Origin: Geodermatophilus marinus | GTDB lineage: Bacteria; Actinomycetota; Actinomycetes; Mycobacteriales; Geodermatophilaceae | Direction: 5' to 3' | Assembly: GCF_003428645.1 (NCBI RefSeq) | Contig: NZ_QVQH01000015.1 | Coordinates: forward strand, 1-64,000 | Length of the DNA stretch: 64,000 nucleotides | Part shown: positions 1 through 64,000 of the stretch, piece by piece | How the letters are laid out: the number at the start of each line of letters is the position of its first letter | How positions within the stretch are numbered: the stretch's first letter is position 1 | Notes under the pieces: model-generated | The model's database searches: none | Seen by the model: the letters and a program-made list of their open reading frames with translations, nothing else | Told to the model about the DNA's origin: nothing | Made by a program: the position numbers and the translations under genes

Positions 1-920
1 GGGCTCAGCGCGTCCAGGGGTGCGGTGAGCTGCAGGTGCACCGCCACCGGCTCGGCGTCCACCGCCCAGGGGCGCAGCACCAGGTCGGCCAGCGCGGCCA
101 CCCGCAGCTGCCCGAGCGGGCGGGCGTCACCGGCGGCCCGCGCGGCGCGGGCGTGCGCGTCCAGGACACCGCGGCAGGCGCGGGCCAGCGGCCAGGGCAG
201 CCGGGCGACCAGGTCGCCCATGCCGTCCCCGGCCGCACGAGCCTTCACATCGGCGGCGCGCTCGGCGTCGCGGCGGCGGCGCTCGGCCGGGTCGGCGTCG
301 CGGGCGGTCAGTTCGCGGCGCACCGCCGCCCGCAGCCGGGACACCGACCAGTCGCCGGCGTGCGGCAGCACCGCGGCCTCGACCGCGGCGATGATCCGCG
401 GGCCGGTGGCCCGGGCCGGCCAGCCCAGCTCGCGGGCGATGGCCCGGGCCCGCGGCCAGTCCAGCCGCCCGCCGGCCAGCGCCGCGCGGGTGGCCGGCAG
501 CCGCTCGGTGAGCGTGAGCGCCTCGTCGGTGAGCACGGTGGCGGCGGTGCGCGAGCAGTTGAGGATGACCGCCAGCTCGTCGCCGAAGAACTCGCTGACC
601 CCCTCGGGCGGGCCGGGCGCCCCGGCCGGGTCGGCGTCGGGGCCGGCGGCGCCCGGCGCTCCGGCCGGCCGGTCGTGCACCGCGGGCCGGTCGGCGGCCA
701 GCGCCGCGACCAGCTCGACCTTCGGCCCGGCCAGCACCGCCTCGGCGGCGATCAGCTGCTGCAGCAGCCGGGCGTTCTCCGCGGCGTCCCGCCGCGGCGG
801 CAGCCAGCCGGCCAGCGGCCCGGCCGGCAGCGGATCGGGGTCGGCCGGCTCCCACTCCGACGGGCGCGGGTCGAGCGGGGTCACCATCACCCCGACCTCG
901 TACCGCGCCCCGATCGCCAT
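1..920 (-). CDS. DUF222 / 13E12-type HNH endonuclease family protein, N-terminal part (runs off window edge)
   Basis: The reading frame opens at ATG 920 and is still open at base 1, giving about 306 residues without a stop. An in-frame stop lies just upstream at 932-930, so this start is well constrained. The protein matches, almost segment by segment, the complete paralogue at 62237-63934: SEFFGDELAVILNCSRT at about residues 109-125, then RLDWPRARAIARELGW, then a VAALADLVLRPWAVD stretch near the edge. That identifies the DUF222 domain. The HNH nuclease domain expected at the C terminus lies outside the window. Family members are multi-copy in actinobacteria, and their biochemical role is poorly defined. 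The start sits only six bases after a -10-like hexamer, so the mRNA may be leaderless. Confidence 0.85.
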   Translation of the reverse strand, partial: MAIGARYEVGVMVTPLDPRPSEWEPADPDPLPAGPLAGWLPPRRDAAENARLLQQLIAAEAVLAGPKVELVAALAADRPAVHDRPAGAPGAAGPDADPAGAPGPPEGVSEFFGDELAVILNCSRTAATVLTDEALTLTERLPATRAALAGGRLDWPRARAIARELGWPARATGPRIIAAVEAAVLPHAGDWSVSRLRAAVRRELTARDADPAERRRRDAERAADVKARAAGDGMGDLVARLPWPLARACRGVLDAHARAARAAGDARPLGQLRVAALADLVLRPWAVDAEPVAVHLQLTAPLDALS

Positions 921-926
921 GCCCGC

Positions 927-948
927 ACGCTAGGCCGGGGGTACGACA
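927..948 (-). promoter_or_regulatory. Putative DNA-damage-type promoter (RecA-NDp-like), leaderless
   Basis: On the minus strand the element reads TGTCGTAC, eight bases, then TAGCGT, with six bases to the ATG at 920. The layout TGTCR...N8-TAnnnT is that of the mycobacterial RecA-NDp (PafBC/ClpR-dependent) promoter, although the last three bases of the -35-like box differ from the published consensus. The same element with the same spacings precedes the paralogue at 63934. Transcript start and regulator are inferred. Confidence 0.5.
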
Positions 949-1093
949 GAAACCGGCCGCTGACCAGCACCTTCCGGGGAATTCCGCGTCGTCCGGTCCC
1001 CGGCGCAGCGGGCGGGCAGCAGCGTCCGCGACCGCCGAGCAGCGGTGTGCGAGTGCGGCGGCCGGCCGCGAGAGCGGGCGCCGGCGGCGGACC

Positions 1094-2263
1094 TCAGCCG
1101 TCGATGGGCAGGCCGGTGTAGTTCTCCGCGAGCTCCCGCGCCGCGGCCTCCGACGAGCACACCCGCCGCAGCTGGGAGAGCTGCAGCTCGGCGTCGAAGT
1201 CGTCCCCGGAGGTGTGCAGCATCGAGGTCATCCACCAGGAGAAGTGGGTGCACCGCCAGACGCGGGCCAGCGCGCGGTCGGAGTAGGAGTCGACCAGGTC
1301 GGTCTCCTTCTCCTGCAGCAGCCGCACCAGCGCCGTGGCCAGCAGGGTGACGTCGGCGACGGCCAGGTTGAGGCCCTTGGCGCCGGTGGGGGGCACGATG
1401 TGCGCGGCGTCCCCGGCGAGGAACAGCCGGCCGCGGCGCATCGGGGCGCTGACGAACGAGCGCATCGGCAGGATCGACTTCTCGGTGACCGGGCCGCGGT
1501 TGACCGACCAGCCCTCGTGGGCGAAACGGGTGTCCAGCGCGTCCCAGATCCGGTCGTCGGACCAGTCCTCGATCTTCTCCGACGGGTCGACCTGCAGGTA
1601 GAGCCGCGACACCGTGGGCGAGCGCATCGAGTACAGCCCGAAGCCCTCGGGGTGCCAGGCGTAGATCAGCTCGTCGGTGGCGGGTGCGGCGTCGGCCAGG
1701 ATGCCGAGCCACGCGTAGGGGTAGGTGCGCTCCCACACCCGCCCGCCGGCCTGCTGGACGACCGGCCGGGAGACGCCGTGGAAGCCGTCCGTGCCGGCCA
1801 CCACGTCGCACTCGAGCACCTGGGCCGCGCCGTCGGCGTCGGTGAACCGGATCCGCGGCGACTCGCCGTCGACGTCCTCGACCTGCACGTCGGAGACCTC
1901 GAAGAGCAGGGGCGGGCCGCCGTCCAGCTGCGCCGCGATGAGGTCCTTGGTGACCTCGGTCTGCCCGTAGACCCACACCGTGCGGTCGCACAGCGCCGGG
2001 AAGTCGAGCTCGTGCCGGGTGCCCGGGTACTGCAGGTAGACGCCGTGGTGCTCCAGCCCCTCGCGGTGCAGCCGGTCGCCGAGCCCCGCGTCGGTCAGCG
2101 TGTCGACGGTGTGCTGCTCGAGGATGCCCGCCCGGATGCGGGCCTCGACGTACTCCCGCGACCGGTTCTCCAGCACCACCGAGTCGATGCCCTGCAGGTG
2201 CAGCAGCCGCGACAGCAGCAGGCCGGCCGGGCCGGCCCCGATGATCCCCACCTGTGTACGCAC
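1094..2263 (-). CDS. pobA: 4-hydroxybenzoate 3-monooxygenase
   Basis: This class A flavoprotein hydroxylates 4-hydroxybenzoate to protocatechuate in the cytoplasm, feeding the pca operon next door. The 389-residue length fits PobA (about 390). The FAD motif GAGPAG is at 9-14, a DG motif is near 159-160, and the second FAD motif GRLFLAGDAAH is at 278-288. Residues matching the substrate site of the Pseudomonas enzyme (R44, Y201, S212, R214, Y222) fall at identical numbers. The segment 33-37, which in the family sets NADH versus NADPH preference, is NRSRE rather than the Pseudomonas type, so coenzyme use may differ (inference). GTG 2263 is chosen because the Rossmann strand begins immediately after it. 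The gene lies downstream of the iclR gene on the same strand. Confidence 0.95.
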   Translation of the reverse strand: MRTQVGIIGAGPAGLLLSRLLHLQGIDSVVLENRSREYVEARIRAGILEQHTVDTLTDAGLGDRLHREGLEHHGVYLQYPGTRHELDFPALCDRTVWVYGQTEVTKDLIAAQLDGGPPLLFEVSDVQVEDVDGESPRIRFTDADGAAQVLECDVVAGTDGFHGVSRPVVQQAGGRVWERTYPYAWLGILADAAPATDELIYAWHPEGFGLYSMRSPTVSRLYLQVDPSEKIEDWSDDRIWDALDTRFAHEGWSVNRGPVTEKSILPMRSFVSAPMRRGRLFLAGDAAHIVPPTGAKGLNLAVADVTLLATALVRLLQEKETDLVDSYSDRALARVWRCTHFSWWMTSMLHTSGDDFDAELQLSQLRRVCSSEAAARELAENYTGLPIDG

Positions 2264-2313
2264 GGCCCGAGTGTGACCGCCGGGACGAGCCCGGGGCCAC
2301 CGAGCTCTCCCGC

Positions 2314-3093
2314 TCAGCGGAAGTCCGGCCCCCGGGACAGCTCCCGCCCGATGCCGCGGGCGGCCACCTCGAGCACCGGGGCCAGCCGCGCGAGGTCGCG
2401 CCGGTGGCTGGGGACGACGATGCCCAGGGCCGCCGCGACCACGGGGGTGCCCCCGCGCTCGGCCCGGACGGGGACGGCGATCGACAGCGTCCCCAGCGAC
2501 ATCTCCTCCGCCGTCCGCGCGAACCCCCGGCGGCGGACCTCGCCGATCTCCCGCCGCAGCCGCCCCGGGTCGACGACCGTGTGCGGCGTCTCCCGGGTGA
2601 GGTGGCGCAGCACTGCCTCCACCACGTCGTCCGGCGCCGCGGCGAGCAGCACCTTGCCGACACCGGTGGCGTGCAGCGGGAGCCGGCTGCCCACCTGGCT
2701 GACCACGGGCACGGACTCGCGCCCGGAGATCCGCTCGACGTAGAGGGCGCAGCGACCGTCGCGCACCGCGAGGTGCACGGTGTCGCGGGTGGCGGTGTGC
2801 ACGTCGAGCAGGAAGGGGGCGGCCACCTGGCGCAGCTCCAGCTGGACGGGGGCCAGCAGGCCGAGGTCCCAGAGCTTGCGGCCGATCTCGTAGCGGCCGT
2901 CGGGCCGGCGGGCCAGCGCCCCCCACCCGGTCAGCTCGCCGAGCAGCCGGTGCGCCGTCGACAGCGGGGTGCCCGTGCGCGCGGCGACCTCCGAGAGGGT
3001 CAGCCGGGGCGCATCGGCGTCGAAGGCGTCGAGGACGGCGAGCGCGCGGGCGGTCACCGACCGCCCCGCCGACGCACCGCCTCCGGCCACCAC
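2314..3093 (-). CDS. IclR-family regulator of the pob/pca genes
   Basis: This is a 259-residue IclR protein. An N-terminal winged helix-turn-helix (about residues 13-75, with SEVAARTGTPLSTAHRLLGE as the recognition region) precedes the C-terminal effector domain (about 85-255). It is divergent from pcaH and directly upstream of pobA, the usual place for PcaR/PobR-type regulators that sense protocatechuate, 4-hydroxybenzoate or 3-oxoadipate. GTG 3093 is preferred. The frame is open further upstream, but longer versions would run into the pcaH coding region, and GTG 3090 is an equal alternative. The true ligand and whether it activates or represses cannot be read from sequence. Confidence 0.85.
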   Translation of the reverse strand: MVAGGGASAGRSVTARALAVLDAFDADAPRLTLSEVAARTGTPLSTAHRLLGELTGWGALARRPDGRYEIGRKLWDLGLLAPVQLELRQVAAPFLLDVHTATRDTVHLAVRDGRCALYVERISGRESVPVVSQVGSRLPLHATGVGKVLLAAAPDDVVEAVLRHLTRETPHTVVDPGRLRREIGEVRRRGFARTAEEMSLGTLSIAVPVRAERGGTPVVAAALGIVVPSHRRDLARLAPVLEVAARGIGRELSRGPDFR

Positions 3094-3160
3094 GACCTCG
3101 TTCCCACTGGCCGGAAGTCCCGGCTTGGGCAGCGTAACGCCCGGTCGTACGTTTCCCGGC

Positions 3161-3907
3161 ATGACCGGGACCACAGCCGGCAGCCGGGTCGTCCTCCCGA
3201 GGTACCTGCGCGAGGACCCGTCGCTGCGCACCCCCGTCGGTTTCCCCGACTACCGCAGCACCGCGCTGCGCGCCCCGCTGCGGACGCCGGTCGACCTGCC
3301 GCACCGGTTGACCGAGACCACCGGCCCGGTGCTGGGCGAGGACCGCGTGCTGCCGCACGACGCCGACCTGACCTGGCGCAACGGCGGCGAGGCGGTGGGG
3401 CAGCGGATCCTCGTCCACGGCCGGGTGCTCGACAGCGACGGCCGCCCCGTGCCGGGCGCGCTGGTCGAGGTCTGGCAGGCCAACGCGGCCGGCCGGTACC
3501 GGCACGTCGTCGACAACTGGCCGGCGCCGCTGGACCCGCACTTCGACGGGCTGGGGCGCGTGGTCACCGACGGCCTGGGCCGCTACGAGTTCCTGACCGT
3601 CAAGCCCGGCGCCTACCCGTGGGGCAACCACCACAACGCCTGGCGGCCGGCGCACATCCACTTCAGCCTCTTCGGCCGGGCCTTCACCCAGCGCCTGGTC
3701 ACCCAGATGTACTTCCCGGACGACCCGCTGTTCGGCCAGGACCCGATCTACAACGCGATCCCGGTGGCGGCGCGGCACCGCGCGGTCAGCCGGTTCTCCC
3801 TCGAGCGGACGCAGGACAACTGGGCGCTGGCCTTCCGGTGGGACATCGTGCTGCGCGGCCGGGAGCAGACCCCGTTCGAGACCGACGACGACGGAGATGT
3901 CGCGTGA
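3161..3907 (+). CDS. pcaH: Protocatechuate 3,4-dioxygenase, beta subunit
   Basis: This is the iron-bearing subunit of the intradiol dioxygenase that opens protocatechuate to 3-carboxy-cis,cis-muconate. It has 248 residues. The four ferric ligands known from the Pseudomonas enzyme are all present: Tyr113 (in GRYRH), Tyr152 (in PGAYPWG), His165 and His167 (in WRPAHIHF). ATG 3161 opens just after the divergent intergenic region. The gene is first of a tight pcaHGBDC operon and overlaps pcaG by four bases (GTGA), which implies translational coupling for a stoichiometric alpha/beta complex. Confidence 0.96.
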   Translation: MTGTTAGSRVVLPRYLREDPSLRTPVGFPDYRSTALRAPLRTPVDLPHRLTETTGPVLGEDRVLPHDADLTWRNGGEAVGQRILVHGRVLDSDGRPVPGALVEVWQANAAGRYRHVVDNWPAPLDPHFDGLGRVVTDGLGRYEFLTVKPGAYPWGNHHNAWRPAHIHFSLFGRAFTQRLVTQMYFPDDPLFGQDPIYNAIPVAARHRAVSRFSLERTQDNWALAFRWDIVLRGREQTPFETDDDGDVA

Positions 3908-4554
3908 CCGTGGACCCCCTCGACGTGCCGCCGGACCCCCCCACGCCGTTCCAGCCCCGCTCGGGGCAGCGCGGCACCGGCTTCCTGACCGAGCCCTTCC
4001 GGCTGGGCACCACGCCGAGCGCGACCGTCGGCCCCTACCTGGCCATCGGCCTGACCTGGCCCGACGGCGTCTGGGCCGCCGCCGAGGGCGCCGAGGGCGG
4101 CATCTGGATCCGCGGCCGGGTGCTCGACGGCGCCGGGGAGGTCGTGCCCGACGCGATGGTGGAGACCTGGCAGGCCGACCCGGACGGCGGTTTCCCCTCG
4201 CGCGAGGACCCCCGCGGCGCGGCGCACCACCCCGGGTTCCGCGGCTACGCCCGGTCGCAGACGACCACCGGTGAGTACGCGGTCTTCACGCTCAAGCCGG
4301 GCCGGGTGCCCGACGGCGATGGGGGCCTGCAGGCGCCGCACGTCGACGTCAGCGTCTTCGCCCGGGGGCTGCTCGACCGCGTCGTCACCCGCGTCTACTT
4401 CGCCGACGAGGCCGAGGCCAACGCCGGGGACCCGGTGCTGGCCGCGCTGCCGGAGGACCGCCGCGGCACGCTGCTGGCCGTGCCCGCCGACGACGGGTAC
4501 CGGCTGGACATCCACCTGCAGGGTGAGCGGGAGACGGTCTTCTTCGACCTGTAG
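3904..4554 (+). CDS. pcaG: Protocatechuate 3,4-dioxygenase, alpha subunit
   Basis: This is a 216-residue partner of PcaH with the same intradiol-dioxygenase fold but lacking the iron ligands, as is normal for the alpha chain. Visible landmarks are the family opening PFQPRSGQRGTGFLTEPF, the VETWQADPDGGF strand and a C-terminal YRLDIHLQGERETVFFDL stretch. The GTG start at 3904 overlaps the pcaH stop by four bases. The subunit lines the active-site entrance in characterised homologues. It is followed after ten bases by pcaB. Confidence 0.95.
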   Translation: MTVDPLDVPPDPPTPFQPRSGQRGTGFLTEPFRLGTTPSATVGPYLAIGLTWPDGVWAAAEGAEGGIWIRGRVLDGAGEVVPDAMVETWQADPDGGFPSREDPRGAAHHPGFRGYARSQTTTGEYAVFTLKPGRVPDGDGGLQAPHVDVSVFARGLLDRVVTRVYFADEAEANAGDPVLAALPEDRRGTLLAVPADDGYRLDIHLQGERETVFFDL

Positions 4555-4564
4555 GAAGAGGACC

Positions 4565-5884
4565 GTGACAGGTCTGTTCGCCGGCACCTTCGCCCGCGGC
4601 GGGGCGGCGGCCGCCGTCTCCGACGACGCCTGGTTCCGGGCCCTGCTCGCCGTCGAGGCCGCGCTCGCCCGCGCCGCCGCCCGCACCGGGCTGGTGCCGG
4701 CGACCGCCGCCGACGCGGTCACCGCGGCCTGCGCCGACCCCTCCCGCCTCGACCTCGCCACCGTGGTGGCGCGGGCGGCCGACGCCGGCAACCCGGTGCC
4801 GCCGCTGGTGCGGGCGCTGCTGGAGGCGGTCGGCGGGCAGCACGCGCGGGCGGTGCACGTCGGTGCGACCAGCCAGGACGTCCTGGACACCGCCCTGGTG
4901 CTGCTCGCCCGCGACGCGGTCGGGGCGGTCGACGCCGACCTGGCCGCCGCGGCCGGCCTCGCCGCCGGCCTCGCGCGCACCCACCGGGACGACGTGGTCG
5001 CCGGCCGCACGCTCCTGCAGCAGGGGCTGCCCACCACGTTCGGGCTCAAGGCCGCCGGCTGGCTCGCCGGGCTGGACGGCGCCCGCGAGCGGCTGGCCGA
5101 GGTGGTGGCCTCGCTGCCCGTGCAGTACGGCGGGGCGGTCGGCACCCTGGCCGGCTCCTCGACCGCCGTCCGCGACGCCCTCGCCGCCGAGCTGGGGCTG
5201 GAGACCACCGCGCTGCCCTGGCACACCGTGCGGCTCCCGGTCGCCGACCTCGCCGGGGCGCTCGGCGCGGCCGCCGGCGTCGTCGCCACCGTGGCGGTCG
5301 ACGTCGTGCTCCTGGCCCAGTCCGAGGTCGCCGAGGTCGCGGAGGTGGCCGAGGGGCGGGGCGGCTCGTCGGCGATGCCGCACAAGAACAACCCGGTCGC
5401 CGCGATCTCCGCCCGCGCCTGCGCCCGCCGGGCCCCGGGCCTGGTCGCCACCCTGCTGGCGGCCATGGAGCAGGAGCACGAGCGGGCGGCCGGCGCCTGG
5501 CACAGCGAGTGGCCGGCGCTGACCGGGCTGCTCACCACCGTCGGGTCGGCGGCGTCCTGGCTGGCCGAGAGCCTGCGCGGGCTGCGCCCCGACCCGGCCC
5601 GCATGGCCGCCACCGCCGCCGCGGCCGCCGAGGGCCCGCTCAGCGGCGCCCTGGCCGACGCCCTGACCCCGGCCCTCGGGAGGGGCCCGGCGCAGGACGC
5701 CGCGGCCGCCGCCGTCCGGGAGGCCCGGGAGACCGGCCGCCCCCTGGCCGACCTCGTCGCCGGCCGCACCGACGTCGACCCCGCCGCCGTGCTGGCCGCC
5801 GCCGCGCACGACGTGGGGGAGGCCGGCGCCCAGGTGGACGCCGCCCTGGCCCAGCACGAGCAGCTCACGGAAGGGAAGGCATGA
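4565..5884 (+). CDS. pcaB: 3-carboxy-cis,cis-muconate cycloisomerase
   Basis: This enzyme converts 3-carboxymuconate to 4-carboxymuconolactone. The 439-residue protein belongs to the fumarase/aspartase superfamily. GATSQD occurs at 100-105, and the superfamily signature GSSAMPHKNNP lies at about 266-276. The start GTG 4565 follows an AGGAAGAGG ribosome site. The gene ends in GCATGA, where the pcaD start overlaps by four bases. The C-terminal third is alanine-rich and less conserved, which is common for actinobacterial PcaB. Confidence 0.95.
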   Translation: MTGLFAGTFARGGAAAAVSDDAWFRALLAVEAALARAAARTGLVPATAADAVTAACADPSRLDLATVVARAADAGNPVPPLVRALLEAVGGQHARAVHVGATSQDVLDTALVLLARDAVGAVDADLAAAAGLAAGLARTHRDDVVAGRTLLQQGLPTTFGLKAAGWLAGLDGARERLAEVVASLPVQYGGAVGTLAGSSTAVRDALAAELGLETTALPWHTVRLPVADLAGALGAAAGVVATVAVDVVLLAQSEVAEVAEVAEGRGGSSAMPHKNNPVAAISARACARRAPGLVATLLAAMEQEHERAAGAWHSEWPALTGLLTTVGSAASWLAESLRGLRPDPARMAATAAAAAEGPLSGALADALTPALGRGPAQDAAAAAVREARETGRPLADLVAGRTDVDPAAVLAAAAHDVGEAGAQVDAALAQHEQLTEGKA

Positions 5885-6654
5885 CAGCCGTCGAGGTCTC
5901 CTGCAGCGAGGAGGGGCCGGCCGACGCGCCGGTCGTCGTCCTCTCCAACTCCCTCGGGGCGACCCGGGGCATGTGGGACCCCCAGGTCCCCGCGCTGGCC
6001 GAGCGCTTCCGCGTGGTCACCTACGACACCCGCGGGCACGGCGACTCCCCGGCCCCGCCCGGGCCCTACGCGCTCGACGACCTGGTGGACGACGTCGTCG
6101 CGCTGCTCGACCGCCTCGGCGTGGCCCGCGCGCACGTGACCGGGCTGTCGCTGGGCGGGATGACGGCGATGCGGATGGCCGCGCGCGAGCCGGGCCGGGT
6201 GGACCGGCTCGCGCTGCTGGCGACCTCGGCGCGGACCGAGCCGCAGGGCTTCCTCGACCGGGCCGCCGCGGCCCGCGCCGAGGGCACGGCCTCCTTCGCG
6301 CCGACCGTCGTGGCCCGCTGGCTGACCCCGCCGTACGCGGCCGGGCACCCGGACCTCGTCGCCCGGCTGGAAGCCATGATCGCCGGCTGCGACGACGAGG
6401 GCTACGCCGCCTGCGCCGAGGTCGTCTCCGCCGTCGACCTGCGCGCCGACCTCGCCCGGATCACCGCGCCCACGCTGGTCGTCTCCGGCAGCGAGGACCC
6501 CGCCCTGCCCCCCGAGCACCAGGAGGCCGTCGCCGCGGGCATCGCCGGCGCCGAGCTGCTGCGCGTCAGCCCGGGGGCGCACCTGCCCAACCTGGAGCAG
6601 CCGCTGCAGGTCACCGGCGCCCTGCTGGCCCACCTCGAGGGGGGCGGGCGGTGA
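5881..6654 (+). CDS. pcaD: 3-oxoadipate enol-lactonase
   Basis: This 257-residue alpha/beta hydrolase hydrolyses 3-oxoadipate enol-lactone to 3-oxoadipate. The nucleophile elbow is GLSLGG with Ser90. The acid and histidine are expected in VVSGSEDPALP and in GAHLPNLEQP near the C terminus. Many actinobacteria carry PcaD fused to PcaC as a single PcaL protein. Here the two are separate but overlap by four bases (GTGA), so they remain coupled at translation. Confidence 0.94.
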   Translation: MTAVEVSCSEEGPADAPVVVLSNSLGATRGMWDPQVPALAERFRVVTYDTRGHGDSPAPPGPYALDDLVDDVVALLDRLGVARAHVTGLSLGGMTAMRMAAREPGRVDRLALLATSARTEPQGFLDRAAAARAEGTASFAPTVVARWLTPPYAAGHPDLVARLEAMIAGCDDEGYAACAEVVSAVDLRADLARITAPTLVVSGSEDPALPPEHQEAVAAGIAGAELLRVSPGAHLPNLEQPLQVTGALLAHLEGGGR

Positions 6655-7085
6655 GCGACCGGCCGGCCACCGACGACACCCGCCGCGAGGCCGGGATGCG
6701 CACCCGGCGGGAGGTGCTCGGCGACGCGTGGGTGGACCGCGCCGTCGCCGGCACCACGCCGTTCACCGCCGGGTTCCAGGACTTCATCACCCGGGTGGCC
6801 TGGGGCGACGTCTGGCAGCGGCCGGGGCTGTCCCGCCGCGACCGCAGCCTCATGACGCTGTCGATCACCGTCGCGCTGCGGCACTGGGACGAGTTCGCCC
6901 TGCACGTGCGGGCGGCGAGGAACAACGGCCTCACCGACGAGGAGATCGCCGAGGTGCTCCAGCACGCGGCCGTCTACGCCGGCGTGCCCGCGGCCAACCA
7001 CGCGTTCAAGGTCGCCGGCCCGATCCTCGACGAGCTCCGGGACGCCGGTGCCGGATCCGCCGCGGAGAGCCCCGGCACGGCGTAG
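6651..7085 (+). CDS. pcaC: 4-carboxymuconolactone decarboxylase
   Basis: This 144-residue protein of the carboxymuconolactone-decarboxylase (AhpD-like) family removes CO2 from 4-carboxymuconolactone to give the enol-lactone for PcaD. It shows the family core around ALRHWDEFALHVRAARN and the LQHAAVYAGVPAANHAF stretch. It starts at GTG 6651 inside the end of pcaD and is the last recognisable pca gene. The thiolase and CoA-transferase genes (pcaF, pcaIJ) that would finish the pathway are not in this window. Confidence 0.94.
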   Translation: MSDRPATDDTRREAGMRTRREVLGDAWVDRAVAGTTPFTAGFQDFITRVAWGDVWQRPGLSRRDRSLMTLSITVALRHWDEFALHVRAARNNGLTDEEIAEVLQHAAVYAGVPAANHAFKVAGPILDELRDAGAGSAAESPGTA

Positions 7086-7156
7086 GGCGCCACCGCGGGG
7101 GGCGAGGGACCCACCCGGCCGGGCCCTTGCGCCCTCCCGGGCGGGCGGCGCCCCGG

Positions 7157-7171
7157 GGGAGCGTGGCTCCC
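7157..7171 (+). terminator. Small hairpin between pcaC and the next gene
   Basis: GGGAGC-GTG-GCTCCC forms a perfect six-base stem with a three-base loop in the 116-base gap after pcaC. There is no U-tract. It could terminate or attenuate transcription leaving the pca operon, or be chance in GC-rich DNA. Confidence 0.3.
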
Positions 7172-7201
7172 GGAAGGCCGCCGTCCCCGCCGGAGGACCC
7201 C

Positions 7202-7753
7202 GTGGACCCGCAGCAGCCCCTGCCCAGGCGCACCGCGTGGGCCGCCGTCGCCCGGTGCGTGCTCACCTCCACCGCGCTCCTGGCGCGGGGCCGGGTGCAC
7301 CTGCCCGACGGCGAGGTGGGCCGGCGGATCCGGTTCGCCGACGGCACGACGTCCCGGGTCTACCGGGACACCGTGCTGGACCGCCCGCCCCCGGCGGACC
7401 CGTGCGGCCTGGTGGTGGAGTTCCGGCTGCGCGCCGTCCGGGGTGCGCGGGCGCACCGGCTCTTCCGGGCCGAGAGCCTGCTCAACACCCCGCTGTTCGT
7501 GGGCTTCCCCGGCTACGTGTCCAAGCTGTGGCTGGCCGCCGACGAGCTCGGCGTCTACCGCGGCCTGTACGAGTGGGACGGCGCGGCGCGGGCGGAGGCG
7601 TACGCGCGGGCGCTGTGGCGGGTCCTCGCCCTCGTCAGCGTTCCGGGGTCGATCGGCTACCGGGTGCTGCCCGGCCTGCGCCGCGCGGACCTGCTGGCCG
7701 GCCCCGGGCGGGGAGGGGGCGGGGAGTGGTGGCGCCCGGTGGCCGCGGCGTGA
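7202..7753 (+). CDS. Conserved protein of unknown function (183 aa) coupled to a flavin hydroxylase
   Basis: The GTG start at 7202 has a clear GGAGG eight bases upstream, and the gene ends in a four-base overlap with the flavoprotein gene. The protein is soluble, with no membrane segment or signal peptide. A central motif, GFPGYVSKLWLAADELGVYRG followed by LYEWDG, resembles small YdhR/antibiotic-monooxygenase-like dimeric barrel proteins seen beside oxygenases, but this is only a motif-level impression. Its translational coupling to the hydroxylase suggests a shared substrate. No catalytic residues can be assigned. Confidence 0.75.
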   Translation: MDPQQPLPRRTAWAAVARCVLTSTALLARGRVHLPDGEVGRRIRFADGTTSRVYRDTVLDRPPPADPCGLVVEFRLRAVRGARAHRLFRAESLLNTPLFVGFPGYVSKLWLAADELGVYRGLYEWDGAARAEAYARALWRVLALVSVPGSIGYRVLPGLRRADLLAGPGRGGGGEWWRPVAAA

Positions 7754-9339
7754 CCGCGCCCGACGTCCTCGTGGTGGGGGCGGGGCCGACCGGCCTGGCC
7801 CTCGCCCTGCAGGCGCACGACCACGGGGCCCGCGTCCGCGTGGTGGAGCGGCGGACCGAGGTCTTCCGCCCCTCCCGCGCCCTCATGCTGCACGTGCGGA
7901 CCCTCGAGCTGCTCCGCCCGCTGGGCGTCACCGGTGAGCTGCTCGCCCGCGCCGACACCGCGCCGGAGGCGCGGCTGCACCTGGGCCGCCGGGTGGTCCC
8001 GGTCCGGCTGGCCGGCCTCGACCTGCCGGACACCGCCTTCCCGCACCTGACGTTCGTCCGCCAGGCGGACGTCGAGTCCGTGCTGGCCGACGCGCTGGCC
8101 GAGCGGGGGGTCGGCGTCGAGCGGGGCACCGAGCTGGTCGACGTCACCGACCTCGGCCCGGTCGCCCGCGCGCGCCTGGCCACCCCGGCCAGCACCGAGG
8201 AGGTGGACTGCCCGGCGGTCGCCGGCTGCGACGGCGTGGAGAGCACGGTGCGCGCCCGCGCCCGGATCGGCTGGCGCGGCGGGACCTACGACCGCGAGGT
8301 CGTGCTCGCCGACGTCGACGGCACGGGGCCGCTCGCGCCCGGGGTCGCGCACGTCGTCGCCGGGCGGCGTGGGCTGCTCTTCCTGTTCGCCCTCGGGGAG
8401 GGCGCGCCCTGGCGCCTGCTCGCGACCCGCCCGGTCACCGCCCCGGCGCTGCCGCCCGGCCGCCCGGGGCCGCGGGTGCCCCGCGAGGTGCTGCAGGCCC
8501 TCGTCGACGAGGCGGGGCTGCCGTTCCGGGTCACCGACGTCCCGTGGTCGAGCGCCGTCCGCCTGCAGCACCGGGTGGCCACGACGTTCCGCCGCGGCCG
8601 GCTGTTCCTGGCCGGGGACGCCGCGCACGCCTCCTCGCCCGCGGGCGGGCAGGGGATGAACACCGGCCTGCACGACGCCGCCGGTCTCGGCTGGCGGCTC
8701 GCCCTCGCCCCGGGCAGCCGCGACCCCGACCTGCTGCTGGGCTCCTACGACGCCGAACGCCGCCCCGCGGCGCACCGGGTCCTCGCGCTCACCCACCTGC
8801 TGTTCTGGGCCGAGTCGGGCACGGGGCCCGTCCCGTCGGCGCTGCGCGGCTCCCTGGCCCCGCTGGCCGCCCCCGCGGTGCCGCTGGTGCTCGGGCGCCG
8901 CCGGCTGGTCGCCGAGGCGTTCCGCGTGCTGGCCCAGCTGCGCGCCGGGGCCCGCGGGAGCCCGCTGTCGGCCGAGGGGGCGGCGCGGCGGACGCGGGGG
9001 CCGCGGGCCGGGGACCGCCTCCCGGACGCGGCGGTGGTCCGCGACGGCCGGGAGCGGCGGCTGCACGAGCTGCTGGCCCGCCCCGGGGTGCACGTCCTGC
9101 TCGACCGGGACGCCCCGGTGCCCGGGTCCGCGGTCGCCGGCCCGCGGGTGTCGGTCCACCGCCTGGACCGGCCGGGCGCCGGGCTGGTCGCCGTCCGGCC
9201 CGACGGCCTCGTCGGCTACCGCTCCGCGCGGGTCGACGCCGACGAGCTCGGGGACTGGCTGTCGCTGGTCGGCGCGGGGCCGGCCCCGCGGGTCGGGGCG
9301 GAGCGGTCGGCGGCGGGGGCCGCGCCGGCGGACGGCTGA
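7750..9339 (+). CDS. FAD-dependent aromatic hydroxylase (PHBH/MhpA-like class A monooxygenase)
   Basis: This 529-residue protein has the three class A marks: GAGPTG at 10-15, a GCDGVEST DG-motif near 158-165, and GRLFLAGDAAH near 283-293. A C-terminal thioredoxin-like extension (about 400-510) is typical of the phenol/3-hydroxyphenylpropionate hydroxylase branch. It probably hydroxylates a phenolic compound before ring cleavage, but the substrate cannot be read. It begins in the stop of the 183-aa gene. Its last 124 bases overlap, tail to tail, the end of the transporter gene on the other strand. Confidence 0.88.
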   Translation: MTAPDVLVVGAGPTGLALALQAHDHGARVRVVERRTEVFRPSRALMLHVRTLELLRPLGVTGELLARADTAPEARLHLGRRVVPVRLAGLDLPDTAFPHLTFVRQADVESVLADALAERGVGVERGTELVDVTDLGPVARARLATPASTEEVDCPAVAGCDGVESTVRARARIGWRGGTYDREVVLADVDGTGPLAPGVAHVVAGRRGLLFLFALGEGAPWRLLATRPVTAPALPPGRPGPRVPREVLQALVDEAGLPFRVTDVPWSSAVRLQHRVATTFRRGRLFLAGDAAHASSPAGGQGMNTGLHDAAGLGWRLALAPGSRDPDLLLGSYDAERRPAAHRVLALTHLLFWAESGTGPVPSALRGSLAPLAAPAVPLVLGRRRLVAEAFRVLAQLRAGARGSPLSAEGAARRTRGPRAGDRLPDAAVVRDGRERRLHELLARPGVHVLLDRDAPVPGSAVAGPRVSVHRLDRPGAGLVAVRPDGLVGYRSARVDADELGDWLSLVGAGPAPRVGAERSAAGAAPADG

Positions 9340-10577
9340 GCCCGGTCGCCCGCTGCTCCGGTCTCGGTGACCAGCCGGGGCCGGGCCGCGGCCAGGCCGG
9401 CGAGCACCTGCAGCAGCGCGAGGACCAGCAGCAGGGCCAGCCCGGGGCGCCAGGCGCCGGTCGCGTCGTGCAGCAGCCCGACCGCCAGCGGGCCCGAGGC
9501 CGCCAGCAGGTAGCCGGCGCTCTGCGCCGCGGCCGACAGCCGCCCGGTCTGGGCGACGTCCCGGGTGCGCACCAGCACCAGCGTCATCGCCAGCGGGAAG
9601 GCCAGCCCGGTGCCCAGGCCGTAGAGCAGTGCCCATCCCCAGGGGGCGGCGGCCGGCGCCAGCAGCAGGCCCGCGACGGCGACGACCGTCGGCGTGCAGC
9701 ACCCGACCACCCACGCCCCCTGGCCCGGGCGCCGGGCGGCCAGCGGGGGGACGACGAGCGCGCAGGGCGCCCCCAGGGCTGCGGCGACCGCGACCAGGCC
9801 GCCGGCGGCGACCGCGGAGAGCCCCGCGTCGTCGGTGAGCACGTCCGGCAGCCAGGTGAGCATCGCGTAGAAGGAGAGGGACTGGAGCCCGAAGAAGGCG
9901 GTGACCGCCAGCGCGACCCGGTCGCGCAGCACGGCGCGCACGGGCAGCCGGTCCCCGGGCGGGGCGGCACCGGCACCGCCGCGGCGCCGCAGGGCCAGCA
10001 CGGCCACGCCCGCGGTCGCGACCAGCACCGGGACCAGCCACAGCGCCAGCCCGGCGAGCGGCCCGCCGGCCGCGGCGACCAGCGGCTGGGCCAGGCCGGC
10101 GCCGAGGCTGGCCGACACGGCCATCGAGGCCGTCGTGGCCCCCAGCACCGGCGCGGCCCGCCCGCCGTACTCCGCGCGGACCGCCGCCGGGAGGAGCACG
10201 TTGACCACCGCGATGCCCGAGGTGAGCACCACGGTCCCGGCGAAAAGCCCGGGGGTGCCGGCCAGCCGCAGCAGCAGCCCGGCGACGAGGGTCAGCGCCC
10301 CGGCGAGCACCGCCCGGTGCACGCCCAGCCGCGCCGCGATCGCGGGCGCGGTGGGGGAGACCAGGCCGAAGCAGACCAGCGGCAGCGCGGTCAGCACCGC
10401 CAGCGCCGCCCCCGGCACGGCCAGCTCGGTGCGCAGCTCGCCCAGCACCGGGCCGACCGCGGAGAAGGGGCCGCGCAGGCAGAGGGCGAGCAGCACGAGG
10501 GCGGCGGCGGGCGCGACCGCGGCCACGGCACCGGCGGACCCCGCCGCCCGGCCGCGCCCGGGACCGGGGCCGCTCAC
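9216..10577 (-). CDS. MFS transporter, CynX/NimT-like
   Basis: This is a 453-residue integral membrane protein with about twelve hydrophobic segments. The early LCLRGPFSAVGPVLGELR motif is typical of the cyanate/nitroimidazole (CynX) branch of the major facilitator superfamily. The GTG at 10577 overlaps the stop of the IclR gene by four bases, so carrier and regulator are co-translated. A soluble, low-complexity tail of about 45 residues follows the last helix and is encoded antisense to the hydroxylase gene. The substrate is unknown; the setting favours an aromatic acid. Confidence 0.85.
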   Translation of the reverse strand: MSGPGPGRGRAAGSAGAVAAVAPAAALVLLALCLRGPFSAVGPVLGELRTELAVPGAALAVLTALPLVCFGLVSPTAPAIAARLGVHRAVLAGALTLVAGLLLRLAGTPGLFAGTVVLTSGIAVVNVLLPAAVRAEYGGRAAPVLGATTASMAVSASLGAGLAQPLVAAAGGPLAGLALWLVPVLVATAGVAVLALRRRGGAGAAPPGDRLPVRAVLRDRVALAVTAFFGLQSLSFYAMLTWLPDVLTDDAGLSAVAAGGLVAVAAALGAPCALVVPPLAARRPGQGAWVVGCCTPTVVAVAGLLLAPAAAPWGWALLYGLGTGLAFPLAMTLVLVRTRDVAQTGRLSAAAQSAGYLLAASGPLAVGLLHDATGAWRPGLALLLVLALLQVLAGLAAARPRLVTETGAAGDRAQPSAGAAPAADRSAPTRGAGPAPTSDSQSPSSSASTRAER

Positions 10578-11392
10578 GAGCCGGGACGCCGGGTGCGCCG
10601 CAGGTCCTCCTCGATCGCCGCGGCGGTCTCGCGCAGCGCCGGGACGAGGTCGTGCTCGAGCTGGGCCATCGAGGTCCGGCTGGCGTGCGCGGACACGTTG
10701 ACGGCCGCGACGACCCGCCCGTCGCCGTCCCGGACCGGCGCGGCCGCCGAGCGCAGGCCCTCCTCGAGCTCCTGGTCGACGAGGGCGTAGCCCTGCCGGC
10801 GCACGCGCTCCACCTCGGCGCGCAGCTCCACGGGGTCGGTGATCGTCGTCGCGGTGTACCGGGGGAACTCGGCGGTCTGCAGGTAGCGGGCCAGGTCGGC
10901 GTGCGGCAGGCCGGCCAGCAGCACCCGCCCCATGGAGGTGGGATGGGCCGGCAGCCGGGTGCCGACGGCGATGAGCACGGTCATGATCCGCTTGGTGGGG
11001 ACGCGGGCCACGTAGACGACGTCCGCGCCGTCGAGGACGGAGACCGAGGAGGACTCGTTGACCCGGGCGACGAGCGCCTCCAGGTGCGGCCCGGCCACCT
11101 CCGGCAGGGTCTGCGAGGACAGGTAGGCGTAGCCGAGCTCGAGCACCCGGGGGCTGAGCGAGAACTCCCGGCCGTCGACCCGGACGTAGCCCAGCTCGAC
11201 CAGGGTCAGGAGGAACCGGCGGGCCGCGGCGCGGGTCATCCCCGTCGCCCGGGCCACCTCGGACAGGCCCAGCCGGGGGTGCTCGGCGTCGAAGGCGCGG
11301 ATGACCGCGAGCCCGCGCTCGAGGGACTGCACGAACGTGCCGTCGCGGGACGGCAGGACGGCACGGTCCTCCGACACGTCGGCGATCTCCAC
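10574..11392 (-). CDS. IclR-family regulator (PcaR/PobR-like)
   Basis: This 272-residue protein has a winged helix-turn-helix at about 20-80 (LSEVARATGMTRAAARRFLL) and an IclR effector domain with RVPTKRIMTV and SMGRVLLAGL landmarks. GTG 11392 follows a GGGAGGAG ribosome site at good spacing, so the longer open frame is not needed. It is divergent from an ABC-transporter operon and co-transcribed with the CynX-like carrier. Two tandem inverted repeats in the divergent gap (11544-11577) are likely operator candidates for it. Confidence 0.86.
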   Translation of the reverse strand: MEIADVSEDRAVLPSRDGTFVQSLERGLAVIRAFDAEHPRLGLSEVARATGMTRAAARRFLLTLVELGYVRVDGREFSLSPRVLELGYAYLSSQTLPEVAGPHLEALVARVNESSSVSVLDGADVVYVARVPTKRIMTVLIAVGTRLPAHPTSMGRVLLAGLPHADLARYLQTAEFPRYTATTITDPVELRAEVERVRRQGYALVDQELEEGLRSAAAPVRDGDGRVVAAVNVSAHASRTSMAQLEHDLVPALRETAAAIEEDLRRTRRPGS

Positions 11393-11543
11393 GTGGGCTC
11401 CTCCCGGCGACCGGCCGTGCGAGCGAGGCCGGTGTGGTGTGCGCCATTGTGCGCAGAGTGAACGGGTGTGCGGCAAGGAGGGGGGTTCGTGAGGTCACGA
11501 CGGGGTGACGCGCGCTTGACGGTGGCCGGGGTCACCTGTTTCC

Positions 11544-11577
11544 GTTCTCCTGCAGAACGCCGGTTCGCCTCGCGAAC
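11544..11577. promoter_or_regulatory. Twin inverted repeats, candidate IclR operator
   Basis: GTTCTCCTGCAGAAC (11544-11558) and GTTCGCCTCGCGAAC (11563-11577) are two 15-bp repeats with perfect five-base arms and five-base centres. They start 19 bases apart, close to two helical turns. A -35-like TTGACA lies just after them at 11580-11585. They sit between the divergent iclR and ABC-transporter genes. Confidence 0.6.
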
Positions 11578-11617
11578 GCTTGACACCGCAGCCCGTCCAC
11601 GACTCCCGGGAGACCCC

Positions 11618-12622
11618 GTGCGCCGTTCCGGAGCCACCCACCCGCTGCCCCGCCGCCTCGCCCCGCTCGCGGCGGTCCCCCTGGTCCTGGCGGCCGCCGC
11701 CTGCGGCGGCGACGACACCGGCGGGGGCGGGGGTGGTGGCACCGGCGCCGAGGGGGGCGGCCCCCAGGAGGTGACGGTCGGCGTCATCCCCATCGTCGAC
11801 GTCGCACCGGTCTACCTCGGCGTGGACCAGGGCTTCTTCGAGGAGTGCGGGCTGTCGGTGAGCCTGGAGAGCGGGCAGGGCGGGGCGGCGATCGTCCCCG
11901 GGGTGGTGAGCGGGGAGTTCGAGTTCGGCTTCAGCAACGTCACGTCCCTCCTCCTCGCGGCCGACCAGGGGCTGCCGCTGCAGGTCGTGGCCAACGGGGT
12001 GGCCTCGACCGGCGAGCAGGGCAACGACTTCGGCGCGGTCGTGACGCGGCCCGACAGCGGGATCCAGGGGCCGGCCGACCTCGCCGGCCGGACCGTCGCC
12101 GTCAACACGCTCAACAACATCGGGACGACGACGGTCAACGAGTCGGTGCGCCAGGCCGGCGGCGACCCGTCCACCATCGAGTACGTGGAGCTGGCCTTCC
12201 CCGACATGGGGGCCGCGCTCCAGCAGGGCAACGTCGACGCGATCTGGGTGGTCGAGCCCTTCCTGGCCTCGGCGACCGCGGCGGGCAACGTGCCGGTCGC
12301 CTGGAACTTCGTCGACACCGCCGACGACCTCACCGTCGCCACCTACTTCACCAGCGACCAGTACGCGCAGGAGAACCCCGAGGCGGTCGAGTGCTTCAGC
12401 TCGGCGATGGAGGAGGCGCTGCAGTACGCGCAGGAGAACCCGGACGCCGTCCGTGCGATCCTCGACACCTACACGCAGATCCCGCCCGAGGTGGCCGAGG
12501 CCATGGTCCTGCCGCAGTGGCCGGCCGAGGTGAACCGGGACTCGGTGCAGACGCTGGCCGATCTCGCCGTCGAGGACGGGCTCATCGACGACCAGCCTGA
12601 CCTGGAGCAGTTGCTGCCGTGA
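11618..12622 (+). CDS. ABC transporter substrate-binding lipoprotein, NitT/TauT (NMT1) family
   Basis: This is a 334-residue extracytoplasmic binding protein. A lipoprotein signal peptide ends in LAAAAC with the lipidated Cys at 29, followed by a Gly-rich linker. The mature part shows the NMT1/SsuA-like fold: VDQGFFEECGLSV, LAGRTVAVNTLNN and FPDMGAALQQGNVDAIWVVEPF. GTG 11618 follows GGGAGA. The stop overlaps the first permease gene by four bases. It shares long motifs with the binding proteins at 15202-16176 and 23279-24265, so the three are paralogues. The ligand is probably a small organic acid. Confidence 0.9.
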   Translation: MRRSGATHPLPRRLAPLAAVPLVLAAAACGGDDTGGGGGGGTGAEGGGPQEVTVGVIPIVDVAPVYLGVDQGFFEECGLSVSLESGQGGAAIVPGVVSGEFEFGFSNVTSLLLAADQGLPLQVVANGVASTGEQGNDFGAVVTRPDSGIQGPADLAGRTVAVNTLNNIGTTTVNESVRQAGGDPSTIEYVELAFPDMGAALQQGNVDAIWVVEPFLASATAAGNVPVAWNFVDTADDLTVATYFTSDQYAQENPEAVECFSSAMEEALQYAQENPDAVRAILDTYTQIPPEVAEAMVLPQWPAEVNRDSVQTLADLAVEDGLIDDQPDLEQLLP

Positions 12623-13479
12623 CCGTCCCGACCACCACCACGAGCGCCGAGCCGGGCGCCGTCGCCGCGGGGGCGCAGCCCTCGACCGGGCGGTCGCGCC
12701 GGCCGCGCGCATCGTCCCCGGTCCTGCTCGGACTGCTCGGGCTGGCAGCCCTGGTCGTCCTGTTCGAGGTGCTGCCGCGGATCGGCGTGCTGCCGCGCCG
12801 GTTCTTCCCGACCTCCTCGGAGATCGGCTCGGCGCTGGTCGACCAGCTGGGGCAGCCGGACTTCTGGGCCGCCCTGCTCGACACCATCCAGGGCTGGGCG
12901 CTGGGGCTGGCCATCGCCTCGGTCGCCGGCGTCGTCCTCGGCATCGTCATCGGCAGCTCGCACCTGCTGCGCGAGCTGACCGCCTCGACCATCGAGTTCC
13001 TGCGGCCGATCCCGTCGGTGGCGCTGATCCCGCTCGCGGTGCTGCTGTTCGGCACCTCGATCGAGAGCAAGCTGCTGCTGGTGGTGTACGCCGCGTTCTG
13101 GCAGATGCTCATCCAGGTGCTCTACGGGGTGCAGGACGTCGACCCGGTCGCGCAGGACACCGCGCGGGCCTACCGGTTCGGGTTCCTCGCCCGGGTGCGC
13201 TACGTCACCTGGCCGACCGCGCTGCCCTACGTGATGACCGGGCTGCGGCTGTCGGCGGCGGTCGCGCTGATCCTGGCGGTCACCGCCGAGCTGGTCATCG
13301 GCAACCCGGGCATCGGCAACCGGCTGGCCGTGGCGCAGAGCAGCGGGGCGATCGCCACCTCCTACGCGCTGGTCGTCGTCGCCGGGCTGCTGGGGGTCGT
13401 GGTCAACCTCGCGGCCCGGTTCGTGGAGCGGCGGGCGCTGTCGTGGCACCCGTCCCAGCGGGGAGAGGTGGCCCTGTGA
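12619..13479 (+). CDS. ABC transporter permease (SsuC/TauC-like), first subunit
   Basis: This 286-residue membrane protein has about six helices after a polar N-terminal tail of roughly 35 residues. The BPD_transp_1 coupling (EAA) loop is visible around AYRFGFLARVRYVTWPTAL, which contacts the ATPase. It starts at GTG 12619 within the binding-protein stop and ends within the next permease start. It forms the membrane channel with the second permease. Confidence 0.9.
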   Translation: MTVPTTTTSAEPGAVAAGAQPSTGRSRRPRASSPVLLGLLGLAALVVLFEVLPRIGVLPRRFFPTSSEIGSALVDQLGQPDFWAALLDTIQGWALGLAIASVAGVVLGIVIGSSHLLRELTASTIEFLRPIPSVALIPLAVLLFGTSIESKLLLVVYAAFWQMLIQVLYGVQDVDPVAQDTARAYRFGFLARVRYVTWPTALPYVMTGLRLSAAVALILAVTAELVIGNPGIGNRLAVAQSSGAIATSYALVVVAGLLGVVVNLAARFVERRALSWHPSQRGEVAL

Positions 13480-14252
13480 CCGGCGTCCTCAAGCGGGTCG
13501 GCTTCCTCCTGGGGCTGCCGGCGGTGCTCTTCGCCCTCTGGTGGACCGCCTCGGCCGGCAGCACCGACTTCTACTTCCCCCCGCTCTCGCGGATCCTCGA
13601 GAGCCTGGTCGACGAGTGGTTCGGCCCGCGGCTCATGGACGACGTCGTCCCCAGCCTGCTGCGGCTCGCGGCCGGGTACCTGGTCGCCGCCGTCGTCGGC
13701 ATCACCCTCGGCGTGCTGATCGGCACCTACAAGCGGCTGCGCGACTTCCTGGAGCCGGTGCTGGAGTTCTTCCGCGCCATCCCGCCGCCGGTGATCGTGC
13801 CGATCCTCATGCTGGTGTTCGGCATCGAGAACACGATGAAGATCGTGGTCATCGCGTTCGGCTGCATGTGGCCGATCCTGCTCAACACCGCCGAGGGCGT
13901 CCGGGCGGTCGACAGCACCCAGAGCGAGACGGCCCGGGTCTACCGGATCACCGGGTTCGCCCGGCTGCGGTACCTGGTGCTGCCCTCGGCGAGCCCCCAG
14001 ATCGCCGCCGGCCTCCGGCAGGGCCTGTCGGTCGCCATCATCCTGATGGTGATCAGCGAGCTGTTCGCCGCCAGCGACGGCCTCGGCTTCGCCATCGTGC
14101 AGGCCCAGCGCAGCTTCGCCATCCCGGAGATGTGGGCCGGGATGATCATGCTCGGGCTCCTGGGGTTCCTGCTGTCCCTGCTGTTCCGCCTCGTCGAGAG
14201 CCGCTGGCTGGCCTGGTACCACGGCCTGCGCAAGGCCCAGAAGGCCGGCTGA
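13476..14252 (+). CDS. ABC transporter permease (SsuC/TauC-like), second subunit
   Basis: This 258-residue paralogue of the upstream permease has about six membrane helices and an EAA-type loop at VYRITGFARLRYLVLPSASP. GTG 13476 overlaps the previous stop (GTGA). An in-frame GTG further upstream is less likely because it would enlarge the overlap. Two different permeases indicate a heterodimeric channel. The ATPase gene follows after a 49-base gap. Confidence 0.9.
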   Translation: MTGVLKRVGFLLGLPAVLFALWWTASAGSTDFYFPPLSRILESLVDEWFGPRLMDDVVPSLLRLAAGYLVAAVVGITLGVLIGTYKRLRDFLEPVLEFFRAIPPPVIVPILMLVFGIENTMKIVVIAFGCMWPILLNTAEGVRAVDSTQSETARVYRITGFARLRYLVLPSASPQIAAGLRQGLSVAIILMVISELFAASDGLGFAIVQAQRSFAIPEMWAGMIMLGLLGFLLSLLFRLVESRWLAWYHGLRKAQKAG

Positions 14253-14301
14253 CGGCGATGCACCGCCAGCCCCTGACCCCCCGATCGGAAGGCGCACCAC
14301 G

Positions 14302-15123
14302 ATGCTCGAGGTGAACGGCGTCAAGAAGGTGTACGAGGGCAAGTCCCGCACCGTCGAGGCCGTCCGCAACCTGACGTTCACCCTCGGCCAGGGCGAGTTC
14401 ACCTGCCTGGTCGGTCCGTCGGGTTCGGGGAAGACGACCCTGCTGAAGATCATGTCCGGGCTGCTCGACCCGACCGAGGGCGAGGTCCTCATGGAGGGCA
14501 AGCGGGTCGACGGCCCGCCGCCGGGCATGGCGATCGTCTTCCAGGAGTACGGGCGCAGCCTCTTCCCCTGGATGTCCATCCGGGACAACGTCGAGCTGCC
14601 GCTCAAGCAGAAGAAGGTGCCGGCGGCCCGGCGCAAGGAGCTCGTCGACGAGTCGCTGAGCGCGGTCGGCCTCGCGGACGTGCACTCGGCCTACCCGTGG
14701 CAGCTCTCCGGCGGCATGCAGCAGCGCGTGGCGATCGCCCGGGCCATCGCCTACGAGCCGCACGTGCTGCTCATGGACGAGCCGTTCGCCGCGGTCGACG
14801 CGCAGACCCGCGCCGACCTCGAGGACCTCGTGCGGGACCTGTGGCACCGCTACAAGATGACCGTGCTCTTCGTGACGCACGACATCGACGAGTCGGTGTA
14901 CCTGGGCCAGCGGGTGATCATCCTGTCCAGCTCGCCGACGGTGGTCCGCGAGGACCTCGCCATCGACCTGCCCGACGAGCGCGACCAGCTCAACACCCGC
15001 GGGTCGGCCCGGTTCAACGAGCTGCGCGCGCAGGTCTACTCGCAGATCCACCGGCCCCGCGAGGAGGCCGTGGAGGCCCCGTCCCGGGATGCCGGCGCGA
15101 CCTCGCTGGCCAAGCAGGGCTGA
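14302..15123 (+). CDS. ABC transporter ATP-binding protein (SsuB/TauB-like)
   Basis: This is a 273-residue ATPase with Walker A GPSGSGKTT at 38-46, a Q-loop in FQEYGRSLFPW, signature LSGGMQQRVAIARA from about 135, Walker B VLLMDEP near 157 and a switch histidine in VTHDIDES. It energises the heterodimeric permease. GGAAGG lies upstream of ATG 14302. A strong hairpin lies 22 bases beyond the stop. Confidence 0.93.
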   Translation: MLEVNGVKKVYEGKSRTVEAVRNLTFTLGQGEFTCLVGPSGSGKTTLLKIMSGLLDPTEGEVLMEGKRVDGPPPGMAIVFQEYGRSLFPWMSIRDNVELPLKQKKVPAARRKELVDESLSAVGLADVHSAYPWQLSGGMQQRVAIARAIAYEPHVLLMDEPFAAVDAQTRADLEDLVRDLWHRYKMTVLFVTHDIDESVYLGQRVIILSSSPTVVREDLAIDLPDERDQLNTRGSARFNELRAQVYSQIHRPREEAVEAPSRDAGATSLAKQG

Positions 15124-15145
15124 CCGCCCGGCGGCCCCGCCCGGT

Positions 15146-15183
15146 GGCCGCCGTCCTCACCGCGGGAGGTGAGGACGGCGGCC
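15146..15183. terminator. Bidirectional hairpin terminator between convergent genes
   Basis: A perfect 16-bp stem (15146-15161 paired with 15168-15183) with a six-base loop sits between the ATPase gene and the convergent binding-protein gene. It lacks a U-tract on either side, as is common in high-GC actinobacteria, and would serve both strands. Confidence 0.75.
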
Positions 15184-15201
15184 GCAATGCGAGGCCCTCG
15201 C

Positions 15202-16176
15202 TCAGTCGAGGAGCATCTGCTCGACGTCGAACTCCTCGCTGATGATCCCGTACTCCAGCATCAGGTCGCTCATCTCCTGCAGCTGCTCGGCGTCGGCGTC
15301 GGCGTCCCAGGCGGGCAGCGCCACCTGCTCGACCACCTCGGCGGGCACCTGCGAGTAGGTCGGCACCAGCTCGACCAGCCGCTCCCGGTTGCCGTCGAGC
15401 TCGGTCATCGCCTCGGCGACGGACTCCCGGAAGGCCTCGACGGCCTCGGGGTTCTCCTGCGCGTACTGCTCGGTGGTCAGCCAGCCGGCCACCGGCATGT
15501 CCTCCACCGGGCCGCTGAAGAGCGGGAACAGCACGCGGTGCCCGGCGGCCAAGGAGGCGGCCTGGAAGGGCTCGACCTGCCAGATCGCGTCGACGTCCCC
15601 GGCGTCGAGCGCGGCGGCCATGTCGGGGTAGGGCAGCTCGAGGTACTCGACCGTGGAGATGTCGACCCCCGCGTCCTCGAGCACGGCGTTGACCGCGACG
15701 GTGCCGATGTTCTGCAGGTTGTTGACCGCGACGCGGGCACCCTCGAGGTCGGCGGGCGACTGGTAGGGCGAGTCCGACGCCACCATGATCGCGTGGTCCT
15801 CGGCGCCGACGTCGTTGCCGGCGAGGATGCGGACGGGCAGGCCCTGCTGGGCGGCCAGCAGCGCCGAGGTGTAGTTGCCGTAGGTGATGTCGTACTCGCC
15901 GGCGATCAGCGAGGGGATGGCCTGCGCCCCGCCCGCCGTCTGCTCCAGGGTGACGTCGAGGCCGGCTTCCTCGAACAGCCCGGTCTCCTGGGCCTCGACG
16001 GCGGTGGCGGTGTGCACGAGCGGGAAGTAGCCGACGGTCACGGCCGTGGTGCCGCCCTCGCCGCCGCCTCCGCCGGCGGCGGCTCCGGTGTCGTCGGAAC
16101 CGCAGGCGGCCAGTGCCAGCGCGGCCGTGCAGCCCAGTGCCAGCGCTGCGCGCCGGCGGCCCTCGGGGGCAGTCAT
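15202..16176 (-). CDS. ABC transporter substrate-binding lipoprotein, NitT/TauT (NMT1) family (second)
   Basis: This 324-residue protein has a lipoprotein signal ending LALAAC (Cys25), a Gly-rich linker, and the NMT1-like body with QETGLFEEAGLDVTLEQ, LEGARVAVNNLQN and YPDMAAALDAGDVDAIWQVEPF. It is convergent with the complete ABC operon but has no permease or ATPase of its own. It may therefore share that machinery (inference). It lies downstream of pxpABC and an iclR gene on the same strand, and a candidate operator lies about 92 bases upstream of ATG 16176. Confidence 0.88.
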   Translation of the reverse strand: MTAPEGRRRAALALGCTAALALAACGSDDTGAAAGGGGGEGGTTAVTVGYFPLVHTATAVEAQETGLFEEAGLDVTLEQTAGGAQAIPSLIAGEYDITYGNYTSALLAAQQGLPVRILAGNDVGAEDHAIMVASDSPYQSPADLEGARVAVNNLQNIGTVAVNAVLEDAGVDISTVEYLELPYPDMAAALDAGDVDAIWQVEPFQAASLAAGHRVLFPLFSGPVEDMPVAGWLTTEQYAQENPEAVEAFRESVAEAMTELDGNRERLVELVPTYSQVPAEVVEQVALPAWDADADAEQLQEMSDLMLEYGIISEEFDVEQMLLD

Positions 16177-16267
16177 CGATCCGGGTCTCCCTCCTCGGTC
16201 CGCGCGCGCCGTCGCGCGCGGTGGTGAGGGGATGCTGCGGTGCGGCTCACACCCGGCCGCACCGCCC

Positions 16268-16282
16268 TCTCGCTGGGTGAGA
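16268..16282. promoter_or_regulatory. Candidate IclR operator upstream of the second binding-protein gene
   Basis: TCTCGCTGGGTGAGA matches 13 of 15 bases of the element at 17095-17109 (TCTCACTGGATGAGA). It lies in the gap between the iclR stop and the binding-protein start. Confidence 0.5.
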
Positions 16283-16289
16283 CGACGAT

Positions 16290-17075
16290 TCAGCAGCGGC
16301 CCGCCCCGGCGGACAGCGACCGGCTGACCCCCCGGGCCGCGGCGAGCAGGGCCGGCACCTGGGTCGCCGCGCGCTCGTCGTTCGGGACGATCACCGACAG
16401 CGCCGCCACCACCTGCTGCAGGCCGTCGCGCACCGGCACCGCGATGCCGGTGGCGTCCTCGTGCACGTGCCCGGGGAGGAGGGCGAACCCCTGCCGGTGC
16501 ACCTCGGACAGCGCGGCCCGCAGCCGCTCCGGGGTGGTGATGGTGTTCCGGGTGTAGCGGTCCAGGGGCCCGGCGAGGACGCGCTCGCGCAGCTCCGCGG
16601 GTCCGTGCGCGAGCAGCACCAGGCCGGAGGAGGAGATGTGCAGGGGCAGCCGGCCGGCGATCCGCGAGAAGTTGACCACGGCGTCCCGCGCCGACAGCCG
16701 CTCGAGGAAGATCACGTCGTCGCCGTCGAGGACGCCGAGCTGCACGTGGTGCCCGACGACGGCGTGCAGGTCCTCCAGGTAGGGCATGGCGGCGTCGCGC
16801 AGCGAGCGGGTGGTGGAGGCGCGGGCGGCCAGCTCCCACATCCGGACGCCGACGCGGACCTGCCGGTCGGGGCCGCGCTCGAGCAGCCCGTGGGACACCA
16901 GCTCCGCGATCAGCCGGGAGGCGGTGGCGACGTGCAGGTCCGAGCGGCGGGCGATCTCGGAGACCGCCAGCTCGCGCTCGTCGGGGGTGAAGGCGTCGAA
17001 GATCCGGACGGCGCGGGAGAGCACCGACTCACCCGTGCGCACCCTCGCCACGGGGGCGAGTGTGGCAGCCGCCAC
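16290..17075 (-). CDS. IclR-family regulator beside pxpABC
   Basis: This 261-residue IclR protein has a helix-turn-helix at about 20-75 (SEIARRSDLHVATASRLIAE) and the effector domain after residue 85. The start is ambiguous between GTG 17075, 17051 and 17042; the first is used. It follows pxpC by 21 bases and precedes the binding-protein gene on the same strand. An inverted repeat overlapping the pxpC stop and a sister copy in front of the binding-protein gene suggest that it regulates itself and that gene. Confidence 0.85.
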   Translation of the reverse strand: MAAATLAPVARVRTGESVLSRAVRIFDAFTPDERELAVSEIARRSDLHVATASRLIAELVSHGLLERGPDRQVRVGVRMWELAARASTTRSLRDAAMPYLEDLHAVVGHHVQLGVLDGDDVIFLERLSARDAVVNFSRIAGRLPLHISSSGLVLLAHGPAELRERVLAGPLDRYTRNTITTPERLRAALSEVHRQGFALLPGHVHEDATGIAVPVRDGLQQVVAALSVIVPNDERAATQVPALLAAARGVSRSLSAGAGRC

Positions 17076-17091
17076 GGCCCCGGCCGCCGCC

Positions 17092-17114
17092 GGTTCTCAC
17101 TGGATGAGAGAACC
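17092..17114. promoter_or_regulatory. 23-bp inverted repeat upstream of iclR, candidate operator
   Basis: GGTTCTC and GAGAACC flank a nine-base centre. Inside it TCTCACTGGATGAGA (17095-17109) forms a second, nested repeat that recurs at 16268-16282. It overlaps the end of pxpC and lies 17 bases before the iclR start. Confidence 0.55.
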
Positions 17115-17951
17115 CCGCAGCCGCAGGGGCTGGCCGGGCCGCAGCTGCCCGCAGCGGTCGACGTCCGCGTCGGCGACGTAGCCGACCACCGGGTACCCCC
17201 CGGTGACCGGCGCATCGGCGAGGAAGAGCACCGGCTGCCCGGACGGCGGCACCTGCACCGCGCCGCGCACCAGGCCCTCGCTGGCCAGCTCCCGGCTGCC
17301 GGCGCGCTCGAGGACCGGCCCGGCCAGGCGCAGGCCGACCCGGTTGCTCTCCCCGGTCACCTGCCACGCGGTGCCGGTGAGCAGGCCGTGCGCGGCGGGG
17401 GCCAGCCAGTCCGCGCGCGGGCCGGGCAGCAGCGCCACGGTGACCTCGTCCCCGGGCGGGTCGGCCACCGGCGCGAGGTCGACGCCGGGCAGCGGCGCGG
17501 CGGGGGGCCCGACCGCCAGCTCGTCGCCGGCGGCCAGGGCGGGCGGGCCGAGGCCGCTGAGCAGGTCGGTGGACCGGCTGCCCAGCACCGGCGGGACGTC
17601 GATGCCGCCGCGCACCGCCACGTAGGTCCGCAGCCCGGTCGCCGGCGTGCCGAGCCGCAGCTCCGCGCCGGCCGGCAGGTGCACCGGCGCCCCGTGCGCC
17701 GGCGACCCGGGGCAGCGCGCCCCGGTCGTGACCAGCAGCACGCCGGTGCCGGCCCGCAGCGCCAGCCCGCCCAGGGTCACCTCCAGGACGGCGGCGTCCG
17801 GCGGGTTGCCGACCAGCCGGTTGGCCAGCGCGGCGGCACCGCGGTCGCAGGCGCCGGAGCGGCCGATGCCCAGCGCGCCCCGCCCCGGCCGGCCGGTGTC
17901 CTGCACCGTGGTCAGCGGCCCGGGGGCGAGCACGGTCAGCCGGCCGCCCAC
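17097..17951 (-). CDS. pxpC: 5-oxoprolinase subunit C (biotin-dependent carboxylase-like / KipA)
   Basis: This 284-residue protein of the KipA/AHS2 family has the opening TVLAPGPLTTVQDTGRPGRG, a central VRGGIDVPPVLGSRSTDL segment and the late YPVVGYVADADVDRCGQL motif. With PxpA and PxpB it forms the prokaryotic ATP-dependent 5-oxoprolinase that opens pyroglutamate to glutamate. GTG 17951 overlaps pxpB by 16 bases; a later in-frame GTG at 17933 is possible. The family is also found in allophanate-hydrolase-like enzymes, so another lactam substrate cannot be excluded. Confidence 0.88.
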   Translation of the reverse strand: MGGRLTVLAPGPLTTVQDTGRPGRGALGIGRSGACDRGAAALANRLVGNPPDAAVLEVTLGGLALRAGTGVLLVTTGARCPGSPAHGAPVHLPAGAELRLGTPATGLRTYVAVRGGIDVPPVLGSRSTDLLSGLGPPALAAGDELAVGPPAAPLPGVDLAPVADPPGDEVTVALLPGPRADWLAPAAHGLLTGTAWQVTGESNRVGLRLAGPVLERAGSRELASEGLVRGAVQVPPSGQPVLFLADAPVTGGYPVVGYVADADVDRCGQLRPGQPLRLRGSLIQ

Positions 17952-18559
17952 GCGGCCTCCGCGAAGCGGACCCGGACGCCGGGGCGCAGCAGCGCCGGGG
18001 GGTCGCGGGTGAGGTCGAAGACGGCGACGTCGGTGCGGCCGAGCAGCTGCCAGCCGCCGGGCGAGGCGCGCGGGTAGACGCCGGTGAAGGGGCCGGCCAG
18101 CCCCACCGCGCCGGCCGGGACCCGCGTGCGGGGGGTGCTGCGGCGCGGCACGTCCCACCCGCCGCCGTCGGCGGTGCAGTAGCCGAAGCCGGGGGCGAAG
18201 CCGCAGAAGGCGACGGTCCAGGCCGTGCCGGTGTGCCGGCGGACCACCTCGGCCGGCGCCACCCCCAGGTGGGCGGCGACGTCCCCGAGGTCCGGGCCGT
18301 CGTAGACGACCGGGATCTCGACCTCCGCGCCGGCGGTGCGGGCGTCGCGGCGCGGCCGGACCCGGCGCAGCGCCGCCGCCACCGAGGGGAGGTCGGTGGC
18401 GGCCGGGTCGGTGACCACGAGCAGCGTGCGGGCCGCGGGGACGACGTCGACCACGCCGGGGAGCGGCTCCTCGGCGAGCGCGGCGTAGAGCCCGAGCACC
18501 TCGTCGAGGCCGGCCACCTCCACCAGCAGCGCGGTCGACCCGCTGGGCAGGACCCGCAT
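17936..18559 (-). CDS. pxpB: 5-oxoprolinase subunit B (KipI / AHS1 family)
   Basis: This 207-residue AHS1-domain protein carries AFCGFAPGFGYC, VPRRSTPRTRVPAGAVGLAG and YPRASPGGWQLLGRT, all typical landmarks. It partners with PxpC in the ATP-dependent ring-opening of 5-oxoproline. ATG 18559 shares one base with the pxpA stop. No frameshift or truncation is seen. Confidence 0.9.
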   Translation of the reverse strand: MRVLPSGSTALLVEVAGLDEVLGLYAALAEEPLPGVVDVVPAARTLLVVTDPAATDLPSVAAALRRVRPRRDARTAGAEVEIPVVYDGPDLGDVAAHLGVAPAEVVRRHTGTAWTVAFCGFAPGFGYCTADGGGWDVPRRSTPRTRVPAGAVGLAGPFTGVYPRASPGGWQLLGRTDVAVFDLTRDPPALLRPGVRVRFAEAAWAAG

Positions 18560-19308
18560 CAGGCGAACGGGGCGAGCTCGACGCCGGCCCCGGTGAGCGC
18601 GGCGCGCACCCGGCGGGCGATCGCCACGGCGCCGGGGGTGTCGCCGTGCACGCAGATCGAGTCGGGGGACAGCCGCAGGCTCCCGCCCTCGGCGTCGCGG
18701 ACCGGCTCCCCGCGCGCCATGGCCAGGGAACGCGCGACGATCTCCTCGGCGTCGTGCAGGACGGCACCGGGCCGGCGCCGGGGGACCAGCGTGCCCTCGG
18801 CGGTGTAGGCCCGGTCGGCGAAGGCCTCGCGGACGACGGGCAGGCCGGCCTCGGCGGCGCGCCGGAGGAACGCCGACCCGGGCAGGCCGAGCACCGGCAG
18901 CCCCGGGTCGTACTCCACCACGGCCCGCACCACGGCGGCGGCCTGCTCCTCGTGGGTCACGACGGCGGAGTAGAGCGCGCCGTGCGGCTTGACGTAGCGC
19001 ACCCGCGTGCCGGCCACCCGGGTGAAGGCCTCCAGCGTGCCCAGCTGGGCCAGCACGTCGTCGGTGAGCTCGTCCGGCTCGACGTCGAGGAACCGCCGGC
19101 CGAACCCGGCGAGGTCCCGGTAGGAGACCTGGGCGCCGACCGCCACGCCGCCGGCCGCGGCCCGCGCGCAGACCCGGCGCATCGTCGTCGGGTCGCCGGC
19201 GTGGAAGCCGCAGGCCACGTTGGCGCTGGTGACCAGGTCCAGCAGCGCCTCGTCGTCGGTGAGCCGCCACTGGCCGAAGCCCTCGCCGAGGTCGGAGTTG
19301 AGGTCCAC
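18559..19308 (-). CDS. pxpA: 5-oxoprolinase subunit A (LamB/YcsF family)
   Basis: This is a 249-residue LamB/YcsF protein starting VDLNSDLGEGFGQW, with ANVACGFHAGDP, RVRYVKPHGALY and SICVHGDTPGAV motifs characteristic of the family. It is the catalytic partner of PxpBC. GTG 19308 is used because the only nearby ATG (19316) is out of frame. It is the first gene of the pxpA-B-C-iclR-binding-protein series on the minus strand. Confidence 0.92.
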   Translation of the reverse strand: MDLNSDLGEGFGQWRLTDDEALLDLVTSANVACGFHAGDPTTMRRVCARAAAGGVAVGAQVSYRDLAGFGRRFLDVEPDELTDDVLAQLGTLEAFTRVAGTRVRYVKPHGALYSAVVTHEEQAAAVVRAVVEYDPGLPVLGLPGSAFLRRAAEAGLPVVREAFADRAYTAEGTLVPRRRPGAVLHDAEEIVARSLAMARGEPVRDAEGGSLRLSPDSICVHGDTPGAVAIARRVRAALTGAGVELAPFA

Positions 19309-19363
19309 CGGCCCATCCTCGCCGCCGCGGGGCGGGCCGCGGGAGGGCGGGGCGGGCGCCGCC

Positions 19364-20008
19364 TCAGCTGCCCAGGCCGGCGTCCCTGCGGATGTACCGC
19401 TCGGGTGCGGCCTGCGGCCCCTCGGCGAGCCAGCGCGCCGTGCCCTCGGGGTCGCGGGCGGCGAACTCGTCGAGCAGGAGGTCGCGCAGCCGCACCCGGC
19501 GCAGCTCGGCGGCCGGGCCGGCGGGGGACGGCGTGCCGCTCTCCCGCCACTCGGTGGTCAGCTGCTCGGTGGTCATCTCGTGCAGCGCGCGGCGCAGGAC
19601 CGCCTCGTCGCCGGGCTGCAGCGTGCCGCCGAGCGGCGGGAGGTCCGAGGCCAGCCAGGACCCGGCCAGCACCGCGGCGAGGACCAGCAGGGCGGCCACG
19701 GCCAGTCCGCCGACCGCGCCCAGGGTCGCCGCGCCCGCGGCCGCCGCGGGCAGGCAGCCGGCCCCCAGCGCGACGGCCGCCGGTGGAGGCAGCGGGGGCA
19801 GGTCGGTGGTGTCGCGGGAGCGGAGCGCCGCCACGGCGAGGCCGACCGGCACCGCGCACACCACACCCCACAGCAGGGAGGGCACGGGGTTGACCAGTGC
19901 TCCCGCGCAGGCGAGGGCGACGCCGCACAGCAGCGCCGTGCGGCGGGCCAGCCGGAGGGCGGTCGCCCGCCCGCTGCGGCGGGCCGGCGGGGGGGCCGAA
20001 CCTGTCAC
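19364..20008 (-). CDS. Membrane protein of unknown function (214 aa)
   Basis: GTG 20008 is preceded by a strong GAGGAGG. The first half holds about four hydrophobic helices. The C-terminal 80 residues are soluble and charged, with regular helices (GDEAVLRRALHEMTTEQLTTEW, then RLRDLLLDEFAARDPEGTARWL). No family is recognised. The C-terminal part resembles short regulatory tails of actinobacterial membrane proteins only in composition. It is divergent from the LCP gene, sharing a 240-base intergenic region. Confidence 0.7.
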   Translation of the reverse strand: MTGSAPPPARRSGRATALRLARRTALLCGVALACAGALVNPVPSLLWGVVCAVPVGLAVAALRSRDTTDLPPLPPPAAVALGAGCLPAAAAGAATLGAVGGLAVAALLVLAAVLAGSWLASDLPPLGGTLQPGDEAVLRRALHEMTTEQLTTEWRESGTPSPAGPAAELRRVRLRDLLLDEFAARDPEGTARWLAEGPQAAPERYIRRDAGLGS

Positions 20009-20248
20009 GGGTCCTCCTCGGCGCGGGCGGCCCCCGGTGGGCCTGCTCGTACCTGGGGTGCTCGCCCCGGCGGCCCCGCTCACCTCGCCCACGGCTTCGT
20101 CACGAACTCTCCACCCGGCGCGACGGTGATGTTGCGAAGCCGTGACGCCGCGGGGTCGCAGGTGACCGGCGGGGAGTCCCGGGTACCCCGCCCCGGGCCG
20201 CGCCCAGGGCGACCGGCCGCCGCTGACCGCGACCCGAGGAGGACGCCC

Positions 20249-21775
20249 GTGCGCACGGGCCGCGACGGACACCACGGCCGTGGACCGCAGGACGACCGAC
20301 GGCACGGCAGGCGGGGGCTGGCCCGGGCGCTGCTGCTCACCGCGCTGGGCGGCCTGCTGCCCGGTACCGCGTTCCTGGCCGCCGGCCGGCGGCGGCTGGG
20401 CCTCGCGGTGCTCACCGCGACCCTGCTCCTCCTCGGAGTGGGGGGCGTGCTGCTCGCCGGCCGGGACACCGCCGACGCCCTGCGCCTGGCCGTCGACCCC
20501 GCGGCCCTGGGCTGGGTGGTCGCCGGCGTCGTGGTGCTCGTGCTGGCCTGGGTCGTCGTGGTGGCCGGCGGCTGGCGGGCGCTCCGGCCCGACGGGCTGC
20601 CCGCCCGGCAGCGGGCCGTCGGTGCCGGTCTCGTCGTCCTGCTGTGCGCGGGGGCCGCCGTCCCGGCCGCCCTGGTGCTGCGCTCGGTGAGCGCGCAGCG
20701 CGAGCTCATCGGCACCGTCTTCAGCGACGACCGCGAGTCGGCCACGGTCGTCGAGCCGGTGGACCCGGTGGATCCCTTCGGGGACGACGAGCGGGTCAAC
20801 GTCCTGCTGCTGGGCGGGGACGGCGGCGAGGGCCGGGTCGGGGTGCGCACCGACACGGTGATCGTCGCCAGCATCGCCACGGAGACGGGGGAGACGACGC
20901 TGTTCAGCCTGCCCCGCAACCTGCAGGACCTGCCCTTCCCGGCCGACAGCCCGCTGGCCGAGGTGTGGCCGGACGGGTTCGACGCCGGCAGCGAGAGCGC
21001 CAGCCTGCTCAACAAGGTCTACCGCAACGGGCCGCGGATCGCCGGGGAGGTCCTGGGCCCCACCGACGACCCGGGCGCGGACATGCTCAAGCTCGGCGTC
21101 GGCGAGGCGCTCGGCCTGCGGATCGACTACTACGTGCTGGTCAACATGGCCGGGTTCACCCGGCTGGTCGACGCCCTCGGCGGCATCACGGTGGACGTCA
21201 ACTACTACGTGCCGATCAACGGCATCGTCGGCGAGCAGCTCCCGGACGACCACATCGAGCCGGGCCCGGACCAGCACATGGACGGCTGGACCGCGCTGCA
21301 CTTCGCCCGCGGCCGCTACGGGATGAGCGACTACGACCGCATGGCCCGCCAGCGCTGCGCGATCCAGGCCCTGGTGGACGCCGCCGACCCGGTCACCCTG
21401 CTGGTGGAGTGGCAGGAACTGGCCGCGACCGCGGGCGACATCGTCCGCACCGACATCCCCCGGTCGGTGCTCGACGACTTCCTCGAGCTCGCCCTGCTGG
21501 TCCAGGACGTCGACATCGACAGCGTCGTCCTCGACCCCGAGCTGATCGACCCCGCCTACCCGGACTACGACCGGATCCGGGCGATGGTCGACGAGGCGCT
21601 GGCGCCCGCGCCGCCGGCCCCGCCGGTCCCGCCGCAGGCCGGCGGCGCGCCGGCGCCGACGGTGGACGTGGAGACCGGCCCGGCCGGTGATGTGGAGGAC
21701 GCCTGCGCCTACGACCCCGAGCGGGCCGAGGCGGCCCTGGCCGCCGGGGAGCCGCCCACCCGCGGGTCGGGCTGA
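20249..21775 (+). CDS. LytR-CpsA-Psr (LCP) family protein
   Basis: This 508-residue protein has a short basic N terminus, about four membrane helices (residues 25-155), then an extracytoplasmic LCP domain (about 190-410) with RTDTVIVASI, SLPRNLQDLP and LHFARGRYGMSDYDRMARQR. LCP enzymes transfer undecaprenyl-linked glycopolymers such as arabinogalactan or teichoic acids to peptidoglycan. Arg residues in the LRID, RGRYG and DRMARQR stretches fit the pyrophosphate site. GTG 20249 follows GAGGAGG. The tail is proline-rich. Multiple helices before the domain, rather than one, distinguish it from the most common LCP layout. Confidence 0.88.
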   Translation: MRTGRDGHHGRGPQDDRRHGRRGLARALLLTALGGLLPGTAFLAAGRRRLGLAVLTATLLLLGVGGVLLAGRDTADALRLAVDPAALGWVVAGVVVLVLAWVVVVAGGWRALRPDGLPARQRAVGAGLVVLLCAGAAVPAALVLRSVSAQRELIGTVFSDDRESATVVEPVDPVDPFGDDERVNVLLLGGDGGEGRVGVRTDTVIVASIATETGETTLFSLPRNLQDLPFPADSPLAEVWPDGFDAGSESASLLNKVYRNGPRIAGEVLGPTDDPGADMLKLGVGEALGLRIDYYVLVNMAGFTRLVDALGGITVDVNYYVPINGIVGEQLPDDHIEPGPDQHMDGWTALHFARGRYGMSDYDRMARQRCAIQALVDAADPVTLLVEWQELAATAGDIVRTDIPRSVLDDFLELALLVQDVDIDSVVLDPELIDPAYPDYDRIRAMVDEALAPAPPAPPVPPQAGGAPAPTVDVETGPAGDVEDACAYDPERAEAALAAGEPPTRGSG

Positions 21776-21776
21776 G

Positions 21777-22646
21777 CTACCCGCGGTCGAGGCCGAGGGC
21801 GCGGACGGCGTTCTCCTTCATGACCAGCGGGCGGACCTCCTCGCGGATGTCGAGGGCCTCGAAGTCACGGATCCAGCGCTCGGGGGACAGCAGCGGGTAG
21901 TCCGAGCCGAAGAGCACCTTGCGCTTGAGCAGGGTGTTGGTGGCGCGGACCAGCTGCGGCGGGAAGTACTTGGGCGACCAGCCGGAGAGGTCGATGTAGA
22001 CGTTGGCCTTGTGCTGGGCGACGGCGATGGCGGCGTCCTGCCAGGGCACCGAGGGGTGCGCCATGATGATCGTCAGGCCGGGGAAGTCGGCGGCGACGTC
22101 GTCGAGCAGCATCGGGTCGGAGTAGCGCAGCTTGATCCCGCGCCCACCCGGCAGGCCCGAGCCGATGCCGGTCTGGCCGGTGTGGAACAGCGCCGGGACG
22201 CCGAGGGCCTCGAGCTCCTCGTAGAGCGGGTAGTGCCGCCGGTCGTCGGGCTCGAAGGCCTGGATCGAGGGGTGGAACTTGAAGCCGCGGACCCCGTGCT
22301 CCTCCACCAGCCGGCGGGCGGCGCGCACCCCGGCCCGGCCCCGTGCCGGGTCGATCGAGCCGAACGGGATGAGCACGTCGGCGTGCTCGGCGGCGGCCGC
22401 GGCGATCTCCTCGTTGGACAGCGTGGGGTGGCCGGTGGCCAGCTCGCTGTCGACGGTGAAGACGACGGCGGCCATGCGCTGCGCCCGGTAGTGCTCGGCG
22501 AGCTCGGGCACGGTGGGGTGGTGCGGCTCGCCCTTGAAGTACTTCGCGGCCGCCTCCAGCAGCTCGTCGTCCATCGACAGGTGTCCGTGCAGGTCCTGCT
22601 CGACGTGCACGTGCACGTCGACGGCGACCAGGTTCGCGAGGTCCAC
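21777..22646 (-). CDS. Amidohydrolase-2 family metal-dependent hydrolase or decarboxylase
   Basis: This 289-residue protein of the PF04909 family has a metal HxH at the N terminus (AVDVHVHV), conserved GFKFHPS, a histidine in FHTGQTG, IMAHPSVPW and the C-terminal aspartate in FGSDYPLLSP. Relatives include 4-oxalomesaconate hydratases and gamma-resorcylate or ACMS decarboxylases acting on aromatic-pathway intermediates. GTG 22646 has GGAGG at good distance. A 21-bp palindrome between it and the divergent marR indicates control by that regulator. Confidence 0.85.
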   Translation of the reverse strand: MDLANLVAVDVHVHVEQDLHGHLSMDDELLEAAAKYFKGEPHHPTVPELAEHYRAQRMAAVVFTVDSELATGHPTLSNEEIAAAAAEHADVLIPFGSIDPARGRAGVRAARRLVEEHGVRGFKFHPSIQAFEPDDRRHYPLYEELEALGVPALFHTGQTGIGSGLPGGRGIKLRYSDPMLLDDVAADFPGLTIIMAHPSVPWQDAAIAVAQHKANVYIDLSGWSPKYFPPQLVRATNTLLKRKVLFGSDYPLLSPERWIRDFEALDIREEVRPLVMKENAVRALGLDRG

Positions 22647-22695
22647 GCCGTTCCTCCGGGGGGCGCTGGGGGCTGACGCCGAACGCTAGGTCTCT

Positions 22696-22716
22696 ATCGT
22701 GGACGCCGTCAACGAT
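22696..22716. promoter_or_regulatory. 21-bp near-perfect palindrome, candidate MarR operator
   Basis: ATCGTGGACG-C-CGTCAACGAT has ten-base arms with one mismatch pair. It lies 50 bases before the amidohydrolase start and ends ten bases before the marR start, immediately ahead of the marR ribosome site. That is an ideal place to repress both genes. Confidence 0.75.
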
Positions 22717-22726
22717 GGAGGTCCTC

Positions 22727-23173
22727 ATGGACGGCACCGTGCTCTCGGCCGACGTCGGCTACCTGCTCACCCGGGCCAGCGGGGCGCTCGTGCGGGCGAC
22801 CAACGCCGCGCTGGCCGGGTTCGGCCTGCGGGTGCGGTCCTACTCCGCCCTCACCCTGGCCTGCGAGGCCCGGGACGGCATCTCGCAGCGCGACCTCGCC
22901 GAGACCCTGGGGCTGGACCCCAGCCAGGTGGTGCTGCTGGTCGACGAGCTCACCGACGCCGGCCTGGTCGAGCGGCGGCCGTCGGAGGCCGACCGGCGCA
23001 CCAAGCTCGTCGTCCCGACACCCGCGGGGGTGGCGGCCCGCGGCCGGGCCGCGCGGGCCGTGGCCGGGGCGCACGACGACCGGCTCGCCGCGTTGAGCGC
23101 CGAGGAGCGCGACCTGCTGCGCGGGCTGCTCGGCCGGGTGGTCGACGGCGTGCTCCCGGTGGTGCGGGCGTGA
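22727..23173 (+). CDS. MarR-family transcriptional regulator
   Basis: This 148-residue MarR protein has a central winged helix (GISQRDLAETLGLDPSQVVLLVDELTDAG split over helices 3-4) and the wing motif RRPSEADRRTKLVVPT. ATG 22727 has GGAGG seven bases upstream; an ATG at 22715 is in frame but would lie inside the palindrome. It is divergent from the amidohydrolase gene and upstream of a binding-protein gene. It probably represses its neighbours until a phenolic ligand binds. Confidence 0.9.
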   Translation: MDGTVLSADVGYLLTRASGALVRATNAALAGFGLRVRSYSALTLACEARDGISQRDLAETLGLDPSQVVLLVDELTDAGLVERRPSEADRRTKLVVPTPAGVAARGRAARAVAGAHDDRLAALSAEERDLLRGLLGRVVDGVLPVVRA

Positions 23174-23239
23174 CCGCCGGGGCCGTCCTCCCGGGATGGG
23201 GCTTGCCTCCGGCGGGTGTGACGTGCACCATGCCGATTG

Positions 23240-23250
23240 TCAACCGTTGA
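23240..23250. promoter_or_regulatory. Perfect 11-bp palindrome before the third binding-protein gene
   Basis: TCAACCGTTGA lies 28 bases before ATG 23279. Its TCAAC half-site also occurs in the MarR palindrome at 22696-22716, but in a different arrangement, so shared control is only a possibility. Confidence 0.35.
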
Positions 23251-23278
23251 GATTCTCATCGTTCTTGGGAGTAGGCAC

Positions 23279-24265
23279 ATGCGCCGCACCTGGGTCCCCG
23301 TGCTCGCCGCCACGGCCGTCGCCCTCGCCGCCTGCGGTGGTGGTGAGGAGGCCGCCTCGGGCGGGTCCGGCGGTGGCGCGGACGGCTCGAACGGCGACGA
23401 GGTCCGCGAGGTGACCGTCGGGCTGCTCCCCGTCGCGGTCACCGGCGCCCTCTTCGCCGGCATCGACCAGGGCTTCTTCGAGGAGCGGGGCATCGAGCTG
23501 ACGGTCGAGACCGGCCAGGGCGGCGCCGCGCTCATCCCGGCGGTGATGTCCGGCCAGATGCAGTTCGCCACCAGCAACCCCGTCTCGCTGCTGCAGGCGC
23601 GCGAGGAGGGGCTGGACCTGCGCGTCGTCGCCCACTGGACCTCCACGATCGCCGAGGGTGAGGACGTCAACGGCGTGGTGGCCGCCGCCGACTCGGGCAT
23701 CGCCTCGGCGGCCGACCTGGCCGGGAAGCGGGTCGCGGTCAACACCCTCAACGGCATGGGCCAGCTGACCATCGACGAGGCGGTCCGCCAGGACGGCGGC
23801 GACCCGAGCGGCATCCAGTACGTCGAGCTGCCCTTCCCCGACATGCCGGCCGCCCTCGACGCCGGGAACGTGGACGCGGTGTGGGTGCCCGAGCCCTTCC
23901 TCACCCAGCTGATCGACGCCGGCAACGTGGTGGCCAGCTACTCCAGCCAGGAGTCGGTGCCCGGGCACCCCACCCAGCTGTTCTTCACCTCCGGCCAGCT
24001 CGTCGAGTCCGACCCGGAGCTGGTCGAGGACATGACCGCGGCCCTCGAGGACACCCTCGAGTACGCCGACGCCAACCCCGACGAGGTCCGGGCCCAGGCC
24101 GAGGAGTTCCTCGGCACGCCCGCCGGCGCGCTGGCGGAGGTGCGCATCGAGGAGTTCGGCACCGACCTGCGGCGCGAGCAGATCGAGCAGATGGGCGAGC
24201 TCATGGTCGAGGCCGGCCTGCTCGACGAGGCGGCCGACGTCGAGGGGCTGCTGCCCGCCGAGTAG
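23279..24265 (+). CDS. ABC transporter substrate-binding lipoprotein, NitT/TauT (NMT1) family (third, orphan)
   Basis: This 328-residue lipoprotein has its signal peptide ending VALAAC (Cys19), a Gly/Ser linker, then the NMT1 body with IDQGFFEERGIEL, LAGKRVAVNTLNG and FPDMPAALDAGNVDAVWVPEPF. It closely parallels the binding protein at 11618-12622. No permease or ATPase adjoins it, so it either uses the transporter 10 kb away or one outside the window. ATG 23279 follows GGGAG. It stands downstream of marR and upstream of an MFS carrier. Confidence 0.88.
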   Translation: MRRTWVPVLAATAVALAACGGGEEAASGGSGGGADGSNGDEVREVTVGLLPVAVTGALFAGIDQGFFEERGIELTVETGQGGAALIPAVMSGQMQFATSNPVSLLQAREEGLDLRVVAHWTSTIAEGEDVNGVVAAADSGIASAADLAGKRVAVNTLNGMGQLTIDEAVRQDGGDPSGIQYVELPFPDMPAALDAGNVDAVWVPEPFLTQLIDAGNVVASYSSQESVPGHPTQLFFTSGQLVESDPELVEDMTAALEDTLEYADANPDEVRAQAEEFLGTPAGALAEVRIEEFGTDLRREQIEQMGELMVEAGLLDEAADVEGLLPAE

Positions 24266-24288
24266 CAGCCGGCGTGTAGACCCCAGGG

Positions 24289-25557
24289 GTGCCCGCCGAC
24301 CGCCCGCAGCAGGCCCGCCCGGATCCCCGGGCGGGCCTGCTGCTGCCCGCCGTCCTGCTCGCCGGCCTCAACCTGCGGGGGGCGATCGCGGCGGTGTCCC
24401 CGGTCCTGCCCGAGGTCCGCGGCGACCTCGGCCTCTCCGCGGCCGCGGCGGGCCTGGTCACCACGCTGCCGGTGCTCTGCTTCGCCGTGCTCGCCCCGCC
24501 CGCCGCCTGGCTGGGCCGCCGGGTGCGGGCGGAGACCGCCGTGCTCGCCGGGCTGCTGGCCGTCGCGGCCGGCACGGTGCTGCGGGTCCTCGACGGGCCG
24601 GCGGTGCTGCTGGCCGGCACCGCCGTCATCGGGGCCGGGATGACGGTCGGCAACGTGCTGCTGCCGGCGGTGACCAAGCGCGGTTTCGGGGCGCGCGCCG
24701 GCACGGTCACCGGGCTCTACACCGGGGCGCTGGCCGCCGGCGCCGCGGTCATGGCCGGCCTGACCGGCCCCCTGGCCGCGCTGACCGGCTGGCGGGTGGC
24801 GCTGGCCTCCTGGGCGGCGCTGGCCCTGGCTGCCGCGGCGGTGTGGGCGGGAGCGACGCGGGCCCCCGCCGCTCCCGGGGTCCCCGCGGCCCCCGCCGAG
24901 CCGGCGGCCCCGGTCGACGGCGCGGCGGGCGGGGTCCGGGTGTGGCGGTCGTCGACGGCGTGGGCGGTCGCGGTCGTGCTGGCCCTCCAGTCGGCCCTCT
25001 ACTACGCGGTCACCACCTGGCTGCCGACGCTGCTGGTGGACGAGACCGCCGGCGGGCTGCGCGCGGCGACGGTGGCGGCGACGCTGTTCCAGGTGCTGGG
25101 CATCCCGGCGACGCTGGTCGTGCCCGCCCTGCTCGCGCGGCAGCGCCGGCACGGCCGGTCCGGGCAGCGGGCGCTGGGCCTGGCGGTCACCGCGGCCTGG
25201 ACGCTGCTCCCGGTCGGCCTGCTGGTCGCCCCGGCCGCCTGGCCGGTCTGGGTGGTGGCGGGCGGCCTGGCCCAGGGGGCGGGGATCTCGCTGGCGTTCA
25301 CCCTCGTCGTGCTCCGGGCCGGCGACGAGGCCGTGGTGCGCCGGCTGTCGGGCATGTCGCAGCTGGTCGGGTACTCGGTCGGCGCGGCGGGGCCGCTCGT
25401 CGTCGGGGCCCTCCGCGCGGCCACCGGCGGCTGGGCCGCGCCGCTGCTGGTGCTGGTCGGCTGCGGCGCGGGCTACGCCGCCGCGGTCGTCGTCGCCGGC
25501 CGCCCGGTCACCCTCGGGCTTCTACATCGTGGAAGTCGAGTCGCGCGGACCCCGTGA
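24289..25557 (+). CDS. MFS transporter, CynX/NimT-like (second)
   Basis: This 422-residue protein has about twelve hydrophobic helices and the branch motif LNLRGAIAAVSPVLPEVR near the N terminus. It is a paralogue of the carrier at 9216-10577. A proline/alanine-rich cytoplasmic loop (about 190-215) separates the two halves. GTG 24289 is the first start after the binding-protein stop. The 3' end contains the palindrome thought to control vanA. The substrate is probably an aromatic acid, by context. Confidence 0.85.
   Translation: MPADRPQQARPDPRAGLLLPAVLLAGLNLRGAIAAVSPVLPEVRGDLGLSAAAAGLVTTLPVLCFAVLAPPAAWLGRRVRAETAVLAGLLAVAAGTVLRVLDGPAVLLAGTAVIGAGMTVGNVLLPAVTKRGFGARAGTVTGLYTGALAAGAAVMAGLTGPLAALTGWRVALASWAALALAAAAVWAGATRAPAAPGVPAAPAEPAAPVDGAAGGVRVWRSSTAWAVAVVLALQSALYYAVTTWLPTLLVDETAGGLRAATVAATLFQVLGIPATLVVPALLARQRRHGRSGQRALGLAVTAAWTLLPVGLLVAPAAWPVWVVAGGLAQGAGISLAFTLVVLRAGDEAVVRRLSGMSQLVGYSVGAAGPLVVGALRAATGGWAAPLLVLVGCGAGYAAAVVVAGRPVTLGLLHRGSRVARTP
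25519..25535. promoter_or_regulatory. 17-bp inverted repeat upstream of vanA, candidate operator
   Basis: CTTCTACATCGTGGAAG pairs CTTC-x-AC with GT-x-GAAG around a three-base centre, with one mismatch. It lies inside the end of the MFS gene, 72 bases before the vanA start. The IclR regulator encoded after vanB is the obvious candidate to bind it. Confidence 0.5.
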
Positions 25558-25606
25558 CGGCGGTCACCGTGGTCACGGACACGGAGGCAGCGGGAGGGGC
25601 ACGAGC

Positions 25607-26680
25607 ATGACGTCGATCGTCCGGGACCAGTGGTACGTGGCCGCTTACGGCCGCGAGATCGGGCGGGACCTGTTCAGCCGCACGATCTGCGGGGAGTCGA
25701 TCCTCTTCTGGCGCACCGAGGCCGGCCGGGTCACGGCGATGAGCGACCGCTGCGTGCACCGGCGGTTCCCGCTGTCGCAGGCCCCCAGCCACCTCGACGG
25801 CGACCGCGTGGTGTGCGGCTACCACGGCTTCACCTACGGCGCCGACGGCGTGTGCGTGGCCGTCCCCGGGCAGACCCGCGTCCCGCGCACGGCGCGGCTG
25901 CGGTCCTACCCGGTGGTCGAGCAGGACTCCTTCGTCTGGGTCTTCATCGGCGACCCGGACAAGGCCGGGGCCACCCGCATCCCGCGCGCGCCCTGGCTGG
26001 ACCAGGAGGGCTGGACGACGGTCAGCGGGATGGAACCGCTCAAGGCCCGCGCCAGCCTGCTCGTCGACAACCTCATGGACCTCTCCCACGAGACCTACCT
26101 GCACGGCGGCTACATCGGCACGCCCGAGGTGGCGGACACGCCGATCACCACCGAGGTCGACGACGAGGCCGGGATCGTCTACGTCTCCCGGCACATGGAC
26201 GACGCCGAGTGCCCGCCCTTCTACGCGAAGAGCACCGGCATCGAGGGCCGGATCACCCGCTGGCAGGACATCGAGTTCACCCCGCCCTGCCTGTACAAGC
26301 TGCACAGCCGGGTCGCGCCGGTCGGCGTGCTGCCGCACGAGGACGGCACCGACCCCGACGCCTTCCACGTCGAGGTCGTCTACGCGATCACGCCGGAGAC
26401 CGAGCGCTCCACCCACGACTTCTGGGCCGTCGCGCGCGACTTCGCCCTCGACGACGAGTCGGTGTCGGACTTCCTGCGGGAGAGCAACCGGACCGTCGTC
26501 CTCCAGGACGTCACCGCCCTCGACGTCCTCGAGGAGGTGCTCACCGGCGAGCCCGACGGCTACCAGGAGCTGTCGATCAACATCGACACCGGCGGGCTGG
26601 CCGCGCGCCGGATGATCGCCCGGCTGGCCGAGCAGGCCTCCGGGGCGCCGGCCGCGGCGGCCGTGCCGGCGGGCCGGTGA
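25607..26680 (+). CDS. vanA: Vanillate O-demethylase, Rieske oxygenase subunit
   Basis: This 357-residue Rieske non-haem iron oxygenase removes the methyl group of vanillate as formaldehyde, giving protocatechuate for the pca operon. The [2Fe-2S] ligands are Cys49, His51, Cys70 and His73. The mononuclear iron histidines are His161 and His166 in DNLMDLSHETYLHGG, with an aspartate expected further on. ATG 25607 follows GGGAGGGG. The gene overlaps the small downstream orf by four bases. A related aromatic ether or 3-O-methylgallate substrate cannot be ruled out. Confidence 0.9.
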   Translation: MTSIVRDQWYVAAYGREIGRDLFSRTICGESILFWRTEAGRVTAMSDRCVHRRFPLSQAPSHLDGDRVVCGYHGFTYGADGVCVAVPGQTRVPRTARLRSYPVVEQDSFVWVFIGDPDKAGATRIPRAPWLDQEGWTTVSGMEPLKARASLLVDNLMDLSHETYLHGGYIGTPEVADTPITTEVDDEAGIVYVSRHMDDAECPPFYAKSTGIEGRITRWQDIEFTPPCLYKLHSRVAPVGVLPHEDGTDPDAFHVEVVYAITPETERSTHDFWAVARDFALDDESVSDFLRESNRTVVLQDVTALDVLEEVLTGEPDGYQELSINIDTGGLAARRMIARLAEQASGAPAAAAVPAGR

Positions 26681-26964
26681 CCGGCGGCATGAGCCTGCCC
26701 CCGCCGCGCCACGTGCTCGGCGGGGAGCGGGTGCTCCGGGTGAACTGGCTGCCGGGCTCGGACCGGCTGCGCGGCCGGTGCCACTGCGGCGCCGAGGCCG
26801 AGGGCGAGGACCCGACGGCCATGTGGGAGTGGCTGCTCGCCCACCCCGACCACCCCGCCGGGGGGCCCGACGCCCCCGTCGTCCCGGACGTGCTGCCGCC
26901 GCCGCCCGCGCACCGGGTGAGCGACCCGGCCGTCATCCGGCGCCGGACCCCGGTCCTGGTCTGA
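26677..26964 (+). CDS. Small conserved-context protein between vanA and vanB (95 aa)
   Basis: GTG 26677 sits in the vanA stop (GTGA); ATG 26689 is an alternative. The protein is short, proline-rich at its C terminus, and carries one CxC pair in GRCHCGAE, followed by an acidic stretch and MWEWLLAHPDHP. No membrane segment is seen. Two cysteines alone do not make a zinc ribbon or iron-sulphur site. The strict placement between oxygenase and reductase suggests an accessory role, but no family is recognised. Confidence 0.65.
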   Translation: MTGGMSLPPPRHVLGGERVLRVNWLPGSDRLRGRCHCGAEAEGEDPTAMWEWLLAHPDHPAGGPDAPVVPDVLPPPPAHRVSDPAVIRRRTPVLV

Positions 26965-26986
26965 CCCCGAGGAGGGCAGAACCCCC

Positions 26987-27949
26987 GTGCACAGCACCCA
27001 CGACGAGGTCGACCTGCGGCTGCAGGTGGCCTCCCGGACCGACGGCGCCGAGGGCGTCGTCGTGCTGGAGCTGCGCGACCCCGGCGGTGCCGAGCTGCCC
27101 GCCTGGGGGCCCGGCGCGCACGTCGACCTCAACCTGGGCAACGGCATGACCCGCCAGTACTCGCTGTGCGGCGACCCGGCCGACCGGTCGACGTGGCGGG
27201 TCGCGGTGCTGCGCGAGCCCGACGGCCGGGGCGGGTCGGCGTACGTGCACGAGGCGGTCCGGGAGGGCGACACCGTCGACGTCCGGGGCCCGCGCAACCA
27301 CTTCCCGCTGGTGCCCGCGCCGCGGTACGTGTTCGTCGCCGGCGGCATCGGCATCACGCCGATCCTCCCGATGGTCGCCGCCGCCGACGCCGCCGGTGCC
27401 GCCTGGGAGCTGCACTACGGCGGGCGCAGCCGCCGGTCGATGGCCTTCCTGGAGTCGCTGGAGGAGGCCACCGGCACCACCGTCACGCTGCACCCCCAGG
27501 ACGAGGTCGGGCTCATCGACCTGCCCGCGGTCCTGGGCACGCCGCAGGAGGGCACGCTGGTCTACTGCTGCGGCCCCGAGCCGCTGCTGCAGGCGGTCGA
27601 GCAGCAGTGCGCCGCCTGGCCCGAGGGCAGCCTGCACGTCGAGCGGTTCAGCCCCAAGGAGTTCGGCGAGCCGGTGTTCCACGACTCCTTCGAGGTGGAG
27701 CTGGCCACCAGCGGGCTGACCCTCACCGTGCCCCCGGACCGGAGCATCCTGGAGGTCGTCGAGGACGCCGGGGTGCCGGTGCTCTCCTCGTGCACGGAGG
27801 GGACGTGCGGGACGTGCGAGACGCCGGTGCTGGAGGGCGAGGTCGACCACCGCGACTCCCTGCTGACCCCGGCCGAGCAGGCGGCCAACGACACGATGTT
27901 CATCTGCGTGTCGAGAGCCGCGTGCCCGAGGCTGGTCCTGGAGCTCTGA
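26987..27949 (+). CDS. vanB: Vanillate O-demethylase, flavin/iron-sulphur reductase subunit
   Basis: This 320-residue electron donor to VanA belongs to the phthalate-dioxygenase-reductase type. An N-terminal flavin barrel (RQYSLCGDP near residues 48-56) and a NAD domain (VFVAGGIGITPILPMV near 113-128) are followed by a C-terminal plant-type ferredoxin with Cys269, Cys274, Cys277 and Cys307. GTG 26987 follows GAGGAGGG. The 3' end overlaps the iclR start by 28 bases. Confidence 0.92.
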   Translation: MHSTHDEVDLRLQVASRTDGAEGVVVLELRDPGGAELPAWGPGAHVDLNLGNGMTRQYSLCGDPADRSTWRVAVLREPDGRGGSAYVHEAVREGDTVDVRGPRNHFPLVPAPRYVFVAGGIGITPILPMVAAADAAGAAWELHYGGRSRRSMAFLESLEEATGTTVTLHPQDEVGLIDLPAVLGTPQEGTLVYCCGPEPLLQAVEQQCAAWPEGSLHVERFSPKEFGEPVFHDSFEVELATSGLTLTVPPDRSILEVVEDAGVPVLSSCTEGTCGTCETPVLEGEVDHRDSLLTPAEQAANDTMFICVSRAACPRLVLEL

Positions 27950-28770
27950 GCCGCGGCGTCGACGAGGCGCGGGGGCCGCGACGGACGTCGGGCGGGAAGC
28001 TGCTCGCCGTCCTCGACGCCTTCAGCCGCGAGCGTCCCGCGCTGACCCTCTCCGAGATCGCCCGCGCCACCGGCGTGCCGCTGTCGACCGCGCACCGGCT
28101 GGTCGGCGAGCTGCACCGCTGGGGCGGCCTGGAGCGGGACGGCGACGGCCGCTTCCGCGTCGGGCTGCGGCTGTGGGAGCTCGGCGCGCTGGCGCCCCGC
28201 GGGCTGGGCCTGCGGGAGGCGGCGCTGCCGTTCATGGAGGACCTCTACGAGGTGACCCACCAGAACGTGCAGCTCGCCGTGCGCGACGACGTCGAGGTGG
28301 TGTTCGTCGAGCGGTTCGCCGCCCGGGACGCCGTCACCGTCCTCACCCGGGTCGGCGGCCGGTTCGCGCTGCCCCCGACCGGCGTGGGCCTGGTGCTGCT
28401 GGCGCACGCGCCCGCGGAGGTGCAGGAGCGGGTGCTCGCCGCGCCGCTGACCCGGTACACCGCCCACACGATCACCGACCCGCGCCAGCTGCGGCGGGTG
28501 CTGGCGGAGGTCCGGCGCACCGGGCAGGCGGTCAGCGACCGGCAGGTCACCGACGACGCGGTGTCCGTGGCCGCCCCCATCCACCTGCGCGACACCGTCG
28601 TCGCGGCCCTGTCGGTCGTGGTCCGCGGCGACGGGCCGGCCGCCGTCCGCGCCGTGACCCCGGGTGTGCGGACCGCCGCCCGGGGCATCTCCCGGGTGCT
28701 CACCCAGTCCGCCGGCGCCGCGTGGCCGGTGGACCCACCGGACGCCGGCCCGGACCGGCCCGCCCCCTGA
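27922..28770 (+). CDS. IclR-family regulator of the van genes
   Basis: This 282-residue IclR protein has a helix-turn-helix at about 25-85 (SEIARATGVPLSTAHRLVGE) and an effector domain. The C-terminal 20 residues are proline-rich. GTG 27922 overlaps vanB by 28 bases; no later ATG/GTG precedes the helix-turn-helix at a plausible distance. It resembles the pob/pca IclR at 2314-3093 in its DNA-binding region. It probably controls vanA-orf-vanB and itself through the repeat at 25519. Confidence 0.84.
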   Translation: MPEAGPGALSRGVDEARGPRRTSGGKLLAVLDAFSRERPALTLSEIARATGVPLSTAHRLVGELHRWGGLERDGDGRFRVGLRLWELGALAPRGLGLREAALPFMEDLYEVTHQNVQLAVRDDVEVVFVERFAARDAVTVLTRVGGRFALPPTGVGLVLLAHAPAEVQERVLAAPLTRYTAHTITDPRQLRRVLAEVRRTGQAVSDRQVTDDAVSVAAPIHLRDTVVAALSVVVRGDGPAAVRAVTPGVRTAARGISRVLTQSAGAAWPVDPPDAGPDRPAP

Positions 28771-28792
28771 CCCGCACCCGAGGAGAGCGCCC

Positions 28793-29899
28793 GTGAGGAC
28801 CACCACCGCCGCCGTCGTCGAGGAGCTGCACGGCCCGTTCGTCGTCCGCGAGGTCGAGATCGACGACCCCGGCCCCGGGGACGTGCTGGTGCAGGTGGCG
28901 GCCAGCGGCTTCTGCCACACCGACGGGATCGCCCGCGACGGCGACCTGCCCTTCCCGCTGCCCGGTGTCCTGGGCCACGAGGGCGCCGGCACGGTGGTGG
29001 CGGTGGGGGAGGGGGTGACCGGGGTCCGGGAGGGGCAGGCGGTCGTGCTCGGCTGGCCGTGGTGCGGGGAGTGCCGCAACTGCCTGGCCGGGGAACCGCG
29101 CTACTGCCTGCGGTTGGGCGAGCTGGTCGGCGGCGGCTCCCGGCCCGGCGGCGCGTCGTCCCTGCGGACGGCGGACGGCGCCCCGCTGGCCAGCCACTTC
29201 TTCGGCCAGTCGTCCTTCGCCGGGTACGCCATGACCACCGCGTCCGCGCTGGTGCCGGTGCCCGACGGCCTCCCGGTCGAGCTGATGGGCCCGCTGGCCT
29301 GCGGCCTGGCCACCGGCGCCGGCGCGGTGTTCAACACCCTCCGCCCGGAGCCCGGGACCTCGATCGTGGTCTACGGGGCCGGCACCGTCGGCCTTGCCGC
29401 GGTGATGGCCGCCCGCAACTCCGCCGCCACCACGATCATCGCCGTCGACCGACACCCCGGCCGGCTCCGGGTGGCCGAGGACCTCGGCGCCACCCACGTC
29501 GTCGACGCGACCGGCACCGACCCGGTGCAGGCGGTGCAGGACATCTGCGGCGGGCCGGCCGACGCCGCCCTCGACTGCACCGGCGTCGTCCCCGTCGTCC
29601 GCCAGGCGATCGACTCGGTCGGCATGCTGGGCACCGCCCTGCTCATCGGCGGCGCCCCGGCCGGGGCGGAGTTCTCCGCCGACCACCTGACCACGCTGTG
29701 GGGCAAGACCATCCGCGGCACGCTGGGCGGCAGCGGCCGCGGGCAGGCGCTGATCGCCGCCCTCATGGACCTCCACGCCCAGGGCCGGTTCCCCTTCGAC
29801 CGACTGGTGGAGTTCTTCCCGCTCGACCGCATCGAGGACGCCGTGGAGGCCTCCTACAGCGGGGCGGTGGTCAAGCCGGTGCTGCGCATGCCCGGCTGA
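28793..29899 (+). CDS. Zinc-dependent alcohol dehydrogenase (aryl-alcohol or formaldehyde type)
   Basis: This is a 368-residue medium-chain dehydrogenase. The catalytic zinc Cys lies in ASGFCHTDG and GHEGAG follows. The structural zinc is held by CGECRNCLAGEPRYC, and the NAD motif is GAGTVGLAAV. GTG 28793 follows GAGGAGA. Downstream of vanAB it could oxidise formaldehyde released by demethylation or an aromatic alcohol such as vanillyl alcohol. Sequence alone does not choose between them. Confidence 0.85.
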   Translation: MRTTTAAVVEELHGPFVVREVEIDDPGPGDVLVQVAASGFCHTDGIARDGDLPFPLPGVLGHEGAGTVVAVGEGVTGVREGQAVVLGWPWCGECRNCLAGEPRYCLRLGELVGGGSRPGGASSLRTADGAPLASHFFGQSSFAGYAMTTASALVPVPDGLPVELMGPLACGLATGAGAVFNTLRPEPGTSIVVYGAGTVGLAAVMAARNSAATTIIAVDRHPGRLRVAEDLGATHVVDATGTDPVQAVQDICGGPADAALDCTGVVPVVRQAIDSVGMLGTALLIGGAPAGAEFSADHLTTLWGKTIRGTLGGSGRGQALIAALMDLHAQGRFPFDRLVEFFPLDRIEDAVEASYSGAVVKPVLRMPG

Positions 29900-30001
29900 C
29901 CGGACGTCACCGCTTCGTCATGTGCGGCGGGCCGGGCGCGGGTAGGGCCTGCCCGGGCGTGCGTCGGGCGTGCCCGCCACCCGCCCGGGAGGAGCCGTTC
30001 G

Positions 30002-31231
30002 GTGCTGGTCGACGTGACCCTGGCCGCCGCCGGCCTGCTGGGGCTGGCCGTGGCGGCGCTGTCGGGGCGGCTGCGCACGTACCCGCTCTCCGAGCCCGCC
30101 CTCGGCCTGCTCGTCGGCGTGCTGCTGGGCCCGCAGGTGCTCGGGGTCCTGGACCTGCCGACGCTGGTCGAGGACCACGGGTGGCTGCACACCGCCACGC
30201 GGCTGCTGCTGGCGATCTCGGTCATGGCCGTCGCGCTCCGCTACCCGTTCGGTGCGGCCCGCACCCGGCTGCGCCCCGTGCTGCTCCTGCTCGCGGTGGT
30301 CATGCCGGTCATGGCCCTCGTGAGCGCGTCCCTCGCCGCGGGGCTGCTCGGCGCCGGCCTCGGCACCGCCCTGCTCCTCGGTGCCGCCCTCGCCCCGACC
30401 GACCCGGTGCTGGCTTCGAACGTGGTCACCGGCGTTCCCGCCGAGCGGGACCTGCCCGACCGCGACCGCCAGGTGCTCTCGCTGGAGTCCGGCGCCAACG
30501 ACGGCCTGGCGCTGCCGCTGGTGCTGGTGGCCCTGGCGCTCGCGGGGGCCGACGCCCTCGGCGCCGCCCTGGCCGAGTCGCTGTGGCAGGTCGCCGGCGC
30601 CGTCCTGCTCGGGGTGCCCGCGGGCCGGCTCGGCGCCCGCGCGCTCCGCGCGGGTGAGCGGCACGGCTCGACCGACCCCGCGCCGCGGCTGATGTTCACC
30701 GCCGTCCTCGCGCTCGCCGTCCTCGGTGCGTCGGGGATCGTGCACGTCGACGGGATCCTGGCCGTCTTCGTCACCGGGCTGGCGTTCAACCTGGCCAGCA
30801 CCGGGACCGAGCGCACCGACGACGCCCCCGTCGACGAGGCGGTCAACCGGTTCCTGGTGCTGCCCCTCTTCGTCGCGGTCGGTGCGGCGCTGCCGTGGGC
30901 GGCCTGGGCCGACCTCGGCTGGCGCGGCCCGGCGCTGGTCGTCGCCGTGCTGCTCCTGCGGCGGCTGCCGGTGGTGTGGCTGCTGCGCCGGCCGCTCGGG
31001 CTGGGCCGCCCGGACGCGGCCTTCCTCGGCTGGTTCGGCCCGATCGGGGTCTCGGCGCTGTTCTACCTCGCGCTGGAGGCCGAGCGGCTCGGGGCCGAGC
31101 CGTTGGTCCTGGCCGCCGGGAGCCTGGTGGTGGCCGCGAGCACGCTCGTCCACGGCGTCACCTCGGCGCCCGGGCGCGTCCTGTACCGACGGTGGACCGG
31201 TGACCGGGACCCCTCCCGGCGGCCGGCCTGA
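30002..31231 (+). CDS. CPA1-type cation:proton antiporter (NhaP-like)
   Basis: This 409-residue membrane protein has about twelve helices. LAPTDPVLASNV carries the ATDPV-like ion-binding aspartate, and LESGANDGLALP matches the NhaP ESxxNDG motif. It exchanges Na+ or K+ for protons. GTG 30002 follows GGGAGGAG. The DUF421 gene starts 17 bases after the stop, so the two are probably co-transcribed. Confidence 0.88.
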   Translation: MLVDVTLAAAGLLGLAVAALSGRLRTYPLSEPALGLLVGVLLGPQVLGVLDLPTLVEDHGWLHTATRLLLAISVMAVALRYPFGAARTRLRPVLLLLAVVMPVMALVSASLAAGLLGAGLGTALLLGAALAPTDPVLASNVVTGVPAERDLPDRDRQVLSLESGANDGLALPLVLVALALAGADALGAALAESLWQVAGAVLLGVPAGRLGARALRAGERHGSTDPAPRLMFTAVLALAVLGASGIVHVDGILAVFVTGLAFNLASTGTERTDDAPVDEAVNRFLVLPLFVAVGAALPWAAWADLGWRGPALVVAVLLLRRLPVVWLLRRPLGLGRPDAAFLGWFGPIGVSALFYLALEAERLGAEPLVLAAGSLVVAASTLVHGVTSAPGRVLYRRWTGDRDPSRRPA

Positions 31232-31248
31232 ACGAGAGGACGACGGAC

Positions 31249-31764
31249 ATGTGGTTCGACTCCTGGTCCGACCTCGGGCGGATCGCCGCCGTCGGGGCGA
31301 CCGGCTACCTGACGCTGATCGTGGTGCTGCGCCTGTCGGGCAAGCGGACGCTGGCCAAGCTGAACGCGTTCGACTTCGTCGTCACCGTCGCGCTCGGCTC
31401 CACGCTGGCCACCATCCTGCTCAGCAGCGACGTCTCCTGGGCCGAGGGAGCGGCGGCCCTCGCGCTCCTGGCGCTGCTGCAGTTCGTGGTCGCCTGGGTG
31501 ACCGTGCGCCGCCCACGGGTGCGCGGGGTCACCACCTCCCGGCCGACCCTGCTCCTGCGGGACGGCGCGGAGCTGCCCGGGGCGCTGCGGCAGCAGCGGG
31601 TGACCATCGACGAGGTCCGGCAGGCGGTGCGGGCCACCGGGACGGGCGACCTCTCGGCGGTCGCCGCCGTGGTCCTGGAGACCGACGGCACGCTCAGCGT
31701 CGTCCCGCAGGCGCAGGCCGGCGACCGGTCGGCGCTCGAGGGGGTCGACGTCCCCGGCGGGTGA
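31249..31764 (+). CDS. DUF421 (YetF-like) membrane protein
   Basis: This 171-residue protein has three N-terminal helices followed by a soluble domain of about 85 residues. The DUF421 hallmarks LRLSGKRTLAKLNAFDFVV and VALGSTLATILL are clear. Family function is unknown; YetF proteins have been linked to spore or stress physiology in Bacillus. ATG 31249 follows GAGAGGACGA. It ends two bases from the convergent lipoprotein gene. Confidence 0.88.
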   Translation: MWFDSWSDLGRIAAVGATGYLTLIVVLRLSGKRTLAKLNAFDFVVTVALGSTLATILLSSDVSWAEGAAALALLALLQFVVAWVTVRRPRVRGVTTSRPTLLLRDGAELPGALRQQRVTIDEVRQAVRATGTGDLSAVAAVVLETDGTLSVVPQAQAGDRSALEGVDVPGG

Positions 31765-31765
31765 C

Positions 31766-32341
31766 TCAGCCTGGCGTGCCGGTCGGCGTCGCGGTCACCG
31801 GCGGCCGGACCGAGCGGTAGTCACCGCGGTCGACCGGTTCCACGGTCAGCCCGGCATCGGTGGGCATCTCCAGCGGGACGCCCCCGACGACCACCCGGAC
31901 GGCGTCCACCCCCGGGAAGCCGGTCACCGTCCACACCACCTGGGCCACCGCCAGCAGCTGGTCACCCCCGCCCACGCCGGTGAACGCCCGGCTGGCCGAC
32001 AGCGTCAGGACACCCTCGAGCAGGCCGTCCTGCTCGGCCTGGCGGAGCGTCTGGGGGACCAGGGCGGTGCGCAGGCCGGCGGAGGCCTCACCCGGGGTGG
32101 GCCCGGCCACGAGCAGGTCGAGGGCCGCGTGCAGGTCGGCGGGCGCCGACCGGCGGAACACCGGCTCGAGCCGGGTGCCGCGGACGAACCACAGCTGGAC
32201 CGAGGCCCCGCCGGCGGTCGGGACACCGGCGGAGGTCCGCGTCGGCGTGGGCACCTCCACCGGCTCGGGCCGCGGCTGCACCGGCACCCCGCACCCGGCC
32301 AGGGCCAGGACCAGCAGGACGACGGCGATCAGGACCCGCAC
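31766..32341 (-). CDS. GerMN-domain lipoprotein
   Basis: This 191-residue protein has a lipoprotein signal LALAGC (Cys17) and a proline/threonine linker, then a domain with LVAGPTPGEASAGLRTALVP and LSASRAFTGVGGGDQLLAVAQVVWT typical of GerMN/sporulation-like domains. GTG 32341 overlaps the kinase gene by 13 bases. It is co-encoded with a response regulator and sensor kinase, so it may act as an extracytoplasmic partner of the sensor, as CseA lipoprotein does for CseBC in Streptomyces. That analogy is an inference from gene order. Confidence 0.82.
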   Translation of the reverse strand: MRVLIAVVLLVLALAGCGVPVQPRPEPVEVPTPTRTSAGVPTAGGASVQLWFVRGTRLEPVFRRSAPADLHAALDLLVAGPTPGEASAGLRTALVPQTLRQAEQDGLLEGVLTLSASRAFTGVGGGDQLLAVAQVVWTVTGFPGVDAVRVVVGGVPLEMPTDAGLTVEPVDRGDYRSVRPPVTATPTGTPG

Positions 32342-33726
32342 GGCTGCTCCTCGGCCAGCGGCAGGGTGACGACGAACCGGGCACCGCCGTCCGGGCTGCC
32401 GGTCACCTGCACCTCGCCGCCGAGCGCGCGCAGGTGGCGGGTGACCAGCGACAGGCCGAGCCCGGACCCGCCGGAGGGGACCCGCTCGCGACCACGGCCC
32501 CGGGCGAAGCGCTCGAACACGCGGGTGCGGTCCTCCTCCGGGATCCCGGGCCCGGCGTCGTCCACCAGCACCCGCGCCCGCGGCGGGTCGGCCTCGACCC
32601 GCACGCAGGTGACCCCGCCGGCGTGCTGGTCGGCGTTGTCGAGCAGGTTGCCCAGCACCCGCTCCAGCCGCCGCTTGTCGGCGCGCACCACCGCGCTCTC
32701 GGCCCCCTCGCCCAGGTCCAGGGGCACCGGCCGGCGGCGGCGGGCCAGCGCCTCGCGCACCAGCGCCGCGAGCCGGACGTCCTCGAGCGCGTCGGCCCCG
32801 CCCCCCGCGTCGGCCCGGGAGATCTCGAGGAGGTCGGCGACCAGCCGGGAGAACCGGTCCACCTCCTCGCGGAGCATGCCCAGCGCCTCCCGGCCGTCCT
32901 CGGGGAGGTCGTCGGCGGCGCCCTCGACGAGGGCCAGCGCCCCCAGCATGGTGGTGAGCGGGGTGCGCAGCTCGTGGCTGACGTCGGCGGCGAAGCGCGC
33001 GTCGCGGCGGACCCGCTCCTCGAGCGCGGCCACCGTCGCGTTGAAGGAGGCCGCGATCGGCTCCAGCGCCGGGTCGCCGCGGGGGTCGATGCGGGCCGAC
33101 AGGTCACCGGCGGCCACGGCCGCGGCCGCCGCGGACACCCGGTCCAGCGGGCGCAGCGCGGGCCGGGTCGCCCACGAGCCGACCAGCAGCGACACCGGCA
33201 CGGTGGCCAGGACGGCACCGGCCAGCACCGCGGCCAGGACGGTGTAGGTGCGGTCGAGCTCCTCGAGCGGGAAGACCTCGAAGTACGCGGCGTCCCCGCC
33301 CTCGACCGGCACGCCGACGGCCAGGGCCGTGCCGCCCTGCAGCGCGAACCGCTGGCGGGCCGGGGTCCCCCCGGCGACCGCCTCCCGCAGCGCGGCCGGC
33401 AGGTCGTCGCGGCCGACCCGCAGCGACGTGGTGAGCCAGCGGTCGTCCCGGGCCAGCAGCGACGTGGATCCGGTCTCCCGCGGCAGCTGGGCGAGCAGCT
33501 GCTCGGGGGAGAGGCCGGGCGCCGGCAGGGCGCGCCCGACCTGCGCGGCGTTGGCGACGGTCTGCGCCAGGGTGGCGCGCTCCCGGCCGACCAGGAGGTA
33601 GTGCGAGACCGCCAGCCACACGCCGACGGCGAGCACCGCGCTGAGCGCGACGGTCACCGCGGTGATCGTCAGCGTGGCCCGGCCGCGCAGGGTGTGCCGC
33701 CAGGCCGGGCGTCCCGGCCCGCTCAC
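32329..33726 (-). CDS. Two-component sensor histidine kinase
   Basis: This 465-residue kinase has two membrane helices (about 18-40 and 160-185) flanking an extracytoplasmic sensor of roughly 115 residues. A HAMP segment, the H-box FAADVSHELRTP (His251), an N-box NLLDNADQH and G-boxes DAGPGIP and GSGLGLSLV follow. GTG 33726 overlaps the regulator stop by four bases. The sensor region has no recognisable ligand fold. Context suggests envelope-stress sensing. Confidence 0.93.
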   Translation of the reverse strand: MSGPGRPAWRHTLRGRATLTITAVTVALSAVLAVGVWLAVSHYLLVGRERATLAQTVANAAQVGRALPAPGLSPEQLLAQLPRETGSTSLLARDDRWLTTSLRVGRDDLPAALREAVAGGTPARQRFALQGGTALAVGVPVEGGDAAYFEVFPLEELDRTYTVLAAVLAGAVLATVPVSLLVGSWATRPALRPLDRVSAAAAAVAAGDLSARIDPRGDPALEPIAASFNATVAALEERVRRDARFAADVSHELRTPLTTMLGALALVEGAADDLPEDGREALGMLREEVDRFSRLVADLLEISRADAGGGADALEDVRLAALVREALARRRRPVPLDLGEGAESAVVRADKRRLERVLGNLLDNADQHAGGVTCVRVEADPPRARVLVDDAGPGIPEEDRTRVFERFARGRGRERVPSGGSGLGLSLVTRHLRALGGEVQVTGSPDGGARFVVTLPLAEEQPCGS

Positions 33727-34400
33727 CCGGGCACCAGGTACCCCATGCCCCGCACGGTGGTGACGATCGCCGGGTGCGCCGGGTCGCGCTCGATCTTCTT
33801 GCGCAGCCGCAGCACGTGCACGTCCACCAGCCGGGAGTCGCCGAAGTAGCCGTACCCCCAGACGCGGTCCAGCAGCTCCTCGCGGCTGAACACCCGGCCG
33901 GCGCCGGCGGCCAGCTCGGTGAGCAGCCGGAACTCGGTGCGGGTCAGCTCGATGCGCTCGCCGTCCCGGGTCACCGTGCCGGCCAGCGGGGCGATCTCCA
34001 GGTCGCCGGCGGTGAGCGAGGTCGGGCCGTCGTCGGGCTGCGCCCGGCGGCCGACGGCCCGGATCCGCGCGGTCAGCTCCCGGGGGACGAAGGGCTTGGT
34101 GACGTAGTCGTCGGCACCGGCCTCCAGGCCGGCCACGACGTCGTCGCTGTCGGCGCGCGCGGTCACGATGACCACCGGGGTCGGGCCCGCCCGGCGGATC
34201 GCCCGGCAGACCTCCAGGCCGTCCTGGTCGGGCAGCCGCAGGTCGAGCAGGACGACGTCGGCGGGGTGCTCCGCCAGCCGGGCCAGGCCCTCCGCGCCGG
34301 TGGCGGCCTCCGTCACCTGGTACCCCTCCCGCTGGAGGGTCAGCTGGACCATCCGCCGCACGCGCACGTCGTCCTCGATGATCAGCACGGTCCGGGCCAC
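33723..34400 (-). CDS. OmpR-family response regulator
   Basis: This 225-residue protein has a receiver domain with the acidic pair Asp10/Asp11, phospho-acceptor Asp53 and Lys102, then an OmpR winged helix (about 130-225) with RVFSREELLDRVWGYGY and DVHVLRLRKKIE. GTG 34400 opens the regulator-kinase-lipoprotein operon. The C-terminal domain resembles CseB/MtrA-type actinobacterial regulators, but orthology is not settled here. Confidence 0.94.
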   Translation of the reverse strand: MARTVLIIEDDVRVRRMVQLTLQREGYQVTEAATGAEGLARLAEHPADVVLLDLRLPDQDGLEVCRAIRRAGPTPVVIVTARADSDDVVAGLEAGADDYVTKPFVPRELTARIRAVGRRAQPDDGPTSLTAGDLEIAPLAGTVTRDGERIELTRTEFRLLTELAAGAGRVFSREELLDRVWGYGYFGDSRLVDVHVLRLRKKIERDPAHPAIVTTVRGMGYLVPG

Positions 34401-34445
34401 CCCTGGAGTGTGCCCCCCGGCACCGGGTGCGGCCGGACGGGTTCC

Positions 34446-35372
34446 TCATGGCCGCTCGCGGACCCGGTCGAGCAGGGCGCGGAGCTCGGCCCCGACCTCC
34501 GCGGGGTGGGTGACGGGCACCACGTGGCCGGCGCCCGGGACGAGCACCAGGCGTGCCGCGGGGCCCAGGCGGCGGGCCAGCCGGACGGCTGCCCGGGCCG
34601 GGAGGGTCGCGTCCTCGGCGCCGGCGACGACCAGGGCGGGCAGCCCGCGCAGCCCCGCGAGCGCGCGGCGGCGGTCGTAGCGCGCCAGCCCCGGCAGGTA
34701 GGCGGCGAGCACGGCGACCGGCGTCGCCCGCCAGGCCCCCGTCACCGCCCGCACCGTGCGCTCGGCCGGGTTCCCGGCGAAGAGCCGCGAGCGCAGCCAG
34801 CGCCGGCCCGGCCCCCGGGCGAACGGGTGCACGAGCCGCGCCAGGGGTGCGGCCCGCCGCAGCAGCCGGGCGCCTCCCTCCGCCACGCGCCGGCGCAGCC
34901 GGCTCCGGCGGCCCGGCGGCCGGCCGGCGGCGGCCACGGGGCCGGCCGCGGTGGACAGCAGGGCCACGCCGGCCACGCGGGGCCCGACCAGCGCCGGTCG
35001 CCGCCCGAGCAGCGCCAGGACCGCCATGCCGCCCATCGAGTGCCCGGCGAGCACGACCCGGCCGGGGCCGGCCAGCGCGTCGAGCACCGCACCCAGGTCG
35101 CGGCCGAGCCGGTCCACGGTCGCCGACCGGCCCCCGGCCCAGCCGCTGCCGCCGTGGCCCCGCTGGTCGTAGCGCACCAGCCGGAGCCCGCCGTGCCGGG
35201 TCCCGGGCAGCAGCTCGCGCCAGAGCGGGTCGAGGACGGCGGCGCGGGCGCCGTACCCGTGCACGAGGACCAGCGCGAGGGGGGCGTCGTCCGCCCCGGC
35301 GACCTCGGCCCGCAGCGTCACCCCGTCGTCGGTCGTCACGCGGCGGGCACCGGAGACGGTCCCGGCGGCCAC
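34446..35372 (-). CDS. Alpha/beta hydrolase
   Basis: This is a 308-residue alpha/beta-hydrolase fold protein. An oxyanion segment LVLVHGYGARA, the nucleophile elbow GHSMGG (Ser112), an arginine-rich cap region (about 150-215) and a C-terminal GAGHVVPVTHP histidine are visible. GTG 35372 is used; GTG 35339 is an equally plausible start giving 297 residues. The basic cap is unusual for small-molecule esterases. The substrate is unknown. Confidence 0.78.
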   Translation of the reverse strand: MAAGTVSGARRVTTDDGVTLRAEVAGADDAPLALVLVHGYGARAAVLDPLWRELLPGTRHGGLRLVRYDQRGHGGSGWAGGRSATVDRLGRDLGAVLDALAGPGRVVLAGHSMGGMAVLALLGRRPALVGPRVAGVALLSTAAGPVAAAGRPPGRRSRLRRRVAEGGARLLRRAAPLARLVHPFARGPGRRWLRSRLFAGNPAERTVRAVTGAWRATPVAVLAAYLPGLARYDRRRALAGLRGLPALVVAGAEDATLPARAAVRLARRLGPAARLVLVPGAGHVVPVTHPAEVGAELRALLDRVRERP

Positions 35373-35567
35373 GGTCGGGACCGTACCGGGCGGCGGTCGC
35401 CGAGCCCGTGACGATCGGGTGACGCCGGCGGAGGCGACGGGTGCCCTGTGTCGTTCGAGCCCGGCCGCGGGGGACGGGGACCGGGTACGCGGGTCGAGCG
35501 GTGCCCCGGGGAGCGCGGCGCCGTGCTCCGAGGTGCCGCGCGGCCCCGGCTCCGGCAGAGTGCCTGC

Positions 35568-36065
35568 GTGGACGCCGACGTCGTCGTCGAGATCCCGAAG
35601 GGATCGCGCAACAAGTACGAGTTCGACCAGCGGGTGGGGCGGATCCGGCTGGACCGGATGCTGTTCACCGCGACCGGCTACCCGGGTGACTACGGGTTCG
35701 TGCCAGACACGCTCGCCGAGGACGGCGACCCGATCGACGCCCTCCTCCTGCTCGACGAGCCGACCTTCCCCGGCTGCCTGGTGCACGCGCGGGTGATCGC
35801 GGTCTTCTGGATGCACGACCGCGGCGGGCCGGACGCCAAGCTGCTCTGCGTCCCGGCCGAGGACCCGCGGCACGCGCACCTGCAGGAGCTCGAGGACGTC
35901 GCGATGCACCAGATCGCCGAGATCTGGCACTTCTTCGAGATCTACGAGGCGCTGGAGCCCGGCAAGTCCGCCGAGACCCGCGGCTGGGAACGCCGGGCCG
36001 AGGCCGAGCGTGCGCTCGAGGACGCCCGGCGGCGGTTCGCCGAGCAGCGCGGCGGTGCGGCCTGA
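35568..36065 (+). CDS. ppa: Inorganic pyrophosphatase
   Basis: This is a 165-residue family I pyrophosphatase that hydrolyses PPi made in biosynthesis. VEIPKGSRNKYEFD, YPGDYGFVPDTLAEDGDPIDAL (the metal-binding aspartates) and the WHFFEIYEALEPGK segment are diagnostic. GTG 35568 places the conserved IPKGSRNKYE at residue 9, as in other family members. The C-terminal 20 residues are a charged helix. Confidence 0.95.
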   Translation: MDADVVVEIPKGSRNKYEFDQRVGRIRLDRMLFTATGYPGDYGFVPDTLAEDGDPIDALLLLDEPTFPGCLVHARVIAVFWMHDRGGPDAKLLCVPAEDPRHAHLQELEDVAMHQIAEIWHFFEIYEALEPGKSAETRGWERRAEAERALEDARRRFAEQRGGAA

Positions 36066-36087
36066 GGGCCGCCGTCGTGCGCCGGGC

Positions 36088-36198
36088 TCACGGTCGCGGG
36101 GGACCGGCCGTCCCGCCCGGGCCGGTGGCCGTCCGCACGTCCTCGGTCAGCGACCGCAGGGGGTCGGCGGTCGAGCCGCCCCGGGTGCTCCCGGTCAT
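36088..36198 (-). CDS. Possible small protein (36 aa)
   Basis: ATG 36198 has an excellent GAGGAGG ribosome site seven bases upstream and reads 36 codons to a TGA at 36090-36088. The peptide is polar, with no membrane helix. It is divergent from another small gene at 36352, which also has a strong ribosome site. No family is recognised, and coding status rests only on the initiation signal. Confidence 0.4.
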   Translation of the reverse strand: MTGSTRGGSTADPLRSLTEDVRTATGPGGTAGPPRP

Positions 36199-36351
36199 CG
36201 GGTCCTCCTCGGGCGGGCGGCGCCGCCCGGGCCCGCCCACCCGGACGAGCTCCTCGGCGGCCTGCCCTGCCGCACGCCCCGGCCGACGGGGTTCCCGGCG
36301 CCCGTCCCGGGGAACCCCGGTCAGCACGCACGCACACCACGAGGAGGAGCC

Positions 36352-36501
36352 GTGACCGAGCCCGAGGACCGGCGGCAGCCGGGGGACGACGAGTCGCACG
36401 CCAGCGTCGGCGGGGACGCCGGCACGCCCGGCGCCGGCCGCACCGAGCGGGAGACCGCGGTGGACGACGACCTGGGCCAGGGGGACGCACCGCAGCGCTG
36501 A
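36352..36501 (+). CDS. Small acidic hydrophilic protein (49 aa)
   Basis: GTG 36352 is preceded by GAGGAGGAG. The protein is rich in Asp, Glu, Gly and Arg, has no hydrophobic segment, and is probably disordered. It ends 40 bases before an alpha/beta hydrolase gene. No family is recognised. Confidence 0.5.
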   Translation: MTEPEDRRQPGDDESHASVGGDAGTPGAGRTERETAVDDDLGQGDAPQR

Positions 36502-36541
36502 CCCGGGGGGTGGCTGCGCCGCCGGGGGGTACGCCTCTCCC

Positions 36542-37309
36542 GTGCCGGAGCCGCCGCGCCTGCCCTCGGAGATGCTCCTCCGCTACACGGACGTGCCGGA
36601 GGGGCGCATCCGGACGCGCGTGCTCGGGACGCGGCGGCCGGGGGGCCCGCCGGTCGTCGTCGTCCAGGGCATGGCCGTGTCGGACTACCTGCTCCCGGCC
36701 TGCGCGGCGCTCGGTGCGTGGACCGAGGTGCACCTGTTCGACGTCCCCGGCTTCGCGGGCAGCGGCCGGCCGACGCGGCGGCTCGACGTCCGCGGTTACG
36801 GCGAGGCCCTGGCGCACTGGTTGGCGGCGGCCGGGCTCGACCGCGCCGTCGTGGTCGGCCACTCCAGCGGCACGCAGGTGGCCGCCTGGGCCGGCGTGCT
36901 GGCCCCCGACCGGGTCGCGGGCGTGGCGCTGGCCAGCCCGACGATCGACCCGGTCGCGAGGCCGTGGCCGAAGCTGCTCTACCGGTGGCGCCTCGACGCC
37001 CGGTCGCCCTCGCCGGGTCTGGAGGAGAACCACGTCCCGGAGTGGAAGCGGGCCGGCGTCACCGGGGCGCTGCACCTGGTCCGGGTGCACCTCGCCGACC
37101 GGATCGAGGAGCAGGTCGCCCGCCTCGACGTGCCCCTGCTGGTGATCCGCGCGGAGGACGACCGGCTGACGACCGACCGCTGGGTGCGCGCCCTCGCGGC
37201 CTCCGCGGGCGGCGAGCTGGTCACCGTGCCGGGTGCGCACGCGTTCCTGTGGCTGGACCCCGAGGCCTGGTCCGCGCCCCTGCGCGGGCTGGCCGCCCGG
37301 GCGGGCTGA
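36542..37309 (+). CDS. Alpha/beta hydrolase
   Basis: This is a 255-residue hydrolase-fold protein. VVVVQGMAVSDYLLP forms the oxyanion region, VVGHSSGTQVA the elbow (Ser108), VIRAEDDRLTT the acid and GAHAFLWLDPE the histidine. The oxyanion loop reads QGM rather than HG, a small departure from the usual motif. It is followed one base later by the 446-aa gene and is probably co-transcribed with it. Confidence 0.82.
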   Translation: MPEPPRLPSEMLLRYTDVPEGRIRTRVLGTRRPGGPPVVVVQGMAVSDYLLPACAALGAWTEVHLFDVPGFAGSGRPTRRLDVRGYGEALAHWLAAAGLDRAVVVGHSSGTQVAAWAGVLAPDRVAGVALASPTIDPVARPWPKLLYRWRLDARSPSPGLEENHVPEWKRAGVTGALHLVRVHLADRIEEQVARLDVPLLVIRAEDDRLTTDRWVRALAASAGGELVTVPGAHAFLWLDPEAWSAPLRGLAARAG

Positions 37310-37310
37310 C

Positions 37311-38651
37311 GTGCGGCGCGGGGGCCACGTCCGGCCGGAGGACGCGGTCGCGTCCTTCGACTCGGCCAGCGCGCTCCTCCTCGCGCTGGCGCGGGCGCTC
37401 GACGGGCAGGACTTCCCCCACCTGGGCCAGGCCCGGTGGAAGGCCGCGCTCGTGCGGGCCAGCGCCCTGCTGCCCCCGCCGCTGCGCTGCCGGGCCTACG
37501 CCGTCGCCAGCGGGCGCGAGGGCCTCCCCGCCCACCGGCTCGGGGACGTCGACCTGGACGAGGTGGCCGGCTGGGTGGCGCGGGCGTACCCGGACCGCCG
37601 CTTCCCGGCGGTCCTGGTCGGGTCCTCGAACGGGGCGCTGACCCACCTGGCCGCCGCCTGCGACATCCCCTGGCTGCCCCAGACCCTGCTCGTGCCGGTG
37701 CGCCGCCGCGGGGCCGACCCGCAGGACATGACGGCCGCCCTCGAGTTCGGGGCGCGCCACGGGCCCGCCCTGCTCGCGCGCAACCCGGGGGTCGAGCTGC
37801 ACCAGATGCAGGACGCGAACCAGGACGCGCTCAGCGGCTCGCAGATGGCCTACTTCCGGGTCAAGTGGACCGGCCTGCCACCGGCGTACGAGCGCTTCCT
37901 GGCCGAGCGGCTCGCGCCCGGGGCGCCGCTGGTCGTCGTCCGCGACACCTCGACCTGGCCGGTGACCCGGGTCGGGGCCCGGCACGTCTTCCAGGTCGGT
38001 GCGCAGGGCGGGATGAGCCCCCGGGAGTACCTCGACGCCCCCGGCGTGCCGGCACCCGACGAGACCTCCGCCGAGGCCGAGTGGGGGTTCGCCGACCCGC
38101 TGCTGGCCGCGCTGCGGGAGTGGGCACGCCGCTCGGCCCACCCGGTGGTCGAGCTGCGGTACGGGCACCCGCAGGACCCCGCGGCCGCGGTGGCCGATGT
38201 GTTCCGGGCGTGGGCGCGGGCCCGCGGTGGCGCGGGCCGGCGGCTGCTCGTGAGCTCGTTCGTGGTCCACGACCCGTGGCGGACGATCACCACGGGGTCC
38301 GTGCCGTTCTGGACCTTCTTCCCCGTCCAGGACGCCGCCCGGGCGCTGGCCGACCACCTGGAGCGGACGTCCTACGACGACGTCGACGTCCTGCTGTTCA
38401 GCCACGGGGTCCGGTCGCGCGGGCTCGCCGACGCCGCCACCTGGCAGCGCCTCGCCGGACGGGCCCGCCACCGCGGCCGGCTGCTCGGCGTCGACCCGCG
38501 GGCGTTCCCGGCCGACTTCGCCGTCTTCGCCCGGTACGCCGGGGCGCTGCGGTCGCTGCCCGACGCGGGGCTCCCGCGGACCCCGCTGGCGCTCGACGAC
38601 GCGCTCGCCGGACTCCGCGGCGCGGGCGGGATCTCGGTCGTCCGTGGCTGA
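37311..38651 (+). CDS. Protein of unknown function with an alpha/beta-hydrolase-like elbow (446 aa)
   Basis: This is a cytoplasmic-looking protein without signal or membrane segments. A GSSNG elbow with Ser106 sits in FPAVLVGSSNGALTHLAAA, the geometry of a hydrolase nucleophile. Later stretches (RDTSTWPVTRVGARHVFQVG; LLVSSFVVHDPWRTITTG; LLFSHGVRSRGLAD) do not match any family I know. GTG 37311 begins one base after the upstream hydrolase stop. Its length and extra C-terminal half exceed a single hydrolase domain. Confidence 0.72.
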   Translation: MRRGGHVRPEDAVASFDSASALLLALARALDGQDFPHLGQARWKAALVRASALLPPPLRCRAYAVASGREGLPAHRLGDVDLDEVAGWVARAYPDRRFPAVLVGSSNGALTHLAAACDIPWLPQTLLVPVRRRGADPQDMTAALEFGARHGPALLARNPGVELHQMQDANQDALSGSQMAYFRVKWTGLPPAYERFLAERLAPGAPLVVVRDTSTWPVTRVGARHVFQVGAQGGMSPREYLDAPGVPAPDETSAEAEWGFADPLLAALREWARRSAHPVVELRYGHPQDPAAAVADVFRAWARARGGAGRRLLVSSFVVHDPWRTITTGSVPFWTFFPVQDAARALADHLERTSYDDVDVLLFSHGVRSRGLADAATWQRLAGRARHRGRLLGVDPRAFPADFAVFARYAGALRSLPDAGLPRTPLALDDALAGLRGAGGISVVRG

Positions 38652-38719
38652 GCGGCCGCGCGTGGCGGGACGCCTGCGGGGTAGGGGACCGGCAGCCGAG
38701 CGGGCGAGGAGGACCCCGG

Positions 38720-38746
38720 ATGCCGGGACCGGCGGAGGAACGGTGA
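38720..38746 (+). CDS. Possible leader mini-ORF (MPGPAEER)
   Basis: ATG 38720 follows a strong GAGGAGG and reads eight codons to a TGA that overlaps the GTG start of the esterase gene. It could couple ribosomes onto that start. The esterase also has its own GGAGGA inside the mini-ORF, so the peptide itself may be irrelevant. Confidence 0.3.
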   Translation: MPGPAEER

Positions 38747-40038
38747 CCGAGCACCACGACCGGGTGCGCGCCCTCGCGCGGCCGCTCCGGGACCCCGGCG
38801 ACCTCGACCCGCTGCTGGATCGGGTCGGGGACGCCCGGGTGGTCCTGCTCGGCGAGGCCTCGCACGGCACCCACGAGTACTACACCTGGCGGACGGCGAT
38901 CACCCGCCGGCTGGTGACCGAGCGGGGCTTCTCGTTCGTCGCCGTCGAGGGCGACTGGCCCGACTGCCACCGGGTGCACTGCTCGGTCACGCTGGCCTCG
39001 ACCGCCGAGGACCCGCGCGAGGTGCTGCGCGGGTACGAGCGGTGGCCGACCTGGATGTGGGCCAACGAGGAGGTGGCCGACCTCACCCGCTGGCTGCGCG
39101 CGCACAACGCGGGGCAGCCCCCGGAGACCCGGGTCGGGTTCCACGGGCTGGACGTCTACAGCCTGTGGGACTCCCTGCGCGCCATCCTGGGCTACCTGCG
39201 CGAGCACGAGCCGGGCTCCGTCGACGCGGCGCTGGCGGCCTTCCGCTGCTTCGAGCCCTACGCCGAGGACCCCCAGGCCTACGCGCGGGCGACCCGGCTG
39301 GTGCCGACCAGCTGCGAGGGCGCGGTCGTCACCGTGCTGCGGGAGCTGCGCGCCCGGGTCGCCCCCGACGGCGGCCCCGACCGGGACGCGGCCTTCGTGG
39401 CCGAGCAGAACGCCCGCGTCGCCGCCGGCGCGGAGGCCTACTACCGGGCGATGGTGCGCGGCGGGCCGGGGTCGTGGAACGTCCGCGACCGCCACATGAC
39501 CGACACCCTCGACCGGCTGCTGGTGCACCGCGGCGACGGGGCGCGGGCCGTGGTGTGGGAGCACAACACCCACGTCGGCGACGCCCGGTACACCGACATG
39601 GCCGACGCCGGCATGGTCAACGTCGGCCAGCTCGCGCGGGAGCGGTACGGCGAGGACGACGTGGTGATCGTCGGCTTCGGCAGCCACCACGGCAGCGTCC
39701 TCGCCGGCGACGCCTGGGGGGCGCCGGTGCAGCGGATGCCCCTGCCGCCGGCCCGCCCCGGCAGCACGGAGGCGCTGCTGCACGACGCCGTCCCCGACGC
39801 CGCCGCGCTGTTCGTCGTCCCGCCGGACCCGCCCGGCTGGCTGCGCGCCGAGCGGGCGCACCGCGCGGTCGGCGTCGTCTACCACCCGCAGGCCGAGCGG
39901 TGGGGCAACTACGTGCCGACGGTGCTCGGCCGTCGCTACGACGCCTTCTGCTGGTTCGACGAGACCCGCGCGCTGACCCCGCTGCACGGCACGCACCCCT
40001 CGGGCGGGGAGATGGAGACCTTCCCGGATGCGGACTGA
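38743..40038 (+). CDS. Erythromycin-esterase family protein
   Basis: This 431-residue member of the erythromycin esterase (EreA/EreB-like) family has motifs LLGEASHGTHEYY, FVAVEGDWPDCHRVH, GFHGLDVYSLWDS and WEHNTHVGDARYTDM, which supply the conserved Glu and His residues of the active site. GTG 38743 follows GGCGGAGGAACG. Most chromosomal homologues in soil bacteria are not proven macrolide esterases and often sit next to dienelactone-hydrolase-like genes, as here. Antibiotic resistance should not be assumed. Confidence 0.9.
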   Translation: MTEHHDRVRALARPLRDPGDLDPLLDRVGDARVVLLGEASHGTHEYYTWRTAITRRLVTERGFSFVAVEGDWPDCHRVHCSVTLASTAEDPREVLRGYERWPTWMWANEEVADLTRWLRAHNAGQPPETRVGFHGLDVYSLWDSLRAILGYLREHEPGSVDAALAAFRCFEPYAEDPQAYARATRLVPTSCEGAVVTVLRELRARVAPDGGPDRDAAFVAEQNARVAAGAEAYYRAMVRGGPGSWNVRDRHMTDTLDRLLVHRGDGARAVVWEHNTHVGDARYTDMADAGMVNVGQLARERYGEDDVVIVGFGSHHGSVLAGDAWGAPVQRMPLPPARPGSTEALLHDAVPDAAALFVVPPDPPGWLRAERAHRAVGVVYHPQAERWGNYVPTVLGRRYDAFCWFDETRALTPLHGTHPSGGEMETFPDAD

Positions 40039-40693
40039 CCCGGCGGGGGAGCGCCCCGTCGCCGTCCCCGCGGCGGGGGCCGTGCTGGCCGGCGACCTCG
40101 CCCTCCCGGCGGGCGCCCGCGGCGTGGTGCTGTTCGCCCACGGAAGCGGCAGCAGCCGGCACAGCCCGCGCAACCGGCAGGTGGCCGCAGCCCTCCGGGA
40201 GGCCGGTCACGGCACCCTCCTGGTGGACCTGCTCACCGAGGCCGAGGAGCGGGTCGACGCCCGCACCCGTGAGCTGCGCTTCGACATCGGGCTGCTGGCG
40301 GGGCGGCTCACCGGCGCGGCCGACTGGCTCGCCGCGGAGCCGGCGACCGCCGGGCTGCCGGTGGCCCTCTTCGGCGCCAGCACCGGCGCGGCCGCCGCCC
40401 TCGTCACCGCCGCCGACCGGCCGGACGCCGTCCGCGCGGTGGTCTCCCGGGGCGGCCGCCCGGACCTGGCCGGCGCCGCGCTGGCCCGCGTGCGGGCGCC
40501 CACGCTGCTCGTCGTCGGGGGCGCCGACGAGCAGGTCCTCGGGCTCAACCGGGACGCCGCCGCCCGGATGACGGCCGAGCACGAGGTGGCCGTCGTCCCC
40601 GGGGCGACGCACCTGTTCGGCGAGCCGGGGGCCCTGGAGCGCGTCGTCGAGCTGACCGTCGCCTGGCTGGACCGCTGGGTACCGGGCGGCTGA
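40028..40693 (+). CDS. Dienelactone-hydrolase-like alpha/beta hydrolase
   Basis: This is a 221-residue compact hydrolase. LFAHGSGSSRHSPRN at the oxyanion side, LFGASTGAAAAL at the elbow, VVGGADEQVL for the acid and PGATHLFGEPG for the histidine are visible. It overlaps the esterase gene by 11 bases. The pair recurs in many bacteria, sometimes with a phosphoribosyltransferase domain. The natural substrate is unknown. Confidence 0.85.
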   Translation: MRTDPAGERPVAVPAAGAVLAGDLALPAGARGVVLFAHGSGSSRHSPRNRQVAAALREAGHGTLLVDLLTEAEERVDARTRELRFDIGLLAGRLTGAADWLAAEPATAGLPVALFGASTGAAAALVTAADRPDAVRAVVSRGGRPDLAGAALARVRAPTLLVVGGADEQVLGLNRDAAARMTAEHEVAVVPGATHLFGEPGALERVVELTVAWLDRWVPGG

Positions 40694-40710
40694 ATGGAGG
40701 TCGGCCGCGG

Positions 40711-40893
40711 TCAGCTCGTCGCCAGCCCGCCCCCCTGGGCGCGGCTGCCCGGGTCGATGCCCAGGTCGCGGAGCAGGTCGGCGTCGTCCTCGGTGTCCAC
40801 CTCGACGCCCAGCTCCCGCTCGGCGCGCGTGGCCTGTTCGGCCTTGCCGGCGGCGCGGAGCACCTGGACGACGTGGCTGCGGGCGATCCGCAC
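40711..40893 (-). CDS. Small basic/acidic protein (60 aa)
   Basis: GTG 40893 has a long GGAGGGGAAGG directly upstream. The 60 residues fall into a helical N-terminal half (VRIARSHVVQVLRAAGKAEQ) and an acidic second half (DTEDDADLLRDLGIDPGS). Regular helical periodicity suggests a folded peptide. It ends 18 bases from the convergent hydrolase gene. The reading frame stays open upstream of the start, so a longer form cannot be excluded. Confidence 0.6.
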   Translation of the reverse strand: MRIARSHVVQVLRAAGKAEQATRAERELGVEVDTEDDADLLRDLGIDPGSRAQGGGLATS

Positions 40894-41130
40894 CCTTCCC
40901 CTCCGATCAGCTGCGGCGACGCTGCGCCGGGGGCGTACCCGCGCCGGCGCCCGGTTACCCCCCGCGCGGTCGGCGCGGGTCGACCGCGTCGGGCGGGCCC
41001 GGGTCGTCGGGTCGGGGACCTCGTCGAGGCGGATGTCGCCCGTCCCGTGGTCGTGGCCCACCCGGTCGTGCCCCGCCCGACCGGCGGCCGGCCGGCCGCT
41101 GCGGTAGGCGTAGGAACGGCGGGAGGTGCG

Positions 41131-41964
41131 ATGGCGGGGACGACGGACGCGGGCCCGGGGCGCCCGCGGGTGCACGAGCCGGACGTGGGCGTGAGCGCGG
41201 GCCGGGCGACCGGCGGTGCGCTGCTGTTCGCGCTGCCGCTGTTCATGACGATGGAGGTGTGGCAGCTCGGGCTGTCCATCCCGCGGTACCGGTTGGCCCT
41301 GCTGGTGGCGGCCACCGTCGTCCTGGTGGTGTTCCTCAGCCGGCTCTTCGGCGCCGGCGCGACGGGGCTGCGCCGCCGGGACTACCTGGCCGACGCGGGG
41401 GTGGCGCTGGTGATGGCCGCGCTGGTCGCCGCGGTGGCCATGACCGTGTTCGGGGTCGTCGTCCCGTGGACCGACTGGCCGGGGGCGCTGTCCGTGGTGG
41501 CCTTCGCCGCCCTCCCCGCGGCGGTGGGTGCCTCGTTCGCCCGCAGCCAGCTGGGGGCCGGGAGCCGCCGCTCGGAGACCGAGGCCTACGGCACGGAGGT
41601 CCTGCTCATGGCCGCGGGCGCGGTGGTCCTCGCGGCGAACATCGCGCCCACCGAGGAGATCGTGCTGCTGGCCGCCACCGCGGGCCCGCTGCTGAGCGCG
41701 GTCGTGGTGGTGCTGAGCCTGCTGCTCATGCACGGCTTCGTGTACCGGGTCGGCTTCAAGGGGCAGGAGGTCGAGGGCGGTCCGCTGCGGGCCTTCCTGC
41801 TGCTGACCACGGTCGGGTACGCGGTGGCGCTGGCCGTCTCGGCCTACCTGCTGTGGACCTTCGGCCGGTTCGACGGGGTGGACGCCTCGGTGGCCCTGGC
41901 GCGGTCGGTCGTCCTCGCCGTCCCGGCGAGCCTGGGCGCCGCCGCCGCGCGGCTGGTCCTGTGA
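41131..41964 (+). CDS. TIGR02587-family membrane protein
   Basis: This is a 277-residue protein with about seven hydrophobic helices after a 25-residue polar tail. The stretch GALLFALPLFMTMEVWQLG and an APTEEIVLLA segment match the TIGR02587 family of unknown function. ATG 41131 follows GGGAGG. The stop overlaps the TIGR02588-like gene by four bases, the usual pairing of these two families. Confidence 0.82.
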   Translation: MAGTTDAGPGRPRVHEPDVGVSAGRATGGALLFALPLFMTMEVWQLGLSIPRYRLALLVAATVVLVVFLSRLFGAGATGLRRRDYLADAGVALVMAALVAAVAMTVFGVVVPWTDWPGALSVVAFAALPAAVGASFARSQLGAGSRRSETEAYGTEVLLMAAGAVVLAANIAPTEEIVLLAATAGPLLSAVVVVLSLLLMHGFVYRVGFKGQEVEGGPLRAFLLLTTVGYAVALAVSAYLLWTFGRFDGVDASVALARSVVLAVPASLGAAAARLVL

Positions 41965-42371
41965 GCGGGGGCGCGGGGGAGGGCGAGCGCCGCGAGGGCG
42001 GGACGTCGCCCGGCGAGTACGTCGTCGGCGCCCTCGGGCTGGTGCTGGTGCTCGGGCTGCTGGCCTTCCTGCTCTGGGACGGGCTGGTGGAGCGGGAGGG
42101 CGGCCCGCGGCTGGCCGTCGTCGTCACCGGGGTCTCCCCGGCCCCCACGGGCTTCTCGGTCGGGTACGAGGTGCGCAACTCCGGGGGCGAGACGGCCGAG
42201 CAGGTGGAGGTCTCCGGCGAGCTGACCCGGGAGGGCTCGGTCGTCGACGAGGCGACCGCCACCGTGGACTACGTCGCGCCGGGCAGCCGGCGCCAGGGCG
42301 CGCTGCTGTTCGGCGAGGACCCGCGGGACGGTGAGCTCCGGGTCGCCGTCGACGGTTACGTGCTGCCCTGA
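41961..42371 (+). CDS. TIGR02588-family protein
   Basis: This 136-residue protein has one N-terminal membrane helix (about 20-42) and an extracytoplasmic beta-rich domain with FSVGYEVRNSGGETAEQVEVSG-like immunoglobulin-type strands (residues 60-130). It is translationally coupled (GTGA) to the TIGR02587 gene and probably forms a membrane complex with it. Function is unknown. Confidence 0.8.
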   Translation: MSGGAGEGERREGGTSPGEYVVGALGLVLVLGLLAFLLWDGLVEREGGPRLAVVVTGVSPAPTGFSVGYEVRNSGGETAEQVEVSGELTREGSVVDEATATVDYVAPGSRRQGALLFGEDPRDGELRVAVDGYVLP

Positions 42372-42388
42372 GCGGGGAGGACGGCGCG

Positions 42389-43339
42389 GTGACCACCCGC
42401 ATCGGCATCGTGGGTGCCGGCTTCATCGCCGGCCGGCACGTCGACTCCCTGACCGCCCTGGACGGCGTCGAGGTCGTCGGGGTCGCCGATCCCCGCACCG
42501 ACCGCGCCGAGGTGCTCGCCGCGCGCGCCGGCGGGGCGGCCCACGACCGCTGGGAGCGGCTGCTCGACGCCGGCGGGCTCGACGCGGTCTACGTGTGCGT
42601 GCCGCCGCACGCGCACGGGGCGGTGGAGGACGCCGTCGTCGACCTCGGCCTGCCGCTGTTCGTCGAGAAGCCGCCGGCCCGGGACCTCGCCACCGCCGAG
42701 CGGCTGGCCGGCCGGGTGGCCGCGGCCGGGCTGCTCACCGCGGTCGGCTACCACTGGCGCTACCTGGACACCGTGGAGCTCGCCCGGCGGCTGCTGGCCG
42801 GCGCGCCCGCCCGCCTGGTGCTCGGCGCGTGGCTGGACAGGGCCCCCCGGGTCGAGTGGTGGGGCCGGCAGGACGGCTCCGGCGGCCAGGTGGTGGAGCA
42901 GCTGACCCACCTGCTCGACCTCGCCCGGGTGCTGGTCGGGGAGGTCGAGAGCGGCTGGGCCGTGGGCGCGCGGTCGCCGGACGGGCCGGGCGACATCCAG
43001 GACGTCGGGACCGCGTCGGTGCGCTTCGCCTCCGGCGCCGTGGGCTCCTTCACCCACAGCTGCCTGCTGCCCCGCGGCTTCCGGATCGGCCTGGAGGTCG
43101 TCGCGCCGGGGCTCGGGCTGTGGCTCACCGAGCACCAGGTGGCCGTCTCCGACGCCGAGGGGGAGCGGGTGGTCGAGCGCGCGTTCGACCCGGTCGAGGT
43201 CGAGGACGCCGCCTTCGTCGCCGCGGTGCGCGGCGAGGGCGACGGCGTCCGCGCGACCTACGCCGACGCGCTGGCGACCCACCGGCTGGCGGTCGCGGTC
43301 GCGGCGGCGGCCGCCGGCGGCGGGGAGGTCCGGCTGTGA
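42389..43339 (+). CDS. GFO/IDH/MocA-family NAD(P)-dependent oxidoreductase
   Basis: This is a 316-residue dehydrogenase. The N-terminal Rossmann motif GIVGAGFIAGRHV, the EKPPARD motif (Lys in FVEKPPA) and the GYHWRY region fit the family. It usually oxidises a sugar or cyclitol hydroxyl. GTG 42389 follows GGGGAGGACGGC. It overlaps the next dehydrogenase gene by four bases, so both likely act in one sugar-like pathway. Confidence 0.87.
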   Translation: MTTRIGIVGAGFIAGRHVDSLTALDGVEVVGVADPRTDRAEVLAARAGGAAHDRWERLLDAGGLDAVYVCVPPHAHGAVEDAVVDLGLPLFVEKPPARDLATAERLAGRVAAAGLLTAVGYHWRYLDTVELARRLLAGAPARLVLGAWLDRAPRVEWWGRQDGSGGQVVEQLTHLLDLARVLVGEVESGWAVGARSPDGPGDIQDVGTASVRFASGAVGSFTHSCLLPRGFRIGLEVVAPGLGLWLTEHQVAVSDAEGERVVERAFDPVEVEDAAFVAAVRGEGDGVRATYADALATHRLAVAVAAAAAGGGEVRL

Positions 43340-44430
43340 GGGGGGTGCGCACGATCGGCGTGGTGGCGCCCGGCGAGCCGGCGCTGCTGGACGACGAGGA
43401 GCCGGACCCGGGCCCCGGTCAGGCGTGGGTGACCACCGAGTGGAGCGGGATCAGCGCCGGCACGGAGGTCGCCCTCGTGCGCGGCACCGACCCGCACCAC
43501 CGGCTCTCGTGGGACGGTGACCTGCGGGCCTTCCGCGACGACGGGCCCCGGGCCGGCTACCCGGTGCTCCGGCTCGGGTACATGGAGGTCGGGCTGGTCA
43601 CCGGGAGCCGCGCGCCCGGGCTGGCGGAGGGCACGCGGGTGGCCATGGCCTACGGGCACCGCACCGGCTGCTGCGCGGACCCGGGGGCGGCCCCGGTGAT
43701 CCCGGTGCCCGACGACCTCGACCCGCTGCTCGGGGTCTACCTCGCCCAGATGGGGCCGATCTGCGTCAACGGCCTGCTGCACGCCGCGGCCGGGATCGCG
43801 GGGCCGGCCGCGGGCGTGGACGCCGGGGTCCGGGACCGCTGCGTGCTGGTCACCGGGGGCGGGGTCATCGGGCTGCTGTCGGCCCTGCTCGCCGACCGGC
43901 ACGGTGCCGCGGAGGTCGTGGTCGCCGAGCCGTCCCCCGCCCGGCGCGCCGTGGCGGAGGCGCTGGGGTTGGCGACCGTGCCCGGCGACGCGTGGCAGGC
44001 CGTCAAGGAGCGCTGGCGGCACGGGCCGGGGGACGCCGGCGCCGACGTCGTGCTGCAGTGCCGGGGGCACGACGCCGCGCTGGCCACCGCGCTGAAGGCG
44101 CTGCGGCCGCAGGGGACCGTGGTCGACCTCGGCTTCTACCAGGCCGGCGCCGAGGCGGTGCGGCTCGGCGAGGAGTTCCACCACAACGGCCTGGCGCTGG
44201 TCTGCGCCCAGATCGGCCGGGTGCCGCGCGGGATGGCCGGGGCCTGGCCGCGGACCGCGCTGGCCGAGGTCACGCTGGACCTGCTCCGCGCCCGGGGGGC
44301 CGACGTCCGGGCGCACGTGGTGACCGACGTGCTGCCGTTCGCCGACGGGCCGGCACTGCTGGCCGACCTCGCCGGTCGCCGGCTGCCCGCCCCGCCGCTG
44401 CAGGCCGTCCTCCGCTTCGACCCGGCCTGA
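43336..44430 (+). CDS. Medium-chain dehydrogenase lacking structural zinc cysteines
   Basis: This is a 364-residue MDR-fold protein. WSGISAGTEVALVRG near the N terminus and VLVTGGGVIGLLSALLA as the nucleotide motif are clear. Neither the structural-zinc cysteine cluster nor the usual CHTD zinc motif is present, which sets it apart from the dehydrogenase at 28793. The family includes bacteriochlorophyllide- and sugar-related enzymes. GTG 43336 overlaps the preceding stop. Confidence 0.83.
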   Translation: MRGVRTIGVVAPGEPALLDDEEPDPGPGQAWVTTEWSGISAGTEVALVRGTDPHHRLSWDGDLRAFRDDGPRAGYPVLRLGYMEVGLVTGSRAPGLAEGTRVAMAYGHRTGCCADPGAAPVIPVPDDLDPLLGVYLAQMGPICVNGLLHAAAGIAGPAAGVDAGVRDRCVLVTGGGVIGLLSALLADRHGAAEVVVAEPSPARRAVAEALGLATVPGDAWQAVKERWRHGPGDAGADVVLQCRGHDAALATALKALRPQGTVVDLGFYQAGAEAVRLGEEFHHNGLALVCAQIGRVPRGMAGAWPRTALAEVTLDLLRARGADVRAHVVTDVLPFADGPALLADLAGRRLPAPPLQAVLRFDPA

Positions 44431-44591
44431 CCCCGGTCTACCGCGGTTCCCTCGACAAGTCGGCGCCGCCCTGGGGCCCACGGGCGTAGCGGCCGCACTT
44501 GTGCCGGAAGTCGGGCGGCGGGACAGTGGTGCCATCGCCGCGGACGCCGGGGGAACCGTGCTCGCGCGGCGGCCTCAGGGGAGGGGCCGTC

Positions 44592-45119
44592 ATGGGCTGG
44601 GCGATCACCACTGCTGTCGGGTTCGTGCTGGCCACGGCCCTCGTCGTGTGGTTGGGGCGGGGCGTGACCGCCCGCTGGGAGGTGGACCGGCGCGGCCGCG
44701 GGACCGCGAGGACCGGGGCGGGTGCCGGGCCGATGCCGGGGCGACCCGGCCGGCTGCGGGCGCGGCTGCGCGGCGGCCTCCCCGAGGCCGCTCGGCGTCT
44801 CGTCGGTCCGGACATCACGGGGTGGCTCGCCCGCCCGCGCGGCCCCCAGCGCCGGGAGCGGCGGGTGCGCATCCCGCACCTGGGCCGGCCGCATCTCCGC
44901 GCGCCCCACCTGCACGTGCCGCGCCTGCACCTACCCCACCCGTCCCCCCCTCGTCTGGCGATGCCCCGCCTGCACCTGCCGCGGGTGGCCGACCGCGCCC
45001 TGCACCGGTCCGGTGGACGCACGCTGCACGTGCCCTTGCTGCACGTGCTGCGCCCGCATGCGCCGCGCCGGAACCGGCACCGGGACGACGAGGGTCCCGC
45101 GACCGAGCCACCTTCCTGA
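44592..45119 (+). CDS. Histidine-rich pentapeptide-repeat membrane protein (175 aa)
   Basis: One N-terminal helix (about 4-22) anchors the protein. The cytoplasmic or external tail is strongly basic. Residues 95-134 form eight consecutive five-residue units of the type P-H/R-L-x-x, and twelve histidines occur between 96 and 163. ATG 44592 follows GGGGAGGGG. No family is recognised. Metal binding is possible from composition alone, but arginine is equally enriched, so binding to an anionic polymer is just as plausible. Confidence 0.65.
   Translation: MGWAITTAVGFVLATALVVWLGRGVTARWEVDRRGRGTARTGAGAGPMPGRPGRLRARLRGGLPEAARRLVGPDITGWLARPRGPQRRERRVRIPHLGRPHLRAPHLHVPRLHLPHPSPPRLAMPRLHLPRVADRALHRSGGRTLHVPLLHVLRPHAPRRNRHRDDEGPATEPPS
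44874..44993 (+). repeat. Eight 15-bp-period units encoding P-(H/R)-L-x-x repeats
   Basis: The coding repeat covers residues 95-134 of the histidine-rich protein. Every fifth residue is Pro, and the third position is Leu in six of the eight units. Confidence 0.7.
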
Positions 45120-45278
45120 ACTGCTCCCTCCCCGGAGCCAAGGGCGTCTCGGTTCTCCATCGAGGTTGTCTCGACAGCGGGTGGGCGGTCGGCGAGGAGG
45201 CTGCGAAAACCCCGGGCTGGCTCCTCAGGTGGACCTGCGTGCGCGTCCGTGACCTGGGCCTTCCTCCGTCCACACCCG

Positions 45279-45311
45279 TTGCCCAGTGGACGTGTTCGAA
45301 CGTATGACCGA
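45279..45311 (+). promoter_or_regulatory. Putative LexA-controlled leaderless promoter of the DUF222/HNH gene
   Basis: TTGCCC (45279-45284), 18 bases, then TATGAC (45303-45308) form a SigA-like promoter whose -10 ends six bases before ATG 45315. TCGAAC-GTAT-GACCGA (45296-45311) matches 10 of 12 specified positions of the actinobacterial SOS box TCGAAC-N4-GTTCGA and overlaps the -10. Binding is not shown. Confidence 0.55.
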
Positions 45312-45314
45312 CCC

Positions 45315-47501
45315 ATGCCCCCCGTCGCGGACCCGGTCGCCGCACCTCCTGTCGATCCGGTCGGCGTGCCGCCGGCTGCGGGCTGGGCGGAGGGTGCGCT
45401 CGGGGCCGTGCAGGAGGCGGATCGGGAGATCGCCCGGTGGACGGCGGTGCGGGCGCGGGCGGTGGCGGCCTTCGCCGCGTCCCGGCCGTCGTCGGTGGAC
45501 CGGCCGCAGGGGCAGCGCGGGGCGATGAGCGCCGAGCGGTGGGCGGCGCGGCCGGAGCTGCTGCGGGCGGTGAGCGAATGGGCTACCCCGGAGCTGGCGG
45601 TGGCGCTGCAGGCCGGTGCGGTGGGTGCCGAGCAACTGCTGGAGCGGTCGCTGACGCTGGTGTCCCGGCTGCCGGGCACGCTCACCGCCCTGGAGTCGGG
45701 GCTGCTGCACACCGGGCACCTGTGGCCGCTGCTGGGCAAGGTCGCCCCGATCGCCGACGACCGCGTCCGCGCCGAGGTGGAGGCGCTGCTGCTGGGCTGG
45801 GTGGCCGCCCGCGCCGCCGGCGGGCGGGTGACCACGCCGGGGCAGCTGGGGGACAAGGCCCGCCGCGAGGTGGCCCGGCGGGACGCGGCCGGGGCGGCCG
45901 ATCGGCTGGCGCGGGCGCTCAAGGGCCGCGGGGTGTTCTTCCGGGCCGATGACCGCGTCGAGGGCATGGCGACGGTGACCGCGGCGCTGGGGGTGCCGGA
46001 GGCGCGAGCGCTGGTGGCCGCCCTGGGCGCCTACGCCGACGCCCTGGACGACCCGCCCGGGTCCCCGCCGCGGTCGCGCGGGGAGAAGATGGCCGACTGC
46101 CTGCTGGAGCTGGTGCTGCGACCGGGGAAGAACGCGCTGCCGCCGGTGCAGGTGCTGCTGACGGTGGTGGCCTCGGTGTCGACGCTGGCAGGTGGGGACG
46201 CCCCCGGTGAGGTCGACGGGCAGGTGGTCCCGGCGGAGATGGTGCGGGCGCTGTTGCGGGCGGTGAGCGGGTTCCGGCTGCCCGACGGGGCAGAGCCCGC
46301 ACCCGAGGGCGCCGGTTCCGACGGTGCTGCCGTTCCCGGCGCCGGCTGCGCCGGGGCGCCGGGGCCGTGGGAGCAGGAGGCCCAGGCCGAGCTGGAGGCC
46401 TGGTGGGCCGAGCTGGAGCTGCGGGTGCTGGCCGGGGCCCTGGGCGAGCAACCCGACCGCGCTCCCGCCCCTCCCGGAGACGATTCCGGGCTCGAGGACA
46501 CGCGGCCGGAGGACGCCTGGCGTGGCGAGGCGTGGCTCCGGGACGCCTGGCCGGAGGACGCGTGCCCCGAGGACGCCTGGCCGGAGGACACGTGCCCCGA
46601 CGACGCGTGGCCCGAAGACGGAAGGCATGCGGGTGAGCCGTGCTCCGCCTCTCGGGTCGGGGGGACCGGCGAGCCCGAGACCGGGAACCGGCCGGCGGGC
46701 GGGGTCGAGGAGGGGAGCGAGGTCACCGCGACCGCCGCCGGCGAGGCCGCGGCGACGGGTGACGACGACCCTGGCGCCGGCTGGTGGGCGGCGGCGGACC
46801 GGGCGCTGCAGGATGCCGGGCAGGCTGCCTGCGCCGCGCTGCAGGCCCTGGGCCGGGCCCGCACCGCGGTGCGCACCGCCCAGGCCGCCACCGCGGCCGT
46901 CCAGGCCACCTGGGCGACCGGCCCGGCCGGCCGGGCCACCGCGGCCGCCGACGCCCTCACCGCCCTGGCCGCTCTCGCCGAGGACCAGCGCGAGCAGCTG
47001 GGCGCGCTGCTGGCGGCCACCGCAGGCGGCGGTCTGGCCGACCGCCCCCGCCTGGCCCTCACCGATGCCACGACGGGGGCGCTGCTGGCCCTCACCGACC
47101 TGCCCGAGCTGCGCCGCGCCGCGCACTGCGGTGCCGCGGCCTGCCGCCGGGCGCCCGAGACGTGCGATCACGACCTGGGCGCGCGACCCGGCCTGGGCCT
47201 GCCCGGCCCGACCGCCGGCTACCGGCCCGGCGCGGCGCTGGACCGCTTCGTGCGCGCCCGTGACCGCCGCTGCCGCTTTCCCGGCTGCCGCCGTCGGGTA
47301 CCGGCCGGCGGGGAGCTCGACCACACCCGCGCCTGGCCCGACGGGCCCACCGCCGCGGCCAACCTGGCTGGCTACTGCACCACCGACCACCGCGGCAAGC
47401 ACCAGGCCCCGGACTGGACCCACACCCAGCACCGGGACGGCACCCTCACCGTCACCACCCCCAGCGGCCTGACCGCCACCACCGACCCACCGCCCTACTG
47501 A
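45315..47501 (+). CDS. DUF222 / 13E12-type HNH endonuclease family protein
   Basis: This is a 728-residue protein. The DUF222 domain spans roughly 20-350. A low-complexity acidic linker holds PEDAW-type pentad repeats at 398-435, an alanine-rich helical region follows (about 490-590), and a C-terminal HNH nuclease has RDRRCRFPGC (about 644-653), GELDHTRAWPDG and a GKHQAPDW end. The Cys/His pattern is intact, so nuclease activity is plausible. ATG 45315 is chosen because it lies six bases after a -10-like hexamer and removes a non-conserved N-terminal extension. Mycobacterial 13E12 relatives are reported in the SOS regulon. Confidence 0.88.
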   Translation: MPPVADPVAAPPVDPVGVPPAAGWAEGALGAVQEADREIARWTAVRARAVAAFAASRPSSVDRPQGQRGAMSAERWAARPELLRAVSEWATPELAVALQAGAVGAEQLLERSLTLVSRLPGTLTALESGLLHTGHLWPLLGKVAPIADDRVRAEVEALLLGWVAARAAGGRVTTPGQLGDKARREVARRDAAGAADRLARALKGRGVFFRADDRVEGMATVTAALGVPEARALVAALGAYADALDDPPGSPPRSRGEKMADCLLELVLRPGKNALPPVQVLLTVVASVSTLAGGDAPGEVDGQVVPAEMVRALLRAVSGFRLPDGAEPAPEGAGSDGAAVPGAGCAGAPGPWEQEAQAELEAWWAELELRVLAGALGEQPDRAPAPPGDDSGLEDTRPEDAWRGEAWLRDAWPEDACPEDAWPEDTCPDDAWPEDGRHAGEPCSASRVGGTGEPETGNRPAGGVEEGSEVTATAAGEAAATGDDDPGAGWWAAADRALQDAGQAACAALQALGRARTAVRTAQAATAAVQATWATGPAGRATAAADALTALAALAEDQREQLGALLAATAGGGLADRPRLALTDATTGALLALTDLPELRRAAHCGAAACRRAPETCDHDLGARPGLGLPGPTAGYRPGAALDRFVRARDRRCRFPGCRRRVPAGGELDHTRAWPDGPTAAANLAGYCTTDHRGKHQAPDWTHTQHRDGTLTVTTPSGLTATTDPPPY
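46506..46619 (+). repeat. 15-bp tandem coding repeats (PEDAW pentads)
   Basis: About eight units encode PEDAW, RGEAW, LRDAW, PEDAC, PEDAW, PEDTC, PDDAW and PED in the linker of the HNH protein. Neighbouring units are nearly identical in DNA, which points to recent slippage expansion. Confidence 0.85.
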
Positions 47502-47531
47502 GCAAGGCGCCAGGCCGGGGGACGCACGGGT

Positions 47532-47612
47532 GTAGCACGTGCGGGACGGGCTCAGCGCACCACCGACCGGGAGTAGCACGTGCGCTCCGGGCTCAGCGCA
47601 CCACCGACCGGA
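47532..47612. repeat. Tandem 41-bp duplication at the end of a glycosyltransferase gene
   Basis: Two copies with a 41-base period (47532-47571 and 47573-47612) differ at only four of forty positions. Each contains the palindrome GCACGTGC. The right copy holds the last six codons and stop of the glycosyltransferase gene; the left copy is its duplicate in the gap after the HNH gene. Confidence 0.9.
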
Positions 47613-49467
47613 ACAGCTCGACGAGGCGGTCGGTGTGCGCATCGAAGGTGTGCCGCTCCCGGGTCGCGAGCGCGGCCGCGGCTCCCCGCCGGGTCGCCAC
47701 CTCCTCGGCGAGGCCGGCGGCCACCTCGTCGGCCGATCGGTAGAACAGCCCGGTCCCGTCACGACGCAGCACCCGCTCCACCGACACCGCGTGCCCGGGG
47801 TTGGCCTGCTGCAGGAGCGGCAGCCCGGCGGCGAGGCACACCGGGAGCCGGGCCGGGGAGTTGAGGTCGTCCCAGACCGCCCGGCGCAGGTCACCGCCGT
47901 TGCTGCTGGCGAAGCGGTGCAGCCAGCCGGCGTCGTAGCGGGAGAGCACCCGCACCCAGTCCTCCGGTCCCACCGCTGGGTGCACGTGCACGAACCCCGG
48001 CGCTGCGGCGAGCGCGCGGTCCAGCCAGCCCGCCCACGCGCCCTTCGGTCCCGGCGCCCGCACCTGCCCGTGCAGGTGCGTGTGCACCCCGCGCCGGGCG
48101 AGCTCCAGCACCCACTCCAGGTCCAGACCGGAGGGACGGCCCACGACCACCGCGTGCGGCCGGCCGTCACGGTCGGACAGCTTCGCGGAGCGCGGGGCGT
48201 CCAACCAGTCCCGCGCGGGCAGGTCGCCGTCCAGGACGCCGAGCCGGGCGGGGTCCACCCGGCCGGCCAGCGCGCGCGCGAACCAGTCGCGCTCCTCCTC
48301 GGTCGCCAGCAGGCAGGCGTCGGCGCCGCAGACCAGGTCGGCCAGCAGCGGCCACTCGCCCCGGGCGACGCTGCGCTGCGGTGCCTCCTTGAACGTCCAC
48401 ACGAACGGCAGGGCCGGGAACGCCGACCGCACCGCGTGCGCGAACGGCACCGCACGCCAGTTCAGCTGCGCCCACACCACGTCCGGGGCGAGCGCGGCCA
48501 CCTCCTCCCGCCAGCGGTCCCGGTCCAGGTCCGGCACGTGCCCGAACGGCAGCGGCCCGACGGTGGCGTCGCCGAGGCCGTCCCGGGTCCACAGCCCGGT
48601 GAGCCGGTGCCCCCGCGCCGCCAGGGCCAGCACCCGCTCCGGGTTGAACGCCAGCTCCCCGACCAGCAGGACCGACAACCCGTCGTCCGCGGGCGGGTAG
48701 GAGCGCGCCCGGAACCGCGCGTAGCGCACCACCTCGTCGACCTCGCCGCCGTCGCTGGACGAGAACCGCAGCGGCCCGGGCACCCGGTACCGGCTGCGGA
48801 AGACGTTGAGCCCGCCGTCGAAGGCCTCGCGCAGCGCCCGGGACCGCTGCGCCGGGTGCCGCGTCCACGAGCAGGTGACCCGCCCGGTGCCGGCCGACCG
48901 GCCGCCCGAGCGGAGCCGGTCCCACATCAGCCGGGCCAGGTCGTCGGTCTCCAGCTCCGCCCGCTCCGTCCACCGGTCCGCCGTCCGAGGGTGCGCCACC
49001 TGCACGAGCTGCTCGTACGGCGTGCCCGACGGCTCCGCCAGGTCCGAGCAGGCGAGCGCCACGCCGGGCTCGGCGAGCGCCTCCAGCAGGGTTCCCAGGT
49101 GGTCCGGGAACCAGACGTCGTCGGCGGGCAGGTAGGCCACCACCGGGACGTCGAGGGCGTCGAGCCCGGCGTTGAGCGTGGCGCCCAGCCCCCGGTTGAC
49201 CGGCTCCCGCACCAGTCGCATCCGCGGGTCGCCGACGGCGGACACCACGGCGGCCACCGCGGCGCCGTCCCGCGAGCCGTCATCGAGCACCAGGGCGGTC
49301 CAGTCGGCCACCAGCTGCGCGCGCAGCGACTCCAGGGCCCGCGGCAGGAAGGCAACCTGGTCGTGCACCGGGACGAGGACCCCGGCCCGCACGCCACCGC
49401 CCCGCACGCCACCGCCCCGCACGCCACCGCCCCCCATGCCACCGTCCCTCACTCCACCGCCGCTCAC
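47593..49467 (-). CDS. Glycosyltransferase, GT2 domain fused to a GT-B-like domain (624 aa)
   Basis: The N-terminal GT2 fold (about 30-250) starts GVLVPVHDQVAFLPRALESL and carries the acidic motif LPADDVWFP for metal-nucleotide-sugar binding. From about 290 a second domain begins LSVLLVGELAFNPERVLALA and ends with a GT-B-like donor site region (LPVCLAAGLPLLQQANPG). The protein may therefore add two sugars. GTG 49467 overlaps the upstream glycosyltransferase stop, but in-frame starts recur every 15 bases in a tandem repeat, so the true N terminus is uncertain. Confidence 0.82.
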   Translation of the reverse strand: MSGGGVRDGGMGGGGVRGGGVRGGGVRAGVLVPVHDQVAFLPRALESLRAQLVADWTALVLDDGSRDGAAVAAVVSAVGDPRMRLVREPVNRGLGATLNAGLDALDVPVVAYLPADDVWFPDHLGTLLEALAEPGVALACSDLAEPSGTPYEQLVQVAHPRTADRWTERAELETDDLARLMWDRLRSGGRSAGTGRVTCSWTRHPAQRSRALREAFDGGLNVFRSRYRVPGPLRFSSSDGGEVDEVVRYARFRARSYPPADDGLSVLLVGELAFNPERVLALAARGHRLTGLWTRDGLGDATVGPLPFGHVPDLDRDRWREEVAALAPDVVWAQLNWRAVPFAHAVRSAFPALPFVWTFKEAPQRSVARGEWPLLADLVCGADACLLATEEERDWFARALAGRVDPARLGVLDGDLPARDWLDAPRSAKLSDRDGRPHAVVVGRPSGLDLEWVLELARRGVHTHLHGQVRAPGPKGAWAGWLDRALAAAPGFVHVHPAVGPEDWVRVLSRYDAGWLHRFASSNGGDLRRAVWDDLNSPARLPVCLAAGLPLLQQANPGHAVSVERVLRRDGTGLFYRSADEVAAGLAEEVATRRGAAAALATRERHTFDAHTDRLVELFRSVVR

Positions 49468-49478
49468 GTCACCGCCGC
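49389..49478 (-). repeat. Six 15-bp units, each with an in-frame start codon
   Basis: Units at 49389, 49404, 49419 (identical), 49434, 49449 and 49464 span the junction of two glycosyltransferase genes. Read on the minus strand each unit places GTG or ATG in frame (49467, 49452, 49437, 49422, 49407, 49392), followed by Gly-rich codons. Confidence 0.85.
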
Positions 49479-50672
49479 GACCGCCGGCAGCCCGCACACC
49501 CGCGCGTAGACCCCGGCGACCCGCCCGGCGAGCGCGGGCCACGCGTACGCCGCGGCCTGCTCCCGCGCCCCGGCCGCCAGCCGCGCCCGCAGCTGCGGGT
49601 CGCCCGCCAGCCGGTCGAGCGCGGCGGCCAGGGCGGCGACGTCCCCGGGCGGCACCAGCAGCCCCGTCTCACCGTCCCGCACCACCTCGGGGATGCCGCC
49701 CACCGCGCTGGCCACCACCGGCAGCCCGGCGGCCATCGCCTCGGTGAGCACCGAGCCCATCTCCTCGTACGCCGACGGCAGCGCCAGCACGTCGAGCGCG
49801 GCCAGCACCCCCGGTACCCGTTCGTGCGGCACGAAGCCGGCCAGGGTGACGCGGCCGGACGCCGGGCTGTCCCGGACCGCCCGGCGGACCAGGCCGGCGT
49901 CCGGCCCGTCCCCGACCACGACCAGGGCGGCGGGGGCGCGCATGCGCCCGAAAGCCGCCACGAGCAGGTCGGCCCGCTTCTGCGGCGCCAGCCGCCCCAC
50001 GTAGCCGATCCGCGGCCGGCCCACCGCAGGGAACGGGTCGGCGCCGACGCCGGTGAACAGCTCCGGTTCGAAGCCCGACGGGATCGTCGACACCCGCTCG
50101 GCGGGCACCCCGTCGGCCACCAGCGCCGCCGCGGCCCGCGCGGTGAGGACGACGACCGCGTCGGCGCGCCGCAGCGCCGAGCGCTCGACCAGGCCGCCCA
50201 GCCGGCGCAGCAGCCGGGCCCGCGGGGAGCCGCCGGTGAGCGTGTGCCCCACGCTGCAGTGCACCGTCACCACGAGCGGGCAGCGGTGCCGCCGCGCGGC
50301 GAGGCGGGCCAGGGGGAGGGTCGCGAGGTCCTCGCCCTGGTGGGCGTGCACCACGTCCACCGGCCGGGGCGGCCGGCGCAGCGCGACCGGCAGCGCGGCC
50401 AGCGCCCACAGCTGGCGCAGCCGGCGCACCGGCACCCCGGTGCGGTGCACGGTGGCGGCCCGCCCGAGGCGGTCGGTCCCGCGCGGCGCCGCGAGCCGCG
50501 AGGTCACCACCGTCTGGGTGTGGCCGGCGGCGTCCAGGCACCGGGTGAGCGAGGCCGTGTGGTTCTGCATGCCACCGATCGGGTCGAAGCGCGCCGCCCG
50601 CCCGTCGAGGTCCCCCGGCCCGGACGGCGGCTCGAAGACGCTGCACAGTCGCAGCACGTTGAGGGGGCGCAT
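49464..50672 (-). CDS. Glycosyltransferase family 4
   Basis: This is a 402-residue GT-B enzyme. The N-terminal acceptor domain shows FDPIGGMQNHTASLTRCLDAAG and DVVHAHQGEDL. The donor domain has IGYVGRLAPQKRADLLVAAF and the EX7E-type SAYEEMGSVLTEAMAAGLPVV. ATG 50672 follows GGGAGG. It is the first gene of a two-gene minus-strand operon with the fused glycosyltransferase, and is divergent from two further glycosyltransferase genes. Confidence 0.9.
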   Translation of the reverse strand: MRPLNVLRLCSVFEPPSGPGDLDGRAARFDPIGGMQNHTASLTRCLDAAGHTQTVVTSRLAAPRGTDRLGRAATVHRTGVPVRRLRQLWALAALPVALRRPPRPVDVVHAHQGEDLATLPLARLAARRHRCPLVVTVHCSVGHTLTGGSPRARLLRRLGGLVERSALRRADAVVVLTARAAAALVADGVPAERVSTIPSGFEPELFTGVGADPFPAVGRPRIGYVGRLAPQKRADLLVAAFGRMRAPAALVVVGDGPDAGLVRRAVRDSPASGRVTLAGFVPHERVPGVLAALDVLALPSAYEEMGSVLTEAMAAGLPVVASAVGGIPEVVRDGETGLLVPPGDVAALAAALDRLAGDPQLRARLAAGAREQAAAYAWPALAGRVAGVYARVCGLPAVAAVT

Positions 50673-50765
50673 CGGACCTCCCAGGGGCTGGTGGCTGCCG
50701 GGAGCGGGCAGGAACCGCAGTGAACCAGAGTTACGGGACGGCGGCGGGCGGGAAGGACCCGGCAG

Positions 50766-51848
50766 GTGCACGGCCCGCTCGCCGACCCCGCCACCCGCCG
50801 GGTGGCCCTCGTCCGGCTGCGCGTCGGCCTCGGCGACCTGCTCTGCTCGGCGCCCGCGCTGCACCGGCTCCGGGCCGCCCGGCCGGACCTCACCGTCACC
50901 CTGGTGACCTGGCCGGAGACGGCGCCGGTGGTCGAGCGGCTCGGCGGCGTCGACGAGCTGCTGCCCTTCCCCGGCGCCGAGGGCATCCCCGAGCGGGCAC
51001 CGGACCCCGCCGGCTGGGCCCCGTTCGTGGCCGCCGCCCGCGACCGCCGCTTCGACCTGGCCCTGCAGGTCTACGGCGACCGCCCGGCGGCCAACCGGGT
51101 GACCGCCGCCCTCGGCGCCCGGCTCACCGGCGGCTTCGCCCCCACCGGCTGGGGTCCGCCGCCGGGCACGGGGCCGCTGCACCTGCGCTACCCGGTGCAC
51201 CTGCACGAGGCCGAGCGGCACGTGCGGCTGCTCGAGCACCTCGGGCTGCCACGGCGCGAAGGCCGGCCCGCGGCCGGTCCCCCGGAACTGGCCTTCCCGC
51301 TGAGCCCGGCCGACGAGGCCGGGCACCGGGCCACCCTCGCCGCGCACGGCCTGGTGCCGGGTGGCTACGCCGTCCTGCACCCGGGCGCCTCCTCGCCGAC
51401 CCGTCGCTGGCCGGCCGGGCGCTACGCCGAGGTCGGGGACGCGCTGGCCGCCGAGGGGCTGGCCGTGGTCGTCACCGGCGTGCCCGCCGAGCGGGAGGTC
51501 ACCGCCGCGGTCGTCGCGGCCATGCGCGCGCCGGCCGTCGACCTCACCGGTGCCACCGGCCTCGGCGGGCTGGCGGCGCTGCTGCGCGACAGCGCGTTGC
51601 TCGTCGGGAACGACACCGGCTCGGCGCACCTGGCGGCCGCCGTCGGGGCCCGCAGCGTCACGGTGTTCCTGCCCGGCGACCCCGTCCGCTGGGCCCACGC
51701 GGGGCCCCGGCACCGGGCGGTGGTCGCTGACGTGCCCTGCGCGCCGTGCCCGCACCTCGAGTGCCCGATCGACTTCCGCTGCGCGGCCTCGGTGCGGCCC
51801 CGCGACGTGCTGGCCGCCGCCCGGGCCGTGGTCGGGGCACCCGCGTGA
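50766..51848 (+). CDS. Glycosyltransferase family 9 (heptosyltransferase-like)
   Basis: This 360-residue GT9 protein has ALVRLRVGLGDLLCSAPAL at the N terminus, YAVLHPGASSPTRRWPAGRYAEV for the donor site and VGNDTGSAHLAAAVGA near the C terminus. In Gram-negatives this family adds heptose to LPS. In actinobacteria it is found in glycan clusters of unknown product. GTG 50766 is the first in-frame start after an in-frame gap, and the gene overlaps the next by four bases. Confidence 0.9.
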   Translation: MHGPLADPATRRVALVRLRVGLGDLLCSAPALHRLRAARPDLTVTLVTWPETAPVVERLGGVDELLPFPGAEGIPERAPDPAGWAPFVAAARDRRFDLALQVYGDRPAANRVTAALGARLTGGFAPTGWGPPPGTGPLHLRYPVHLHEAERHVRLLEHLGLPRREGRPAAGPPELAFPLSPADEAGHRATLAAHGLVPGGYAVLHPGASSPTRRWPAGRYAEVGDALAAEGLAVVVTGVPAEREVTAAVVAAMRAPAVDLTGATGLGGLAALLRDSALLVGNDTGSAHLAAAVGARSVTVFLPGDPVRWAHAGPRHRAVVADVPCAPCPHLECPIDFRCAASVRPRDVLAAARAVVGAPA

Positions 51849-52888
51849 GCGGGCGGGTCTCCCTCGTCTGCGACTCCGACGCCTGGGGCGGCGCCGAGGT
51901 CTACCTCACCCACCTGCTGCGGCGGGCCGCCGGGCTGGGCTGGACGGCGTCCCTGGTGGTCGCCGAACCCGTGGCCGCCGGCTTCGAGCGGGTCGTCCCC
52001 GCGGAGCGGACGGCGGTGGTGCCCCTCTCCCGGCACCGCGGCTCCGCGCCCGCCACCCGGGCGGCCCTGGCCGGGCAGCGGCCCGACGTCGTCCTCGTCA
52101 ACCTCGTCGACCCCGGCTCCAACGCCGCGGCCGCCGCCGCCGCGCTCACCGTCGCCCCCACCGTCGGGGTGCTGCACCTGGCCGGCGACACCGGGGAGGG
52201 CGAGCGGGGCCGGTACCTGGCCGGCGTGTACGGCGCCATGGCCGCGGTCCTCACGCCCGCCGCGGGGGCCCGCGCCCAGCTGCGGGCCGACTACGGGGTG
52301 GACCGGGTGCACGTCGTGCCCAACGGCGTCGACGTCCCGGCCGACCCCGCGGGGCCGGCCGGGCACCCGGTGCCGCGGATCGGCGCGCTCGGCCGGCTCA
52401 CCGCGCAGAAGGGCGTCGACGTCCTCCTCGACGCCGTGGGGCGGCTGGTGGGGGAGGGGACCGCCCTCGAGGTCGTCGTCGGCGGCGCGGGCCGCGACGG
52501 CGACCGGCTGCGGTCCGCGGCCCGCGGTCTGCCGGTCGCCTTCACCGGCTTCGTCACCGACGTCCGCGGCTTCCTCGCCGACCTGGACCTGTTCTGCCTG
52601 CCCTCGCGGCGGGAGGCCCTGCCGCTGGTGCTCCTCGAGGCGATGGCCGAGGGGCTGCCGTGCGTGGCGGCCGACGTGGGGGACGTCGCCGTCGCGGTGG
52701 GGCCGGACGCCGTCGTCGTCCCGCCGGGGGACCCCCGCGCCCTGGCCGCCGCCCTGCGCGACCTGCTCGCCGACCCGGCGGGCCGGGCCGGGCTGGGCCG
52801 GCGGGCCCGGCGCCGGGCGGAGACGTGCTCCGACGCGGCGGTCATGGCCGCGCGGACGTTCGCGCACCTGGCCGCGGCGCGCCGCTGA
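51845..52888 (+). CDS. Glycosyltransferase family 4
   Basis: This is a 347-residue GT4 enzyme. VCDSDAWGGAEVYLTHLLRR opens the acceptor domain; IGALGRLTAQKGVDVLLDAV and LPSRREALPLVLLEAMAEGLP (EX7E) form the donor domain. It is coupled by GTGA to the GT9 gene. Together the four glycosyltransferases likely build a cell-surface polysaccharide or glycolipid. No polymerase or flippase is visible nearby. Confidence 0.9.
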   Translation: MSGRVSLVCDSDAWGGAEVYLTHLLRRAAGLGWTASLVVAEPVAAGFERVVPAERTAVVPLSRHRGSAPATRAALAGQRPDVVLVNLVDPGSNAAAAAAALTVAPTVGVLHLAGDTGEGERGRYLAGVYGAMAAVLTPAAGARAQLRADYGVDRVHVVPNGVDVPADPAGPAGHPVPRIGALGRLTAQKGVDVLLDAVGRLVGEGTALEVVVGGAGRDGDRLRSAARGLPVAFTGFVTDVRGFLADLDLFCLPSRREALPLVLLEAMAEGLPCVAADVGDVAVAVGPDAVVVPPGDPRALAAALRDLLADPAGRAGLGRRARRRAETCSDAAVMAARTFAHLAAARR

Positions 52889-52900
52889 ACAGCCGCGCGA

Positions 52901-52936
52901 ACCGCCGCGTGGGCCGCCGCGTGGACCGCCGCGTGT
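52901..52936. repeat. Three 12-bp tandem units in the gap before the aldehyde dehydrogenase gene
   Basis: CCGCCGCGTGG-type units repeat three times with two substitutions just after the glycosyltransferase stop. The rest of the 149-base gap shows no other feature apart from the ribosome site of the next gene. Confidence 0.6.
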
Positions 52937-53037
52937 GCCGGGCACGGCGGTGGGGCACCGCAGGGGCGCGCGGACACGGGCAGGAGCTGGATGCTGTCCC
53001 CACCCACGACCACCGCGCAGCGACCCGGGAGGACCCC

Positions 53038-54459
53038 ATGGCCATCGCCACCGTGAACCCCGCCACCGGCGAGACCCTGCAGACCTTCGACGAGCTCTCC
53101 GAGGAGGCCGTCGAGGAGCGCATCGCCCGGGCCGCGGCCGCCTTCGCGACCTACCGGCTGACCTCGCCGCAGGAGCGGGCCGGCTGGCTGCGCTCGGCCG
53201 CCGACGTCCTCGACGCCGATGCCAAGGCCGTCGCCGAGCTGATGACGACCGAGATGGGCAAGGCGCTGGCCGCCGCCGAGGCCGAGGTGGCCAAGTGCGC
53301 CAAGGCGCTGCGCTACTACGCCGAGCACGGCGAGCGGATGCTCGAGCCGCAGCGCGCCGACGCCGAGGCGGTGGGCGCGACCGAGGCCTACCTCGTGCAC
53401 CAGCCCCTCGGCGTCGTCCTCGCGGTCATGCCGTGGAACTTCCCGCTCTGGCAGGCCATGCGCTTCGCCGCGCCGGCCCTCATGGCCGGCAACGTCGGGC
53501 TGCTCAAGCACGCCAGCAACGTCCCGCAGACCGCCCTCTACCTCGAGGAGCTCTTCCGCAAGGCCGGCTTCCCGGACGACGTCTTCCAGACCCTGCTCAT
53601 CGGGTCCTCGGCCGTCGAGCGGGTCGTCCGCGACGACCGGGTGGTGGCCGCCACCCTCACCGGGAGCAACGCGGCCGGCCAGGCGGTCGCCCGGGTCGCC
53701 GGGGACGTCATCAAGAAGACCGTGCTCGAGCTCGGCGGCAGCGACCCGTTCATCGTCATGCCGTCGGCCGACCTGGACAAGGCGGCCGAGGTCGCCGTCA
53801 CCGCGCGCTGCCAGAACAACGGGCAGAGCTGCATCGCCGCCAAGCGGTTCCTCGTGCACGCCGACGTCGCCGAGGAGTTCACCCGGCTCTTCGCCGACAA
53901 GCTCGCCGCCCTCACCGTCGGCGACCCCATGGAGCGGGGCACCCAGGTGGGCCCGCTGGCCACCGAGTCCGGCCGCGACGACGTCGAGCGCTACGTGCAG
54001 GACGCCGTCGACAAGGGCGCCACCGTGGTCACCGGCGGCACGCGGGTCGACCGGCCGGGCTGGTTCTACGCGCCGACCCTGGTCACCGGTGTGACCCCCG
54101 ACATGGACCTGTACTCCGAGGAGGTGTTCGGCCCGGTGGCGGCGCTGTTCACCGTCGCCGACCTCGACGAGGCGCTGCGCATCGCCAACGACCACGTCTA
54201 CGGACTGGGCGCCAACCTGTGGAGCGAGGACGAGGACGAGCGGGCCCGCTTCATCCGGGACGTGCAGTCCGGCATGGCCTTCGTCAACGGGATGGTCACC
54301 AGCTACCCGGAGCTGCCTTTCGGCGGGGTGAAGCAGAGCGGCTACGGCCGCGAGCTGACCGAGCTCGGCATGTTCGAGTTCACCAACGCCAAGACCGTGT
54401 GGATCGGCCCGTCGAGCAGCCGGCAGGCCGAGGGCGACACCAGCACGGCCAGCGAGTGA
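53038..54459 (+). CDS. Aldehyde dehydrogenase, succinate-semialdehyde dehydrogenase-like
   Basis: This is a 473-residue ALDH. VMPWNFPLWQAMRFAAPALMAGN, the glutamate in LELGGSDPFIVM and the catalytic cysteine in NNGQSCIAAKRF are intact, and the C-terminal PFGGVKQSGYGRE is typical of the GabD/SSADH group. The coenzyme site reads TLTGSNAAGQAVA. ATG 53038 follows GGGAGGACCCC. It is probably co-transcribed with the downstream oxidoreductase. The exact aldehyde cannot be assigned. Confidence 0.9.
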   Translation: MAIATVNPATGETLQTFDELSEEAVEERIARAAAAFATYRLTSPQERAGWLRSAADVLDADAKAVAELMTTEMGKALAAAEAEVAKCAKALRYYAEHGERMLEPQRADAEAVGATEAYLVHQPLGVVLAVMPWNFPLWQAMRFAAPALMAGNVGLLKHASNVPQTALYLEELFRKAGFPDDVFQTLLIGSSAVERVVRDDRVVAATLTGSNAAGQAVARVAGDVIKKTVLELGGSDPFIVMPSADLDKAAEVAVTARCQNNGQSCIAAKRFLVHADVAEEFTRLFADKLAALTVGDPMERGTQVGPLATESGRDDVERYVQDAVDKGATVVTGGTRVDRPGWFYAPTLVTGVTPDMDLYSEEVFGPVAALFTVADLDEALRIANDHVYGLGANLWSEDEDERARFIRDVQSGMAFVNGMVTSYPELPFGGVKQSGYGRELTELGMFEFTNAKTVWIGPSSSRQAEGDTSTASE

Positions 54460-54509
54460 CCGGTCCGGCGGGAGGAGGCGGTCCGGACGGGTCCGGTGTA
54501 ACGACGTCC

Positions 54510-55445
54510 GTGCGGGCGGTCCGCTACGGCGGGCCGGAGGTCCTGACCCTCGCCGAGGAGCCGGTGCCCGAGCCCGGCCCCGGCGAGGCACGGGTGCGGG
54601 TCCGGGCGGCCGGGGTGAACCCGGCCGACTGGAAGACCTACAGCGGCGCCTTCGGCACCGATCCGGCCCGCCTGCCGCTGCGGCTGGGCTTCGAGGCCGC
54701 CGGCGTGGTCACCGCGGTGGGGGAGGGCGCCGCGGGGCCGGCCGGCCCGCTCGCGGTCGGCGACGAGGTCATCGGTTTCCGGCTCTCCGGCGCCTACGCC
54801 TCCGACGTCGTCGCCCCCGGGTCGGCGTTCGTCCCGAAGCCGGCCGGGCTCTCCTTCGAGGCGGCCGGCGGCCTCATGCTCGCCGGCGCCACCGCGGTGC
54901 ACGCGCTCACCGCCACCGGCGTCGGGGAGGGCGACACGGTGCTGGTGCACGGCGCGTCCGGCGGGGTGGGGCAGATGGTGGTCCAGCTCGCCCGGGCCCG
55001 CGGCGCGCGGGTGGTCGGCACCGCGGGGGAGGCGAGCGCGGACGTCGTCCGGCGGCTCGGCGGCGAGCCGGTCCGCTACGGCGCGGGGCTGGCCGACCGG
55101 GTGCGCGACCTCGCGCCCGGCGGCGTCGACGCCGCGGTCGACACCGTCGGCGCCGACGAGGCGGTCGACGTCTCGCTCGCCCTGGTGCCCGACCGCGGCC
55201 GCATCGCCACGATCGCCGCCTTCGAGCGGGGCGCCGCGGAGGGGATCCGGGTGCTCGGCGGCGGCCCCGGTGCCGACCCCGGCACCGAGCTGCGCGACGC
55301 GGCCCGCCCCGAACTCGCCCGGCTGGCCGGCGAGGGCCGGCTGGTCGTGGCGGTGGCCGCCACCTTCTCGCTCGCCGAGGCCGCCGAGGCGCACCGGCTG
55401 GGCATGCAGGGCCATACCCACGGCAAGATCGTGCTCGTGCCCTAG
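54510..55445 (+). CDS. NADP-dependent quinone oxidoreductase-like MDR protein
   Basis: This 311-residue zinc-free medium-chain reductase has a family opening VRAVRYGGPEVLTLAEEPVPEP, GVNPADWKTYSG, and the NADPH motif VLVHGASGGVGQMVVQLA. GTG 54510 puts the N terminus where relatives begin. GTG 54456, overlapping the ALDH stop by four bases, is the alternative and would add 18 residues. It is likely a quinone or enone reductase. Confidence 0.84.
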   Translation: MRAVRYGGPEVLTLAEEPVPEPGPGEARVRVRAAGVNPADWKTYSGAFGTDPARLPLRLGFEAAGVVTAVGEGAAGPAGPLAVGDEVIGFRLSGAYASDVVAPGSAFVPKPAGLSFEAAGGLMLAGATAVHALTATGVGEGDTVLVHGASGGVGQMVVQLARARGARVVGTAGEASADVVRRLGGEPVRYGAGLADRVRDLAPGGVDAAVDTVGADEAVDVSLALVPDRGRIATIAAFERGAAEGIRVLGGGPGADPGTELRDAARPELARLAGEGRLVVAVAATFSLAEAAEAHRLGMQGHTHGKIVLVP

Positions 55446-55456
55446 GCCGGGGGCGC

Positions 55457-56308
55457 TCAGACCTCCTCGACGGGGAAGGTCCGGGACGGGGTCACGACCT
55501 CCTCCTGCGCCTCCACCAGCAGGATCTCCCGCGACCCGGCGTCCTCGGTGGCCTTGAGCAGGCCGTACACCGAGGCCGCCGCCCGCTCCAGCGCGGTGCC
55601 GGCGTCGCGGGTGTCCAGCCAGTGCGCCAGGAAGAGCGCGGCGATCGCGTCGCCGGCGCCGTTGACCGAGACCCCCAGCCGCGGGGTCCGCACGCGGTGG
55701 TGCCGCCCGCCCTCGCTGGCCAGCAGGTCGACGGCGCCGTCCGGGGTGTCGTCGGTGACCAGCGAGGTGGTCAGCACGACGCGCGGGCCGAGCGCCTGGA
55801 CGGCGGCCACCGCGTCGCGCACCGACGCCAGCGACCGGGTCTCCGCGCCGGCGAGCAGGTCGAGCTCGAAGTGGTTGGGGGTGACCACGTCGGCGGCGGG
55901 GACGGCGACCTCCCGCATGAACTCCGGGATCCCGGGCCGCACGAACACCCCCCGGCCGACGTCGCCGGTGACCGGGTCGCAGCAGTAGACCGCGGCGGGG
56001 TTGGCCTCCTGCACCCGCCGGACCGTGCCGACGACGGCGTGCCCGATGTCGGCCGAGCCGAGGTACCCCGACAGCACCGCGTCGGCGCCGCCCAGCACCC
56101 CGCGCTCGGCGATGCCGTCGACCACCTCCTCGATGGCGGGGCCGTCGAAGACCCGCCCGCGCCAGGCGCCGTAACCGGTGTGGTTGGAGAACTGCACGGT
56201 GTGCACCGGCCACACCTCGATGCCGAGGCGCTGCAGGGGGAAGACGGCCGAGGAGTTGCCGACGTGACCGTAGGCGACGTGCGACTGGACGGAGAGGACG
56301 GCGACCAT
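55457..56308 (-). CDS. pdxY: Pyridoxal kinase
   Basis: This 283-residue PfkB/ribokinase-fold kinase phosphorylates pyridoxal in B6 salvage. VLSVQSHVAYGHVGNSSAVFPLQRLG at the N terminus is diagnostic for PdxY/PdxK. YCCDPVTGD, TPNHFELDLLAG and the anion-hole/catalytic GVSVNGAGDAIAALF follow, with Asp in GAGD as the base. It is convergent with the oxidoreductase gene, with only 11 bases between stops. Confidence 0.93.
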   Translation of the reverse strand: MVAVLSVQSHVAYGHVGNSSAVFPLQRLGIEVWPVHTVQFSNHTGYGAWRGRVFDGPAIEEVVDGIAERGVLGGADAVLSGYLGSADIGHAVVGTVRRVQEANPAAVYCCDPVTGDVGRGVFVRPGIPEFMREVAVPAADVVTPNHFELDLLAGAETRSLASVRDAVAAVQALGPRVVLTTSLVTDDTPDGAVDLLASEGGRHHRVRTPRLGVSVNGAGDAIAALFLAHWLDTRDAGTALERAAASVYGLLKATEDAGSREILLVEAQEEVVTPSRTFPVEEV

Positions 56309-56360
56309 GCGCAGAACGGTCGCACAGCGGCCACACGCTCTTCGAAGGCCCTCCGCCCGA

Positions 56361-57476
56361 CTACTGGCCCCCGCGCTGCGCCTCGTCCACGAGCCAGGCG
56401 CGCACCTCGGGGCTGGACCGGATGCTCCACGTGCCGTCCGCGCTCCGCCGGGCGGTCACCGAGGCGCCCCCGACGTCGCTGAAGGCCACCGCGACGCGGT
56501 AGGTGTGCACGGTGCTCGACGCGTCGGTCAGGACGTAGCACATCCTGACGCCCATCGCGGGATCGCTGAGCTCGTGTCCGGGGTCGCCCAGCACCTGGCA
56601 CGGTGCAGTCGGACGGAATCCGTAGTCCTCGAGGAAGGCTTCGACCGCATCCCCGGACGACTCCGTCGCGGGGAGATCCGCAGCCGCACCCGTCGGAGCG
56701 GGTGGCTCTCCGAAGACACGGATGTCGGTGAACAGCCAGGTCCCCACGGCTCCGGCCAGCGGGAAGGCGGTGGCGACCACGGTGGCCGTCGCGGCCACCG
56801 CCGCGGCAGCCTTCGAGGAGACCGTGGCGAGAGCGGAGGGGCCGCGAGTCGGTGGGGATCCCCTGATCACATCCAGCACCTTCTGCAGCGCCTTCCCGAG
56901 GCCTGCCACCCAGGCCCACAGGGCGAGCAGCACCGTGAGGGTCTTGGTGCGTTCGGTGGCGGCCTTCTGGTGCGCCTCGGCGTAGGCGACGAGTCGGTCC
57001 AGGAGGCCGCGGGGGCGGTTGACCGCATCCGTCTCCTGGACGACTGCTCCGCCCAGCGCGATGTCGTACAGGGCCCGGTGGTCGCGGTCGAACGCGCTGG
57101 TGAGCAGCCCCAAGCCGGCCAAGCCGAGGAGGAGGTAGCCGGGCCCGGACCGGGCGAACGCCCACCAGGCCGACCTGTTGCCGCCCGGCCGCACCACCCG
57201 GAGCCCGAGGAGCGCCTTGCCGAGCGTCTGCCCGGTCCACCAGGTCAGGGTTCCGTGGTAGAGGACGAAGACGCCGAGCGGCAGTATCGGCGGGAAGGGC
57301 TGACCGACCGCGGCCACTGCCGCGACCACGACCAGCAGGTCGATCGACCCGGCGGCGACACGGGCTGGCAGGCGGGCCGGTGCGAGTTCCTCGGGAGGAG
57401 GTCGTCCCGAGCTGGGCGCCTGCATGCCCGACGACGGCTCGGACCCGCGGTTCCCGGTCGACTCGTCGTCCACCAC
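56361..57476 (-). CDS. RDD-family membrane protein with a C-terminal extracytoplasmic domain
   Basis: This is a 371-residue protein. A polar N terminus is followed by an RDD domain (about 35-145) with AGSIDLLVVVAAV and WWTGQTLGKALLGLRVVR. A further membrane helix (about 225-245) leads to a C-terminal domain of roughly 120 residues with two cysteines. RDD proteins have been linked to ion or metabolite transport. Local base composition is slightly less GC-rich than its neighbours. GTG 57476 is the first usable start. Confidence 0.8.
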   Translation of the reverse strand: MVDDESTGNRGSEPSSGMQAPSSGRPPPEELAPARLPARVAAGSIDLLVVVAAVAAVGQPFPPILPLGVFVLYHGTLTWWTGQTLGKALLGLRVVRPGGNRSAWWAFARSGPGYLLLGLAGLGLLTSAFDRDHRALYDIALGGAVVQETDAVNRPRGLLDRLVAYAEAHQKAATERTKTLTVLLALWAWVAGLGKALQKVLDVIRGSPPTRGPSALATVSSKAAAAVAATATVVATAFPLAGAVGTWLFTDIRVFGEPPAPTGAAADLPATESSGDAVEAFLEDYGFRPTAPCQVLGDPGHELSDPAMGVRMCYVLTDASSTVHTYRVAVAFSDVGGASVTARRSADGTWSIRSSPEVRAWLVDEAQRGGQ

Positions 57477-57748
57477 GAACCCCCTGACCGACGAGCCGCG
57501 GGTTCGGCACGAAGCCCGAGGGTCGTCGTACGCGAGAGCTGTCGAGCCGCTCCCGTGTGGACCTGTCGCCCTCCTCGATGTGCTCTCTTCGACGCCGACA
57601 CCGAGGGGCGGCCTCCGGATGTCCTCGTGGATGGGCCCGGCGTCGCCATCGCTCGTCAGCGACCTCGTCGATGCGGCCCAGCGGGCCGTGGCCGGCAGCC
57701 GGCCGGGGCACCGGCGACCGCCGGGAGCGGCCGGGCAGGATGGGTGGC
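57477..57748. other. 272-base divergent intergenic region
   Basis: This gap separates the RDD gene from the ligase gene and should carry both promoters. No convincing -35/-10 pair, palindrome or repeat was found. Open frames crossing it lack ribosome sites and family motifs. Confidence 0.5.
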
Positions 57749-58936
57749 ATGGCAGTGCCTCCCCTGACCTCCTCCGGTGTCGTCGGCGCGGCGGGCCGGG
57801 TCGCCGAACCCGTCGAGCTGCGCACCGGCGACCTGCGGCTGGCCGGGCGGCCGGTGCCGGTGACCAGCCCGGCCCGCGTCTACGTCTGCGGCATCACGCC
57901 CTACGACGTCACCCACCTCGGGCACGCGGCCACGTTCGTCTGGGCCGACGTGCTCGGGGCGGTGCTGCGCCTGTCCGGCGCCGAGGTGGTCAGCAGCCGC
58001 AACGTCACCGACGTCGACGACGTCCTCACCCGTGCCGCCGACGCGCGGGGCCGGCACTACGACGAGTTCGCGCTGTCCCAGGAGTTCGCCTTCGAGCAGG
58101 ACATGCGGGCGCTCGGCGTCCGCCCGCCGACGCACGCCCCGCGGGCGCGCCACCACATCCCGCACGTCCAGCAGCTGGCCGCGGCCCTGCTGCGCGCCGA
58201 CCGCGCCTACGTCCGCGAGGGGTACGTGCTCTTCCGCGCCGGGGACGTCGCTGCCCGGGCCGGCCTCGACCCCGACCGGGCCCGGCAGCTGTCGGCCGAG
58301 TTCGGCGACACCCCGGACGGCGACCCGGCCGACGCGCTGCGGGAGGACCCGTCCGACGTGCCGGTGTGGCGGCCGTCGGGCGAGCGCGACCCCGCCTGGC
58401 CGAGCCCCTGGGGCTGGGGCCGGCCCGGCTGGCACGCCGAGTGCGCAGCGATGGCCACCGCCACGCTCGGCCACGGCGTCGACGTCCTCGTCGGCGGGGC
58501 GGACCTCGCCTTCCCCCACCACGCCCACCAGGCGGCCATGGCCGAGGCCGCGGCCGGCATCGCCCCCTTCGCCCGGGCGCAGGTGCACGTCGGTGCCGTG
58601 CACCAGGACGGGGCCAAGATGGCGAAGTCCACGGGCAACCTCACCCTCGTCTCCGACCTGCTGGGGCGGGCGACCGGCCCGGTGCTGCGGCTGCTGGTGC
58701 TCGACCGCCCGTGGGGCCGCCCCTGGGAGTTCCGCCCCGGGCTGCTGGGGGAGGCGCAGGCCAGGCTGGACGCGCTGTTCTCCGCGGCGGGCCGGCCGTC
58801 CTCCTCCCCGGCCGCCGCGCGGGCCGTCACCGACCGGTTGCTGGACGACCTCGACGTCCCGGGCGCCCTCGACGTGGCCGTGGCCGAGGGCGGTGACGCC
58901 GCCCGGCTGCTGGTCCGGGTGCTGGCGCTGGGCTGA
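57749..58936 (+). CDS. MshC/cysteinyl-tRNA-synthetase-like cysteine ligase
   Basis: This 395-residue class I synthetase-fold protein has Cys47 in YVCGITPYD, HIGH motif HLGH at 56-59, SRNVTDVDD, GWHAECAAMA, FPHHAHQ, and a KMSKS-like loop K290-M-A-K-S294. It lacks the tRNA-anticodon domain of full CysS, as MshC does. MshC joins cysteine to GlcN-inositol in mycothiol synthesis. The changed KMAKS loop and context with a methyltransferase leave room for a different cysteine acceptor. ATG 57740 is an alternative start. Confidence 0.82.
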   Translation: MAVPPLTSSGVVGAAGRVAEPVELRTGDLRLAGRPVPVTSPARVYVCGITPYDVTHLGHAATFVWADVLGAVLRLSGAEVVSSRNVTDVDDVLTRAADARGRHYDEFALSQEFAFEQDMRALGVRPPTHAPRARHHIPHVQQLAAALLRADRAYVREGYVLFRAGDVAARAGLDPDRARQLSAEFGDTPDGDPADALREDPSDVPVWRPSGERDPAWPSPWGWGRPGWHAECAAMATATLGHGVDVLVGGADLAFPHHAHQAAMAEAAAGIAPFARAQVHVGAVHQDGAKMAKSTGNLTLVSDLLGRATGPVLRLLVLDRPWGRPWEFRPGLLGEAQARLDALFSAAGRPSSSPAAARAVTDRLLDDLDVPGALDVAVAEGGDAARLLVRVLALG

Positions 58937-59059
58937 CGCCGCCGGGACCCCGGCCTCGAGCACCCGACCGGGCCCCGGTCCGGGCCCGGGTCGGAGGTCC
59001 CGGCCCGGGCCGGACGTCCGGCCGGGTCCGCCGCGGTCGGTGCAGGCCAGGATGGCGGG

Positions 59060-59698
59060 GTGCCCGGGACCTGCTCGCACCCCGTGTTCGCCCGCGTGTA
59101 CGCCCGGCTGGCCCCGGCGATGGACCGCGCCGGAGCCGCCGGGCACCGCCGCCGGCTGCTGGCCGGCCTCTCCGGCCGGGTGCTCGAGGTCGGGGCCGGC
59201 TCCGGCGCGGACTTCCCGCACTACCCGGCCACGGTGACCGAGGTCGTCGCCGTGGAGCCCGAGCCGCACCTGCGGGAGCTGGCCCGCCGGGCCGCGGCGT
59301 CCGCCCCGGTCCCGGTGACGGTCGTGGCCGGCACCGCCGAGCACCTGCCGGCCGCCGACGGCTCGTTCGACGCGGCCGTCTGCGCCCTGGTCCTCTGCAG
59401 CGTCCCCGACCAGGGCGCGGCGCTCGCCGAGCTGCACCGGGTGCTCCGGCCCGGCGGCCGGCTCGCCTTCTGGGAGCACGTCCGCGCCGGCACGCCGGGC
59501 AGGGCCCGGGTGCAGGACGTCCTCGACCGCACCGTCTGGCCCCGGCTGGCCGGCGGCTGCCACACCGGGCGGGACACCGCGGCCGCGGTGGCCGCGGCCG
59601 GGTTCCGCCTCGCGCCCGTGGAGCGGTTCCGCTGGCCGGACACCCGGCTGCCGGCCCCCACCTCCCCGCACGTGCTGGGCAGCGCGGTGCGAGCGTGA
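59060..59698 (+). CDS. Class I SAM-dependent methyltransferase
   Basis: This is a 212-residue methyltransferase. SAM motif I is VLEVGAGSGADFPHY, the acidic strand end is VVAVEPEPHL, FDAAVCALVLCSV is motif II and VLRPGGRLAFWEHV is motif III. It is most like the UbiE/METTL7-type group that methylates small or lipid substrates. GTG 59060 is used. It overlaps the P-type ATPase gene by four bases. Confidence 0.87.
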   Translation: MPGTCSHPVFARVYARLAPAMDRAGAAGHRRRLLAGLSGRVLEVGAGSGADFPHYPATVTEVVAVEPEPHLRELARRAAASAPVPVTVVAGTAEHLPAADGSFDAAVCALVLCSVPDQGAALAELHRVLRPGGRLAFWEHVRAGTPGRARVQDVLDRTVWPRLAGGCHTGRDTAAAVAAAGFRLAPVERFRWPDTRLPAPTSPHVLGSAVRA

Positions 59699-62170
59699 CC
59701 CTGGTGGAGCTCCCGCCCCGGCCGCCGACGCCGGCGACGGGGCTGGCCGCGACCGCGGTCGCCGAGCGGGTCGCCGCCGGCCGGACGAACGCCACCACGG
59801 TGCGGACCAGCCGGACGGTCGGCCAGATCGTCCGGGCCAACGTGTTCACCTTCTTCAACGGCCTGCTCGCGGTGCTCTTCGTGCTGGTGCAGCTCACCGG
59901 CCGCTGGCAGAACGGGCTCTTCGGCGGGGTGGTGGTCGCCAACGCGGTGATCGGCATCGTGCAGGAGCTGCGGGCCAAGCGGACCCTCGACCGGCTCGCG
60001 GTCCTCAGCGCACCGCGCGCCCGGGTCCTGCGTGAGGGCACCGAGACCGAGCTGCCGGTCGCCGACGTGGTTCTCGACGACCTGCTCCGGCTGGCGACCG
60101 GCGACCAGGTGCCCGCCGACGGGGTGGTCCGGGAGGCGGCCGGGCTGGCGGTGGACGAGTCGCTGCTCACCGGGGAGTCCGAGCCGGTGGCGAAGGCGCC
60201 GGGGGACCCGGTCTGGTCGGGCTCGTTCGTCGTCGCCGGCCGGGGCCTGGTCCAGGCCACCGCCGTGGGCGACGACGCCTACGCCGCCCGGCTGGCGACC
60301 GAGGCCCGCCGCTTCAGCCGGACCTGGTCGGAGCTGGTGGCCGGGACCGACCGGCTGCTGCGCTGGATCGCCGTCGGGCTGCTCGTCGTGGGCCCGCTGG
60401 TGCTGTGGAGCCAGTTCCGCAGCCCCGACAACGACGGCTGGCGGGACGCCGTCACCGGCACGGTCGGCGCGCTGGTCGGCATGGTCCCCGAGGGCCTGGT
60501 GCTGCTCACCACGCTGGCCTTCCTGCTCGCCACGGTGACCCTCGCCCGCAGGCAGACGCTGGTGCAGGAGCTGTCCGCCGTCGAGGCGCTGGCCCGCGTC
60601 GACGTCGTGTGCCTGGACAAGACCGGCACGCTGACCCACGGCGACGTCCGCGTCGACCGCCTGGTCCCGCTGCGCGAGGGGGGCGACGGCGAGGTGGCCG
60701 CGGCGCTGGGCGGCCTCGCCGCCGCCGACCCCGCCAACGCGACCGCCGCCGCCCTCGCGGCCGCCTTCCCCGCGCCGGCCGGCCCGCCGCCGGTGTCCGT
60801 CGTGCCGTTCTCGTCGGCGCGCAAGTGGTCGGCGGTCACCACCCCGGGCGGGACGTGGGTGCTCGGCGCCCCCGAGGTGGTGCTGCCGGCACGCACGGGT
60901 CCGGAGGAGGCGTCGGCGCGGGCGCGCGCCGACGCGCTGGCCGCCGAGGGGCGGCGGGTGCTGCTGCTCGCCGCGGCCGGCGGGCCCGCGGGGGAGGACG
61001 GCGGTGAACCGGCACTCCCCGGCGGCCTGCGCCCCGCGGCGCTCGTGGTCCTCGCCGAGCGGCTGCGCGAGGACGCCGCCGACGTGCTGCGCTACTTCAC
61101 CGAGCAGGGTGTGGCGCTCAGGGTGCTCTCGGGCGACAACCCCCGCACGGGGGGCGGTCGCCGCGGCCGTCGGCGTGCCGGGGGTGACCGGGGCCGCGGA
61201 CGCCGTCGACGCGCGCACCCTGCCCGAGGACCCCGACGCGCTCGGCGAGCTGCTGGAGTCGGTCGGCGTGGTGGGCCGGGTGACCCCGCACCAGAAACGG
61301 GCCGTGGTCCAGGCGCTGCAGCGCCGGGGGCACGTGGTGGCGATGACCGGGGACGGGGTCAACGACGCGCTCGCGCTCAAGGACGCCGACATCGGGGTGG
61401 CCATGGGCAACGGCTCGCCGGCCACCCGTGCGGTGGCCCAGCTGGTGCTGCTCGACGGCCGGTTCGCGCACCTGCCGGTCGCCGTCGCCGAGGGCCGCCG
61501 GGTGATCGCCAACATCGAGCGGGCGGCCAACCTCTTCCTGGTCAAGAACGTCTACTCGCTGGTGCTCGCCCTGATCACCGTGGCCACCGCGGTGGCCTAC
61601 CCGCTGGCCCCGGTGCAGCTGACTCTCATCTCGGCGGTGACCATCGGCATCCCCGGCTTCGTCCTGGCGCTGGCGCCGAACCGGCGGCGGTACGTGCCCG
61701 GCTTCCTGCCCCGGGTCCTGTGGTTCTCGCTCCCGACGGGGGCGATCACCGGGGCCGTCGCCTACGCCGGCTACGCCGCCGCGCGGTGGCTGGAGCCCGG
61801 CACGGGGGTGGCCGGCGCGCGGACGGCGGCGACCGTGGCGGTCCTCGTGGTGGCGCTCTGGACGGTGGTCGTGCTGTCGCGGCCGCTGACGGCGTGGAAG
61901 GTGGCGCTGGTCGCCGCCCTGGCCGGCATCGCCGGGCTCGCGGTGGGCGTGCCGCTGGTGGCCGAGGACGTGCTGCTGCTGGTGGTCACCCCGGTGCTGG
62001 TGCTGCTCGGGCTGGTCGCCGGCGCCGCAGGGACGGTCCTCGTCGAGGTCGTCTGGCGGGCGACCAGGGACGTCCGGGCCGCCGCGGGGACCAGGCCGCG
62101 CGGGTCCGCTCGTCCGCCGGCGCGCCGGGCACCGGTTGCCGGGGTGCCGGGTCCCCACCGGGCCCGGTGA
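59695..62170 (+). pseudogene. CtpE-like cation-transporting P-type ATPase, interrupted by a one-base frameshift
   Basis: This would be an ATPase of about 824 residues. The first part (from GTG 59695) has early membrane helices, the TGES motif in LLTGESEPV, PEGL in helix 4 and DKTGTLT with phospho-acceptor Asp308. At the six-G run 61149-61154 the frame breaks after LSGDNPRT and continues in the +1 frame with VTPHQKRAVVQ, MTGDGVNDALALKDADIG and four to six C-terminal helices. Removing one G restores a seamless family sequence. Both halves are intact, so a sequencing error, a recent mutation or programmed slippage are all possible. CtpE relatives move Ca2+. Confidence 0.88.
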
Positions 62171-62188
62171 CGGCCGTCCCTGGGCGCG

Positions 62189-62226
62189 CCGGTACCGCGG
62201 ACGGGCAGGCCCCTCCGCGGTACCGG
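62189..62226. terminator. Bidirectional hairpin terminator
   Basis: A 13-bp perfect stem (CCGGTACCGCGGA paired with TCCGCGGTACCGG) and a 12-base loop lie between the convergent ATPase and HNH genes. No U-tract is present. Confidence 0.8.
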
Positions 62227-62236
62227 GTCGGTCGGG

Positions 62237-63934
62237 TCAGAAGGGTGGGGGGTCGTCGGCGGGGTCGGCCGGCGGCGCGGGCGCACCGGCGAGCAGGCGG
62301 GAACCGGTGACCGGCAGCATCGGCGGACGGCCGCCGGGCGGTCCTCTGCGTGGGTCGGGCCCCGGCGGTGCGGGCGGCCCCGGTGCTCCCGTGCCGCCGG
62401 GTGGGCGACCTCGCGCCTCGTGCTGGACGGGTGGCCGGCTGGTCCGGGTCACTCCGCTGGGGGCTTCCACGGTCAGGACGCCGTCGGGGCCCATCCGGAC
62501 GAGCCACCCGGGCGCGTGCGTCTTGAGCCGGTGATGCCGTCGGCACAGGCAGCACAGGTTCGCGCAATCCGTCTCGCCGCCGCAGGCGTGCGGTACGACG
62601 TGGTCCAGATCCGCCCACCCGGCCCGGTTGCCGCAACCGGGGTGGCGGCAGGTGCGGTCGCGGGTCCGGACGAACAGCCGCTGGGCGTCGGTCGGCCGGT
62701 AGGCGTCGGTGGGCGCGGGCCGGTCCAGCACCGGGCAGCCGCAGTCCCCGCCGGGATGGGCGGGGCAACCGCGGCGGGCCAGCCGTTCGAGCTGCCGACG
62801 GTCGACCACCGCGCGCAGCGTGCCGTCCGGATCGGTCAGCGCGATGGACAGGCTGCCGCCGGGCGGGGCCTGCAGACCACCGGGGCACAGCGAGTCGAGC
62901 TGGGTGAGCAGCTCGCGCAGGTGGCCGGCGGTGATCGGCTCCCCGTTCACGCTCCCGGTGGGGGCGGGGGCCGAGCCGGGTGGGCGGAACGCCGCCGGGG
63001 GCGAGCCGCCGTCGGCGAGGAACCGGGCGGGGGTCAGCGCATCGAGCGGCGCGACGACCTCGAGGTGGGCGGTGACCGTCTCGCCGTCGACCGCCCAGGG
63101 CCGCAGGACCAGGTCGGTCAGCGCCGCCACACGCAGCACGCCGAGCGGGCGCGGGTCCCCGGCGGCCTTGGCCGCGCGGGCGTGCGCATCGGCGACGCCC
63201 CGGCACGCCACCGCCAGGGGGTGCGACATCCGCGCCACCAGCTCGCTCATGCCGTCGCCGAGCGGTTTGACCGTCACGTCCGCCGCGGCCTCCGCATCCC
63301 GGCGGCGCCGTTCGCCGGCGTCGGCGTCCCGGGCGAGCAGCTCCCGGATCACCAAGGCTCGCAGCGCGGACACCGACAGCTCGCCGGCGATGGGCAAGAC
63401 CGCGGCCTCCACCGCTTCGATCACCCGGGGATCGGTGCCGCGCGCCTTCCAGCCGAGCTCCCGGGCGATGGCGCGGGCCCGGGGCCAGTCCAGCCGCCCG
63501 TCGGCCAGGGCGGCGCGGGTCGCGGGCAGTTTCTCGACCAGGGTGAGCGCGTCGTCGGCGGTCACCGAGGCCTGGGTGCGGCTGCAGTTCAGGACCAAGG
63601 CCAGTTCGTCGGCGAAGAACTCGCTGGCGCCGTCCGGGGTGCCGGGGCCGGGCAGGTCGTGCACGGGAGCCCCCGGCTGCTCCGGCCGCCGGTCGGCGGA
63701 ATCGGGCCGGTCGGCCGCCAGCCCGGCGATCAGCTCTGCCTCGTAGGCGGCGAGCCGGGCCTTCAACTGCTGCACCCGGCCCAGCTCGAAGGCCTTCTCG
63801 CCGGCCGACCGTGCCTCCACCGGTAGCACCTCCGACAGGCGCGCAGCACGCTCGCCCGGCGGAGACTCCTGGGCGGCAGCCCCGGCCAGGTCGGCCACGG
63901 CCAGACCGACCCCGAACGCGCCACCGGTGAACAC
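62237..63934 (-). CDS. DUF222 / 13E12-type HNH endonuclease family protein
   Basis: This is a 565-residue protein. The DUF222 domain (about 25-380) contains SEFFADELALVLNCSRTQAS and RLDWPRARAIARELGWKA. The C-terminal HNH nuclease shows RTRDRTCRHPGCGNRAGW, DLDHVVPHACGGETDCANL and CRRHHRLKTHAPGW with a complete Cys/His set. A proline/glycine-rich tail of about 50 residues follows. It is the close paralogue of the truncated gene at 1-920 in the same orientation. GTG 63934 lies six bases after a -10-like hexamer, which supports a leaderless start. Confidence 0.92.
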   Translation of the reverse strand: MFTGGAFGVGLAVADLAGAAAQESPPGERAARLSEVLPVEARSAGEKAFELGRVQQLKARLAAYEAELIAGLAADRPDSADRRPEQPGAPVHDLPGPGTPDGASEFFADELALVLNCSRTQASVTADDALTLVEKLPATRAALADGRLDWPRARAIARELGWKARGTDPRVIEAVEAAVLPIAGELSVSALRALVIRELLARDADAGERRRRDAEAAADVTVKPLGDGMSELVARMSHPLAVACRGVADAHARAAKAAGDPRPLGVLRVAALTDLVLRPWAVDGETVTAHLEVVAPLDALTPARFLADGGSPPAAFRPPGSAPAPTGSVNGEPITAGHLRELLTQLDSLCPGGLQAPPGGSLSIALTDPDGTLRAVVDRRQLERLARRGCPAHPGGDCGCPVLDRPAPTDAYRPTDAQRLFVRTRDRTCRHPGCGNRAGWADLDHVVPHACGGETDCANLCCLCRRHHRLKTHAPGWLVRMGPDGVLTVEAPSGVTRTSRPPVQHEARGRPPGGTGAPGPPAPPGPDPRRGPPGGRPPMLPVTGSRLLAGAPAPPADPADDPPPF

Positions 63935-63940
63935 GACCCG

Positions 63941-63962
63941 AAGCTATCCGGCAGGTACGACA
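63941..63962 (-). promoter_or_regulatory. Putative DNA-damage-type promoter (RecA-NDp-like), leaderless
   Basis: On the minus strand the element reads TGTCGTAC, eight bases, then TAGCTT, with six bases to GTG 63934. It is the twin of the element at 927-948. A further shared block (CTGACCAG on the plus strand, 63973-63980 and 960-967) lies upstream of both. Confidence 0.5.
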
Positions 63963-64000
63963 CTTCCGGGCGCTGACCAGGGACGACGAGCGACGGTGCG

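Follow-up and report, generated by a model that had tools for sequence, protein, structure and literature searches.

Two DUF222 genes in the window (the whole 64,000-base stretch of DNA analyzed here, which is bases 1-64000 of contig C7 of a 5.23 Mb genome) are each preceded by an element that we read, with a probability of about 0.8, as a PafBC-type (RecA-NDp-type) promoter that would make a leaderless mRNA and that lies within a copied DUF222/HNH unit. The mycobacterial RecA-NDp consensus is TTGTCRGTG-N8-TAnnnT. An earlier note on this DNA had reported TGTCGTAC-N8-TAGCnT followed by six bases before the start codons at 920 and 63934, and both occurrences were confirmed, each on the minus strand.

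Gene 1 (3..920, minus strand; PF02720, E 1.1e-13) has 306 codons before the contig edge truncates it. Its upstream DNA, on the same strand, contains the block CTGGTCAG in gene orientation (960..967), an exact match to the first box TGTCGTAC (941..948, read 948-941) in columns that are conserved, an 8-base spacer, the -10 hexamer TAGCGT (927..932), six bases without a Shine-Dalgarno sequence (921..926), and an ATG (918..920) that, from the spacing, is the predicted leaderless +1 of both transcript and translation. Gene 2 (62237..63934, minus strand, 565 amino acids; PF02720, E 7.6e-12) has the same block CTGGTCAG at 63973..63980, an exact TGTCGTAC box at 63955..63962, the -10 hexamer TAGCTT at 63941..63946, six bases at 63935..63940, and a GTG at 63932..63934 as its predicted leaderless +1, all on the minus strand. 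Counting the start codon as +1, the box spans -28 to -21 and TAGCnT spans -12 to -7. The exact TGTCGTAC-N8-TAGCnT pattern was found in the window at these two sites only; when three mismatches were allowed, four matches were obtained against 3.4 expected, so the signal resides in the exact matches and the loose ones were not used. Identical boxes and spacings had been claimed for the two sites, and this holds for the box, the N8 spacer, and the six-base gap but not for the distance from upstream block to box, which measures 11 bases at the first site and 10 at the second. The shared upstream block is present at both sites, its corrected reading being CTGGTCAG in gene orientation and CTGACCAG on the plus strand. 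The surroundings of the twin sites do differ, likely because the gene and a minimal promoter were copied.

Both genes had also been described as encoding HNH nucleases. The DUF222 domain scored above the Pfam cut-off in both, and an HNH-like stretch was detected only in the C-terminal part of gene 2 (residues 442-466, about 62537-62611; HNH_5, E 0.0057), at 17 bits and thus below the curated cut-off of 27.5; gene 1 is truncated by the contig edge ahead of its HNH part, which falls outside the window. Neither window protein matched a defence family in PADLOC, and the gene 2 protein had no match in NCBIfam. Contig ends frequently coincide with DUF222 copies or lie close to them: the ends of C7 and C18 fall inside a copy, those of C20 and C56 are about 1.1 kb or less from one, and further examples are C17 and C23 of genome G006 and C10 of genome G010, as expected of similar dispersed repeats.

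In each -10 hexamer the TAG, 12 bases ahead of the start codon, forms an in-frame stop codon, and hence the reading frames of both window genes cannot begin further upstream. For both genes the -10 hexamer ends six bases from the start codon, with no ribosome-binding site and no in-frame upstream start; because of this spacing, the missing ribosome-binding site, and the in-frame stop, the transcripts are predicted to be leaderless, in support of the earlier reading. The box alone is no proof of a leaderless start, since another DUF222 gene of this genome, on contig C56, carries the box and has a leader with a ribosome-binding site.

In the published structure, PafBC, once activated by ssDNA, lies between SigA domain 4, which PafC contacts, and the promoter, where PafB reads a motif at -26 (PMC11804915); the position of TGTCGTAC at -28 to -21 fits the published PafB site. 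In cells with damaged DNA, activated PafBC would bind the TGTCGTAC box, at about -26, and replace the -35 contact that sigma-A lacks here; TAGCnT would then direct initiation at the start codon's first base. The box, the spacing, and the start codon would be parts of a DUF222/HNH gene unit that copying has spread through the genomes of Geodermatophilaceae, with sister copies bearing a LexA-type operator in place of, or overlapping, the same promoter. For the window genes and their promoters, we infer PafBC binding, damage induction, the transcript start, and nuclease activity from sequence. The prediction of PafBC-type leaderless promoters is itself well supported at the sequence level, and describes a variant of a known promoter with a wider pattern behind it.

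Within the whole genome, TGTCGTAC-N8-TAnnnT was found five times exactly and its reversed pattern not at all. Four of these sites precede DUF222 genes (the two window genes and one gene each on contigs C45 and C56), and the fifth lies where contig C18 ends, before 44 codons that are nearly identical to the start of gene 1. The leaderless form TGTCG-N11-TAnnnT-N6-RTG gave nine matches in the genome (control, 0): six DUF222 starts, one of them the C18 contig-end fragment, together with radA (identified by TIGR00416), ybaB-recR (recR, TIGR00615, lies just downstream of ybaB on the same strand), and an azlC-like gene. A chance origin of the elements was ruled out by these exact counts against the reversed controls. 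At recA, a related box is found as TGTCGGAC-N8-TAGCGT, with a 40-base leader to the ATG and an SOS-type palindrome further up. The comparison with other DUF222 genes, recA, and further PafBC targets proposed in the earlier note thus came out in its favor, and the element does occur before other family members, at six DUF222 starts, although the strict box is missing in 12 of the 18 DUF222 genes. The genome encodes PafC (PF19187 HTH_PafC, E 3e-41, with WYL/WCX), and the adjoining WYL/WCX protein is presumably PafB; NCBIfam named neither paf protein, and two frames upstream of the PafB-like gene, when tested, gave no match to PafA. The spacing, the conservation of the element, the sites at recA, radA, and ybaB-recR, and the genes for PafC and a PafB-like protein all support the PafBC/RecA-NDp-type reading.

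The promoter appears to belong to the DNA that is copied. Fifteen of 17 fetched copies gave a usable frame for edge mapping, and 25 PafBC-type paralogue pairs within four genomes were 85-93% identical. The upstream edge of their common DNA lies between 1 and 19 bases above TGTC, with 12 pairs at exactly 15, and the common DNA reaches to about the stop codon: its downstream edge is within 2 bases of the stop in eight pairs, falls short of the stop by 32-232 bases in 14, and overshoots it by 10 or 22 bases in two, while in one pair it lies 665 bases past a shortened frame. In the three pairs above 91% identity, in which longer common flanks would have shown, the upstream edges are at 15, 15, and 3 bases. 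The promoter was so, by these edges, probably copied along with the gene in PafBC-type copies. For the gene 2 site, no joined-flank match spanned the junction among the matches listed in 14 relatives. The right flank of another copy, L288 of genome G005, is kept in four of seven searched genomes, and no homologue of the L288 protein was found by tblastn in those four loci. In genome G006 the left-flank match at this locus stops 23 bases before the right-flank match, and roughly another 680 bases next to the unit are absent as well; this wider gap makes it a case of presence or absence of L288 and not of precise insertion.

Such edges would also be expected if the twin elements were alike only through gene copying and the box were a hitch-hiking sequence without a role, an explanation that we regard as improbable in view of the conservation of the element. 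Of 53 named relatives of gene 2, found by similarity to it and thus not independent, 52 belong to Blastococcus, Geodermatophilus, or other Geodermatophilaceae, and 36 had upstream DNA and were counted (the other 17 began at a contig edge). TGTC[GA]-N11-TAnnnT is present in 32 of the 36 (reversed control, 0), and the nearest in-frame start after the -10 hexamer lies at 6 bases in 22 of these, at 7 in nine, and at 0 in one. An SOS-like palindrome (up to 2 mismatches) is additionally present in 11 of the 32, beginning at the last T of the -10 hexamer and covering the start codon in nine and containing the -10 hexamer in two; of the four relatives without the box, two have an SOS-like site. Among 44 dereplicated DUF222 promoters, obtained from 62 with six-base spacing, the box, the spacing, and the preceding AA stay sharp while the spacer varies: columns left unfixed by the search (AA at -3/-2, and T5 and A6 of the box) carry 1.8-2.6 bits of relative entropy, compared with means of 0.49 for the spacer and 0.05 bits per base at -70 to -25. 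Moreover, the unrelated radA, ybaB-recR, and recA carry the same layout or box, which argues against a hitch-hiking sequence.

Leaderless matches were found in all 21 genomes searched in the order, 13 of the genus and eight outside it; for the latter, a part of the listed matches was read in detail. The 13 genus genomes contain 102 such matches (reversed pattern, 0 in all 13): 46 before DUF222 genes, 11 before ybaB-recR, eight before radA, six before an amidase, six before an unnamed family, four before pafA, two before dop, two before a DAK gene, and 17 before others. Two of the 46 DUF222 assignments, L115 and L137, are doubtful, with frames of only 20-24 codons at the motif; L168, counted among the 17 others, is a DUF222 5' fragment, and the remainder of the 17 precede genes without an obvious repair link. 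For radA, ybaB, recR, azlC, and the amidase, one example each was checked by search and the other members were assigned by N-terminal signature; the names pafA, dop, DAK gene beside recG, uvrB, polA, and ligA are our assumptions from N-terminal sequence. The amidase-like gene has the leaderless promoter at L108, L112, L121, L143, L150, and L166 (PF01425, checked for L108 only). The unnamed family (about 265 amino acids, with LRWAVTDGP near the N-terminus) has it at L086, L111, L129, L135, L176, and L177, and L086, the sole member searched, had no match in Pfam or NCBIfam. The pafA- and dop-like genes with a leaderless box are L113, L114, L132, L142, L163, and L164, five of the six with TGTCGCC; these boxes would place Pup-system genes under the same kind of promoter.

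The first box differs between these groups, with the tetrad GTAC following TGTC in 39 of 46 DUF222 promoters versus 4 of 56 other matches. The difference could mean a different reader, and the genome has five WYL matches; an alternative sigma factor or another WYL regulator, in place of PafBC, is thus a conceivable but rather unlikely factor for these leaderless promoters. Against it, the -10 hexamer and the spacing are identical, and GTAC swaps with GG-type boxes within the genus at radA and one other family: TGTCGTAC occurs in one of eight radA promoters (TGTCGT, the other seven being TGTCGG) and in two of six members of the unnamed family, where the sisters are mostly TGTCGG. PafBC stays our preferred reader of the box. 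The layout had been described as that of the mycobacterial promoter except for three bases; the TGTC core, N8, and TAnnnT indeed agree, and GTAC is better described as a DUF222-linked variant that the repair promoter radA can take.

In the part of the M. tuberculosis report available, the motif is given as TGTCGG, TGTCAG, or TGTCAC-N10-TA-N3-T (PMC8151990), and the window boxes, which read TGTCGT, are one base off these variants. The promoters described here share with RecA-NDp/PafBC promoters of mycobacteria the TGTC core and the N10 distance from the hexamer to TAnnnT (N8 from the eight-base box), and this genome has the element at recA, radA, and ybaB-recR and encodes PafC and a PafB-like protein. 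Unlike those promoters, the DUF222 promoters mostly have TGTCGTAC and not TGTCGG, their start codon lies mostly six or seven bases after the -10 hexamer, and some carry a LexA-type palindrome over the -10 hexamer or the start codon. The results suggest that TGTCGTAC is a variant of the PafBC box used beyond the mycobacteria. An experimental precedent for translation that begins where the transcript does is M. tuberculosis LexA (PMC2897130).

DUF222 is highly multiplied in the genus, each of 13 genomes having between 10 and 21 matches. Four genomes gave 69 matches, of which 64 were analyzed (three contig-edge fragments and two below cut-off were left out) and 61 were counted (three had under 100 bases upstream). 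With an SOS-like box defined by sequence as TCGAAC-N4-GTTCGA with up to two mismatches, 13 of the 61 genes have only a PafBC-type box, 32 only an SOS-like box, 10 both, and six neither, many of the counted genes being related, so that these are not independent events. A damage-type box is therefore present in 55 of 61 genes, versus 0.8 in shuffles and 2 with reversed patterns; 40 rounds of dinucleotide shuffling gave means of 0.05, 0.75, and 0 and maxima of 1, 3, and 0 for PafBC-type, SOS-like, and both, and the reversed patterns gave 0, 2, and 0. For the 18 genes of this genome the numbers are four PafBC-type, 10 SOS-like, two both, and two neither. These counts suggest that most of the family is wired to DNA-damage control.

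With so many relatives bearing SOS-like sites, the window genes might really be LexA genes with a missed operator. We consider this very unlikely, as no TCGAAC-N4-GTTCGA site with up to 2 mismatches lies near the start of either window gene, and we retain the PafBC-type assignment for both.

Damage control of HNH/13E12 genes is already known in mycobacteria. The sources, as far as available, list five putative HNH endonuclease genes among the RecA-dependent genes of M. tuberculosis (PMC8151990), ten HNH 13E12-family genes among its predicted LexA targets (PMC4181829), genes in which a RecA-NDp motif and an SOS box occur together (PMC8223512), and REP13E12/HNH/DUF222 as a repetitive element (PMC10589994). 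Like the LexA-regulated HNH (13E12/REP13E12) genes of M. tuberculosis, the genes described here would be HNH genes under a DNA-damage regulator; in contrast to them, the window genes have a PafBC-type box and no SOS box, and the family is split between both kinds of site. In our literature search, no report was found of PafBC promoters before DUF222 genes, nor was a description found of the GTAC box, the nested PafBC/LexA sites, or the copied unit; the coverage was partial, and these are weak negatives.

Every one of the 10 dual genes has its palindrome either overlapping the -10 hexamer or immediately after it, and in six the hexamer lies inside the palindrome; the first box is weak in two of the 10, L210 and L216. 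In one example, CCGAAC-GTAT-GTTCGG surrounds TATGTT 19 bases before the start codon. This geometry places predicted repressor and activator sites on one promoter. The mycobacterial recA promoters P1 and P2 similarly combine LexA-independent and LexA-dependent control on one gene (here, the sites are named by sequence), but they are described, in the accessible part of the source, as two separately replaceable promoters (PMC5656591), whereas the sites of the dual genes overlap or abut. The overlap would imply a two-key logic. More speculatively, and with somewhat less than even odds, PafBC-type DUF222/HNH genes might be portable units with their own damage switch, wired to PafBC only, to LexA only, or to a two-key promoter in which a LexA operator over or abutting the -10 hexamer makes full expression require LexA cleavage as well as ssDNA-activated PafBC. 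Production of the nuclease would in that case be confined to severely damaged cells, in which the cutting of strands could promote spread of the unit by recombination. The damage-regulator sites in 55 of 61 copies, and a promoter copied with its gene, would indicate when the presumed nucleases act. The prediction gives two regulators, three promoter classes, and a +1 at the start codon, and the natural PafBC/LexA overlaps lend themselves to work on the use of a single -10 hexamer by both an activator and a repressor.

The tight edges of the copied unit hold for PafBC-type copies only, since those of SOS-type copies differ. Among nine SOS-type paralogues of this genome (36 pairs), common DNA usually begins 60-90 bases above the SOS site (at 196 in one pair, and only at -12 or +1 in four) and usually ends between 76 and 121 bases beyond the stop codon, with a shorter reach in some pairs. 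A long upstream layout of GTCAA, TGTGGACA, CTGASCTGSGGATTC or similar, a -10 hexamer, and an SOS-like palindrome is common to many of the SOS-type DUF222 loci L008-L016, L060, L066, L189-L192, L195, and L197. We take TGTGGACA to be DnaA-box-like, TTGTCCACA presumably being the DnaA box.

A role of the upstream block as a part of the PafBC promoter was not supported, recA and radA being without it. A related block also lies upstream of SOS-type DUF222 genes, at another distance. With one mismatch allowed, CTGASCTGSGGATTC occurs at 13 sites in this genome (control, 0), nine upstream of DUF222 genes and four elsewhere, and the block is thus not exclusive to DUF222; two of the four other sites are next to tRNA-Pro and tRNA-Ala, at their 3' ends. 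The block CTGACCTGCGGNTTC, known from upstream of DUF222 genes, also occurs, exact or with one mismatch, directly 3' of tRNA-Pro(GGG) and tRNA-Ala(TGC) genes, at positions 1501-1515 in L330, 945-959 in L354, 1017-1031 in L351, and 1501-1515 in L346, and it was also found beside apparent tRNA fragments in L329, L333, and L341.
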